Source: Monosporascus cannonballus (taxonomy: Eukaryota; Ascomycota; Sordariomycetes; Xylariales). From it: DNA of 64,000 bases. The notes under the pieces were generated by a model that saw only the letters and a list, made by a program, of their open reading frames with translations, made no database searches and was not told where the DNA came from. This document shows, one piece after another, positions 1-64,000 of this stretch. Position 1 is the stretch's first letter. Each line of letters opens with the position of its first letter. The stretch spans positions 44,869-108,868 of the forward strand of contig QJNS01000259.1 in assembly GCA_004154925.1 (NCBI GenBank), given 5' to 3'. The position numbers were made by a program, and so were the translations under genes.

Positions 1-160
1 GATTTTTAGGGTCAAATTTTAATATTAAACCCTTTAACACTAGAGTTATTAGTTATTACTATTTTTCAAATAGGTTTGCAGATATTATTAAAATATTATT
101 TAAACATTTCAAATGTTAAGATATTAATATTATTAAATAACCTAATAAATATAACGCAAA

Positions 161-507
161 TATAACGGCTAAAAGTTTTAACTATTTATTGAACCTTAGT
201 TACAACAGTTTATATTAGTAGAAAGATTGTAGAAATTTAAGTAATAAGATAACTTAATTACGTTTTGTAATATCAAGGGGTTTTAAGTAATAAAATTTTA
301 TATTACAAACTAATAATAGTTAAGTTATAATAACAAACAACGTATATATTATTTTAACTCATTGGCTTATTACTAGTGGATTTATAATTCTGCAAATTAG
401 TTTATTACTAGTAAATTTATAATTTATTACGTAAGATAACCTATTTAGTTTTTTAATTAATTTAGTTATAATAGGTTTTAAACCCTGTATTTTATCGAAT
501 CGTAATA
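161..507 (-). repeat. LTR-A copy 1 (antisense), with adjacent polypurine tract
   Basis: The left end reads tataacggct, a RIPed form of TGTGACGGCT. The right end reads tcgtaata, from TCGTAACA. Read on the minus strand the unit therefore runs TGTTACG...CGTCACA, the usual TG...CA form of an LTR. The bases just right of 507 are pyrimidine-rich (ctatttctacttttttat), so on the minus strand they are a polypurine tract directly before the LTR. That makes this a 3' LTR of a minus-strand element. It aligns along its length with the copies at 3145 and 35069. Confidence 0.7.
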
Positions 508-1003
508 CTATTTCTACTTTTTTATAAATTTTAGCTTTACGATTTTGTTCTTAGTAAGTTCTCTTATTTTTAATTCTCTTTTGTCGTATTTTTAAACGCT
601 GTTTTTGTAAAATCAAAAAACGTTATATTTTAATTAGCTTAATTGAAATCAATAATTTTGACATTATACAGTACTTTTTTAAGTGTTTTTAAAACCTTTA
701 TGTGTTAAAAAAGGCTTGAAATTACAAAGAATATATGCGTCATAGTTAGTTGTATAATGAGATAGCTATTTTTATTTCTATAATTAACTATGACGTCGTT
801 AAGACCTGTCTTTTACTAAAAGAAAAATTAATTATTAAAAAGGCTTTATTCGATTTTCTTACTCCATTATTTCGCATTCATCATTAGTGCTAACAATATT
901 AAATTCAGGGTGTTAAATTTATTAACCGTACCTTTTACTTTCTGTATTAACCGAGCGATTTTAAATTTCGTAAATTAGAAATAATAATAAAAGTTTAAAG
1001 CTT

Positions 1004-1712
1004 TAATGTTATGGCTGCACCATAGCCATAGCGCCACCAGGGCAAAACATCACTGGAATGATAGCAGTTGTAATAACCATCCTGGAGCTTACAGCTGCAT
1101 ATATACTAGACCTGTTAGTGTGGACTAAGTTGTAAAATTTAGGAAAATAAACGTTATGGATTGGATTTTGGTTATCTCGTGAGCTCCGCCTTTTTAAGAC
1201 GTTAATTAAAACGTTATTTTTCATTTCCTCGTTATTAATAAAAATTCTTTAATAAGCGTTAAGTATTTATAGAGCTTTTTGCAAGCATTTTATATATTTT
1301 AGAAATCTCGATGCTTTTTGTTTTTATAGAATTCAATATTAATAAAATCTTTTGTGATTTTTTATATCGAGAGTTTTCTTTATTTCGTACATAATTTCCT
1401 TGTTTGCTTTTATAACATTTTATTCCGTATAGTCTATAATAATATCTATTATTTACTAAAATAGGAATACGTAAAACGCAAGATATAATTTAATTTTTAA
1501 TCAAACTTTTAATTAATAATCATTTTATAATATATTTCAACGATTTTCTATAAACTGATATATTTATATGTTACGGTTTAGGTGATATCGTAAAGGCTCC
1601 AGTCATTTATACCGCTATAAGCACCAGGATAATTGCCACTATTTCGATTATTCCACCGATCTTTTGCCTTTGCCCCTGATTGTATAGCGGTATAGTGCAG
1701 CCGTAATATTAT
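1004..1712. repeat. Inverted repeat with arms of about 100-120 bp
   Basis: Sequence at 1004-1110 on the plus strand is clearly homologous to the reverse complement of 1590-1712. Both arms carry the same series of words, with C/T and A/G differences between them: taatRttaYggctgca at the outer end, then a caggggcaaa-like block, then cctggWgctta. The outer tips face outward, so the pair could be one foldback element of about 0.7 kb or two insertions in opposite directions. The right arm also holds its own 12-bp inverted repeat, tataccgctata and tatagcggtata. A 71-codon open stretch over the left arm is accidental, because the right arm does not keep that frame. Confidence 0.6.
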
Positions 1713-2284
1713 ATTTAAGCTTTTTGTGAATCTCTTTTGCAGAAATATTTTTGATAGCGAAAAATATCATTTTTTTCTTTTTTGAATATTCGTTTTTTAA
1801 CCCTGTTTAATATTAATATTTATTTATTTAACTGTATATTGTTTTGACTCTATTCTTATTTCGGGAAAAAACTATTAAATTTATTTTAATATATATTCTA
1901 TTTTAACGTCACCTGATTTAGTGTATACGTTATTATGAAAATTAATATTACAAATTAAATAAATAATAAGAAACTTCTTACCGCAATTATTTTCTGAACA
2001 ATTAAGATAATATCGTAAATAACCTTTTAATATTTAAAATATTCGTTTAATACTTTCCGCCGTTTAGTGGTTAATTATATTAAATAATTTTATATAATAG
2101 TTTATATATACCTATCGATTTGTTTTTAAAAAACGTATTATGTACCTTACTGAATTTGATTTTAATAAAGTAAAAAAATCGAAAATTGTATAAGTTTATT
2201 AACGGTTACAAATATACTGTATAATTTATTTTTATTACTAGATTATCGAATAAAGGAAATTTAATAATAAAATTTTTATAACCT

Positions 2285-2669
2285 AACGGTCTTAGCTTAT
2301 ATACAGACGGTCGAAGCCACAGAAAAAGCTGATTCCGACCTCAGCCAAGACGTTACGTAACTAGTTCAAAGGTTTTAAGGCGTTAAGCACTTTAAGCCCC
2401 TTAAGTCAGCAGGAAAGCTTAAAGAGCTTAATGAGCTTAAGGGTTTAAGCGGCTTAAATATTTCGAATCAAAATAAAAATATATACGTTTGCTATTGTCA
2501 TAATATATATAATATTAGCTTACAATAATATATCGTAACCTAAATTACTTTTAGCATTATAAAACGTAATAAGATGCTATATTTATTATTTAAGCCTTTG
2601 CGATATTTTTGTTAATATAGACCCGTATAATTTAAGTTTAATAATTAGTTAAATTGGATTATCGTTATA
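2285..2669 (+). repeat. LTR-A copy 2 (sense), variant with CTTAA-type internal repeats
   Basis: The right end (gattatcgttata) matches the CGTCACA end of LTR-A after RIP. The 3' half follows the family: gcgatatttttgttaatata, then gtataatttaag. The left boundary is unclear and is given approximately. The first third carries imperfect repeats of about 10 bp rich in CTTAA/TTAAG (2385-2460). It shares these with the copy at 32679 but not with those at 3145 or 35069. Confidence 0.6.
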
Positions 2670-3144
2670 CCTTATAAGCTTTTACTTAATAGTACTGTCA
2701 AACATTAAATAATATCCGTTTATTTAAAATATTAACTAATATTGAAGCATTTCTTATTACCGCAAAATTTGAGGCTCAAATTAAGAAATATGAAAAATCA
2801 ATATAATAATTTATAAAATAAATACTAATTATTCCAATACGTAATATTATATTGTAACATATGGCAAAAAAGCCTTAGCCTTATAACAAAAAAAGAAATA
2901 TGCAGGATTTCTGTACTTAAGAACGAGCATGCTTTCGTTTTCAGAATCTAGCTAAATCTGCAAATAAAATTTTCGTCATAGCAATTTTTCTCACGGAAAA
3001 TACCTTAAACTAATTCGAACTAAATATAAGAGATTATTTGGAAAACGTTATAGTTAATGAGAAAAAAGCTATTAATTTTTTTAATTATGTAATCTTTAAA
3101 GAAAAAATGAAGACTAATTTTGAAAATCCGGCCGAAAAAAGAAC

Positions 3145-3514
3145 TGTGACGGCTATTTGGTTTAACTAACTATTAAACCTAAGTCGTACGGGTTTATGTT
3201 GGCAGGAATATCATAAAAATCTAAGCAATAAATACTGTAACTTATTACGTTTCGTAATATCAAACACATCTTAAGTAACAAATTATTATTATAAGCTAAT
3301 ATTATTTATATTATAGAAAAAAAACGTATATATTTTTTATAGATTAAATAAACTTTTATTAAATCTCAACCTTATTATATATTTAATATTATTGAATTCG
3401 ATTAGTTTTATGTAAATTTATTTAAATCATAATATTAAAAACCCTCCAAATTACGTAACACTTTTTACGTAAATTCAACTGTTTTTACGACCGACTTTAG
3501 TTTAGATCGTAATA
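3145..3514 (-). repeat. LTR-A copy 3 (antisense)
   Basis: This unit begins tgtgacggct and ends tcgtaata, 370 bp in all, the same length as the LTR at 41806. The sequence right of it (cgattttttttaagatc) is the reverse complement of a purine-rich tract, as at copies 1 and 4. It is therefore most simply the 3' LTR of a minus-strand element extending to the right. The unit is RIP-altered but easy to align with the others. Confidence 0.7.
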
Positions 3515-3658
3515 CGATTTTTTTTAAGATCTTTGTCTTTAAAGATATTTTTTTTCTTAGTAAATTCTTAACTTTTATCATAGTAGGTCGTATTGTTAAT
3601 CGCAAATTTCGTCATCGTTTTAATTCGCAAAAAATATCTGAATTTCTTAGTTGCTTAT

Positions 3659-3808
3659 TGTTACGACACTAGCAAAGCGGCTTATTTAAGCCGCCGTTTC
3701 GCTATATATACGCAAGCGCTACGCGCTTGCTAGATAGCTCTCTTCTTTCTTCCTCGTGCAACAACAGAATATCTTCGAGAAACCCAAGAGACGGACAGCG
3801 CCGTGACA
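3659..3808 (+). mobile_element. Short un-RIPed solo LTR, 150 bp, with 4-bp TTAT duplication
   Basis: The unit starts TGTTACG and ends CGTGACA, so its tips are inverted repeats with TG...CA ends. TTAT flanks it on both sides (3655-3658 and 3809-3812) as a likely target-site duplication. It stands out from the AT-rich surroundings by normal base composition and shows no RIP. It contains two perfect hairpins, gcggcttatttaagccgc (3677-3694) and gcaagcgctacgcgcttgc (3712-3730), with a TATA-like ctatatatac between them. It is too short for RIP to act on efficiently, and it may also be a late arrival. It could equally be a MITE. No second copy was found in the window. Confidence 0.6.
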
Positions 3809-4213
3809 TTATCGTTTCTTCCTTTATCGATTTTATATTTTTACTTTTAAAAGATATTAAAAGTGAAGTTAATAAAATAGTTTTTCAATAAAGCTTTTAT
3901 AGTTTAATAGTATAACATCAGATTATAATACTTAAAAACGTAAGTTTGAATTTCATTAAAAGCTTTCAAAGTACGTCGTAAAAAATGCGCTATAACGTAC
4001 CTAACCGACTGTTATTTTTGTTTCCTTATTTTAAACCATTACGGTATTTTCTTTTTAGGCAGTTATTTAGTATTATGAAAGCTTTAAGTGTTAGTTTTTA
4101 ACAGTTGGAAGAATATGTTAAACCTAGCTGAAGTCGATTAAACAACTAAGCCTTAGCTTAATTTGATCTTTTACTGAAACGAAGCTACTTTATGCACCCC
4201 TGGTAATTTTCCC

Positions 4214-4316
4214 TCTTAGCTACAGTTGTATTTACGTGCATAAAAGGAGGGTTCGCTACCTTCACCTTCTATCTAGGGCCTTTTAAAGGTCAGGCAACCT
4301 GTTAATACACTTTTCT
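4214..4316 (+). repeat. Repeat C, copy 1, beside ankyrin pseudogene
   Basis: About 100 bp here match the reverse complement of 55821-55925. The best block is ctatctagggccttttaa followed by aacctgttaatacac. The left half (cttagctac...tttacgtgcataaa) also aligns, more loosely. Both copies abut an ankyrin-type pseudogene, but in opposite orientation relative to it, so this looks like a dispersed repeat and not a shared gene end. Confidence 0.6.
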
Positions 4317-4764
4317 TCAGTTATATGCTTCTGTGTGTGATGTCAGGGTCTCATAGTAATGAAGCGCCGAGTTTCCTTCATCGCCGGTGTAGTTTATAGT
4401 GGATCTCCCTCTATTGGAGAGAATAGTTGTGCTTATGGCTGTATTATTCCACGCGGCAGGATTCATCAGAGCCGTCGTTCCATAGTCCGTCGCCGCAGTG
4501 ACGTCCGCACCTTCGGACACCAAGTAGTCCACTACCATTAGGTGTTCCTTGAACGCGGCCATATGGAGGGCGGTCTCTCCATCGTTCGATACCGCATCGC
4601 TAAGGGCGCCGTTCTCGTATTTTCACGATGTCGAGTGCACCATGGTGTGCTGCAATCATCTGGAGGGCGAATTCCTTCCCATTTCAGATGTTTGGATTAT
4701 GCGTTTTGACGAGGCGTCTGACGTCGACGATGGAGTTGTTCTCCACGGCATCTTTGAGATTCAT
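4317..4764 (-). pseudogene. Ankyrin-repeat protein pseudogene
   Basis: Read on the minus strand from ATG 4764-4762, the product begins MNLKDAVENNSIVDVRRLVK, a usual start of an ankyrin array. It then hits TGA at 4686-4684. In the same frame it continues with FALQMIAAHHGALDIVK, an ankyrin helix pair. A one-base gain in an A run (TTTT on the plus strand, 4620-4623) then shifts the frame. The next frame carries NGALSDAVSNDGETALHMAA and FKEHLMVVDYLVSEGADVTA, two clear repeats, and ends at 4317. The stop fits CGA to TGA, a RIP-type change. About three repeats remain. No NACHT or other N-terminal domain is seen upstream, so it is either a small ankyrin protein or a fragment. If the extra A is a sequencing error, the internal TGA would still break the gene. 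Confidence 0.8.
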
Positions 4765-5560
4765 GTTAATCGCTAACTTTCTTGTCAGGCCCGACTGGCG
4801 GCGTGAAGATGTGGCTTGTCTTGCTCTGGTAAAAAAACAGAGGATGTAGACGGAAAGCAGAGTACCCATAAGTGATACATTCCATGAACGCGACAGCCCA
4901 TGTGTGCCATACGCAGAGGGGGTGGATAAAGCCAGGTCTCAAAGCAATTTGTCAGCCGCAACATGTAGGCTTCTGTCTACTATTGGCTACACCGTTCCGA
5001 AATGCAGGAAACTTCGGATGCTGGCAAATGGGCTCTCATTGACAATGGGCCGGTGTATGCAACCCATTCAGCTGAGAGCCATGATCCGCTGCATGGTCGA
5101 CTGATGTAACCCAACGGCGGGACTTTTTCTCACTATTACTGGTAGGCTGGAACCCGAGCGCCAACACTCCAAAAGTCAACGGCCCTTGGCGATATCTCTC
5201 ATACTATTGTACGGCATGTTTTCAGCTTATTTCGGAAGTCGATCTTTTCTCAAAATAATATTGTACATAGATAACGGCATGCACAACCTCCATGCCGAAG
5301 GCTACGTGGTGTCCAGTAAGTGGATGGACCAATTTTCCATCCGTACGGGTTTTGTCACCGGTGTTGAATCGGCCTGGTGGTAGCAACAATTAGACGGAAT
5401 CGCGACGGTGATAGGAAGACCTCAATGATTTACGAAGCCTTGTTCGACGACTTTCTTATGCTTAGCTCAACGTTTTCGGAAGGGTGCCTATTTAAGCATT
5501 GAGCCTTGTAGGTAGAGTGAAGAAATGGGTACACATCGGTGTTTAAAGGTATCCATTTAT
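4765..5560. other. Normal-composition DNA upstream of the ankyrin pseudogene
   Basis: This stretch has mixed base composition and no RIP look. Several open stretches of 50-75 codons occur on both strands, but none resembles a known domain and none joins across clear splice sites. It probably contains the former promoter of the ankyrin gene and other remnants of the gene-bearing island. Composition changes abruptly to AT-rich near 5560. Confidence 0.6.
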
Positions 5561-8500
5561 TACGAATCTAAAATTGCGTATAATTGCAAATAGCTATGAG
5601 CATTACGAAAAACAATTACATAATTAGTAGTTCTTTTTAAAAATTTATACATCTAAAATATTTAAAACCTTAATTTATAAAGTTAAGCATTAAAACAATA
5701 AAAAATAATATAAAATAATGCGGTAAAAATAATAACACGAAAGGAGTTACAATTAAAATAAATTATAAAACATTTAAAATGTTTTATAGTTAAAGTTATA
5801 TGTATTTTTAAGTTAAATTTAATATTCAATAAAAGTCTTATTGCTACTATGTGTTTTGGGTATTATTTATCATTATTACTTTATATATGAATACTTTCTG
5901 CGGCAATATTTAGTGGGTTGTTTTAATAAATTTAAATTCGTAGGTATAGACTTTAATGAATAGATTATAACTCGCTTTACTAATATTTATACTTTTTGTT
6001 TTTTATTTTAATAATAATTTACATTACGTTTTACGAAATAAAAATTATAATATATATGAAATATAAATATAAGTAAGTAACATAGTTTTTAACATTATAA
6101 AATAATAAATTTAAGTCGATTAATCCTTTTTAAATTAAATTTCTTTTAATTGTTTCTTAAAAATGCTCATTGTATCGCAATTTATTGCACATATTATATT
6201 TCTATTTGGTTTTTAACCTCTTAATAACTGTTTTTTTTTCAAAGTTATTAATTATATATTTTTATTCTTTTCTCTTTAGTGGACTACAAAGGTTATTATG
6301 CTATTATAGTAATCTTCTTTAAACGGCATTAATTTTTAATATTTTAATACATATCTGAAATGCATTTTGTTTATATAATTAATTTTGTTTTAAATGAAAC
6401 TTATTTCATATAACAATTTAGAATTATTTTATACCACGATATTAATTAATTCTAAAACCTGTAATATTTCTCTAATAACAAACAAATTATTTTATGATTT
6501 GGCAATATTTATAAAGATTTTCGTACAAAAATTAAAATCAGTTCAAATTGATAAAAAAAGATTAACATACATAAACTACGATTAATTTTTAATTCGCAAA
6601 AATCGTCATTAAAAGTAAATAAAAAAAAGATAATTTTTAACATTTCGCATTTAACAAATCGGATATTTTAGGTATTTTAAATACAATATTAAAATTGAAT
6701 TTATTTGATAGTAAAAATATTACAATATGGTGCTAAATATTGAATACAAAACAAATAAACATATTTCAAAGCGAAAGAAAAACGTTCAAATAATTAAATA
6801 GGTAAAGAATATACAAATGTATTTATATGTATTAATAATAATATTTACAAAATAGAACTTTTGTAAACGTTAAAAATAAAACGTATTTGTATTTTTAAAC
6901 ATACTTTCATATATATTTATTGCAATGTTGAAGATATTTCTAATAAACTTATTTTCTTTAATTATTACATGTTATTTTAAAGAATTGAAAAGTAAAAGTT
7001 AATATAAATTTAAATTATTTCCCCTTTTTGTTAATTCGTTTATTCAGACTCTTTTTATAGCTTTCAATAATTATAAGAATAATACTCAAAACTCTAAAAC
7101 ATGTATTATAAATTTTATTTTATCGAAACTCGTACTATCTTCTTATAATATTATATTTTGTGAAAATACTTTATGTATAATTTAAGTCTTTACGCTGTAG
7201 TATTAAATTTTATATAAAACATTACAAGAAAACACTTTATAATGGAAATAAATTTTACATATTTGTATGTTTTTACACATTTAACGTTTAATGAATGTTA
7301 ACGCCAAAAATTATAGTTTAATTAGTAACTTCGTTTAATTTTTAATATGTTAAAATCTAATAAAAGTGTTTGTACTTTAATAATAAAAGTTGATTTACTA
7401 ATTAATTTCTTTCGCCTATTAATAATTTAGGCCAATTAAAAACGCAACTTATTGAAGACAATTATTAATTATTAATGTTTTAATGCAACAAATAAAGTTT
7501 GATATATAAAAACACGTTTTAAATAAGTAAGTCTTTGACTTTTCTTTTAAATTTCAACGTTTTATACTTTAATTATTAAGCGACAAGTAGTACATATTAA
7601 AGAGGTGTAATAAATATGAAAATAATTTATTTATGTATATTTACCGCATTTATGTAGTATATTATAATTTACTATTTAATAATATTTCAACTTAAAAATG
7701 CTGATATTAATTATTATCATCGATTTTTCTTTATTTTAGAAACGTTTTATATACTAATTAAAGTTCAATAACATACTTAATATAGGTCTTGTTGTTTTCA
7801 TATAATATTAATAATAACAACTCAAATCGGTAATTAGTTTTAAAATTGTCCTGCAATTTTTAATAAAAAAACATTAAGAAAACACAGCGTGCTAAAAGTA
7901 GAACTTAATAATTATTTAATAAAAATGCATTTTAAATTCATATACGGTTTGAAATATTATCATTATTTTAATATGATTTGTTCCTTTATACGATTTTTAT
8001 TGTTAAATTATATATATTTTTCTTATTGTTTTTTAAAAAGAATGCAAAGCTTTTAAATAGTAATTTCTAACTCAGCTACTTAGTTAGTGTTTTTATAATT
8101 AAAGGCTTAATATAATACACAGAAATGTGTTGTTTAAATTAAATTTTTATACTGTTAAATTAATTAATAAATTATGTATATAAACATGTATCGTAGAAGT
8201 TGTAAACTAATATAAATTCGCTTATTATTTTTTGTTAGCAGTTTTATTATTAATATTAATTATATAATATTTAATATATATTATCCAAAATGTTCCACAA
8301 AACCGATTAGCAATATCAACGCAAAATATAAAGTGAACATTATTTATAAATATTTTAATTTGATATATTATATTATTAAATAGGTTTTTAAAGTAGATGT
8401 TATTTTTAATTTATGGCAATCTATATTGACTAAAAAGAATATATTATTAAACGGATTCTTAATGTAAAGCTATATATATCTCTTAACTCGTATTAAAATC

Positions 8501-9504
8501 TTAAAACTGCAGAGATTTTATGACTTTGATAACATGTTTTAGATTCTATGTAATGTATTTAATTACTTAGTATAAATTAAGTTATAACTATTTGAGGAAA
8601 TATTGCGCGAACACATGCTTATACTTTTTATAAAACCTTTCTTTCAATAAGAGTTCTTGTATCAACGAAAAAATATTCTTGTAAATACTAAAAAATATAA
8701 AAAGATTTAAAGTTATAAAACAAATAAAAGAGGAAATCTAGCACAATATAAATTATAATGCTAGTAAATGTTTCAATTAAAATATTGTCTATTCGCGAAC
8801 TTAACGATAATCTATTTATAATTAGTTCAAAATCTACCAAATATTGCGATAAATATATTTAACCATATTTAAAACTTCTGCGCATTGTTTTTCGATTATA
8901 CGGTTTACGAAAATTATAATTTAATTTTATTTTGAAAATATGACAAGAAATATCTAATATTATTAGATTTTAATACGATACTTAATCAAAATATCGGCTT
9001 TACCTTTTTCGATTTATTGCTGTTTAATATAACTGTGGTATTTAATTTATACCGCAGGGTTTGTATAGTAATATATTTCTTTTATTATTAAAGTAATTTT
9101 TATCTTCGCCTTTTATAAAACGTTTAACCTTACTATAATGTGAGTTAACATGTAATCCGGAAATCCAAAATGAAATTTAATTTATTTAGTTGTTATAAAA
9201 TTTTTTTAAATTAAACATATTAAATATATTTAAACATAATTCTTTTATCGTTCATTTTTCCTTCTTTTAGTATATTTAAGGCACAAATGTTTTAGAAATC
9301 TTATTACCATAATTTAATAAACATACTATTTATAAGAAATAGTTACATGCTTTTTGAATAATTCGATACTAAAATTGCTGAAATCGATTTATTTTAAAAT
9401 ATAAAGTAGATTAATATGTTTATCGAAAACTTTATAAAAAATAAATACATCCTATTATACGAAACAAATTATATTTTTCATATATAGTAATATTTTGTCT
9501 AATT

Positions 9505-9720
9505 TATAACGGGCCCTATATTAGAAGCTATAGCTACGCGTGCGGCGCAGCTATTGCTAAATAACTTTTAGTACCACCTAAATCTACTTTCTAGAAAACC
9601 TACAAAAATAACAGAAACCTCTAAAATAAAGTTTAATATCAAATTATAATTGTTTTGCCTTAATTAATGCCATTTTGTATAAATCTTTTAAAGTTTCTTT
9701 TAAAATTCGCTCATAGGGAA
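9505..9720 (+). repeat. Repeat B copy (RIPed), with degraded palindrome
   Basis: The series gggccctatattagaagc, then gctacgcgtgcggcgcagc (9533-9551), then aacctctaaaataaag and aattataattgttttgcc follows the copies at 42527 and 55575 in the same order. The palindromic centre is imperfect here, with changes of the C-to-T and G-to-A kind. The right limit is set where the match to 42700-42745 fades. Confidence 0.6.
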
Positions 9721-10703
9721 ATTATAAAAAAGTATTAAAAATATCGAAAATTATATTTATATAAAACCTCAAAATGGCCTGTTAACGATATATTAAACTT
9801 TTAAAGTTTGATTAATTCAATTAAAATATTAAAAAACCAGTAATTTTAATAAATTTTATTTTCAATTCGAAACGCTCTTAAAATTACAAGAACGTAATTG
9901 TCATATATAATATTTAGCTATTAGCGTTTTAAGATTAATCTTATATGTGAAAATATTATATAATTATATTTTTGCCTATAAAGGTTACAATTACCATATT
10001 ATAAATATAACAGCGTTGTGAATTTAGCTACCTTTAATATTTTTAAGGTCGTAATATAAAAACAATAGCCCGTACGGCCAAAAGAATTACTTTAAGGGCT
10101 TTTTTATACAAAATATATTAAAGAAGTCGGGTATACGATAATATAAAAGGTATTTATATTGTCGTAACTATTACGACGTTATAGTTTCTTATTTTATAAA
10201 CTTAAATTTAATTAGATTAGTTTTAATTTTTTTTAAAAAAGATTAGAAAACCCTATACATATTTATAATTGTATATAATCTATATATAAAATATTAAATT
10301 TATCGAATTTAACGGAATTATGTTATAATTATAATAAGACTTTAAATTTACTTTCCTTAAATTCTTTCATAATTACGGCGTAATACTAATACTTGGTACG
10401 GACTAAAATGTAACTAAATAAGTTCTTCTATATTAAATTACACTTAGACAGCTTATAAGACAATATTATACGTAACATTTATGTTCTTATAACTATAAAA
10501 ACGTTACGGCTATTAATTTTATTAAATTTTAATTTAGCAATACTCATTTTAATTATAAGTTAAAACATTTAAAAATGTTTTTATATTCATATTAATATAT
10601 ATTTAGCAATTGTGTAAATTATTTTTAATATTGGATTTAAATTTAATATATCAACGAATAAATTAAATATTTTATTAAAAGAAATACTAAATTAAAAGGT
10701 TTT

Positions 10704-10845
10704 TACGTAATTCTAACTTAGACCTCGTTAGTTCGTTACGGAGATACTCTATTTGATTCGTTAGTTTTAATGCCCCGGCGTAATACATAAAAGTATATCA
10801 AAAATGGAAACGAATCCAGAAAGGTCTAAACTAGCTAAGATTAGA
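10704..10845 (+). repeat. RIPed copy of the 44.87-kb MITE
   Basis: acgtaattctaacttagacc at the left and gaatccagaaaggtctaaac at the right match, with RIP-type changes, the terminal inverted repeats of the intact element at 44870-44985. The copy lies in the same orientation as the one at 43718. Homology to 43410-43717 seems to continue to the left of the MITE, so the two were probably duplicated together as part of a larger repeat. Confidence 0.6.
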
Positions 10846-12779
10846 AACATTTGAAATCTAAGCTTTATAAAGAATATTTGACATAAAATAGATACGAATA
10901 CTTACATAGAAGCAATCTTATAATAATTACTAATTATAGTTAGTAACGGTTAAAGGTAGTGATTATAATGAGCTTTGGGCGAAAAACGAAAATATAGAAT
11001 TAGCGATAAGTTTAAAAATAATATACATATTTTAAAAAGAATAAAGAGGCTCTTAACGATATGAAATCCGGTTTAGTTAAATTAATTTAAATATGTTATT
11101 ACAACGAATAACAAATAGCTTATAAGGTTGCTTAAATCGGAAACTTAGATACCACTTAATATATTATTTTACATATTTTATAATTATAATATCTTGGTTT
11201 TATAATTATAATTCCACTTGTTACTACATCGATAAATATTACATGTATAATAGCGATATAATAATAAATAAACATAGAACGAATTCGGGCATGGGTTTAA
11301 TTAAAAGCAAATTTTGTTTTAAAAAGATAAAGTGAATAATAATAGAGAATATTAAAATGGTTTTTAAAGATTCTCGAAAATATATTATTATAAAAGTATT
11401 TTTTGCTGATGAAAGTGAAAAATAATATAATGTATAATATAAGCAAGCTGAGCCTTTAAGCAAGCGGTGCAATTTTGCTAATTCTTTTACTATTTAATTC
11501 TAATAATTATTATTAATAATAATTTTCTATAATAGCTAAAAAACAAATTAAAATACTTTTAGCTATTAAAATTAAAAAACTGTCTTCCAACATTTCTATA
11601 TCAAATATACTTTTATATATATAGGTTGTATTTCAATTTTAGAAATGAAAATTAATTATAAGGATATTTAAGTATATATTATCTCTACTTCGCAAGGAAT
11701 ATTGCGAAATAAAAATTTCGATTTACAAATAAACGATTATCGGAAACAGGGAAATACTTTATATAGAAATGTCATAAATTAAAATTATTATTAATATATA
11801 ATATCAGCAATTCTTTATAAAAACCTCAATATTTAGCCAGCACTTAGTTTTTAAGCGGCACAAAAGAATTTAACTTATATATTTAAATGTGAAAATAAAC
11901 TATATATAATGGTTAGGCATAAATTTAAATATATTTTATAAACAAATGCATTTTATTTAAATTGAAATTGCGAAATCCAAATTACAAAAAAGAATATTTA
12001 TTATTCTAATACTACAATAGTTCTAGCAAATAATTATACAGTAATAAGTACAATCAAATGTATTATAATAATTAATAATTATTGGAAATAAGACTTAGTA
12101 TGAACTAGAAAAGAAATATATGTTCAAGTCTTATTTTTTAGGTTAAAGTCAGTATATTGGAAATCATAATACGATATAATTCATATACTAGATGTTATAT
12201 TCAATATCTTTCAATACAATCATAAATTAATAATATTTGTATTTAAATTAAATCTCATTTTGAGTTTTAAAAACCTTATTTGAAAACGCTATGCGTAACT
12301 GCGAATAAATTTCGATCTTAATAAAGCCTTTATTCGTTAGCTTTATCGGTTAGTATAGTTAAGATATTACGCTTTATATGAAAAATTTGAATAATAAATC
12401 TCAGATGCAAACTTTGACAATAAATTTTTAAATTAAATATTAAATACGTATAAAATGTTTTACGAAGTGTCGATACTTTTATAATTCGATGGTGTTACGA
12501 TAGTTAGTCACGTTATTTTAAATTAAGATATTATGCTAGACTATTTATACATAGCGCCAATACGTGGCTTTATTAAGGTTTTTACGGAATATATTTAATT
12601 AATTGTATTTAACCTTTTTATATTATCGAATATTTTAACAAGAGCTCGTAGTTTTAAAAATCAGTTAAATATTTTTAAAAAACAATTTCGGTTACTAAAG
12701 TTTGACTATAATATAATTTACAAATTTAACGATTATCGAGTTGTATAACAATGTATGCCAACTAACATAGAAATTGTAA

Positions 12780-13020
12780 GAATATAATTAATAAAATTAA
12801 AACGAAAAAAGTATATTAGATTTAAAAATTTCGAAATCTAGATTTTAGACCGAATTAACTTAAAGATTTACGACCGTTAGCGTGCCCGGCTGCTTCGAAT
12901 AGTAAAAACCTTGCAAAACTCCTATAAAGATTGACGTAAATAAGAGCTGCAGAATAACATAGAGTTAAAAAGTGACGGGTTAATAAAGCTTAGGTATTAA
13001 TATAACAATTTATCATTTTA
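12780..13020 (+). repeat. Repeat E, copy 1
   Basis: The stretch with gaccgttagcgtgcccggct, cttcgaatagtaaaaacc and aataagagctgcagaataac aligns in order and direction with 20340-20590. The two are about 7.5 kb apart in direct orientation. The differences are mostly transitions. They could be the LTRs of one lost element or two fragments of a longer repeat; no terminal TG...CA was identified. Confidence 0.5.
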
Positions 13021-16000
13021 TCTCAAGTTCTTTTATACTTACCTTTTTGTCAAGAAAAATATATTGTGTATTATTAGCTTTAAGGTTTATAACTAACTAT
13101 TACCCTTTTTAAAAAAACTTTTCATTAATATATTAATAACATACTTTTACTTAATTAATAACTTAAATTCAATAGATATTCAAACTATTTGAATATTTCC
13201 AAATTATGATGTTTTTTGTTCTTTGAAATAATTACGTAAACTGTAATAAAATCGAATTTGAAAATTATTACTGAATCAATACAATTAAAGTACTTTATAC
13301 GGCAAGTCATTGATTAACATATATATTATAAAGATTTTCATTCGTTTATATTAAAAAATATTTAATTGTTTTCATCTAAAACGGATTATATAAATATATA
13401 TCATTTATACTGTGAAATAAAGTTACATCTTCATTTTTTATAAGGCAACTAAGATTACTGTAATTACTACTAATATTATACTCGAATTTTGAAAATTAAA
13501 ATTAATTTTGTTTAATTTTATAAATTTCTGTTCGTTTTAAAAATCGTTTTACTCTATTTATAGCCACCGCCTTACCGTTTACTTCAGCTAGTTTTTTTTC
13601 AATTTATTAACAACCTTTACAAATGGTTATATATTTATAAAATGAAGATTTTATATCGAAAAGGAACAACATAAAGTATTAAGACATTTAGGTTACGATA
13701 ACAAGTGAGTTATTTACGTTTTTTAAAAATATAACGTATTATTTTTAAAACAAAACAATTTTAATATCGAAGGGAAAACGGCTATTTACGCAAAAAGAAT
13801 TACATATTTAGTAAGGACTGAAGGAAATGAAAATAGAAATATTGGGGAGGAACAGTATCTACTATAAAATAAGTTTAAACTTTCATAAAGGAAGATATAA
13901 TATATAATTATAATGAGTAATATTTAAAAAGAATTGTTAAAAAATCATGTAAAAAGTGAAACAAAAGTATAAGGTTTACGAAAAATTGGGATATAATACC
14001 CATACTACTAAACAAGCTATACAGATATTTAGCGTCGAAAAAGAGAATAAATACAAAGTAATTTACGCTATTGTAATTATTGCATTTATTTTTATTTTTC
14101 CGAAATGTTAAAAGTCGCGTAATTCTCGTCGGCGCACAGCTTGCTTTTATTATACGCTATATAAAGTTTAACTTAATTGTTATTTCATTTTCACCTCTTG
14201 AAATCTTAATTATAATAACATTGTTTATATTATATAAGAACTCTTAAAGAAAACAACATGTTCACGCCAAATTAAACGTATTTTGAATTATTATTAGTAT
14301 AATAATAATACTTCCTGTTTTTACATTTGAAAAAGTTCGAAGCTAATTTAGTATAAATTAAATTCTGAATTTACTTTTAGAAACTTTTCAATTTTAAACA
14401 AATAGGAAAAAGAAATTTGTTAATATTTTAATTTGTGTATCTTTCACGATTGTCGTTACTTTTAATATTAATTCATTGTTTTCTTAAGAAATTAGCATTT
14501 TTATGTAAAGTATAAAAATAAAAAGCTATTTATTTTGACAAACAATTTAATATATATAATTTTTCAAAAAGCTTAATTCTCTTTTGTAATATTTACTTTG
14601 ATAGAAAATATTCATAATATGATTTGATATTTTACAGAGTTCGATCAATATATAATTCATATAAACATTCTGATTCTATTGCTTTTTTCTTAAACAAACT
14701 ATAAATGTTTTGAAATTGCTTTTTACATTTCTAATTATTCTTTATATGATATTGTTTTAATATATAAACGGTAATTTTATTTTCGCAAATAAAGTCAATA
14801 ATTAAATTCGATTTGTCAAACAAGAAATATTCGAATACCTCTTATTAATATAAAAACATATTAAATATATTCTATATTATATATAAAGAAAATAAAACTG
14901 GAAAACTTAGTATTAACACGTTCTTATAATAATAAAAAGGGCATAATAAAATCAATCTTAGAAAATATTATGTAAAAAATTGTTTTTGAAATATTACTTA
15001 GAAAATTTAAAGATTTATTAAAAAGCTTTTCTATTACTATTTTACCAATTCTGCGTAATACGTTACACCGCTTCTGGTTTTATATTTTAAATCTAATAAA
15101 CTCTCCCAATTAAACCTTTATAATACTGATAAAAATATAAATTAAAAGCTTTTTTTTGTTTTTCTGCCATTCTTTGAGTATTTGTTATACCTTTATGCCA
15201 AATATATAATAAAGCCTTTAAAAAACTATTATTAAACATTTTTACGAAACGTATTCTAATTGAGGTTCAAAATTGTACGAAATTTAATAATTTTATTATA
15301 TAAAAATAAAATTAATATTCAACATTTTTATTATATTTAGCTTTAAATATGGTACAATACTCCGTGATAATCGTAAATATATTAAGAATTGAATAATCTT
15401 TGCAATCATGATGAATTACTTTTTTCTTTTTAAAAGATATATATTTGGTTAATTCAGACATCTATAAAATATTTTAAATATATATATTGTATACTTTACT
15501 AAATATTTAAATCTAGCTTTATACCCGTTTCAGTTGCAATAAATATATTATTTTTTACAAAATGTAAAAACTGGTTATTAATTATAAGAAATAATTTTAT
15601 TACTTTATAGTCATAGTGTGCGAGGGATTTTTAAAATTTAAATATTTTCTTATATATTTTTATATTTTGAAGAATACATTTATAATATAATTTACAAAAC
15701 AGCTATTAAAATATAACGCTTATACGTATAGAAAATTAGTAAAAACATTTTCTTTTGATTTACAAACATTTTTATGGTTAGTTTATATATAACTTAAGAA
15801 ATATATTTGCATTAAATTTGACATACAATTTAATACTATTTCAATATAATTACAAAACTCAAATACTTATTTTAGAATAATTTTGAAAATAGGATTAGTA
15901 ATGTTGTATTTTTCTTTCGAAATTTTAAACCTTTTGTTATATTTTAAAATGGTTACAAACTTTCGACTTGTTTTTTAAAATATATTTTCTAATAATTTGA

Positions 16001-19000
16001 AGGCGTTACATCTTATATTATAGACAATTTCTTAAAGTCTTTTTTTAAAGTTTTTTATATATATAGGTGTATTATCGCCCGTTTTCTACCTTTGGAAAAT
16101 CTAGTATTTATTGCTTAATTAAGGTTTTTTAAAAAAATTTCGTTCATATTTAAATTTTAATCCCTTTTAACAAACTACAAGCTCTCGCTTACTTTTTAAT
16201 TGTTTATTTTATATTCCATTTTGTAATAGTTAAATGTATTTTATTATATTATATAGCACGGTTTCCATTTAAATATGATGAGGCCAAAACGTTTATTAAT
16301 GTAGTATTTAATAAATTTATAAGTTTGAAACATTTAATATTTTATAATTTCGGTGGTATTATGGTTTTGTATTAATGTTTTCAAACTAATGTCTTTATAA
16401 ATAAGAAATAGGCGTATTAGCACATCTCTAAACACATTACATTGTTATATTTATTAAGACTTTAAAGTTGTTATTAAAAAGAAGAATAATATTCGAAGAC
16501 AGTTCGTTACTAAGTTTTTAATATATGACTATTAAAAATGCTAATAATGAATTAAAAGGATTTATTCAAAATAGGATATTTAAGGTTTTTTAAGTGATAA
16601 AAGAAAGGTTTTATAAATTTAAAATTATAATTTTTTAAAGTAATAAAAAAGACGATAAAAATAAAATGGAATTTAATAAAAACAAAGGAAGAAAAAGCGC
16701 TAAGAAGATGATTTGAAACCGATTTTAACGGATATAGATGTATTATCATTATATTAAAGACTTTTCTATGAATTATTAAACCCGTGTAATCTTCTAATAA
16801 TATGTTTCTTTCCTAATTGTGAAACCTTTTATATATATATATTTTTAAATCATTTTATGTTTTTCTAATTTAGATTTTCAATTACTATTGTGTAATATTT
16901 ACTCAGTAAAATATATATGTTATAACTATTAATTCTACATTATACTGAACTTTTGAAAATTTTATTAAGGAATAGAAATATGTTATATGATTATTTGAAG
17001 TAATAATAATTTTCGAAAAAATGAAAGATATTTGATAATGAATATAATGTAATATTTATATTAACGCTGCAGTTCTTTATTTAACATTTTCTATTATACT
17101 CAAGTTAATTACTTTTAATTATTCTTTGAGATATTAATATCATTATACATTTTATCGAATAAATTTAAATTAGCTTTTAAATAGAACTTTCCATTTTATA
17201 ATCGAAAAGATTCAATTTAAAGTTAACATATTTTTATAAATATTAAAAACAGGGCTATGCTTTAACAATAATACGTTTTTTAATTTTCTATATTTAAAAT
17301 CAAAATATTATAATATTGTTATAAAATACATACAAGTCACAATTTAAATATACATTGCATTACTTGATTATACAGGTGTAATATGCATTTAACCCGGTAT
17401 TTTGTATTTATAAAACGTGTATTTGGAATAATAATAATTATATACAATTTCTTTTCTTTTTTACCGGATTTAGACCTGTAGAAAGATTTATAAACAAATT
17501 TAAAAGCTAGTAATTTGTGCATTTGAAATGTAAAAATTAATCCAAAGGTTTTATACTACGATTATATATAAAAATATCACTTTATTAAGGCTAATATTGG
17601 CAATCAACTAGCCGCTGATTTATAAATTGATATATACAATTATTTAGCTACGCGCATATAGCGTTTAGCTTAAGGTTTACCCTAAGATTTACTCGGAAGG
17701 TTTATCTTCGAGCTTTATTTTTTAAGTTTGCGCCGTAAAGATTAACCTTTTAACTTTGCCGAAAAGTAAAGTTAACCAGTAGAAGGTTTATTATAATCGA
17801 CGTTTATTAGTAATTACTAGTCTTTTTAAATAAGTTTATAAAAAGTAACGTGTGATTTATTTTACATTTATAAAAATAAATGAATTGTGGTATTTGAATA
17901 TTTAAAATATAATATAGGTGTACTTATTTTATCCAATAATAATTTTCTATTTATTTTTCTTAACATAACAAAAACAAATTAAATTTACAAATATTTATTA
18001 TACATCTTTATCTTTTAATACAAAAATCTAAATTGCAAAAAGGTTATATGTTGCTTTATTATAATATATAATACTTTGATTATTTTGTTATTCACTATAA
18101 TTGTTTTCTAAAATATAATATATTTTAAAAATATAAATCATTTCTTGTAACTTAGAAATCAAAACTACTTAAACTACTTTCATAATACGTTTTAATTAAT
18201 AATGTTAATTATAATATAAATATAAACAAAAAGCTCATTAACATGTTTAACATATATAAAACCATATTTGCAATTTTATATAATTAAATATATATATTAA
18301 AAATAGGATTCGAAAGGAATTGACTAAGGAATTAACAATAGACGTTATAAAAGAATTAAAATATTACATTTAAGAATATATTTAAAGCCTTTAAAACAAA
18401 ATAGCTTTTTCAACAATATCCTGTAAAAACATGCAGAAGTTTTAAATTTAATCGAATAATAAGCAGAGTAATAGAAAGTAATATAAATAACTAAAACAGA
18501 ACTTGAAAAGTGAATTATAACCGGATTCCAAAAACTTGAAACACGATTATATAGCAGATTAAATCTATTTAAGCTTTTAAGAAAGAATCTTTAATATTAC
18601 AAATATAAAATAAAAATACAAGTTGTTATCTAAACTAAGAAACGAAAATACAGACAATTTATTTTAAATATAGTAGAATTTTGATTCCATGGAGGTCACT
18701 ATTATAAATGCTGAATACTAATGAAATATTACATTTAATTATACTAATGATTAAAGGAATTAGAACTGTAAAAATGAATATAATATTAAATACGAAACAT
18801 ACAAAACTACAAGAATAGCGACGATAACAAACAGACTAAATACCGTGAAAATTTGATATTTAATAAAGATTTTATATATATATAAAATAAAGATTATAAG
18901 TATTTTTAAACTTCGAACAATTCTAATAACAAATGTTTGTAAATAAGTCTAATTGTAAGTTTATACTAAATATACAGAATTTGTTAAAATAAAAAAATGT

Positions 19001-20339
19001 GACTTGAAATAAATCAATCTCGCTACAAAGAAAAATCAAAGTTAATAAAGGTGTTAAAATAAGGAAAAAAACAAATTGTTGTTGACGAAAAGTATTACTG
19101 AAACTAAATAATTATATGTTAATACTTCTAAAAAAGGTGATTTGTAAAATTAACTACTTTAGAGTATTACGTAAAATGTTTACTAGTGCTGTTATTATTA
19201 AAAATCGAATAATTGTTAGTTTAATTCTAATCGAAACTAAGAATTTAAAATCTACAGCATTGAATTTTTCTAAAGATTTATTCAAAAGCTTTGATAATAA
19301 TAATTAGAGTTAAAAAACGATACAATATAAAGATTAATAACTTAATATAAAGTCCAATTTCTGACATTTTTAAAATAGATTATAACAGCGCTTTAATAAA
19401 TAAGAATAAATAAAGTTAGACTTTGAATACACGCATCAAAAAAGGCAATAATTAGTATATTTCTTAAATTTACTACTGCTAATAATAGTAAAGCTATGAA
19501 CACAAAACTGTTTTTAGATAACGAAATATATATTAAGCTTTGAAAGAAATATTAAATGGTATAATAAACATAACTCTCGAAATAAACTTAAAGTTTATCT
19601 TTTAAAGCTTTACTATTCAATAAATTCAAAGTTGACTTTTGAAAGGTTTCGAAGTTTTATCAGCGATAATAGCATATATACTAAATATTTTTAGTTTTAC
19701 CAATTTGAAATTTAGAGAGAAAAATAATAGTAAAAACAAATGGTAATTTAAATACATAGCTCTATAAAATCTTAATATAGGTTTATAAAACTTATTTCAA
19801 AATTACGCTATATATATAAAAGATTATTATACGATAAAATGCTCTATAACGTAGTTTTGTAAAAGTTTATTATAAAAATAATAAAGTCGTAATTTGTCAG
19901 TAAACTCTAATATTTAAAATTGTGTACCTATTACGTAATTCGAAATAGTTGCCTAATAAGTGTTATATAGAGAGTCTAAACAATAAACCTTAAGTATAAA
20001 CCCTAAAGACAAACTTTAAATGTAAAACTTAAGTACGTATAAAGGTTATATAAAGTTTCGTCAAATATACGATTTGATTCTTTAACTATAGGCTTTCGAA
20101 TTATTATAAACCAAGATATTATAGCACGAACATAACAATATATAATATAGATAATCTATAATGATGAAACTTTTATAAAGATTATCGAATTTACGGTACG
20201 TTGGTTTAATAAAATTAGTATTATTTGTTTAGAGTTCATTTTTAATCCATGCGATTTCAGTTTCCAATTTTGATACATGGTTTAAATTTTACAAATGAAG
20301 AATAAGAGAATTTTAGGACAACTTTTACTTAAAAATATG

Positions 20340-20590
20340 AAATTTACAAAATTATTATTAATAAATTTTGATCGAAAAAAGTAACATATATAAAAATTCT
20401 CAACTTTATATTTTAAAACGAAGCAAGTTAAAAAATTACAGCCGTTAGGTTGTGCCGTTATTTCGAGTGGCGTAAACTATTTAAAAGTCGGCGTAAAAAT
20501 CGGAATAGATAAAAACAGCATAAGTTAGTTTAAAGACTAACGAGTGTAATAAATCTTAAAAGCTAAGGTAGTAATTTATTATTTCATTTT
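20340..20590 (+). repeat. Repeat E, copy 2
   Basis: Partner of the repeat at 12780-13020. Shared words in order are cagccgttaggttgtgccg, atttcgagtggcgtaaac, gataaaaacagcataag and gactaacgagtgtaataaat. The slightly higher C+G content of both copies is what makes them visible in this AT-rich block. Confidence 0.5.
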
Positions 20591-23500
20591 AATTTGATTA
20601 AGCGGTTATATTTTCTAGAAAAAGAATAAATAGTTGTGTAGAATTTTCAAATCCAGAAATATTTACTTTGTATTATTTGAAGTATATTATAGAAGTTAAA
20701 ACTGTATTTTATAGCATTAAAGATGTAGAATTACGTAGTCCGTAATGCCAAACCATTAAATAATTATTTACAAAAAGGTTCTAAAAAAGAAATTATATAT
20801 TTAACCGTGTATATTTGAACAAAATATTAAACATTCGGACTATAATACTTTAAAATATAATAAATATAATTTTAAACATTTTTGTTTACGCTAAATGAAA
20901 TATATAAAAAGCTATTACACTATAGAATTTGCATAATATATATTGTACAAAGTATTTTCAAATACATTAACTAATAAATGATTTTAGCTGTTATTTATCA
21001 AAAAAATATATTCGAAAGTCAACAAATTATAAGAAGCTTGATAGTCTTTTCATCTATTAATTTTGAAAAGTAATAAAACATATAATTTATTACACCTAAA
21101 GTTAGAGTATATTTTAGGAAAAAGATATGTATAATTGAAGCTTACTCTATTATATCTTGACAATATAACTAAGTAAATAAAACAGTTTAAGCAAACACAC
21201 TTAAAAACAAATTAAATACGTGATTTAAAAAGGTATATAAAATTATAAATGATATTTATATATCAAACAGTTGATAAATGCCGTTTGGACTGTAAATATA
21301 AGCGGTAATGTTAAAGAATTTTAAAAAACCGTTACTGTTGGCCCAAAAATAAAAATTAATATATTGTATAAAATATTGAAATAGCTTTAACATTGACATT
21401 ATCCATAGGCGGCTCTTTTTGTAACTATATCCGTGTATGTAATGTATTTAAGTGATATGAATTTTTTTAAAAAAATAGAAAGAAAATGAAAAACAAAATT
21501 AAGAAAACATTATCACTTTGGCTGTAGAATATATTACAATGATATAATATAAAAGAGTTACACGATGGTAATAGACTAACAAGAGTTAAATAATATATTA
21601 GGGAATAAAATAGTATCTTAATTTACTAATAAATTTTAATTTTAAAACTGTTTTAAAGATATAAATTTATAAATAAACGTTTTTAAACACTATATTACTA
21701 ATATTTTTCAAAAGTATAAGATGCATTAATATTACAAAACACACTAATTCTAAAAGATTAATATAATAGTGAAGAAACGATATCAAATATTGAAATATTT
21801 AATGTCGTAAATTAAATAAAAGGCTTAATATTAATATCGCAATTATAACAGAGTATGTAATTATACTATTTACCGATTTAATAGAATATAAAAATATTTT
21901 CCAAATTTTAACTCGGAAATATATATAATAAAAATCGCGATATATTTAGTACCTGTTACAGTTTCGTTATATAATATTATATGTAAATCTTTTAAGTAAA
22001 CGTACAAGCTATTAAAAGTATTATTATATATATTTTTTCTAATAAAAAAGACGAAAACTCAATTATTACGAAATGATAAATATTAGAACTGATTAATAAT
22101 GGGCCTAAAGATATAGATAAATAATAAGACACAAATAACATTAAATAGAATTTATAAAAACAAAATAAAAGAACGTCTAACAATTCAATAATATATATAT
22201 TTTGAAGCCTATTAAGGAATTCTAGTAAGCCAAATTGAAGTAGTAGTAGTTTTCATTAAAATACGGTGTTTTTTTATATAAGTTTTTCATACTAATCGGG
22301 GGTAAATTATCAAACTTATTAACCCAATATTTTACAAAATATAATAGAGATATAATTAAGAATAATAATAAGATATTGTAAAGTGAAAGAATAATAACTA
22401 CTATTATACTTCTGCTACGAATAAAGTTTCTAGTATGGATACAATAATAAAATTAATATTATTATTATTTCGATAACAGATTTTGGGATTAGAAATTAAA
22501 CAATCGTTCAAAGCGATTTAATATATTAATAAAAGGCTTTTCAATAATTGAATATTATATATTAAAAACATAAAATTGGAACTATTATTATTATATAATT
22601 TGAAATTTTCAAATATTAAGCAGAAGATTCTTTTAAAATTTATATATATATTATGTAATCGGAATAGATTTATAGTTTCGGAATGAGCATTTCTAATCAA
22701 AAGGCTGTAATAAAAACTATTATAAGAGATTAAAAATAAACGACGAAAGGTTTATTGGTTGTATTAATATAAAGTATTAAAAAACACAATTAAAAATATA
22801 TAATAAAGGATTTTTTAAAAAAAATTCAAATAAGATCGAAAGATTTCAAATTTAATTGTAATTTATAGTATGTATTAAAGGGCATTTTAAGAAATGTTGA
22901 CAAAAATATACTAAAATAAATATAAACTTTTAAGCTCAGCTAAATGAAATTTCGAAATAATCATAATATACTCTAAGTGTTTTACGCCGTTTATATAATT
23001 TATCTTTGCAGTAAACGTACTATTACATTGAATTACAGATAAAGATCTTATTACAATGTTGTAGGTCTATTTATACTCTCGAGTAAAATTATTAACAATC
23101 GAAAAGGTTATGTAACAATTATCTCTAAAGCGATTAATATTTAAATGTCAATAGAAAAACAAATATTAACTAATTATTACTCGAAAGGTAGTAAATCAAC
23201 GCACTAGATCTCTTAGCTTTTATTTGATGTTTTTCCAAAATACGTTTAAGAGTATTACAATAAATACATAAACATATTCTAAAATCCGAAATATATATAT
23301 CTTAAGATTATTAATGTTTTGACATTCTTTTTAAAAAGTTTTTACAATAGTATTTAAAGCTAAATATAATTGATAAAAAACATAATTTTGTAAACTTGTA
23401 AAAATAGCGGATATCAAATATATTAACGCCGAACCTTGTCAACAACCATCAGTTAATTTGTTTAAAAATAAAATTTTACTAACTTTTAGTACAAAATTTA

Positions 23501-26500
23501 ATTTGGTTAAAAAAATCTACAATATCTTATTAGAGTATAGAAAATTATATATAACATAAATAAAATATATTATATCGCACAATAATATATTTAATGTTAA
23601 TCTAAATTGGAAAAGATCAGTATTAATAAATTTAGAACTTATATAAAGAAATAATGTGACAAACCAACAGTTAAAGATTAAAAAGTATAAATATAAATAA
23701 AGAGTATACGACAACCTTGAAATATTAATTATCAAATATATATATAAATAATTATCGACAAACACGGATAAAAAAACCAATAAATTTAAAAAGGAAAATT
23801 CAAAAGCTCTCGGCTCTTTGTCGAAAAGATTTAAAGAAAAAGTATGTATTAAATTCAACAATTAATACTTATCTGATAAAGGCAATATAAAAGCAATTGC
23901 TAATTGATTTCAAATTGATTTTAAAACTATTGCAGCTTTATAAATATAAATTTAAAATATATATATGTATATATGTCAATAATATACACATATTAAAATA
24001 TTAATCATTTTATAAAAGTTGAATGACAAAAGAATTATAAAACTATAAATAATTATATGAAATATTCTTAGAATTTTAAGCAAAATAATGACATACCTTT
24101 TATAATTCGTAGTATAGAACTAATTGTCTATACCTGTTCGAAACTTACGAGTTCAGAACTTATAATATACGTATATATTAAATCGATTTAAAATAACATA
24201 TTTAGTAACGATTAAAAGTTTTTTAAATTTCTATATTAAAGAAAACTTCCGATCGAATAACTGTATATATATAAAGCGTTAACTGAAAAACATTTGAATT
24301 TTAATATATTTGTAAAATGCAAATTAGAAAACATTAATTATAAAAAAAGAATTAAATATTTATTTTAAAAATAGAATTCTATATTTATTAGCTAAATGTT
24401 TACGCTGATAAACTGTGACTAAATAAATATAAATACATAATATACAGATACTAGAAGATACTTAAAAGATATATACAGCAATAAAATAGAACAGCTTGGT
24501 TTATTTTATTAAACGTAATGACTAGACCTATGTCAAACAACGTTGTATTTTATACGAAAACCAAACTTGAAATAACTGAATTAAAATTTATTATTAATTT
24601 AAACAAAATCGAGTTTAACAGAGCAATAAAACATTTATATTTCATAATGTATTTGTGGGAAAAGAATAATATTCAAGCGAAATTGCGATAAACTATTTTT
24701 GAATAAAATAGGAATATATCGTAATCACAAAGTGTCTTATTATAAAAATAATATTCCAATGGTATAAATTCATATTTAATAAAGATGTCTTAAAATGCGA
24801 GTAAAGATAAATTAAGAAACAATATAAATTTAAAGCTAGAGTAATTAATGTTGGAACTTTATATTGACAACTATAAATCGAAAATATCATAATATTTCTA
24901 ATATTTTTCTAAAAGATTTATAACAATCATCTTTTAATAATTAAGTTAGATTTAAAAAATGTTAAAGTCGGAGTAATTTCTAAATATGATATGATGTTTA
25001 TGATAACTGATTGTAATTCCGAACGGTACTAATTTGCCGATTCATTATAATAATTAATATTAGATAAAATGATTTTTTAAAAAAATGGGTTTAAAAAGAA
25101 TTGGGTCTCATATAGAAATTAAGTTGCAATTTTCATAACACTGAAAAAAGAAAGTTACCTTCATGAACGCAATATATTAATAAATTAAAAGATAATTTAA
25201 AACATTCAAAGCATAATAGTCAACAGTAAGGTGTTGAAAATAGAGTTAGGTTGCTGAAATATAATGACATTTATTCCGATCTGTTATACGAATAAAATCT
25301 AATTTATAGTCCAGTTTTAAATAAAAACTTTAAAAATATTATACACAGTATCTGTTTCGAATTATTAATAGTTTTTGAAGTATATTGAAAAAACCATAAT
25401 AATCTATAACGTGGAACAAATTACAAATAAAGAAAATAAAAGAAAAATAACAGAAATTAGAAAAGAGTTGTATAAAAAATATAAAGCGAAAAAAAAGAAG
25501 AAATATTAAAGCGAAATTTTAAGTAAAAGATTAAGCCAACTAAACGTAAGTATTTACTAATATACGTGTTAAGTATTACAGCCTTGGTTTATAATATAAC
25601 AGAATATACATACTAGCTTGCTATAATATCTTTGTTAACAAGCGCAATTCAATATATAATTCAATGATTGTAAATTAATCATATTATCGTTAAATATATA
25701 GCTTTACAGAATTGTAATTAAAAAATAAAACTCTTATAATGTTGCAGTTGATAACAGACTAACTCCTAACCTAGTCAAAAACATAAATTTTCATTTTATA
25801 TTTGTTGAAAAAGGTTAAATATAAATAACTTCATATACTTTTTTTAAAAATCTGCTCTATAACTGGTCGGAGACTATCGCGCTCTAGCCAATAATTATCC
25901 ATTGTCTTGCCATACATCTGGTAAAATATGTTTATTTTAAATTTAGAATATATACATTTTTTTAATTTGGCATTCAAAAAAATATATTTACATATAGTTA
26001 AGTTCTTAGTAAATATTCAAAAAAGAAAATCATTTTATTTAAATAACAAATAATAGCAACGCCTTTCAGTACATTTAAAAACTATATATTATTATACGTT
26101 ATTTGAGTTCTTGAATTAAGTTTATTTCATAGTTTTTCTCATTTTGAAATCTTTAAATTATATTCATTAATTCAAAACCTTTGCAAACAGTTTTTGAACA
26201 TTGAAATGGTAAGTATTTCTTTTATATTATATTATATCATTATTAATTTAATTCTATTAAACTGTTTACGAAATGTAGTCCTGAATCTTTGCTTACAATA
26301 TTCTCAACGATTATATTTTGATTTGAGCGTGGTTAAATTGATTGTTATATAGTTAATATAATTAACACTTAGGTACTATTAATACAAGATATAGTAGGTT
26401 TTGTAAGTAGTAAATTTGTTTTAGTTTTATCTTAATAAAGCTATATACAAAGTGTTTTCGTACTTGAATTCATCATTTACTTATTTGTTAATTCTTTTAG

Positions 26501-28484
26501 CATAAAAAGAATTTTTTAAAACTTTTGATATATAATTTAATCAAAGCCAAGTACCATTAAATTATTTATATAAAGAAAATACTGTAATACTATATACACC
26601 CTTTAGCGGCTTATAATTTTAAATTAGATTTTGGAATTTTCTTGTATTAAAGTAAAAATACTTTCGTTTTATTATACACTATAACCAGTCCTGTTGTTAA
26701 AAAAATGTGCGATTAAAATAAAATATTTAATATCTTTGATAGATTATCCCAGGAGGTCATAAGATCGAAAACGTTATGTAATTATCAATATACCTTAAAA
26801 TATATCTTAACAAATGAAAATTCTTGGCCTTTTTTAAATGGTTAATTATAATGCTATGACAATATCTTTTTATTTTCGAAAGTAGAATCGTACTTCTCAA
26901 ATATATTTCTTACTATAAAGTCAAGATATGCATGCGGTAAATATTTTATCAGGTTGCTAGTACAATATATAATGTTAATATACAAATTAATTGTAATATT
27001 ATTAGCAGCAAAAAGATAACACTATCCAGTAAAATTACACGTTAAATTTTAATTTAATTCCACAGTTAAAAAGGCAAAATACTTACCAAAACACGTCTAA
27101 TTTTACTACTTATATTTAACTAAGATTGGGAAGGACTTTCGAGTTTCATAGGAATATTTTTTCAGATTTAGCTATTATATACTTCAATTTTGGTTTATTA
27201 TCCTTATAAAATCGGCAATATTAATAAATACTGAAAATATATTTAACGGAAATATTTAATACATAAGTTAACCTATAATTATAATATTGTATTAATTCTA
27301 TCTCGACTTATATTAAAATATAAACACTTTAATTATTTAAAACTATTTAATAATTAAAAGCTATCTCAATTTGTTTTATGGTTAAATTTTAATTTTATAT
27401 ATTTATATTTAAAAAGGTTCTTAAAAACTATTAAACTTTTTATTCATAAAAACTATAATATATTAATTGGAAATTCTATTAAAAGAAAACAATAACACAC
27501 TAAAACACGCCCTAAATAGCGGTATTAATTTCTGATTCTTACTAAATCGCTCGCTTCTTTACATCGTTTTGTTCTACTATGATTTACCTTGATTTCTTTC
27601 TCAATTTTGGAATATTTTCGCTATACGAAATAATCTCGCAAATTATAGTTCGAAATTCTTCTTAGTTCATTTTATAATCTAAATTTCGAAATATTTAAAC
27701 TCTTTTATATTTTCTTGTTTTATTTCGCTTTGAATATTTTTATAGCTTCCGTATTACTTGATATATGGTTTTATAAATATCTATTAGAATTATTTTCGTA
27801 GCTTTGATGGTGTCGAAAATTAATAACTAATTTTAACATTTTGTTAAAAAAAGCGTTTAACTATATATAAATATGGAGTTAAATATAGTTTGTTTAATAT
27901 TATCATAGTGAAATATATTTGACAACTTACGTTCGATAAATATAAATAGAAATTCAATTATTAGTATAAGATGTAAATAATAACATGCGGTAATTTAATT
28001 TTCAAAAACTCGAATATCGTAAACATATAAATTAAAAAATTAACAAAACGTTCAAAATTCTATACACGTATTTATGAGTCACATTTAAAATGTATATTTA
28101 AATCATATTTCACAGAAATGAATGTTTTCTTTAGTTTCACGGTGCAGTTAATAAGCTTAAATTTATTAATATTAAAACTTATTGGGAATCATAATATAGT
28201 TGGCAGAAAACAAGAAATTATAATATTAAAGCACAATTTATATTATTTATAAACACTAATAATTTCTTCGCTAAATTGAAAGCCTTCCGTATAATATTTA
28301 TCTTACAATTTATATCACATAATAGCTTTAATAATATTGATATTAAATTAAAAGAAGTCTTAAATATAAATTTACTTTCTGTTTTTCTTTAAGTTCTACA
28401 GTTCCAATGATTTTATAAAATATTGTTATTTTAAAGTTTAATAAATGGATATAACTTTTATATTTACTTTTTAATCGACATCTG

Positions 28485-28640
28485 TATCAACGGCTGCGCT
28501 TACGTTGCAGACCCAATATTATAAACAAGACCTAGTTTTAATAATATAAGTCTTAACGAGAAATTTCTTCTAAAAGCCCGGGCCTTTATATTAAGAGCGG
28601 TGGCTACGGCTGTAACTCAGTTTCCAGTCGACTAGAATTA
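28485..28640. repeat. RIPed fragments of repeat B
   Basis: ggctgcgcttacgttgcag (28491-28509) is the repeat B palindrome with C-to-T and G-to-A changes. gggcctttatattaag followed by gtggctacggctgtaac (28580-28630) matches the left part of repeat B as seen on the minus strand at 55.7 kb. The two pieces may be separate fragments. Confidence 0.45.
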
Positions 28641-30064
28641 AAAATAAAATCTTAACCTATCTAAGAACGACTATAACACTCAATAACTAACGAAATTGTT
28701 TGTAACCCGCTATATAATCTGGTCATCGGCTAATTCACAGCTTTCTAATCATAGATTTTAATTATCTAAGTTTGTTACTACGTTAAAAACATTTATTATA
28801 AATTTCCAAAACATCTTAGCATTATTAATAAACGGTTAATAATAAAACATGCTATCTGGACGTTTAAACTGAGGATATAGTGCGTCGTACAGTGAATAAG
28901 TTACGGCAGATGGCGTATTTGTATCGTTAAATTCGTTAAGAAAATCTGTAAATAGCACAGTAAAAAAGATTAATTTTTACGTTAACTAATCGCTTTTATA
29001 CAATGAAGTTAGAGGTTTAAGTATATATATATCTTTTATCGTTAAGAAGTTATAGAATATGTTTTCGCGGTCTGTGAAATTTTAAAACAAAGTTTTTTTT
29101 AATTTACATTCGTTTAAGCATTTTAAAATATTGTAAATATAAAGGCGTCTTTTTTTAGTCATTATTTACAAAGGGAATCTAGATTTATTAGGCGACAAAA
29201 TATCCTTCTCGCATAATTATAAAGTTTTCATTCAGAAAAACCCTGTTTTTATTTTAAAGAATTAGCAATTTGTTTATTTAAAACAGTGCTTTTAATATAT
29301 ATATTTAAAGTCTTAAACAACTTCGTTTCTAGATATGCATATAATATATTTAACTAACTTTTATCTTCCGCATATTTTAACTTAAATAAACAGTTTTAAC
29401 GTGTTTTAACACATAAGATTTAGCGTTTTAAATTGGTTATTTTGAATTTAACTTAATAATAAAGAAGATTATTACGTATGTTTAAAATAATTAGATATAC
29501 GTAATTATCGTCATATTTGAACCGAATTATAAACTGCATTAAATTATTTTTTAAACTTTTTATAACATTTAAAAAGTATATATATAATTTGAAAGCGTAG
29601 ATACAAGATTTTGTATATAATATATATAATATTCTAGCTTAAATATAAAATAGAGAAATAAATTATAAAATAAATAAAATCAACAGTAGCGAAAAGTGAA
29701 TTAATAAAAGTAAAGAGATATAACTAATCTATAAACATACCTGCAAGGTATTTTAAATAGGAAAAAAGGCTATACGTAAGCACGTTCGAGAACTTTTAGC
29801 GCAGCATTGCTCTAAACAACACATTATCTTATCTTATCGTAATCAGGCCCTATTTTTAATGTCGTAGCTATTTTTTTCGATGCATTACGGCTAAAGCTCT
29901 TTTTTTAAAAAAGAATCAAGCCCTAAAAAGCTTACAGAAATTGTAATACAAGGTTTACTATGGCCTATTTTTAAAGCCGTTTTACATATTATTAAATATA
30001 AGCCTCAAGGAGTTTCTCTTAATAAAAATAGGGTAAAAATCAATATAAAAACAGAAATTATATA

Positions 30065-30923
30065 ACGTATTACATAAGCTCGCGACTTAAACAAGCTCGC
30101 GACTCGTTTTTTGAAGCTTTGCTATAATTAATCCAAACAACTTAACCACAATATATTGAATTAATTTAAATCGACCGTAATCTTCATCGCTAACTATATA
30201 TATAGCCTTAGAACAAATATACGTATTATATCAAGGCTTGCTACGGATGCTATATTGTTATTTTTTTTAACCGTTTTGTAACCGACCACCTTTTAACGCG
30301 TTTAACTTAATATTACCTCCATTTCGAAAGCACTGAAACTGACCGACAAAAAAATAATTACCGACCGAATTCTCAACCTATATACGCGAACGTTTTTTAT
30401 CCGGCTTTAATACGTGGAAAATATTCGCAAAATCCGTCGTATTAAAAGATTACAAAGCGCGTTGTAAGGCTGTAGGGCAAGGCTATAGGGCTTGTTACAG
30501 GGCACGTCTCGAGGCGCGTCGTAAGGCGTATCGTGGTATTACAGGATTTGTCAGAGCAATAATTCGATTTTACGTATTTAAAATAATTAAAACAAACGTT
30601 TCTAACAAAAAAAATCTTTATTATACGGAATAAACAAATTTTTTCGATCGATAAGAAAGGTGGTAGTAAGAAATTCCTGTAAATCGCTGTTAAAGATAGC
30701 AATTGCAAAAAGGTTAAACGGAAGAAATGGTAATATGGCGCTTGCAACAAGCCTTAATATAATACGTACATTTGTTCTAGAGCTGTATATACAATTAGGG
30801 ATAAAGAATACGGTCGATTTAAATCAATTATATATATTGTGGTTAAATTATTTGAATTAATTGTTACAAGATTTCAAAAAACGAATCGCGGACTTGTTTG
30901 AGTCGCAAGCTTGTGTAGTACGT
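30065..30923. mobile_element. Long-inverted-repeat (foldback-type) DNA element, 859 bp, TA-flanked
   Basis: The left end reads acgtattacataagctcgcg and the right end, reverse-complemented, reads acgtactacacaagcttgcg. TA sits directly outside both ends (30063-30064 and 30924-30925). The inverted repeats are long: about 225-265 bp of 30065-30325 match the reverse complement of about 30660-30923. The shared words keep their order, for example taaccacaatatat, atttaaatcgaccgta, agaacaaatRtacgtatta and aaggcttgYt. TA duplication and ACGTA tips fit a Tc1/mariner-type element. The interior (30330-30655) codes for nothing recognisable, so it is non-autonomous. It contains a run of imperfect repeats around the word gtaaggc (about 30465-30540). 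Confidence 0.75.
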
Positions 30924-31439
30924 TAGTATTATTATTGATATATTTAAAACGGCTTTACAGTTCGATATCAAACTGCTTAGTCGTAGCTATTTTAAAAAAG
31001 ATATTACAACAATAAAAAAATGCTTACCTTTTCAATAATTCTATTTTTAACGGAATATGAAATCAGAAAAGTCTGGTTAATAATTTTTCGCATTTATTAA
31101 ATAATTGTTTTATAGATTTAGCTATTTATATAATATAAATATAATTACATTATTCCCAACATTATAATATTATATTTTTAGTCGTATAAATAACGGCATT
31201 TTTTAATATATTTATATTTAAAAACCCGTTCAACTGTTCTGTAATTAATGTAAGTTATAATTGTTATGTTGTAATTATAACAAGCCTTAATATGTAATTA
31301 ACTTTAAAGTTAGGTATTTTTTTAAAAAAACAAATAACTATAAAACGCAAAAAAAGCACCTTTTTCGGAAAATTCGTTCTAAATTCTTACTTTTTTCTTT
31401 TAGGAAAATTGGATTTAATTAGTTAATTTTAATCTGTTG

Positions 31440-31826
31440 ACACAGTACATTGAAATACGAGCCAGCTTTGCCTGAGTTCCTCAGGCAATCGTCATCCTCA
31501 TCTAGAAAGTCTTTTACCAATAAAAATTTTCTCCAATTCATTTGACCATGAACAAGCCAAGATATGCAAAGCCCAACTAGTGCTTAGTGACGTGTTCTTG
31601 ACCCAGCACTCCAAGTATGCAGCCTCTGCTTTTCATCACATTTTCCAAAACGATAAAGATGCAGAATGAAAATCATCGACTTTCAACACTACAGATTACA
31701 TCCATGCCAGAATGAAGTAGCTATTAAAGAGAGAAGGCATCCCATCTATTTGTTTCTCCCGTCAGAACTCTACACAAGTATTCTTATCACTTATTCCATC
31801 AACAGCATCCCAATCGACTCGCAATC
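31440..31826 (+). promoter_or_regulatory. Upstream region and probable 5' leader of the small gene
   Basis: Composition turns normal at about 31440, so this is the only un-RIPed DNA in front of the gene at 31827. The last 90 bases are pyrimidine-rich with little G, as fungal leaders often are. No clear TATA box is seen. A plus-strand frame stays open from about 31455 to 31668 (roughly 70 codons, with residues such as AQLVLSDVFLTQHSKYAASA) but has no ATG. It may be a decayed exon or chance. Confidence 0.4.
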
Positions 31827-32198
31827 ATGGTTTACTACGCCTATGCCAAAAACGTGAGTACCTACTCACTATGAAATCAGTCCAAGAAAATCCTAACTTT
31901 TGAATAGTCCAATGACGATTGGTCTTGGCGATATGTCATCATCGCTCCTACTTTCCACATCCTCAATGACTGGTACAACGCGGTCAGGGGCAGAGTCGGA
32001 GAGGATGTACTCTGGCGGGTTTCTGATGATTTCTACGTCTTCAATAGACAGAGGCTCAATCTTGGAAGAAGCACCACCACAGGCGCAGAAGCCCCTCAGT
32101 TCATGAACAAGCTGATTTTTCAGCTGCTCAGCGACAATGAGGGCAGAAACATTACTACTTTTGTTAATGAGCTTGCAAATACACGAACTGCGGCCTAA
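31827..32198 (+). CDS. Small intact two-exon gene, 105-aa protein of unknown function
   Basis: Exon 1 is 31827-31853 (MVYYAYAKN) and exon 2 is 31908-32198, ending in TAA. The 54-bp intron 31854-31907 has GTGAGT at the donor, CTAAC shortly before the end and TAG at the acceptor, and joins in phase 0. The ATG lies in gcaatcATGG, a good fungal context. The protein is hydrophilic and lacks Cys. It has several aromatic residues near the start (DDWSWRYVIIAPTFHILNDW), a middle part with Arg and Asp, and a C-terminal stretch (FMNKLIFQLLSDNEGRN) that looks helical. No signal peptide or membrane segment is apparent. I recognise no family. Codon third positions are mixed and not AT-biased, unlike the flanks, and there are no RIP stops. 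A longer antisense frame at 31893-32291 overlaps it, but the plus-strand reading is better supported by the intron. Transcription is not shown. Confidence 0.72.
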
Positions 32199-32678
32199 GC
32201 ACCTTCCCTTTTTGATATTTATGGCTTGGCAACATTGGAAGAAGTTTGCGGCAATTCCCCAGCTTTTCATGCCACCATCACGGATTACCATAATAGTTAG
32301 GTCACACGCAAAGCGAGACCAAATTCATTCATTTGCAGGTTCATTACAATGAATGATAAATCCTATTCCCTCATGCTTTCTCTCATTTCCAGCCACATTT
32401 GCGTCATGCAACTGAACTGATCTACCCTTCAGTAGATGTGTTGGAAATCTGATTGACAACTCACACGTTCTCTGTTCAAACCATGTTTAAAGGAAAGCCT
32501 TGTGCATAGATACGACGAAATCCCTAGGAGCAAATCGTAGAAAATGACCACTAAATAGCGACCATGGCTCTGCACGGCTTAGGTATTGGTCGTAGACTCA
32601 AGTTCTCATTGGTACATATATGCAGGTACATGGGACCATCCGGTATAGGATAATTAAATCTTGAAGTTAATACAATTA
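32199..32678 (+). other. 3' flank of the small gene up to LTR-A
   Basis: Normal composition continues to about 32670, then an LTR-A copy begins. The stretch should hold the 3' end of the transcript. I see no further reading frame that I would call a gene, and no hairpin that stands out. Confidence 0.5.
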
Positions 32679-33076
32679 TGTGACGGCTAGGGGGTTTAAC
32701 CAACTATTAAACCTTAGTCGTACAGGTTTATGTTGGTAGGAATATCATGGGAATCTGAACAGCGGATATAATAACTTGTTACGTCTCGTAATACCAAAAA
32801 TCCCTTAGGGAACAAATTATCATTAAAAGTTGGTGTAATTTAAATTATGGATCTATCGGTCATATATATCCATATCCTGGCTTAAAATACTTAAACGGCT
32901 TAATCACTTAAAGTTCTTAAACTCGTTAAATTTTTTTTTCAACAATTTAAAAGGCTTAAAATATTTGATATCTTAAGGTTTTTAAACTAGTTACGTAACT
33001 TCGTAATAATAGTCGAAATATAATTCTTTTAAAAATGGACCGTTTATAAATTAACTAAAAGCGTTCAATTATAATA
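32679..33076 (-). repeat. LTR-A copy 4 (antisense), weakly RIPed
   Basis: The left end tgtgacggctaggg is nearly unmutated, and the right end is tataata followed by cgattttttccaaaatc, the reverse complement of a purine tract. This is the variant with CTTAA-type internal repeats (32880-32990), which makes it longer (398 bp) than the 352-373 bp of the plain variant. With the copy at 35069 it can be read as the 3' LTR of a 2.7-kb minus-strand element (32679-35420). No matching target duplication was found. Confidence 0.65.
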
Positions 33077-33488
33077 CGATTTTTTCCAAAATCTTTATTT
33101 TTAATAATTAAGTCGTTTATTTATTAATTTAAACAAATAAGTTTGTTTTATATTTAATATATTACATCGTATTTAAGAATTTGGTTTTAGCAACAGTATT
33201 AATGTTTGACTTTTAATATACATTTTAATTTTCGGAATAAAAAAAGTAAATTACTAAATCGCCTATGATTCCTCAAAATATATTTGGTGTATTCGTTATA
33301 ATAATTCTCATAATGTTTTCCAACTATAGAAAACAAAATATTAAATGTGTTTGAATTTACAAAACCGTTTATAAGATAGAAAGAAATATCGTCGAAAACT
33401 AATTCGGGCCACTGTTAACAGATTTAACCGCATATCGAAACAAAAACAACTTTTTCGTCGTCGAAATATTAAAATATTTCGTCTTAAT

Positions 33489-33805
33489 TATTACGTTCTG
33501 ACAAGCCACGGCCTTTAAAAACGGTTGCAATAAGAACAGCCAAGGAAATAAAGTGGATCAGATTACTTAACGGATCACTAACTTATTAATAATAAGCTCA
33601 TAAACTAAAACTAAAATATATACGTTTGATATTTCATTAATTGAATTTATAATAATGTATAATACAATTTCGTTATTTAAAATACATATAATATACGAAA
33701 AACAATTAATTAATATACTAATTACTTGAAATATTCAGATATTTTTATTAATATATGGGACTAGAACTAAGATTTAATAATGAATTAAACCGTTTAATTA
33801 TTATA
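33489..33805 (+). repeat. LTR-A copy 5 (sense)
   Basis: It begins tattacgttctgacaagcc, corresponding to TGTTACGATTTGGCAA at 42479. It ends near aaaccgtttaattattata, the RIPed form of the family's CGTCACA end. It lies inside the interval between the antisense copies at 32679 and 35069, so it is nested or rearranged. Its 317 bp suggest a small internal loss. Confidence 0.55.
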
Positions 33806-35068
33806 TATAATATATAGTTATTTATAATACTATTAAACTATAAGGAATATTATTAATATTATATTTATTAAGTAATAATTAATTTACAAAATATTTAAAA
33901 ATAATATAAGTTTAAATAAAACAGCCTAATCACTCCGTTTAATAAAGAAAAAGAATTTCGACGATTAAACTTTTTAAACGTGCGGCTTGTTTATTTAGAC
34001 AAAACAATATTAACCATAATAAATCGTTTTAAGTAATGTACGAAAAGCTTAAAAGCAAAATTGAAATTTCAGATATTAATAAAATTCTTAAAGAAAATTA
34101 AATTATTTAAGTAAACTTTATTAGCGTATTAAAAAGGGGTTTAAAATGTTTACAGTTAAATTATTTAACAATATTTCCGTAAAATTGTAATTATTTCTTA
34201 TATACTATCGATTCTATTTTGAATATTTTCTTATTTCTTTTATTATATTTTTAGTATGGATAAAACTTTTAATCGGAAAAATAAAGCGTACAAATAGTAC
34301 GAATATATAATAATTACTAATATTTTTAATAAATATTAACGAAAGTTTTCGTAAAAAATAAAGGAAAAAGTAAAGGCAAAAATATAAATCCAATAGTTAT
34401 AACAAAAGGATTTAGTATTTAATTACGATCACACTTTTATTTAATTAATATTAAAATTACGCAGTTCGACGATTTAAGAAAATATAGATAAGCAAATTCT
34501 TAATACGGACTAATTTAAATATTTATTATATTATATTACTTTACTAATTAAAATCGATAATCGATAATAAACCTGGTATATTAAGAACGTTAAAATCAAA
34601 TACGATAATAAATCTCGAATTTACACTAATTTCTCGCGATGTAACAATACTTCGTATGGTACTATTTTAAGGTCTATAAAATTTAAGGCTATATATAAAA
34701 GAATTAAAATTAAAAGAAATATTACAATTAATGACAAACACAATATAAAGTATGCAATTATGTTTTATTTAAAAAGCCTGGACAAAATAATTAAATATAA
34801 ATAATAAAATATAACATAAAAAAGTAAAAAGTTTTAGAAAGTTTATTGATATAATTTAAACCTAATACGAATAAAGACAATTATGATAAAACATCCGATA
34901 TAAAATATAAAGAGCTAAAATATTAATTTAAAAGGTATTAAGAAAATAATAATACGCATTAAAGAAAAATTCGAAAAAACGAAATATAAATAAAGAATAT
35001 TAAATTTAAAACATTTAATCAATATAGCAAATGTACGACGTATATTATAAATAATGAAAATACTTTAT

Positions 35069-35420
35069 TATGACGGCTATGCGGTTTAACCAATTATTAA
35101 ACCTAAGTCGTACGGGTTTATGTTATCAGAAATATCGTGAGAATCTGAGTAATAGATATAGTAGTTTATTATATCTCGTAATATGAAGGGTATTTTAGTT
35201 AACAAATTATTTAAATTAGGGAAAGAATAAATATATATTTTATACAGGCTATTTGGATCTTTATTAGATTTAAATCTTATTATAGATTTAATGTTATTGG
35301 ATTCAAATAATTTTATATAGATTTACTTATGTTTTTGACGTTAAAAAAGATCCAAAATTACGTAACCTTTTTGCGTAGATCCAACCGCTTTCGCGACCGC
35401 TCCTGGTTTGGGTCGTAATA
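35069..35420 (-). repeat. LTR-A copy 6 (antisense)
   Basis: It runs from tatgacggctatgcggttta to ggtttgggtcgtaata, 352 bp. The right flank is ordinary AT sequence without the purine tract seen beside copies 1, 3 and 4. It therefore fits the outer edge of a 5' LTR of a minus-strand element. Confidence 0.65.
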
Positions 35421-36849
35421 TTTATATATAACAAATTAAAAAAATATTTATTAACGAATTAAACGTATATATGAACAAGATTTAATTCTCTCAATTAAAC
35501 TGGAAATAATAGAGCGAAAAAATGATACTTTTAATATTTTGAAATTATTATAATTTAAAATAATATCAATACATAAATAAGTCTATAATATTAATTAAAA
35601 AAAGCAATTTTTATAACAAGACTCCTGCATAACTAACATAATTATTAAACTATAATCACATTTTCCTAATACATTGTAAAAAGGTGTTATCAAAAAATAA
35701 AAAATTATAAACGATTTAATAAAATATTATATATTATAGGGAGAAACAATATATAAAATAACAGAAATCCTAAGTTAATGAAACAGTTTAATATATTTCG
35801 AAAAGTAAATGCGCCGATAAAAATAATAAAAATAATAATTATATATATTATATATAAATATTTAAATAGAGTTCAATAAATTTGAAAGAAATGAAAAAGG
35901 TTTATATATAAATCAGCTGTCAAAAAACGGAATTTAAAAAGTTCAAGATATCATTTTAAAAAGGTTTTAAATATAACGTTAAAAAAAGTTCATAACTTTA
36001 TTATTTAAAAGTACCAATCGGAATATATTGATATTCCGGAATAAGAACTTACGAAATTTTAAACAAAAATTTTATTATATCGAATATTATTATTTAATTT
36101 CAATTATGAAAAAAATATACATTAAGGTTTTATATAATTACGAATGCCGATAATCAAAATATCTATTTATAAAAACGGAAACGCTTAATCCGAATTGATT
36201 ATTTTAAAATTTCTTCTTAAATTATATTATTAAATCATTAATTTTAATCTTATTTTAATTACAAAATACAACATCTTCTTGGTGATATTAGAAATATATT
36301 AGTGTAAGGCTTAATTTATAAAGAAAATAAATCAATAATATTTATTTTATATTGCATTACAAAATACAATATGGGAAATAATTTGTTAGTTAAAAAAATA
36401 AAATATTTAAAAGATTTAAGATATTATTATTACCAAAATAAATTTTAAATGATTAAACACTAAGTTAAATTTTAATTTAAAAAATTAACAATTTAAATAA
36501 TATATTATGATAACACTGCAATATAAAGCTTGTTTGAAAATAAACTTAGTATAAATTACTAGAATATAATAAATAAAATGTTAAATTAATTTAAAAACAA
36601 CGTATTTACGATATGTATTTTATTTATAAATTTAACAAAAATACATTATATATTTTGAAAAAGTTTTCGAAAGTTACTTAAAAAAAGAATATAAATGCGA
36701 TTACCGAACTTATTTATAAAATATTTTGTATATTTAATATAAAAGAAAAATTTCAAATTATGATCTTAAATTAATTAACGATAATTAAATGGTAATATTA
36801 CCTTTAAACATCAAAATTGAAAATCGATTTTACAGAGTTGAATAATTTA

Positions 36850-37222
36850 TGTTACGACCTAGGCCAAGATCGACTACGAAAACGGTCGAACCTTCACGGA
36901 AGAGTTATGTAATTTAAATCTCTCCGAACAAAAAGATCCAAATAAATCTATATAAAATTATTCATATTATATAAAAACAAATTTATAATAGCTTCAAGAT
37001 TTACTAAAAAAAGTAATGAATGTATATAAAATATATATTCTGATTATTTTTATAATTTAAATTTAATATTATTATAATAATATTATATTATTTAAATCGC
37101 TTTTCGTATTACGAAATATAATTTAGTTATTATATATATTTTTCACAGATTTGCGATGCTTTTATTAATATTAACCTGTATAATTTAAATTTAATAATTA
37201 CTTAAATTATTTAGCCGTTATA
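36850..37222 (+). repeat. LTR-A copy 7, 5' LTR of the 5.3-kb element
   Basis: It starts tgttacgacctaggccaag and ends gccgttata. The middle follows the family: gtcgaaccttcacgg, then gcgatgcttttattaatat, then cctgtataattt. The sequence in front of it lacks a purine tract, as expected for a 5' LTR. Confidence 0.7.
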
Positions 37223-40200
37223 TCTTATATATTTGTATTTAATAATATTATTATTATTGTATCGATTAACTAATAATTACTTTACGATATTTTTTAAAAT
37301 ATATATATATATTAAATTTAATTAATAATAAATTTATTTAACTTAACAAAACCTTTTTTAATGATCTAACTTTCTACACGTATGTATTGTTTTTTCTTTT
37401 TTTGAAAAAGAAGGTTTATCGAATTATTTTGAACGAAACTTGAAAAATTCGAATATAAAGATAAAATAAAAGATATTAAAACATTTTTTAAAATAGATTA
37501 AATTATATAATTAAATTTTAAAAAAATTAATAATAAATTAAAACGCTTTTAAATTGAAATTATTTAATAATATATTTATAAATTATAATTACTTTTAAAT
37601 AATATCAAACGTATTTCAGATATTCCTTTAATTGTTTTCTTATATTTATTGTATAAAAAAATATATAATCGGGTATTTTACAAATAACGTAGTTATTTAA
37701 TTTAGATATATTATAAAAACCTATATTCCTATATTTTCGGTAAAATAAAACCCAAATATTATATATATTTAAGTAACAATTATAAATAATTAAAGTAAAT
37801 ATTAATAAACTTTTTCGTAATAAAAAACAAAAGAAATAAGGACTAAAATATCCATTTAAGAACTTTAACAAAAAGTTTAATATTTAACTATAATTATATG
37901 TATATTTAAATATTGTTTAAATTAAAGTAAATATAAAAAGTATTAATGCTTAAGTTTTTCGACACTATAAACAATGTAAAAGGGCTATTTAAATTTAATA
38001 AAGTTAAACTTTTCTTAAAGTATATTTGTGCGATAATTACATTTAATAATTTAATAATATATTTACTATATAAGAAATATTAAAATTTAATATAATTATC
38101 AATTTTAAATAAATAGTAATATATCCTGATATAATAAGATTTTATATAATGCCGTATTAAGATTTGTAAACCCTAAATTTATATTTTATAATAATTAAAA
38201 ATATAATAATATAATTAAATATTAAGATTTATAAATAAATATAATAATAATTAAAAATATTATAATAATATTATTAATATATTTTAATATTAATATAAAA
38301 TAAGGTTATTATCATAAAAAACTATAATACATTTATGAATATAATTTAAACCTAATACAAAAAATATTATAATAATACAAACCTTTATAAAGAGTTAAAT
38401 TAATACGTATTAAGAAAATAATATTATACTTTAAAAATAATTTAAAAAAATAATAAAACAAAATAAAAAAATAATTTAAAATCTTTAATAAATATAATAA
38501 AATAAAGATAATATATTAGAAACAAAAAATAAATTTAATATATAATAAATAAAAAAGATTATTTATTAATATATTAAATTTATATATAAAACTTATTTTA
38601 TTTTTCAAATTAAATCGGAAATAAAAAACAAATAAAATTTATTCTAAATATAATTAAATTATTATATATAAAATACTTTTAATAAATATATAATATTAAA
38701 AATTTATTAAAAATATAATATCTTTAAAAGGTTTTGTTTAACTTTTTATAATTTATATAATTATTAAATTATAAAAAGATTATTTTAATATATTATATAA
38801 AATATTATTAAAAAATATTATAAATTTAAAAAAAAATTAAAAAACTTTTAGTATAATTTACAATTATATTAAATAAATAATAAAATATAAAAACCCTAAA
38901 AGAATATTTTATAATATATAAAAATATATTTAATTTTAATAAATTTAATATAATTAGATAAAATATATTTTAAAAAATAACTTTAAAAATTTAATATAAA
39001 ATAATAAACTTAAACCAAATTTATAAAACTTAAAAATAAATTTAAAAAAATATTTAAAAAAATTATAAAATATTTAAATTTAAAAAAATAAAATAAAATT
39101 TAAATATAATACGAATAACCGATAATAAATATATTATTTTAAATATATAAATTAAAATTTTTAATATATTATAATAATAAATAAAAAATATTATAAATAA
39201 TTTTAAATTTATAAAATTATAAATATTAAAATTTATTATTTTAAATTTTTATTTAAAATAATATTAAATATTTAATTTGGATTTTATTGTATTTAAATAT
39301 TATATAATAAATTTATAAATTTATTAAATATATTAATATAAAATTATATAAAATATAAATTAAATTTATAAAATTTATTTTATATTTTATTAATATATAA
39401 AATACAAAATATTTTTATTTTTTATATATAATAAAAAGAAATTATAAATATAATTATAAAAATATATTATATTATAATTATTATTAAATTAATTTTAAAT
39501 ATATTTATAAAATAATTTAAAATAATAATAAATAAAATTATATAATATATTTTTTTAAAAATTTTTTATAAAATATAAATTATATATTAATAATAAAATA
39601 ATTTTAAATAATAATTAATTATTAATAAATAACTTATTATAATAATAAAAATTAAATTTATTTTTTATAATTATTTTAAAAAATTTTATTTTATAAAAAT
39701 ATTTAATTTATAAAATTAAAATTTAAAAATAAATATAAATATATTAAAAATAAAATAAATAAAAATAAAAATTAATATTAAAATATTATTTATATTATAA
39801 AAATATTTATTAATATTAAAAAAAATATAAAAATTTATTAATAATATTTTAATATATTATAAATTTTAAATTTTAAAAATTTTTTAATAATATTTTTATT
39901 TATTATTTTAATTATATTTCTTATATTTATATATAAAAAAATATAAAGATTATAAAATATTTAATATTTTTAAAAATATTAAATTATTAATTATTATAAA
40001 ATATAAAATTTTTAAAATATATTTAAAAATTTAAAATTATATTTATTAAATTATAAATAAATAAATATTAATAATAATAAAAATAAAATAAATATAATTT
40101 TAATTTATTTATAATTAAATTTAATAAAAATATTATATAATAATAATAAATAAAATAATTTAAAAAATTAAAATAAATAATTTTATTATTTTAAAATTAA

Positions 40201-41805
40201 TTTTATATAATTTAATATATTTTATTAAATTAAAAAAATATTCGAAAATATATATTATAAATTATATTTATAATTTATAATAATTAAAATATATTAAGTT
40301 TTTTATATTTTATTAAATTATTTAAATATTTTTAAATATAAAATTAATATATTTTATTATAATTTTATTTATTTATATATTATTAAAATTTTATAATATA
40401 ATATTATTATTAAATTATTTTATTATATATAATATATTTAATAATAATATTAAATATATTTTTAAATATATTAAATAATTTAATAATTAAAATTTAATAT
40501 TAATTATAATATTTTTATTATTATTTTTAAAATATTTATGTAATTATATTATAATATAATTATATAATATTATATAATATAATATATATAAAATAAATTT
40601 TAAATTATAATAAAAATTTTAAAATATATAAAATAAAATATTTTAACAAAATATTTTTTATTTTATAATTATATATTAATATAAAATTAATAATATATAT
40701 TTGATAAAATTTATTATATAAAATAATTTAAATTTTAAATTATTAAATAAATAATATAAATATAAATTTAAATAATTATATAAAATTATAAAATTAAATT
40801 TAAAATATATATATAATTATATATAAAATATTTAAAAAAAATTTAATAAAAATCTTTATTAAAAATATATTAAAATATATAAAGTAATTAAAATTTTTTT
40901 AAAATTTTATAATTAATTAAAAATTATATTTAAAATTAAATTTTATTTAATTATTTATATTTTATTTAAATTAAAAAAATATTATTAAATTTTATATAAT
41001 ATAAATTAATTTAAATTTAAATAAGAAAAATCAGCATAAAATAAAAAAGTTTTTAATTTAAAAACTTAAATTTAATTAATTTATAATTAAATAAAAAGAA
41101 TATTTAATTTTCGAAAATATTTAAAAATATATATAAAATTATATAAGTATTTAATATTTATTAAAACATATTTATTAATAATATTAATATCGCCAATAAT
41201 AACTTTTAAATTAAAATTTTTAAAAATATATTAATTGAAAAAATATTTAATAAAAATTATAATTATAATATTTTTGATTTTTTCGCATTTTCTTTTTTTA
41301 AATCGTCTATTATTTAAATTCTATAATTTCTAATTTTAACGTTTTAAATTAAAAAACTTTTTAACGATGTACACGAAAAAAATTATTGATACTTTTATTA
41401 ATATTTCGTTATTTATACGTTAACATTCTTTTTATTTTTTATTATAACTATAAAAGAATTGTTTTTTCGGTAACTGCTTTTTCTCGATTTAAACGGTTTT
41501 TTGTTCTTAATACGACGTAAAAAATCGATCGAAACGCCGGAATTCTCGCCAGGCATTAATTCTTAATATATTCGTTATAATTACGAATTTCGTTATTTAT
41601 TTAATATTTAATAGTAATTTCAAAATTATACCTATATATTATTATTTTCAAATTAAATTTCATAATATAAATAATTGAAGACCTTATACTTTCTTTTTAA
41701 TTCGAATTATTACAAAATTTACAATTAACTGTATAATTTACCGTAATAAAAGAACATTTATTAAAACAAAATCGTTAAAGGTAAATATCTTAGGGAAAAA
41801 ATTCG

Positions 41806-42175
41806 TATTACTACCTAGGTTAAAACCGATCGCAGAAACTGTCGAACTTATGCAAAAAGGTTACGTAATTTAGAATTTTCTTACTAATAACATCCAAATA
41901 AATCTATTCAAAATCAATCCTATTGAATAAAATGAAATTTATAATAATTTTAATACTACTTAAAAAATATTTAATTTACATATAATATATATATTTATTA
42001 TTTTTATAATATAAATAATATCACCTTATAATAATAATATGTTGTTTAAAACGCCTTTAATATTACGTAACGTAGTTAAGTTATTATATATATATATATA
42101 ATCTTATAATATTTCTTCAAATATAAACCCGTACGACTTATATTTAATCATTGGTGAAACCGCCTAGTCGTCACA
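41806..42175 (+). repeat. LTR-A copy 8, 3' LTR of the 5.3-kb element
   Basis: It starts tattactacctaggttaaaa and ends cctagtcgtcaca. Its right end is the least mutated CGTCACA in the window. It is preceded by a purine-rich tract ending at 41805. Its C/G content is far higher than that of the interior it bounds. Confidence 0.7.
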
Positions 42176-42449
42176 GTTTCGGCTATATGATAATTAATTA
42201 TAAAAATAAAAAAACATGTTTTATTACATAACCGATTACGACATATATATTTTTTATAACAGAAAAGATTTTTCAATATTTCATAAACAAAGGTTCTTAA
42301 AATAAAAATAAAAAAATATAGCACAATATAGAAACATTTTATTTTAATTAAGTTAATTAATATATAACGTTATGCGGTTTTACGGAAATGAGGTTTAAAA
42401 GTACGATTTAACATAATAACAAATAAAGGATTTACTAAAAAAATTCTTA

Positions 42450-42530
42450 AGGGCAAGATTTTGGGAAAGAGGAAATCGTGTTACGATTTGGCAAACTGCG
42501 GCTTTTAAGAACGATTGCAGCCAAGAAATT
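42450..42530 (+). repeat. LTR-A 5' tip with intact polypurine tract, cut by repeat B
   Basis: gattttgggaaagaggaaat is the cleanest polypurine tract of the family and sits directly before TGTTACGATTTGGCAAAC (from 42479). After about 50 bp the LTR match stops where repeat B begins (ttgcctcatcgcgatc). The LTR is therefore truncated or split by that repeat. This copy is what fixes the true direction of LTR-A. Confidence 0.6.
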
Positions 42531-42745
42531 GCCTCATCGCGATCAAGACCCCATTTTGGAGGTTATAGCTGCGCCGCAGGCGCAGCTGTAGCTAGAGGTT
42601 CCAAAATTTGTAACTTTAGATATATTGCCAAGGCGGGCCCACAAAAGTATTTACAAAAACAACAAACCTCCAAAATAAAGCTTGATAACAAATTATAAAT
42701 TTTAGGCTTCGTTTTGAAAAACTTTATATAAAATTTCGAAAACAT
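42527..42745 (+). repeat. Repeat B, best plus-strand copy, with GC-rich palindrome
   Basis: It opens ttgcctcatcgcgatcaag, continues accccattttggaggtt, and carries the perfect stem-loop gctgcgccgcaggcgcagc (42568-42586; 8-bp stem, loop gca). It then has aacctccaaaataaagctt and aacaaattataaattttagg. The same series, reverse-complemented, is at 55575-55786 and a degraded one is at 9505. A 60-codon frame across it is accidental. I cannot assign it to a known element class. Confidence 0.7.
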
Positions 42746-42908
42746 TTTTTAAAAAGTTGTAAATAAAATAATAATAAAAACCAATAATACAATCTAAAAA
42801 ACATTGTTATATATAATTTTGAAAACGCGGTTTTAATTATATATTAAACGCATTAATCGTGATTAATTTGGTAAAAATATGAAGAAAATAAAATAAAATC
42901 TTTGTCAA

Positions 42909-43115
42909 ATGTTTTGAGATCACAGTGAGAGGAACAATACGGATATGTTAAGGACCAGTCTGAAACTTGCCCTTCTTCCCTAAAAGAGGAGTGAGCAATT
43001 ACCTATAAAGTAATTACCACGCAGCGACCTCGTATCTATTGCGTAGAAATAACATATAGAATGCTTAGCGTTCCCTTAATGATGCGCACACTCCCTTAGC
43101 CTCTGACAATTTTGT
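42909..43115. repeat. Normal-composition insert of about 200 bp, possible solo LTR
   Basis: Between AT-rich flanks lies a block of mixed composition that begins near tgttttgagatcacagtgag and ends near cttagcctctgaca, so TG...CA ends can be drawn. The tips show weak inverted similarity. No convincing target duplication was found, and no second copy is in the window. It has no reading frame of note. Confidence 0.35.
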
Positions 43116-43717
43116 TTTAAATAAACTTTTTATCCAGAACGCTCTTATAATTATAACGTAATAATTACCGGCTGGAATATTTTTATAGATTTTCTAAAAA
43201 TTATTTAATATAGAAAATACCCGTTTAATAATATTTTTAATTAAATAGATAATAATTATTATATTATAATTATAAAAGCGTTCGTGATTCAATTAACATT
43301 TAGTTTTTTAGAGTTATAATGTAATAATTATAATCCGTACCGTTAAAAAAATAATATACGGATTTTTTCTTTATAAAATATATTAAGAAAATCTAATATA
43401 TAATAATGCAATCGGTAATTATGTTATTGCAACCATAAACGCGTTACGGTGGTTTATATCTCAGACTTTAACAGCGTTAAAATTATTTATTTTCCAAACC
43501 TTAATTTAGTTATATTAATTATAATTTTTATTAAAAAATTGAAAAATTTCTTATACGTATATTAACTTATTTTGGACCTATATATAAAGTTGCCGCTTTA
43601 TTGGATTTAATTTGAATGTATAACACTGTTTATTTAAAGTAATGTTTTTATTTCTTAACCTTTTTAAAAGGAAAAGTTAAAAATTTAAGTGGCGATGTTC
43701 AAAACAAGTCAATTTTT

Positions 43718-43838
43718 CGCATAATTCTAACTTAGGCCTTGTTAGTTCGTTTTGAGGATTCGGCATTTAATTGGTTAAAAAAAGAGTACATTAATATATC
43801 GAAACGAGCTAAAGAGGCCTAAGCTAGTTGAGATAACC
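43718..43838 (+). repeat. RIPed copy of the 44.87-kb MITE
   Basis: cttaggccttgttagttcgt at the left and acgagctaaagaggcctaag at the right are the terminal inverted repeats of the element at 44870, with C-to-T and G-to-A changes. It directly abuts an LTR-A fragment to its right. It lies inverted relative to the intact copy about 1.1 kb away. Confidence 0.65.
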
Positions 43839-43839
43839 A

Positions 43840-44134
43840 AGGAACTAGAAATAAAGTAAGTTACGTAATAGATTATTATTTATTGATAACAAACCCGTAA
43901 GCTAGATTATCAACTTAATAGCAACAAGTTAGTAAGCTAAAATAAATATATATGTTCGTTATTTCTATAATCTAAATAATACCAGCTTATAATAATAATT
44001 CCTTACTTACAATACCTTTAACATTACGAAAAGTAATTAATTACTCTATTTATTGCTTAAAATTTGCGATATTTTTATTAATATAAACTCGTACAACTTA
44101 GATTTAATAATTAATTAAACCTTTAACCGTTACA
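43840..44134 (+). repeat. LTR-A copy 9 (sense), 5'-truncated
   Basis: The part from agttacgtaatag through gcgatatttttattaatata to ccgttaca follows LTR-A. The first 60-70 bases of the LTR are missing where the MITE copy ends. The end (cgttaca) is one RIP step from CGTCACA. Confidence 0.6.
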
Positions 44135-44740
44135 CTTCTTCGTTATGAAGTAAATTTAACGTTTCTTTTTAAAGATCGAACTTTGGTTATTAAAATATAT
44201 AATTTTTTATAAAATAATTGTTTTTTCTTCCCTTTTTTAGCTATTAAATATATTTTTTCCCTCAATTTTCTTTTAAGCTTTTACATATTAATGGTGTTTT
44301 TTATGAGTAAGTTATTATTAAAATAAAATGTTTTTTAGAAATTTAGTAATAAGTGATTTTATATTACTAATTAATTCAAAAATCTTTTTAATAAATACTA
44401 AATCGTTATATTTATTTATTGATCTTTTATGAATTAATTACAGTAATTCAATTTGTTATTAAATTTTTAAAAATTATTTTATTGAATTATTTAGGTTAAA
44501 TTTAAAAGAATTAATTTAACATTCCATTTTTTAATTACTAATTCAATATTTGGTAGAATAAATTAAATATATAATATATTCATTCATTAAACAATTTGCG
44601 AATTTTTCTTATAATAAAAATTGCTAATTTTTAATGATAAATTTAAATTAAAAGTTTTAAAGCCAAATTAAGTAAATATTATTTATATGAAACTCCGATT
44701 TATTATATATCTTAATTTTTAAAATAAGTAGGTCGTAAAT
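44135..44740. other. AT-rich spacer
   Basis: AT-rich sequence without a recognisable repeat or reading frame lies between the truncated LTR-A and the normal-composition patch at 44.75 kb. Confidence 0.5.
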
Positions 44741-44744
44741 ATGC

Positions 44745-44869
44745 GTAATCTGTATGATTTGGCTCCCAGATTACCCCGATCAACTAGATCACCTTAAGAG
44801 CTTAGCTTCCCTGTCCAGGGTTTAGTCGTGACAGGTCTACGCTAGGCCTTAAAGGTTACCTCAGCTAGC
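44745..44869. other. Un-RIPed patch left of the MITE
   Basis: About 120 bp of normal composition lie directly beside the intact MITE. No frame or known motif is visible. It may be part of the same insertion or a scrap of old unique DNA. Confidence 0.4.
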
Positions 44870-44985
44870 TCAGGCCTCCCTGGCTCGTTTTCCCAATTTC
44901 TTCAAAGTTACTCAAGTACTGCTCCATAACGCTAAATATTAATTAATCAAATCCCAAATCCCCGTAACGAACCAGCGAGGCCTGA
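44870..44985 (-). mobile_element. Un-RIPed MITE, 116 bp, 20-bp terminal inverted repeats
   Basis: TCAGGCCTCCCTGGCTCGTT at the left and AACGAACCAGCGAGGCCTGA at the right pair with two mismatches. The inside is short and non-coding. Two RIPed relatives at 43718 and 10704 share both ends and the middle. This copy alone keeps its C and G, so it is either a recent arrival or was spared by RIP because of its small size. No target duplication is clear. The superfamily is unknown. Confidence 0.65.
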
Positions 44986-47900
44986 ATTATAATTACGTAA
45001 AAACGGCTTTATTTGATATATTTGCTTTTTTAAAAAAACAAAAATCCGTAATAACTTAATAATAATACGTTTTTATAAACATATATATATATATATACGA
45101 TTACTTTAATGATGGCTTATTATTAATATTACGATAATCCTAATCAGAATTTATTTGTTATTCTTAAACCTTAACGCATATAATAATTATAACCCGAACC
45201 CGTTATGTTATTATTTCTCCTTTTAAAATACGATAAATTCGAATTCTTTTAGTTTTTCCGGGTTACGCCCTTAAAATAAAATATACGTATATGGATTTTA
45301 AATTTCTGGTATTAATATAAAAAATTAATATAATGTTTAAAAGTTTTATTTGTAATTAGATTTTATACGATAATTTAAGCCAAATTATTAATTCGATTAT
45401 TCGGATTAATTAATTAATTAATATATTAAAAAAATAAATACGCAAATAATTATTAATATCTAAAGATTAATAGGAATTTTTAATTTTTATTAATTAAAAT
45501 CCTATTATATATAAATACCATAATATATTATACGAAAAATTTATAATTTTCGTAAAAGGGCTTGAATTCCGCCACCCGCCAAAAAAATTATTATTCGAAA
45601 TTAACGTATTTTATATTATTTTAAACGAAAATTAACGCTTTATAAAAATATTTACCCTTAATTAATTTAAATTTTTAAATTAAATAATTATATATTTAAG
45701 AAAAAAATAATAATCGTATAATACGAAACGGAAAACGAAACGGTTTTGTAATAATAACAATTCGGATATTTTTATATATCTTTTTTTCATAATCTTAATT
45801 ATTATAATTAAAATAATTTCTAAAATTAACGGCAATTATTGACCTTATTTATTAGGCAGGTTTTTATTATTTTCGTATTTATTACGGAATAATATTAATA
45901 AATTAAAAAGGTTAAATATTTGCAAATATTTATTATACGTTAAAAAAAATATAATTTCGGTTAATAAAGGAAATTAAAGTAACCATATTAATTCCTTTAT
46001 AATAATATAATTTTAATTAAAATGAATTACGTTTTATAATTAAGTACAATAATATAATATCATATTTTAATACGAAAATATAAATAGTTAAAATTATATT
46101 CGTAATATAACCATTTAATATAATATTGTTATATAAAATATTATTATTATTTTGCTTATTATTATAGCCGTATTTTTTAAAAAAAATTAAAGTAATCCAT
46201 ATTTTAGCTTAAATAATATTATAAAATAAAATAGTTTTATAAAACATTATAATAATATCTGGTATTATTTAATATTTTTTATTAATTCGTAATTAATATT
46301 ATCCGGATTTTATTTCCGGTTTTTGTTAATATATTTTATAAATATAATAAGCAAAATTTTTCCAATTTTCCCAAATTAAAATATATATTATATAAAAAGC
46401 ATTATTTGAGTTCGTTAAATGTAATTAACGAAAACGAAAGTATTATCGACGGCACTTATAATATTTATCGAAAACCTTTTTAAGGAATATATAAATATAA
46501 AAAAAATAATTTTATTAATTTTCGGAACGTTTTTGTTTTATTTATAAAGATTAGAAAATAATTAATTATATTCAGAAATTATAGGTTAATTAAGCCGAAA
46601 TAACCGATTTATACGATAAAAAACGATAACTTTTTTTATTTTTACTTTATTCCATATATAAATAAATTTTCTCTTCATAATTATACGTATTTATTAGCCC
46701 GATAATATAACCGGAATATATAAAATATAAATAATTTTAAAAATAAATCGTTAATTTTTAAATAAAATAATGTAATTATATTAAAAATTGTCAAAATTCC
46801 ATTTTTTCGAACTATTTATCCGTTATATATATAATATTTATATATTTGTATTATTTTTATAAATATTACGTATTCGATACGAATTATTTATAATAAAAAC
46901 ATTTAATATATATAAAATTTCCCGGAATATCTTAATTAAAAACTTTTTTTTGAAAATCGAATTTACCGAATTTATAGAATATATATATTTCCGGTTAACC
47001 GTCGCCGAATTTAAATTTATCGCATACAATATAGTTTTTAAGTATTTTGGTTATATCGGATAAATAGGAAAAATATTGTAGAATTTTAATTAAAATGTAT
47101 TAATAAATAAGGATGTTTTTAAAAAAGCTTTTTTATTATTATTCGTTAATAATACGTTATTTAATAATATAATTAATTTAACAGATAATTTATAAATATC
47201 TTATTTCTTTTATTTTAAAAATATAATTTATTTATATTATATATTAAATAATATAAATTTAATTAAAACGTACCGAATAAAAACTTTTTATCGGATAATT
47301 ATAAAGCGGAAATATTTTTAATATAACCGATATTTTATAAAGTAATAGCTTTTTTAACCTTATTAAAAATAATAATTAATTATCGATTAATACCGTTTTT
47401 ATCGATAAAAAATTACGAAATTATTATTATTTTTTCCGAAAAGCCCAAATTTATATATATCTTTCGTATATTATACAATATAACGACGTTAATTATATTA
47501 AACAGTTAATATCGATATTATTATTTCTTTTTTATAAGGCCGGTTAATTTAATTACGGTAAAAAGATATTTTATTTCGATTAAATATTACATTTTATAAT
47601 ATTAAATTAAATTCTTATTAATTCGATTTTAATATTAAGTTTAATTTCGATACAATTTAGGAAAAGAAAATATAAAAAATATTTAATCGAAAGGGCGAAT
47701 ATTATAATTTATAGCTTATTAACAAATTCCGCCGGTCGAAAAATAATATATATAATATTAATACTGTTTTTTTCCGAGTTTCGTATTTAATTAAATACCG
47801 TATATTTTTATAACGCGAATTTTATGCCCGTTATGTTTTTTTGCGAAATAAGGGTTATTTGGAATTTTTGTAACGATATTCTCGAACGTATTTATTTTTT

Positions 47901-49613
47901 ACTTTGGAATTTCTGGTTTATTAAAAGATATTTATTTCGGATTAAAAAAAATAATTAAAAATCCGAAAATATTTTGGTTACGAGTCGTAAAATTATAAAA
48001 ACTAAATTTATCGATTTTAATAATACCGTATTTATTGTTAATAACGTAAATAAGCTTAATTAGCTAAATACGGCAAAAAACGAAAATTAATTTATAAATA
48101 ATTTTAACGTAATTATCTAAAAAGCTTTTAATATCGAATTCGTTAAGGATAATTTGGTTCAAAATAACCATAATATTCCGCATATAAAAAAGTTATAATC
48201 TTATAATACAAATTATCGATAACTTAATTAATAATTTTAATTAAGGCGGTCCGTTTTATTATTATTGTTATCGGATAAGTAAAATAAAGGTTTATCGGAC
48301 GAAAACGAACCGTTAATATAATTTTTCATTTTTTTCCTATTTTATAATATATTTTTATATAAGCGATATAATATTTATATTATAATTTAAATATTAATAA
48401 AATTTTATTATTTATGTAATCTTAATAAATTAATATCGAAATCGTATTATATATTATTATAATTACTGAATTATTATATTAACGTAATTTATTTACTTGC
48501 GCTAATACAATTGTACATAAAAAAATATTTTATAATATAATAAAAAATATAATTATTAATAAAATTAATATAAGTAATTAAGTTTATAATTTGCATAATT
48601 TTAATTAATTATATTCTGTTCGAACGTTTTATTTTTTGTAAAATTATATAAAAATATTATATTATTTATATGGAAATATAACGTATAATTTCGGGTTAAC
48701 CCGTATATCCCGTTTATAAGTTATTTATTAATTAATATTTTTAAATATTTTTTAAGGTTTTTTTCTTTTTGTTCTGCTTTTTTTACGTATTATTATAATT
48801 TATATATTAATAATTCTTTTTACGTTTTCGGGTCCCAAAATCTTATTCGTTTTAAGCGTAATATTTATATTTAAATTTATTTAAAAAATTTTATTCGAAT
48901 TATATAATAATGCCAAGTATTTAAAAATTATATATAAATATTTTTCGCCGTATTTTTATACGTAATTTACCTATTTATTACTTATATAATTCCGTAAATT
49001 ATAATATTTATAAAATAACTATATAATATATATATTTTAATTAAGCAGCCCGGTTTATAAAATTATAAACCTTTTTTCGTATTATTTATATAATACCCGG
49101 TTTATATATTTTTTCGTTAAATTACGAAAGCCGTAATTAATCGAAAATCCGTAATTAATTTAATAATTTAATAATTTATAAGGCAAATATAATCCGTTAT
49201 AATGTAAATTTTATTTTATTAATTATTATTACAAAAAAAACTTTTAAATTATATTATTAATATTTAATATTTATATAAATATCGTATTTTTCCGTAATAA
49301 AAAGTTTTATTCGTAATATAAAGTTTTCGTAATATTACCGAATTTATAAATTTTTAATAATCGTAAGGTTTTTTTAATTAATATATATTTATATTAATAT
49401 TAAAACATAAAATATTTATTTTTTTCCAATTATCTGTTATATTAATATAAATTTATAATATATATCTAATATTTAAAATTGGTTAAATATAATATATATT
49501 TTTTATAAAAAATGTTTTATATTTTAAGATAATTAAATATTATTTAATCAATATAAAAATACCTTAATTAAAATTATGTTATTGTTTTCGCCTTATTATA
49601 AATTATTTTGGTA

Positions 49614-49800
49614 CCGGTTTTAGCTATTTTTTAATCAAGCATTTTATTACCCATTTTTAAAGTTATTTTTCGGAGATAAATTATTTTTGTTTTAGTATTT
49701 ATTCCGGTTATTTTTTAATTCGAGATTTTATTATTTATTTTTAAAATTATTTCGTAAAAGTAGGTTATTTTTCGGAAGTAAATTATTTTTCGGCGATATT
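49614..49800 (+). repeat. Tandem duplication, about 90-bp unit
   Basis: Unit 1 starts ccggttttagctatttttta at 49614 and unit 2 starts ccggttattttttaattcg at 49704. About 45 bases in each (…attttattaYYYatttttaaaRttat) align with transition differences, and both carry ttatttttcggaRRtaaatt. The unit count is two. Confidence 0.55.
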
Positions 49801-51513
49801 ATTATCGAATTTAATTTTTTAATTAGACGAACAAAACTTTTTAGGTTTATTTAAAATATATTATCGGGAGTTATAACGGATATTATTTTTATTATATCGG
49901 CAAAGAATTTATTTACTTTATATAATATCGTAAAATATATAAAAATATATATTATAATATGGATATCCGATATTAAGTAAAAAAATATTAATTAATAATT
50001 ATTATATTATAAATAATGTAATTTTATATATTAAAATATAATACATATTTGGAATTATAAAAAAGTATAATTAAATAAATAATATTAATTATATATTAAA
50101 TAATTATAATAATTATATTTAATATATATTTATTCGAAATAATTTAATAAATTATATTAAGACATTTATAATAAAATATCAAGGTTGTATAATTTATATA
50201 TAATTATTAAATTCTGTCTTTATATATTATTATTTTATTATAAAAAAATAATGTTAATTTTTTTATTTATATTTAATAACATATATAAATTTAATAATTT
50301 ATATATTTATAATTATATAATCTTAAAATATATATATATTTTAATTTTAATTATATATATTATTTTAAAATATTTTTATAATTTAGTAATTATCCGTAAA
50401 TTTTATTCGTATATTATAAATCTTTATATATTTCTTATTAATGTTAATAATATATTCAGTAACTATTTAATATATTAACTTCATTTTATTTATTATATTA
50501 TTTATTCTTTATTTATATTTTTAATTTTAATTAAATTAAATTTGTATTAATAAATTTTTAGGATTATTTATTTTTTTAATTATAATAATATATTTATATA
50601 TATTTAATATTACATAATTATTATAATATTATTATTATTATTTAATAAAATAAAATATCATAATCATATTTGAAAAATATATATAAAAATCGTAACGACA
50701 TTAAATTAACTTTTGATATAAATTATTTTAATTACGGCGTTATTTTTCGTATTTTATATTTTATTATATATATTATTTTTCCAAATTTTGCCCCAGCCTA
50801 TACAATAAACCTTTTTAAGTCAAATAATTATTTAATAAAATCCTAATATTATAAAGATTTTATAAGGTAAATTTTATTATTATATATTAAAAAACGTAAA
50901 TTATTTACCGTTATATATATATTAACGTATATTTTATTTACGAAAATTTCGGAATAATATTTAAATAAATATTTTAGAATTTTAATTATATATATATAAT
51001 TTATAAAAATTAATAAAAGATATATTTATATATTTTAATAACTTTTAAAATTCGTTTTTTTCTATATATTAAAATATAATAATAAAATTATTATTATAAA
51101 TAATACGGATTATTAAATAATAAATTTTTAAAATCGCAAAATAAACCTTTTCCTTATTATAAATTTAATTAATATATATTTTTAAAACATCGTATAATTT
51201 AAACCGTTAAGTATTTTCGGAAATTTATAATTTATAATAATTTGCGTAATATAAATAATATTAATGATAAAATAATCTTATAATTCCGGTTAAAAAATAT
51301 AAAACCGTAGTATATCTTATAATATATATTATATAAAAGTTATTTTCATAATATTAAACAAAAAAAATCCGTAATTATATATAATTAATTACCGAATAAA
51401 TAACTTTATATAAAAATTAAATTTTTAAATACCGTAATATATTTGGTATTAATATTAAAAATTTCGGCGGTTACCCGGAATATTTAATTATTATTATACT
51501 TATATAAAATTTT

Positions 51514-52170
51514 GATATAAAGGAATTCTTAGAATTAACCGAGGAAAAAATAAAGGAATTTTTAAAACCAGCTAAGGATTTAATTACGCCGATAAAGGAA
51601 AAACGCGGCAAAGGGAAAAAAATTAAATCCGGCTATTAACCTTTATTAAAGGAACCAAAAAACCCTAGTTCAAAAAAAATAATTACCAAAATCTTTAATA
51701 AAATAACAATAAAATATATAGGCGGCCTCGAAAAATATTAATTAGAACCGTACGCCGACAAATATTAATTTTAATTGTAAAAAAATAAGGTTATAAAACA
51801 TAATTAATAAGGATTTATTACAAACCCGGAATTTTAAATATTTCAAATTAATATTTAAAAAAATAAACGCCAGAATAACTATATTAATAACGAAAAAATA
51901 ATTTTCCTAATATTGGCAAAACATTATTTATATTATTTATTTATCCGTATAATTAATTTCTTACCCTAATTACTTAACCCGAATTAAGGTATTTTAAAAG
52001 TTAAAAAAAATATTTAGGAATTAATATAACAAATTCAAAAAAAACCGGAAAATAAAATTTAAAACTTTTAAATTCGATATCATAAATTAAAGGCTATAAA
52101 TTAAAAAAAATAATTTGCTAATAATTATAATAAATTATAATTCGAATCACATAATATAAAATTTCGTTGA
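51514..52170 (+). pseudogene. RIP-destroyed coding remnant of a repeat, family unknown
   Basis: From 51514 the plus frame is open for 41 codons and reads IKEFLELTEEKIKEFLKPA, then KDLITPIKEKRGKGKKIKSG. After that the same frame carries more than a dozen stops, every one TAA or TAG. All are explained by CAA or CAG (Gln) changed to TAA or TAG by C-to-T. Between the stops the text stays protein-like, for example IIFLILAKHYLYYLFIRI. The frame ends at a TGA at 52168-52170. This is the classic fate of a transposon gene under RIP. The domain cannot be named; a gag-like or replicase-like protein are both possible. Confidence 0.55.
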
Positions 52171-52553
52171 ACTTTTTAATTAAAAAAAGTTATTATATAT
52201 TTATTATAATATATAATTAATCCGGATTAAAACGAATTAATATTTTATATAAAATTTAATAAATTAAAAATTAATAAAAATAATAAATTTAATAAATAAA
52301 TAATATATTAATAATTTTAATTAATATTATATAAATATTTATAATTCTTGCGTTTTAGAACCGTAACGCCGCGCCGAAACTAAATATATTTTTTGTTATT
52401 AATTTTAATTAAAACTAGCAAAATTTATTTTTTATTTTTTAATTTAATATTGCAATTATTCTTTAATTTAATATTAATATTATTATCCGATAAATATTAT
52501 TTATTTTTAATACGTAATTCTTTAATTTCGATAAAAATTCTTATTTTAATTTT

Positions 52554-52742
52554 TTGGATATATTATTTATAATATCGGGTTATAAATTATTATATTTTGG
52601 CGATACCGGCGATATCGGTAATAATATAAAAATAAAGGAATTATACGAATATAAATATAATAACGAAAACGGGGTTAAAAAGTTAAAAATATTTAGGAAG
52701 GATAAGTTTTATACCGATATTATAAATAAAAAAATAAAATAA
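52554..52742 (+). pseudogene. Likely RIP-altered acidic coding fragment
   Basis: A 62-codon open frame includes GYKLLYFGDTGDIGNN and KIKELYEYKYNNENGVKKLK. Its many Lys and Asn codons (AAA, AAT) could be former Glu and Asp (GAA, GAT) after G-to-A change on this strand, which would give an acidic stretch. It lies about 400 bp downstream of the remnant at 51514 on the same strand and may belong to the same element. No family is recognised, and this could be chance. Confidence 0.3.
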
Positions 52743-55574
52743 GCTTTTAATTAAAATTACTTAATATATTATAAATTACATATATAAATATAAATATCGC
52801 CATAATCGAAATTACGACTCCCAATTGCAAAAACGTATAAATTATATGCCAATTTAATATTTAAATTATTACGATTACCGTTAAACCGTTAATTATTAAT
52901 TTAAACCGAATAACCGTATATAATACGTTTTAATTAGGATAAAATATAACTTAAAGCGGCCTGATAATTTTTTCCGATATTTATTGAATTTATAACGTAA
53001 TAATAATTCATAATTTATATAAATTATTTTGCGGTATAAAAATATAATACCGTTGTTTTTAATTAAACAAATTCCGCCGGTTACGGAAAATTATTTATAT
53101 TTTTTATAAAATCGAAAATATAATTTTGTCATATATTATATATAATGCAAAAAATAAGTAATTTTTTAAAATATCTTAATATTATTATTTATCGAAACCG
53201 GGAACCGCCATAATTAATTTAATTATATTTTAAATTAAATATAAACTGTTAATTTCGTTTAATTTATTCAGAAATTTATTAAGCAAAAACTATTTAAATT
53301 TAATGAAAATAAATATTTATTTTACCTTTTTATTATTAAACGAAAATAACCGTATAAAAAGTAATTCGTTCGCCTGTTATTTATATTAAAATTTTATTAT
53401 TTCTTAAATAACCGCCTTTACCGAATTAACTTTTAATTATTTTTACGTAAATATTTTCGAATTTAAAAATTTAGGTATATAAAAAAGTTAAACATATATA
53501 TATTATAATAAAATCTAACCGGAATTAAGTTATTACGGTTTTTTTAACATAATAATTTCATTTTCTTAAATATATTAAAATTACTTTACGTATATATTTA
53601 CCGTTAAATAATGCGTATTATTAAGGCCTTATTTTTATCCAATACCATAAATTAAAATTATTTTATTTCGGAAATATAAAAAAAAGATTTTACCGATTAA
53701 AAATTAAAATTAAAATTCGATAATTATTTTATGTTTATTGGGATTATTTGCGATAAATTTTATATTATTGTTTTTATTATTTAAATCCGTTACGTTATTT
53801 TTTATTATAACTTTTATATTTTTATAAATAATATAATTTTTAATTTATTAAGCTTAAATTTTTTTTATTTTATACTTTTTTAAAATAAACGATTCGATTC
53901 CATATTTATCGAAGGCTTAATAAAATATAAATAATATAATTCATTTATAATTAATTATATTTAATTGTTTATAATTACGAACTATTCGACCAAATCGTTA
54001 TTATACATTCTTAATCGAAAAACTTTACGATATATTTTATTATATTATTTAATTAATATCCGGAATATTTATATTTAATTTAAAAATAATTATAAATATA
54101 ATAATACGGATAAAACTATTTAATTATATTAAATTATTATATATACAAATTTAATTTTTATAAGGTATTTCGGAATTATAAAACCTAATAAGTTTTTTTA
54201 TAATTTTCGATAAATATTTTGGGTTTATTATAATTTGAATTAAATAATTACGGATATTTATAATTTTCGCTTTATTATTAATATAAATAATAATTTTAAT
54301 AATAAAACCTAAATTATTAAATTAAATTAAAAAATTATTATTTAATAATTTAAATATATTAATTATTATGAAATTTAAATATTTTTAATTTAAACGTTAT
54401 TTTTTAAATATAAAAAAAATAATAATATCGATTTTAGGATAATTAATATTAAAACGTCGGATTTCCGCCTTATAATTATATTTAATTAAGCCGCCAATTT
54501 AACGAAAACCGTTATATTTTGTAATTTTCTTCTTATAATATTATTAATAATTATTATATATACAAATTAATATATATAAATAAGGAAAATAAAATATAAA
54601 TTATAAATATTAATATAGTTAAATCGGAAAAAACTTTTTAAATAATAAATATATTTTATTAATAATAATTAAATTATATTATCGTTCGAAAATTAAATTT
54701 AATATAATAATTTGGAATTAATCGTTTGATATTTATTTAAAATTAAAAATAATATAATTTTGCGGTTTAACAATTATGCGGTTAAATATTTTTAAATTAA
54801 GTTTTTTCGTATCCGCAAATATTAAAATAAAAATAAAACATAAAATTATTAATATAAAAATTTGTTATTTTTCTATTAATTTAATTAATAATATAATTTA
54901 AATAATAATTAAATTAATTATTTAAAAAAACATAAATAATTAAAAATTTTCCGAAATTTATTTTAATAATAAAAAAATTTTAAGTTTTCCGAAAACTAAA
55001 TTATTTCTTATATTAATTTATTTTTTCCGTAAAATATGGCTTTATTTGTTAAGCGTAACATTTAATATAAAGCAAATAAATTAACGGCGTAAAAGTTCCG
55101 TAAAATTATCGGCTATATATATAATGTTAGCATATAGGGTAATTATGTTTATATCGGTAAAAACGCGGTAAAGGTATTAAATAAAAATAAATATTTAAAA
55201 GTTTAAAATATTTATGTTAAATTTTCGAATATATAATTTGCATTTAGTTAATTAAGAAAAAAATATATTTCGGAATTTATTACGAATAAATTTAAATTTT
55301 ATATATTATTATTTTAATTTATAAAGTTATATTATTATTATATTGGCCTAAAAAGGGTAAAAAGTTATAATATATATTAATTCAAATTTTAAATTATTTT
55401 TTATTATAATAATTTTTATTTTATTTTAATTAAAATTATTATTATATTAAAAAAATAAAGATTTTAATTTTACGTTAAATTAAATCAATTAAAATATTAA
55501 AAGTTTTATAATTAATATATATTATTTAAATTAATATTAATAATTTCTGCGAATTTATATAAAAACGTATTAAA

Positions 55575-55786
55575 TAGAACGAAAAAATTACAATTTGTTA
55601 TTAGGCTTTATTTTGGAGGTTTTGTTATTTTTGTAGGTATTATTCTTAAAGGAGTTTAGCTAATATATTGGACCCCTAACAGATACTTTTTGATCAAAAG
55701 CTATAGCTGTGGCTACGGCTGCTGCGCCGCAGGCGCAGCCACAACCTCCAAAATGGGGTCCTGATCACGATAAGGCAACTTAAAGG
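55575..55786 (-). repeat. Repeat B, minus-strand copy, with GC-rich palindrome
   Basis: Read on the minus strand it has the same order as 42527-42745: ttgccttatcgtgatcagga, ccccattttggaggttgtgg, the palindrome (55721-55739 on plus, gctgcgccgcaggcgcagc), then aacctccaaaataaagccta. The C/G-rich part is un-RIPed. It marks the border between AT-rich block IV and the gene-bearing DNA to the right. Confidence 0.7.
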
Positions 55787-55800
55787 TAGGTCTTTTCGAG

Positions 55801-55820
55801 ACAGGAACCCCTGTTCCTGT
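55801..55820. repeat. Perfect 8-bp stem-loop
   Basis: acaggaac and gttcctgt pair across the loop ccct. It lies between repeat B and repeat C, about 160 bp past the end of the broken NLR gene. It could act as a 3'-end structure, but this is not shown. Confidence 0.35.
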
Positions 55821-55925
55821 AACAAAGGTGTATTAACAGGTTGCTAACCGTTAAAAGGTCCTAGATAGATGGTGAGGCTAGTTAAATGTCTTTAAATACA
55901 CTTAAAAACAGTAGTAGCTAAAAGA
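55821..55925 (-). repeat. Repeat C, copy 2
   Basis: The minus strand reads ccatctatctaggacctttt and gcaacctgttaatacacc, matching 4265-4316. The match extends on to a ttttagctact block. See the copy at 4214. Confidence 0.6.
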
Positions 55926-55978
55926 TAAAGGTACCGGAGTAACCGAAGCAATTTCCACTAGACTGTTAGTGAGCCAAG

Positions 55979-58900
55979 CTACGGCGTTGCTGGGTTCAAC
56001 AATTGATCGTGAGCTGACTCCGGGGCGAACATTTTGCGGACAACAAATGCTCTTGTTTCGTGTATTTCTTTTCCGGTATCCTTTATGATCTTAATAACCT
56101 TATAGGAATTACCTGCTTCGGCAATGGAGAGCGGTGTTCGCCCATTCACGTCCGACACTTGGATGATTGCCCTTCTACTATTGACCAGTACCGCAGCCAC
56201 CTTGTCTAGAGTATCCGATGCCGCGGTATGAAGTGCAGTCCGGCCGGCCCGATCCTTGGAGTTGACGTCAACGCCATTCTTGATAAGCAAAGTCACACGC
56301 TTCTGGGTGACCCATCGATGCAGCCATCAGTAGCGCTGTCCTCCCGTCCGGATCTCTCTTTTCTTGTAGATTGTCCTCTGACAGTCTGCTCAGTAGACAT
56401 TTAATAGTTTTGACACATCCTCTCTCCGCCGCGATATTAAGAAGCGTGACACTTCCTTCGGTCCAGATGTCGACCCTTGTTAGACTCTTTAGGAGTATGT
56501 CAACGATATCGGTCTTGCCTGCCATGACTGCAAAACGGAGCGCGCTTTACGCCCCTCAGAGCAGTCTTTGAAAAGTTCCAGTCCGACCCAAGCCCTGAAA
56601 AGCTCCGTGACGTTAATCGCCAGTATGGCTGCCTTGTCAAGCTGTGTCCACCCAACATTGTCTTTGTCGTGTGCGAGTTGGAGGCCGATCTTTGACTCGA
56701 GGCAGGCTACGCTGATGCCGGTGTGCGGCGTCCGCGCTGTTCAAGTGGAGAGGATTTTCACCAAGATTCGATTTAAGGCATCTGATGTCTAAATCTGTCG
56801 GTAAGGCAGCGAGGAGGTATTTCATGACATCAACGGCAGGGGTACCCCCTCTTGCTGCCTCATGAAAGGGTGTATACGAGCCATGGGAGTTTTTGGACAA
56901 CAATAGGGATTCGCCTTCGTCAGTTGCGAGGATCTCCTCGACAGTTTTTAAATCCCCACCACGAATAGCTGGATGAAGCGTATTCTTATCACCATGAATG
57001 TAGACACCGGGGTCCGCGCGAAAGTCTAGGAGAGTCTTCACCATTTCGCGGCGTAATGGTGCCATTTTTGTCCTTGCTCAGTAGTTCCCCCGGGCCACAG
57101 TCTTTCAATAAAAGGTTTAGGGTAGACTTATGACCTCCTAGGACCTCCCAATGGGGTGCATTCCAAGAACTATCGCAGGACTGGCTCAGGCAACGGGCAT
57201 CGGCGGATACTAGGTCCTTGATTAGTTCGTCGAGGCCAAAGTAAGCGTACCAGTTAAGTGCATAGCCGCTGCAGTTTCTCGGTATGGCGTGTCCCTTCTG
57301 CAACTCTGATCTATGCAAGCTTATATCACTAAACGAGTCTAGGCGAATTCCCAGCCTGAGGCATTCCTCCGCACTTTTAAACTCATGCGAAGGTCGTATT
57401 CAAACGAGTACCGGGGATCCTCGAAGACCATATGTAGGAGCACATAAAATGCGCAGAGGAACTGGTCGTTGAGAGTCGTGAAACCTTTTATGGTATCTTC
57501 TAATTTGTTGCAGACGCTACTGCTGCAAGCCTCAATGTCGTTTTGTGGCGAGGAATTCTGCCAGTTGCGGGCCTCTCTTCCAAATTTTGGATGAATTAGG
57601 GGCCGGCATAGCCTGAAACTCTGCCTTGCATGGTGGCCCCAGTTCGCCGAGGCGTACCCGAGGAGTGGGTTGTTGCCGATGAATTCGTCGACTTCATTAC
57701 TGTTTTCTGTTAAAGCGGCAAGGGCGAACAATGGACGACTGAGGAATGTAAGACAGGTCGTCGCTATTTGAGCATCCGCGTACGGAAACCTCACGGCTCG
57801 AATACTTTTGAAGCACTCCTGGGTTGTATAGTGGACGAACCCAATGACAAGATTCGAGGAATCCACACTGACCAAACCTGCACAGACGGATACAATCACG
57901 TCACCAGGCACTAGGTCCTCTTCCCCCGAGCCGTCATTCTCCTCGGGGACAACGGACATTGCATACTGCAGCTCGGCTAACGTTAGCGGTTGTTAGCTGT
58001 AGCAAAGCCACGCGATGACTCTCTCAGCGAGGTCTCTTTCTTCCGGGTTCTGACTCTCAATTCGCGACAAAGCCTCGGCGTAAGTCTCTCTCACTGAGTC
58101 CTTCCCTTGCGGTAGGGCTTCAAGGCTCTTACGGACAGCTTTGGGAGTTTAACTTGGTAGCTAGCGCGTTGAGGTGAAGCTGGGCGAGAAGGAACCTAGA
58201 CTTTTCTTAGTACGCTGCTTCACTAGGGGGAAGCCTGGTGACTTGCATTCCTTGAGCCTTCTGAATAACCACCCTCGTGATCTCATGGGCCAGCTCAGGA
58301 TCTTTGGCAACATGTCGACCCAAACGGGTTTCGCAGTTCAGGCGCCCAGAAATATAAATCCGTATGTCCGAGTCCGCCGCATTTATCCTGAGGTGCCTCG
58401 AGCGTTCTGGGTCGAACATTTCGGTCTCGATATATCGTGAAGTTATCAGGAGGTTGACGTTAGGTCCCAGGTCCCGGAGCGCTACGAGCAGGGCTGTCCG
58501 GTGGTCGGAATGGAATTCATCCAATGCGTCCAGCAGAATGAAAACGCGGGAATATCTGGGCAATCTCATCCCGGAGGATGGTGAGGATCTCATCCTTGGC
58601 TGGCTTTACGTCTGGCTTCAAATAGGCGGGCTCGAAAATCTCGCACTCTTCTGTGTCAAACACCCGACTCCGCGCGAGCTGTTTCCATAGACTAGCCAGC
58701 ATCGTCCGCACGTCTTGTTCTCCCCGGTGCTTATAGTCGCAAGAGGCGTATATGATTTGAGTCCGATTTTGGGGCTGAAATTTGTGCCGCAAGTGGTCAA
58801 TCGTCGTAGTAACGAGAATCGTCTTGCCCGCCCCCGGGATCCCTTGGCACCAGAGGATATTGCCTTCGCTATGCACCCATTCTTGAAACTCAGGAGATTC

Positions 58901-59600
58901 TACGAACCACGTCCCAGTCTCCGGTACTCGGCTGGACCGAACGTCGCTCAGTTTTGATCCGAAGTCATAGGGAGCCATAAAGCACATAATCTTGTCGATG
59001 CGCTGTTGCCTAGCAGCATCTACTGCTGTCCCGGTATGGCTAGCGATACGGCTAACTTCTTCTTTGATGGGTTTTATGAGGGTGGTATCCTCCTTGATAG
59101 CAGCAGTATCGGACTTCACGGCGCTGGTCAACTCCCTATGTAGACTTGTTAGTGATTTTCCGCAAATCCGGCCTAGGGCGGCACTCGCATCAGCTTGTCA
59201 TCCAAAGCCAGCCCTACGAGAGTTTATAGTCGCTCGATCCTTCCTAGATGATCCTTTATGTCGTTCTTTCGAATAGGCCACATAAACATTCTCCCAACCT
59301 TCTGGGCGCCCTTTGCATATAAGTGTAGCTCCTGTGTTAGATCGACAAGCGCCGCTCTCAATTGGGTAAGCAGGTCCCCCCTATGGACCGGTTTATAGCG
59401 GAGCGTCATTCCTCCCACGTGCTAGGATCCTCGAGTCGCTGCTTAAGTCTAAATAGGGGGCCCAGACTGTTTGTAGCCTCGAGAATGAAATCTTGCTCTT
59501 CTTTGTGGATATTCTTCGCCGTATTGGCAAAGCTTATGAGCTTGGTCGTAACGTCGATCAAGCCCGCAGTCGATGCCACGAGGCCAACAGCCTCAGCCAT
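55979..59600 (-). pseudogene. NACHT-ankyrin STAND (NLR-type) protein, multiply broken
   Basis: The ancestral start is ATG 59600-59598. The product opens MAEAVGLVASTAGLIDVTTK, the pattern of the fungal N-terminal domain of STAND proteins. Next come a helical linker, then NACHT with Walker A GIPGAGKT (58843-58820), Walker B LLDALDE (58536-58516) and the LLITSRYIE sensor. A winged-helix-like linker with HYTTQE (about 57833) follows, then ankyrin repeats (about 57300-55979). Such proteins act as cytosolic sensors in fungal non-self recognition and cell death. Here the frame breaks at about 59410, 59200, 58545, 58160, 57330, 57060, 56750, 56560 and 56290, mostly by single bases. In-frame TAA stops also stand near 59224 and at 57995-57993. 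A 51-bp GC-AG intron (58246-58196) is still perfect. The single-base shifts could partly be assembly errors, but the stops of CAA-to-TAA kind argue for a real pseudogene. Confidence 0.88.
58196..58246 (-). other. GC-AG intron in the NLR pseudogene
   Basis: On the minus strand the 51 bases run from GCAAGT to TACTAAGAAAAGTCTAG, with a branch-like TACTAA close to the acceptor. Removing them joins IQKAQGM to FLLAQLHLNAL, the normal NACHT-family sequence at this place. Left in, the frame runs into a stop. The donor is GC, not GT, a rare but known class. Confidence 0.65.
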
Positions 59601-60832
59601 GGTAGTTTTTGAATAGCGAGCGCGATTGATGGCTTCTCTCTCGCCGAGGTAGAAGCATATAAATGAGGGGTATGAATTCAGAAATGCTGCCAATAACTTG
59701 GGGGCTGACTTGTCATATTTATTGGCTCAGCTGGCGCCGATATCACATCGTAGTCCCAATTTTAATTAATTGTACGGGTGAGCGCTTAATTCTCTTCTTG
59801 ATGCCGACTGTATTCGCTTTGTTCGACAAAACATTGTTACATTACACGTAACGGAGGAATGGTCGAAATGCCAGGGAGTCTAAAGAAGGGATCAATTTCC
59901 CCGGGATGGCCATATATGACTTCGCGGGTCAGCCTGCATCAGCCGAGCAATTACTACGCATATATTGTCCGCAGATGCCCCATTCGCCTCCGATTTTCCG
60001 ATGGCATTGAAGAAAAGACCCGACTTCTACGAGACCTCCTACGTCCCATACTCGTCTCTAGAATTTAGCTAAAGTCTTTGGCGCTCAGAACGTCAATAAC
60101 CCAACATCATTTAGCTGTATGCCCAAAGTACCACGCCGGACCCTAGGGAGCCGCAATGAGCCCAATAATAGTTTCCGGAGATCAGTAGGGTTCTATACAT
60201 ATTATCACGGAGACTGGCTAGTCGGTAAGTAAAAAACCAATCCCATTTCTCTTCGAGACACGAATACATGCGGTAACAAGGGTCTTCAACAATGCTGGTA
60301 CTACTTACGGCCTCGCTGCTGGATACTCACCGTGGAGGGAAGCCCCGCGAATAACTCTACGCAATGTTATTTCATATATACCTATCTAAGTGCGTCAAGG
60401 CGACTCAGGGTGAGCCAGGGCAGAACAACGAAGAGACCGGAGGTGACATTAGAGGTAAGTCTTCGACCCTAGAATCTCCTTGAATATGAGCTTTCATGCC
60501 GGGATATGATTACCCATGGTTCAAAAAAAAAAACCATGAGATTGATTGCACGATCATACTCATCCGCTCTCTCAGTGCTACCCCTTAAGTAGTGTCAAAC
60601 AGTCTGAGACCACGATATTGAGTATCCTCGAATCGATTCATCTGTTATTGTTGTTGATGATGGCTAACGCGTATTCCTTCAGGGCTGATGGAATTAATCT
60701 CCCATACAAATTTGCTGTAACCCCTGTGACCTCCACCCACTAGCCACACCCGGCCCGAATCCTTCCGATCCCTAGCCACTGAATCCGACAGGTAGAAAAA
60801 AGGCCGGACCCACTAAATCCCTTTAGCCCTCT
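59601..60832. other. Intergenic DNA between the NLR pseudogene and the paraoxonase-like gene
   Basis: Composition is normal. This holds the former promoter of the NLR gene and the 3' flank of the paraoxonase-like gene, which are transcribed in the same direction. Open stretches up to about 70 codons show no domain. A minus-strand stretch near 59930-60010 (ASADNICVVIARLMQ) faintly recalls the end of a PP2C phosphatase but has no support around it. A hairpin at 60515-60538 (catggtt and aaccatg around an A run) is the only distinct site. Confidence 0.5.
60515..60538. terminator. Hairpin with A-run loop downstream of the paraoxonase-like gene
   Basis: catggtt (60515-60521) pairs with aaccatg (60532-60538) around c plus ten A. 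It lies about 300 bp past the stop of the minus-strand gene at 60833. Fungal 3' ends do not need hairpins, so a role in termination is only a guess. Confidence 0.2.
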
Positions 60833-62407
60833 TCACTCCCTCCAAACAAGCAACCCCTTCGCATACAGCCCAGCCACAATACCCACGCCCCTGTCCGCAT
60901 CCCTCGCCGCCGTCGCGCTGGAGGGGTACTCAGTACCGACGTATAGATCCCTCAGCCCGTCCTCCTCGCTCCACTCGCTCACCCACGACGGCGCCGTCGC
61001 AGTCTCGCAATACCAGGCCGTCTCGGGGTCCGCACGCGCGAGCTCGGCGGGGTCGTTGCAGATGTGCCGCGTGGCGGTGAAGCGCGTGAGGGAGGGCGGG
61101 TGCGCGTGGCCCGCGATGATGAGCTTCGTCCTCCCTGTTTTGGAGCGCGAGAGCGAGAGGTTGTCCGGCATGAAGGGGACCCTGATCCGGGAGGCGTACG
61201 TGAGCTCGGGGGTGCGCTTCTGGGCTACCCTGCCGTCGTTTGGTTGGGAAGAAGATGGTAGGGAACGCGGTGTCATGGTGTACAGGTACACGGCGCCCCG
61301 GCTCGTCGAGGCTACGGCGACGGTCGTCGCGTTGAGTATCTCGATGCCGTTCGCGAAAGGGACACGTGCCATGACGTCAGCCTCTATCCCGGCGCCTCCC
61401 AGGTCGACGTGTACGACCGTCCCCGTTGGCGGGGCGAGGTACGTCTCCAACATCGAGAGGAACTTGGAGCGTGTCGCGGGGATGGCGTGGTCGTTCGTCA
61501 CGAGGAGCTCCTCGCTGCTGGCAAGAGCTATAGAATTGGGGCCGTGGATCAAGGGGTGCGACACGGTACGGACGTGCGTCGCTTTCAGGGCGTTTGCCTC
61601 CAGCTTGAAGACTTCGATGCGCGGCCCGGCCTTGGCATGGTTGGACACGAAGAGCGTCGATGTCGCCTCGTCGAACGCCATGCCCAGCGTGTGCAGATCC
61701 GAGCCTCCGGGGAAGCCGACGAGTTCTACGCGCTGCAAGGCCTCCGAGTCCGGTGTGCTAGCCGACTTGTAATCGTATATGTAGATATCCGCCCCCGGCA
61801 CAGGATCGGGAAGGAAAATGCCCTGTTTCCGTCCGTCTCAATTAGTTACGTCCCGTCTGGATCAAAGACACAGCCTCAAACTCTCCCCCGTAGCTCCGCC
61901 CCACCAGTCCGAGTACAGAACAACACACTCACCATGACGGTATTCCACCTCTCCCGTCCGGGGTCGCACGCCACGATCGCGACGCCGATGCTCTCCACCA
62001 TGAGCGCGTCCTCGCAACTCCGCACGCCATCGCGGTCCGCGAACTTGACCTCATGACTCCTTCCGAGGTTATTCACTCGCACCAGCCTCTTCGGCGCGTT
62101 ATTGTAGAAGGCGGCCAGAGCGGGGACGCGCTCGTACAGATACGGCGCCATAAGGGCTATTACAAGGGCGCCCTGCCATCCGGGGTTTAGTTAACGTTGT
62201 CAATCAGTCGCCGTTAGCCTAGTAGCTGACTCGGCGCTTAAATCGGCCCGGCTCGGCCGGAAGTGCTGGCTAGGGTGCACGGCGATCGGATCATGTACGG
62301 ACAGACTGATTCGAGGTGTGGGTGAGTGATCGCGGGCGACTTACTAGTAGAGTTGACGCCGACGGTCCCGAGCCTCCCAACCTCGATCTATTCCACCACC
62401 AGACCAT
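60833..62407 (-). CDS. Paraoxonase/arylesterase-like protein, 430 aa, membrane-anchored
   Basis: The exons on the minus strand are 62407-62345, 62172-61933 and 61822-60833. Intron 1 (62344-62173, 172 bp) has GTAAGT and ggcag, with ACTAAAC before the acceptor. Intron 2 (61932-61823, 110 bp) has GTGAGT and acag, with CTAAT before it. Both join in phase 0. The protein is a six-bladed beta-propeller esterase of the serum paraoxonase family, which hydrolyses lactones and aryl esters using Ca2+. The expected Ca-binding positions are present: E75-D76 (SCEDALMVES), N197 (HGPNSIALAS, followed by TNDH at 211), N259 (FANGIEIL) and D321-N322 (MPDNLSLS). Exon 1 adds MVWWWNRSRLGG and completes a hydrophobic segment (STLLGALVIALMAPYLY, residues 18-34), so the protein is probably a signal-anchored membrane or secretory-pathway enzyme. 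The length fits fungal members. No damage is seen. The substrate is unknown. Exon 1 is the least certain part; the next in-frame ATG is at 62151. Confidence 0.9.
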
Positions 62408-63980
62408 GGTCACCGTCCACTAATAAAACAAGCTAGGCCAGAGCTCTTCCTAATATTTTCTCGGTTGACGAGTTTCTTGACCACTCGACATTCACGAATC
62501 CGCTTTGTGAACGTTGTACTTCGTAAACCCCTCTCGTGGCAGCTTTACTAGACGGATGTCAGCCGGATCACGTGCCGCCCACCGTTCTTGCGGCAACCTA
62601 CCTGGGATAATCCTTGCCGACACCAATTACACTTCTGTCCGCTCCTCTGCATAGGATGATGAGTAGTCTAATGACACCGTCGGACCAGTACTTTCCTATG
62701 AGTGGGCTGCGACTCGGTAGCACATTATTTGTTAACACTCCTATATCTTACTACACCTTATTTTTTTTATTAACCCCGACAGTCTGGTTTACGGTTCAAT
62801 AGGATGTGCCAACGTACTGCATTCACCGAAGGGGTGCCCTTGTCCTGTGCCGCGCTGTACTAAAGGCTCTCAGTACTGATAATGCCTCTGCCGAGTAAGA
62901 CTCCAAGGTCAATAGAGGAAGCCAGCGATTATCGGCATCCTGCCGAAACTACCTACCCAATGCCCAATACATTGGGGAGAGGCTACCATCCGGAGGTAAT
63001 GACGTCAAACTTAGGCGCCGGTTGCCTGATCTATTCAACGGCCGGGATTAAGGACATGGACGATGCCGTAAACTTTCCTTTGATGCACCCATAATCAATA
63101 TCCAAATCCCTTACTACGTCCAAGTACTAGTAGAAAACCGGATAGGCTGCATAGCTTCTCATGGCCCAGGGGCGAAATAGCCCCTATCATGGACATTATA
63201 ACTAATACCGCCTGCCACCTCTAACACTTCATCATAGTCATCAGCCAGTCGCTGGATGCGAATTCTGCATCTGGTGCCTGTGTCTACCACAGTGATAAAA
63301 GCCATCCCTTATGCGCCTACGTGCCTATATGCCTACATATCCAAACGGCCCATTCTTCCAGAGGCTAGTGTCCGCCTCTCACCTTACCGTTGCCACAAGC
63401 TGCGAGGTCCGGTGAAGCCGAGTAAACAAGTCATATGTCCATACCCTCTTAGGTCGAATGCCTACGCAGCGAGAATCGTTCCGGTGCCCCGACCCCCAAT
63501 ATCTACGTAGCCCACAAGCTCGGGCATCTGGTTCTCCCTGATCTTCAACCCCTAATCCATCATCCGCCAGCACGCCAGCACGTCGGGACCTTGTGCTCAT
63601 TGATAATTCATTCTTACAAGCGGACGGACTGACGATAAGAACAAAATCCCGACTCGCCGTATTCCCACCTCAATTCTCGCATTTTGGTATCCCATCTCAA
63701 TGTCGTGATGCACATACGTGCATAAAATCTTTCACATCCATCCATGCAAAGCCACATATATGCGTCTATAGATATGCATTAACTAAGCTAAACGAGCAAC
63801 AACAATCTAAGCCCCATATATACACATATATGTATGTATGCGATAAACCGCCTCACCTCCCGAGCGAGTCTTCATGCATCATCCATCAATCCCTCCCTAG
63901 ACTCCCCGAACGCCTGTGCTAGTAGTAGTTGTAGATAGTCTAGGTAAGTAGACATGAACAAAACGCGAACCGTGAAAGAT
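62408..63980. other. Normal-composition DNA upstream of the paraoxonase-like gene
   Basis: The part next to 62407 should hold the promoter. Beyond that, open stretches of 60-110 codons occur on both strands, none with a recognisable domain. On the minus strand 63520-63170 reads protein-like in one frame (VGYVDIGGRGTGTILAA, later MAFITVVDTGTRCRIRI and VLEVAGGISYNVHDRG) but with several stops. It may be a decayed gene and is not called. AT-rich RIP sequence does not return here. Confidence 0.45.
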
Positions 63981-64000
63981 GGGGGGGGGGGGGGGGGGGG
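63981..64000 (+). repeat. Run of 20 G at the window edge
   Basis: The last 20 bases are G. This is not the TTAGGG fungal telomere repeat. It may be a genuine homopolymer or an artefact at a contig end or gap. Confidence 0.6.

Follow-up and report, generated by a model that had tools for sequence, protein, structure and literature searches.

The window, that is, the whole 64-kb stretch of DNA analysed here, carries a small two-exon gene on the plus strand. Exon 1 (31827..31853, 27 nt) encodes codons 1-9, MVYYAYAKN, and is identical to the corresponding part of P0001 (DL766_007718); it is followed by a phase 0 intron of 54 nt (31854..31907, with GTGAGT, CTAAC and TAG), which is absent from the annotated product P0001, and by exon 2 (31908..32198), which supplies codons 10-105 and the stop. 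Joining 31827-31853 to 31908-32198 gives an open frame of 105 amino acids; without splicing, the frame runs into two stops. Recomputed splicing and translation thus reproduce the frame without RIP stops described in the initial annotation, together with the longer antisense frame mentioned there (132 amino acids, 31893-32291, minus strand), for which no Pfam match was found. In addition, the spliced product is exactly identical to NCBI's 'hypothetical protein DL766_007718 [Monosporascus sp. MC13-8B]', and the gene had thus been annotated before. Matches to the spliced product in other fungal genera reach E-values as low as 2e-46, which places the gene beyond chance, and the exon-2 frame is matched at E 1.4e-31 by a 72-row N-domain profile that itself contains P0001. 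In other words, the gene is real, intact, spliced and free of RIP damage. Isolate MC13-8B is listed, in the part of PMC7407469 consulted, as a pathogen isolate of M. cannonballus with 89.29 Mb; the genome searched for copies of the gene and of the repeats comprises 88.8 Mb in 618 contigs.

A RIP-free island among repeats

Dinucleotide ratios in 200-bp windows delimit an island without RIP signature at 31401..32600, inside which the gene lies. Specifically, the windows from 31401-31600 to 32401-32600 have TA/AT values of 0.33-0.86, (CA+TG)/(AC+GT) values of 1.11-2.36 and a GC content of 36-51%, and the ratios become RIP-like on both sides. To the left, 26 kb of DNA, from about 5.5 kb on, have a GC content of 17-33% in 1-kb windows, with a maximum near 30-31 kb at the site of a repeated element with inverted arms. 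The island of about 1.2 kb and the AT-rich 26 kb at its left, as initially described, therefore hold. The part of PMC7407469 consulted gives, for the related strain GIB2, 174 gene-free contigs with a GC content of 24.76%. Elsewhere in the window, the tract 38000-41200 is very low in GC (0.6% at 39501-40500 vs 16-25% in most surrounding RIPed DNA) and does not form a clean tandem array (its 84 rows overlap, with matches of 60-88%), and the region 45001-54000 shows some of the window's strongest RIP-like ratios, with (CA+TG)/(AC+GT) of 0.39-0.67.

Repeats lie on either side of the island. The element at its left (30056..30933, with inverted arms of about 204 bp) has relatives across the genome, with at most 88% identity over parts and at least 107 matches (40 scored of 203 candidates); it is CpG-rich, 56 CpG being counted in 30001-31000. 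At the right, a dispersed, LTR-like repeat on the plus strand (32679..33214, starting TGTGACGG), whose right end differs between copies, begins 481 bp beyond the stop of the gene. With 40 scored of 2915 candidates, it has at least 47 matches including its own place and at least 39 other long matches of 66-76% identity. An LTR had been placed 480 bp to the right of the gene: a dispersed repeat does start there, and its identification as an LTR is plausible. A second, partial copy in the same orientation occupies 35071-35215 (77% over about 147 columns). Further minus-strand features of the window are fragments of an NLR-like gene (55982-59197), with ankyrin repeats and a P-loop domain of the Nephrocystin-3 type (E 1.4e-23), and, to the left of the desert, an ankyrin-repeat fragment (4320-4622) in a small island of balanced GC content at 4.0-5.5 kb.

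RIP targets repeated DNA. In the genome search, 31420-32540 has a single occurrence and 30950-31430 matches its own place alone. The gene would have escaped RIP through being single-copy, and its survival in the desert requires no special cause; moreover, the dinucleotide ratios reveal no visible spread of RIP into it from the nearby repeat. The locus is a case of one single-copy gene remaining intact amid strongly RIPed repeats.

A family with two architectures

A protein search with the spliced product returned 25 matches among 25 candidates, including the protein itself, the weakest with an E-value of 6.8e-23. They belong to Aspergillus bombycis, Penicillium species, Massariosphaeria, Curvularia, Dissoconium, Pseudopithomyces and Metarhizium, along with unnamed metagenome proteins, and identity to the ascomycete relatives is 55-79%, highest for Penicillium and Aspergillus (75-79%) and 55-68% for Metarhizium. 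Twenty-one of the 25 were used for a family profile, P0016, P0019, P0024 and P0025 being omitted for odd ends or a gap. This profile found 39 matches among 7185 candidates; with them came more Aspergillus proteins and, for the first time, two-domain ones. A second profile (A3), made from four two-domain or partial proteins, found 240 matches; among the 120 listed, the named rows include eight from ascomycetes (four Aspergillus, two Pyronema, one Trichoderma and one Fusarium), and most of the named rows are from what we take, by genus, to be mushroom fungi. The Monosporascus protein matches the profile of this family, here called the YAYAKN-domain family after the start of the protein (the label is our own), over its full length. 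In Pfam and NCBIfam, neither the protein nor family members had a consistent match, and the copies searched hold no model for this family.

The nearest relatives of the protein are single-domain proteins of 97-110 amino acids. In more distant relatives the YAYAKN domain forms the N-terminus of proteins of about 220-260 amino acids, with mushroom fungi foremost among the named rows and few ascomycetes, and the second half of these proteins is modelled as a beta-trefoil. Foldseek returned nothing at E <= 0.001 for the two-domain model (best 1.1e-3). A two-domain identity, YAYAKN plus beta-trefoil, was rejected for the Monosporascus protein, which stops at the domain boundary; a search of the six frames of the window found no beta-trefoil (best E 1.1). 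Thirteen columns of an alignment (A4) reach a conservation of >= 85% in its 12 single-domain rows and of >= 75% in its 58 two-domain rows, which suggests that the function of the domain is probably much the same whether it stands alone or is fused. The best of five models of the Monosporascus protein reaches a modest pLDDT of 79.8 (range 48.2 to 79.8), residues 86-105 being poor, and a fold search of the single domain against solved structures gave no convincing match. Several relatives carry the UniRef label 'PH domain-containing', which may be correct. Pfam gave no PH match for P0001, and a PH-like match was seen in one of 72 family members, weakly (E 0.16); the order of strands and helices in the model differs from the PH order.

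The position of the intron was followed through 155 fetched proteins, at the level of protein sequence only. The start pattern could be anchored in 108 and not in 47; 92 of the anchored proteins have the usual start and 16 were flagged. Half of those flagged (P0016, P0019, P0035, P0039, P0088, P0101, P0104 and P0143) change sequence, by eye, exactly at the Monosporascus intron position, five of the eight with a Q just before it, and the other eight are near-usual starts or misanchored. Such a change, with Q, is what is expected of a retained phase-0 intron ending in CAG. The position of this intron, after residue 9, may thus be shared by relatives among both ascomycetes and basidiomycetes. P0018, encoded on a contig of 1343 bases, is continuous across the junction, which fits either a spliced transcript or a gene that lacks the intron.

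Origin of the gene and its possible role

The initial annotation had presented the gene as a candidate orphan. A gene that is small, isolated and embedded in AT-rich DNA might well look like an orphan or a young gene private to Monosporascus; however, the protein search recovered close relatives in several other ascomycete genera, the two-domain form occurs in mushroom fungi and the gene was already annotated, so that this reading was rejected and keeps practically no probability. It gives way to membership of a large unnamed family across ascomycetes and basidiomycetes, with which the accompanying idea of a gene kept by selection would fit. Another possibility is that the gene is a decaying relic: a former two-domain gene would have lost its beta-trefoil to repeats and RIP and kept its N-terminal part. 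The repeat starting shortly downstream and the empty trefoil search of the window would agree with this, but the nearest relatives are themselves single-domain and about equal in length, the frame is intact and the family residues are retained; a relic is thus very improbable. Slightly less credible still is a secreted effector active on plants. Effectors of Leptosphaeria maculans are known in AT-rich compartments, a type of location that the gene shares. Nevertheless, the protein has no cysteine and no hydrophobic N-terminus (its top 12-residue hydropathy in that region is 1.32), which argues against secretion and agrees with the lack of an evident signal peptide noted at the outset. Among 20 single-domain proteins, 14 have no cysteine and six have one or two, and the top N-terminal 12-residue hydropathy across all 20 is 1.57. 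Moreover, the moulds and mushrooms that harbour relatives are generally not plant pathogens.

How the gene reached its present place, and whether as the late arrival also considered at the outset, is a different matter. It may have been acquired horizontally from another filamentous ascomycete, of Eurotiomycete or Dothideomycete type, and have landed in an AT-rich compartment where RIP has left it untouched, although this is rather unlikely. The distribution among named taxa is patchy and the identities peak in Penicillium and Aspergillus rather than Metarhizium. Of the 155 fetched proteins, 32 were used for a tree, in which the Monosporascus protein does not fall with Metarhizium but belongs to a group of 14 that also includes A. 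bombycis, Penicillium and Dothideomycetes. Constraining it to group with three Metarhizium rows carries a penalty of 14.7 log units and is marginally rejected (p-AU 0.044). On the other hand, the same constraint with four Metarhizium rows costs 13.5 log units with a p-AU of 0.075, and the group of 14 has no internal resolution (94/94, not starred). In addition, Metarhizium rows, and likewise Penicillium rows, fall in more than one branch, a pattern that old duplicates and losses would explain too.

The reading we favour, with moderate confidence in identity, family and cytosolic action taken jointly, is that the intact gene encodes a 105-amino-acid, probably cytosolic protein that is a stand-alone copy of the unnamed YAYAKN domain. 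Gene model, family membership, single-copy state and repeat surroundings were computed; the exact role of the protein is much less sure. As a tentative proposal, by analogy, the protein might act as a cytosolic binding module, either contacting the partner that the two-domain proteins engage through their N-terminal domain or associating with itself, as part of intracellular defence or self-regulation in fungi. This guess draws on published fungal beta-trefoil proteins, which comprise lectins and protease inhibitors for which defence roles have been proposed. More speculatively, and with little probability as a whole, the family could represent an undescribed domain of higher fungi, possibly a new fold, that serves intracellular defence or recognition, by itself in moulds and joined to a beta-trefoil in mushrooms; its patchiness would stem from many losses or from transfer between fungi, and single copies would persist as intact islands in RIP-destroyed DNA. 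The existence of two architectures, the domain alone and the domain with a modelled beta-trefoil, makes function testable by structure and binding assays.

Comparison with known proteins

The uncharacterised proteins N7540_012643, ABOM_001081 and J3459_010058, of Penicillium, Aspergillus and Metarhizium, resemble the Monosporascus protein over its full length, with 68-79% identity, similar length and no added domain, and some of the single-domain relatives in these genera differ from it in bearing the UniRef label mentioned above. Unlike the Monosporascus gene, the genes of these relatives are not known from RIP-mutated deserts. The two-domain proteins of mushroom fungi, such as BOTBODRAFT_106834 and P0038, share with it their N-terminal 100 residues or so (37% identity for P0038), whereas their modelled C-terminal beta-trefoil has no counterpart in it. 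Two groups of fungal beta-trefoil proteins with a proposed defence role, the cocaprins (in the part of PMC9104457 consulted) and the CCTX chimerolectins (in that of PMC13324453), differ from the trefoil-free Monosporascus protein in the same respect. Their likeness is to the C-terminal part of the two-domain relatives, in the beta-trefoil fold only; among them, CCTX2 is described in the same part of PMC13324453 as joining four N-terminal trefoils to a different C-terminal domain.
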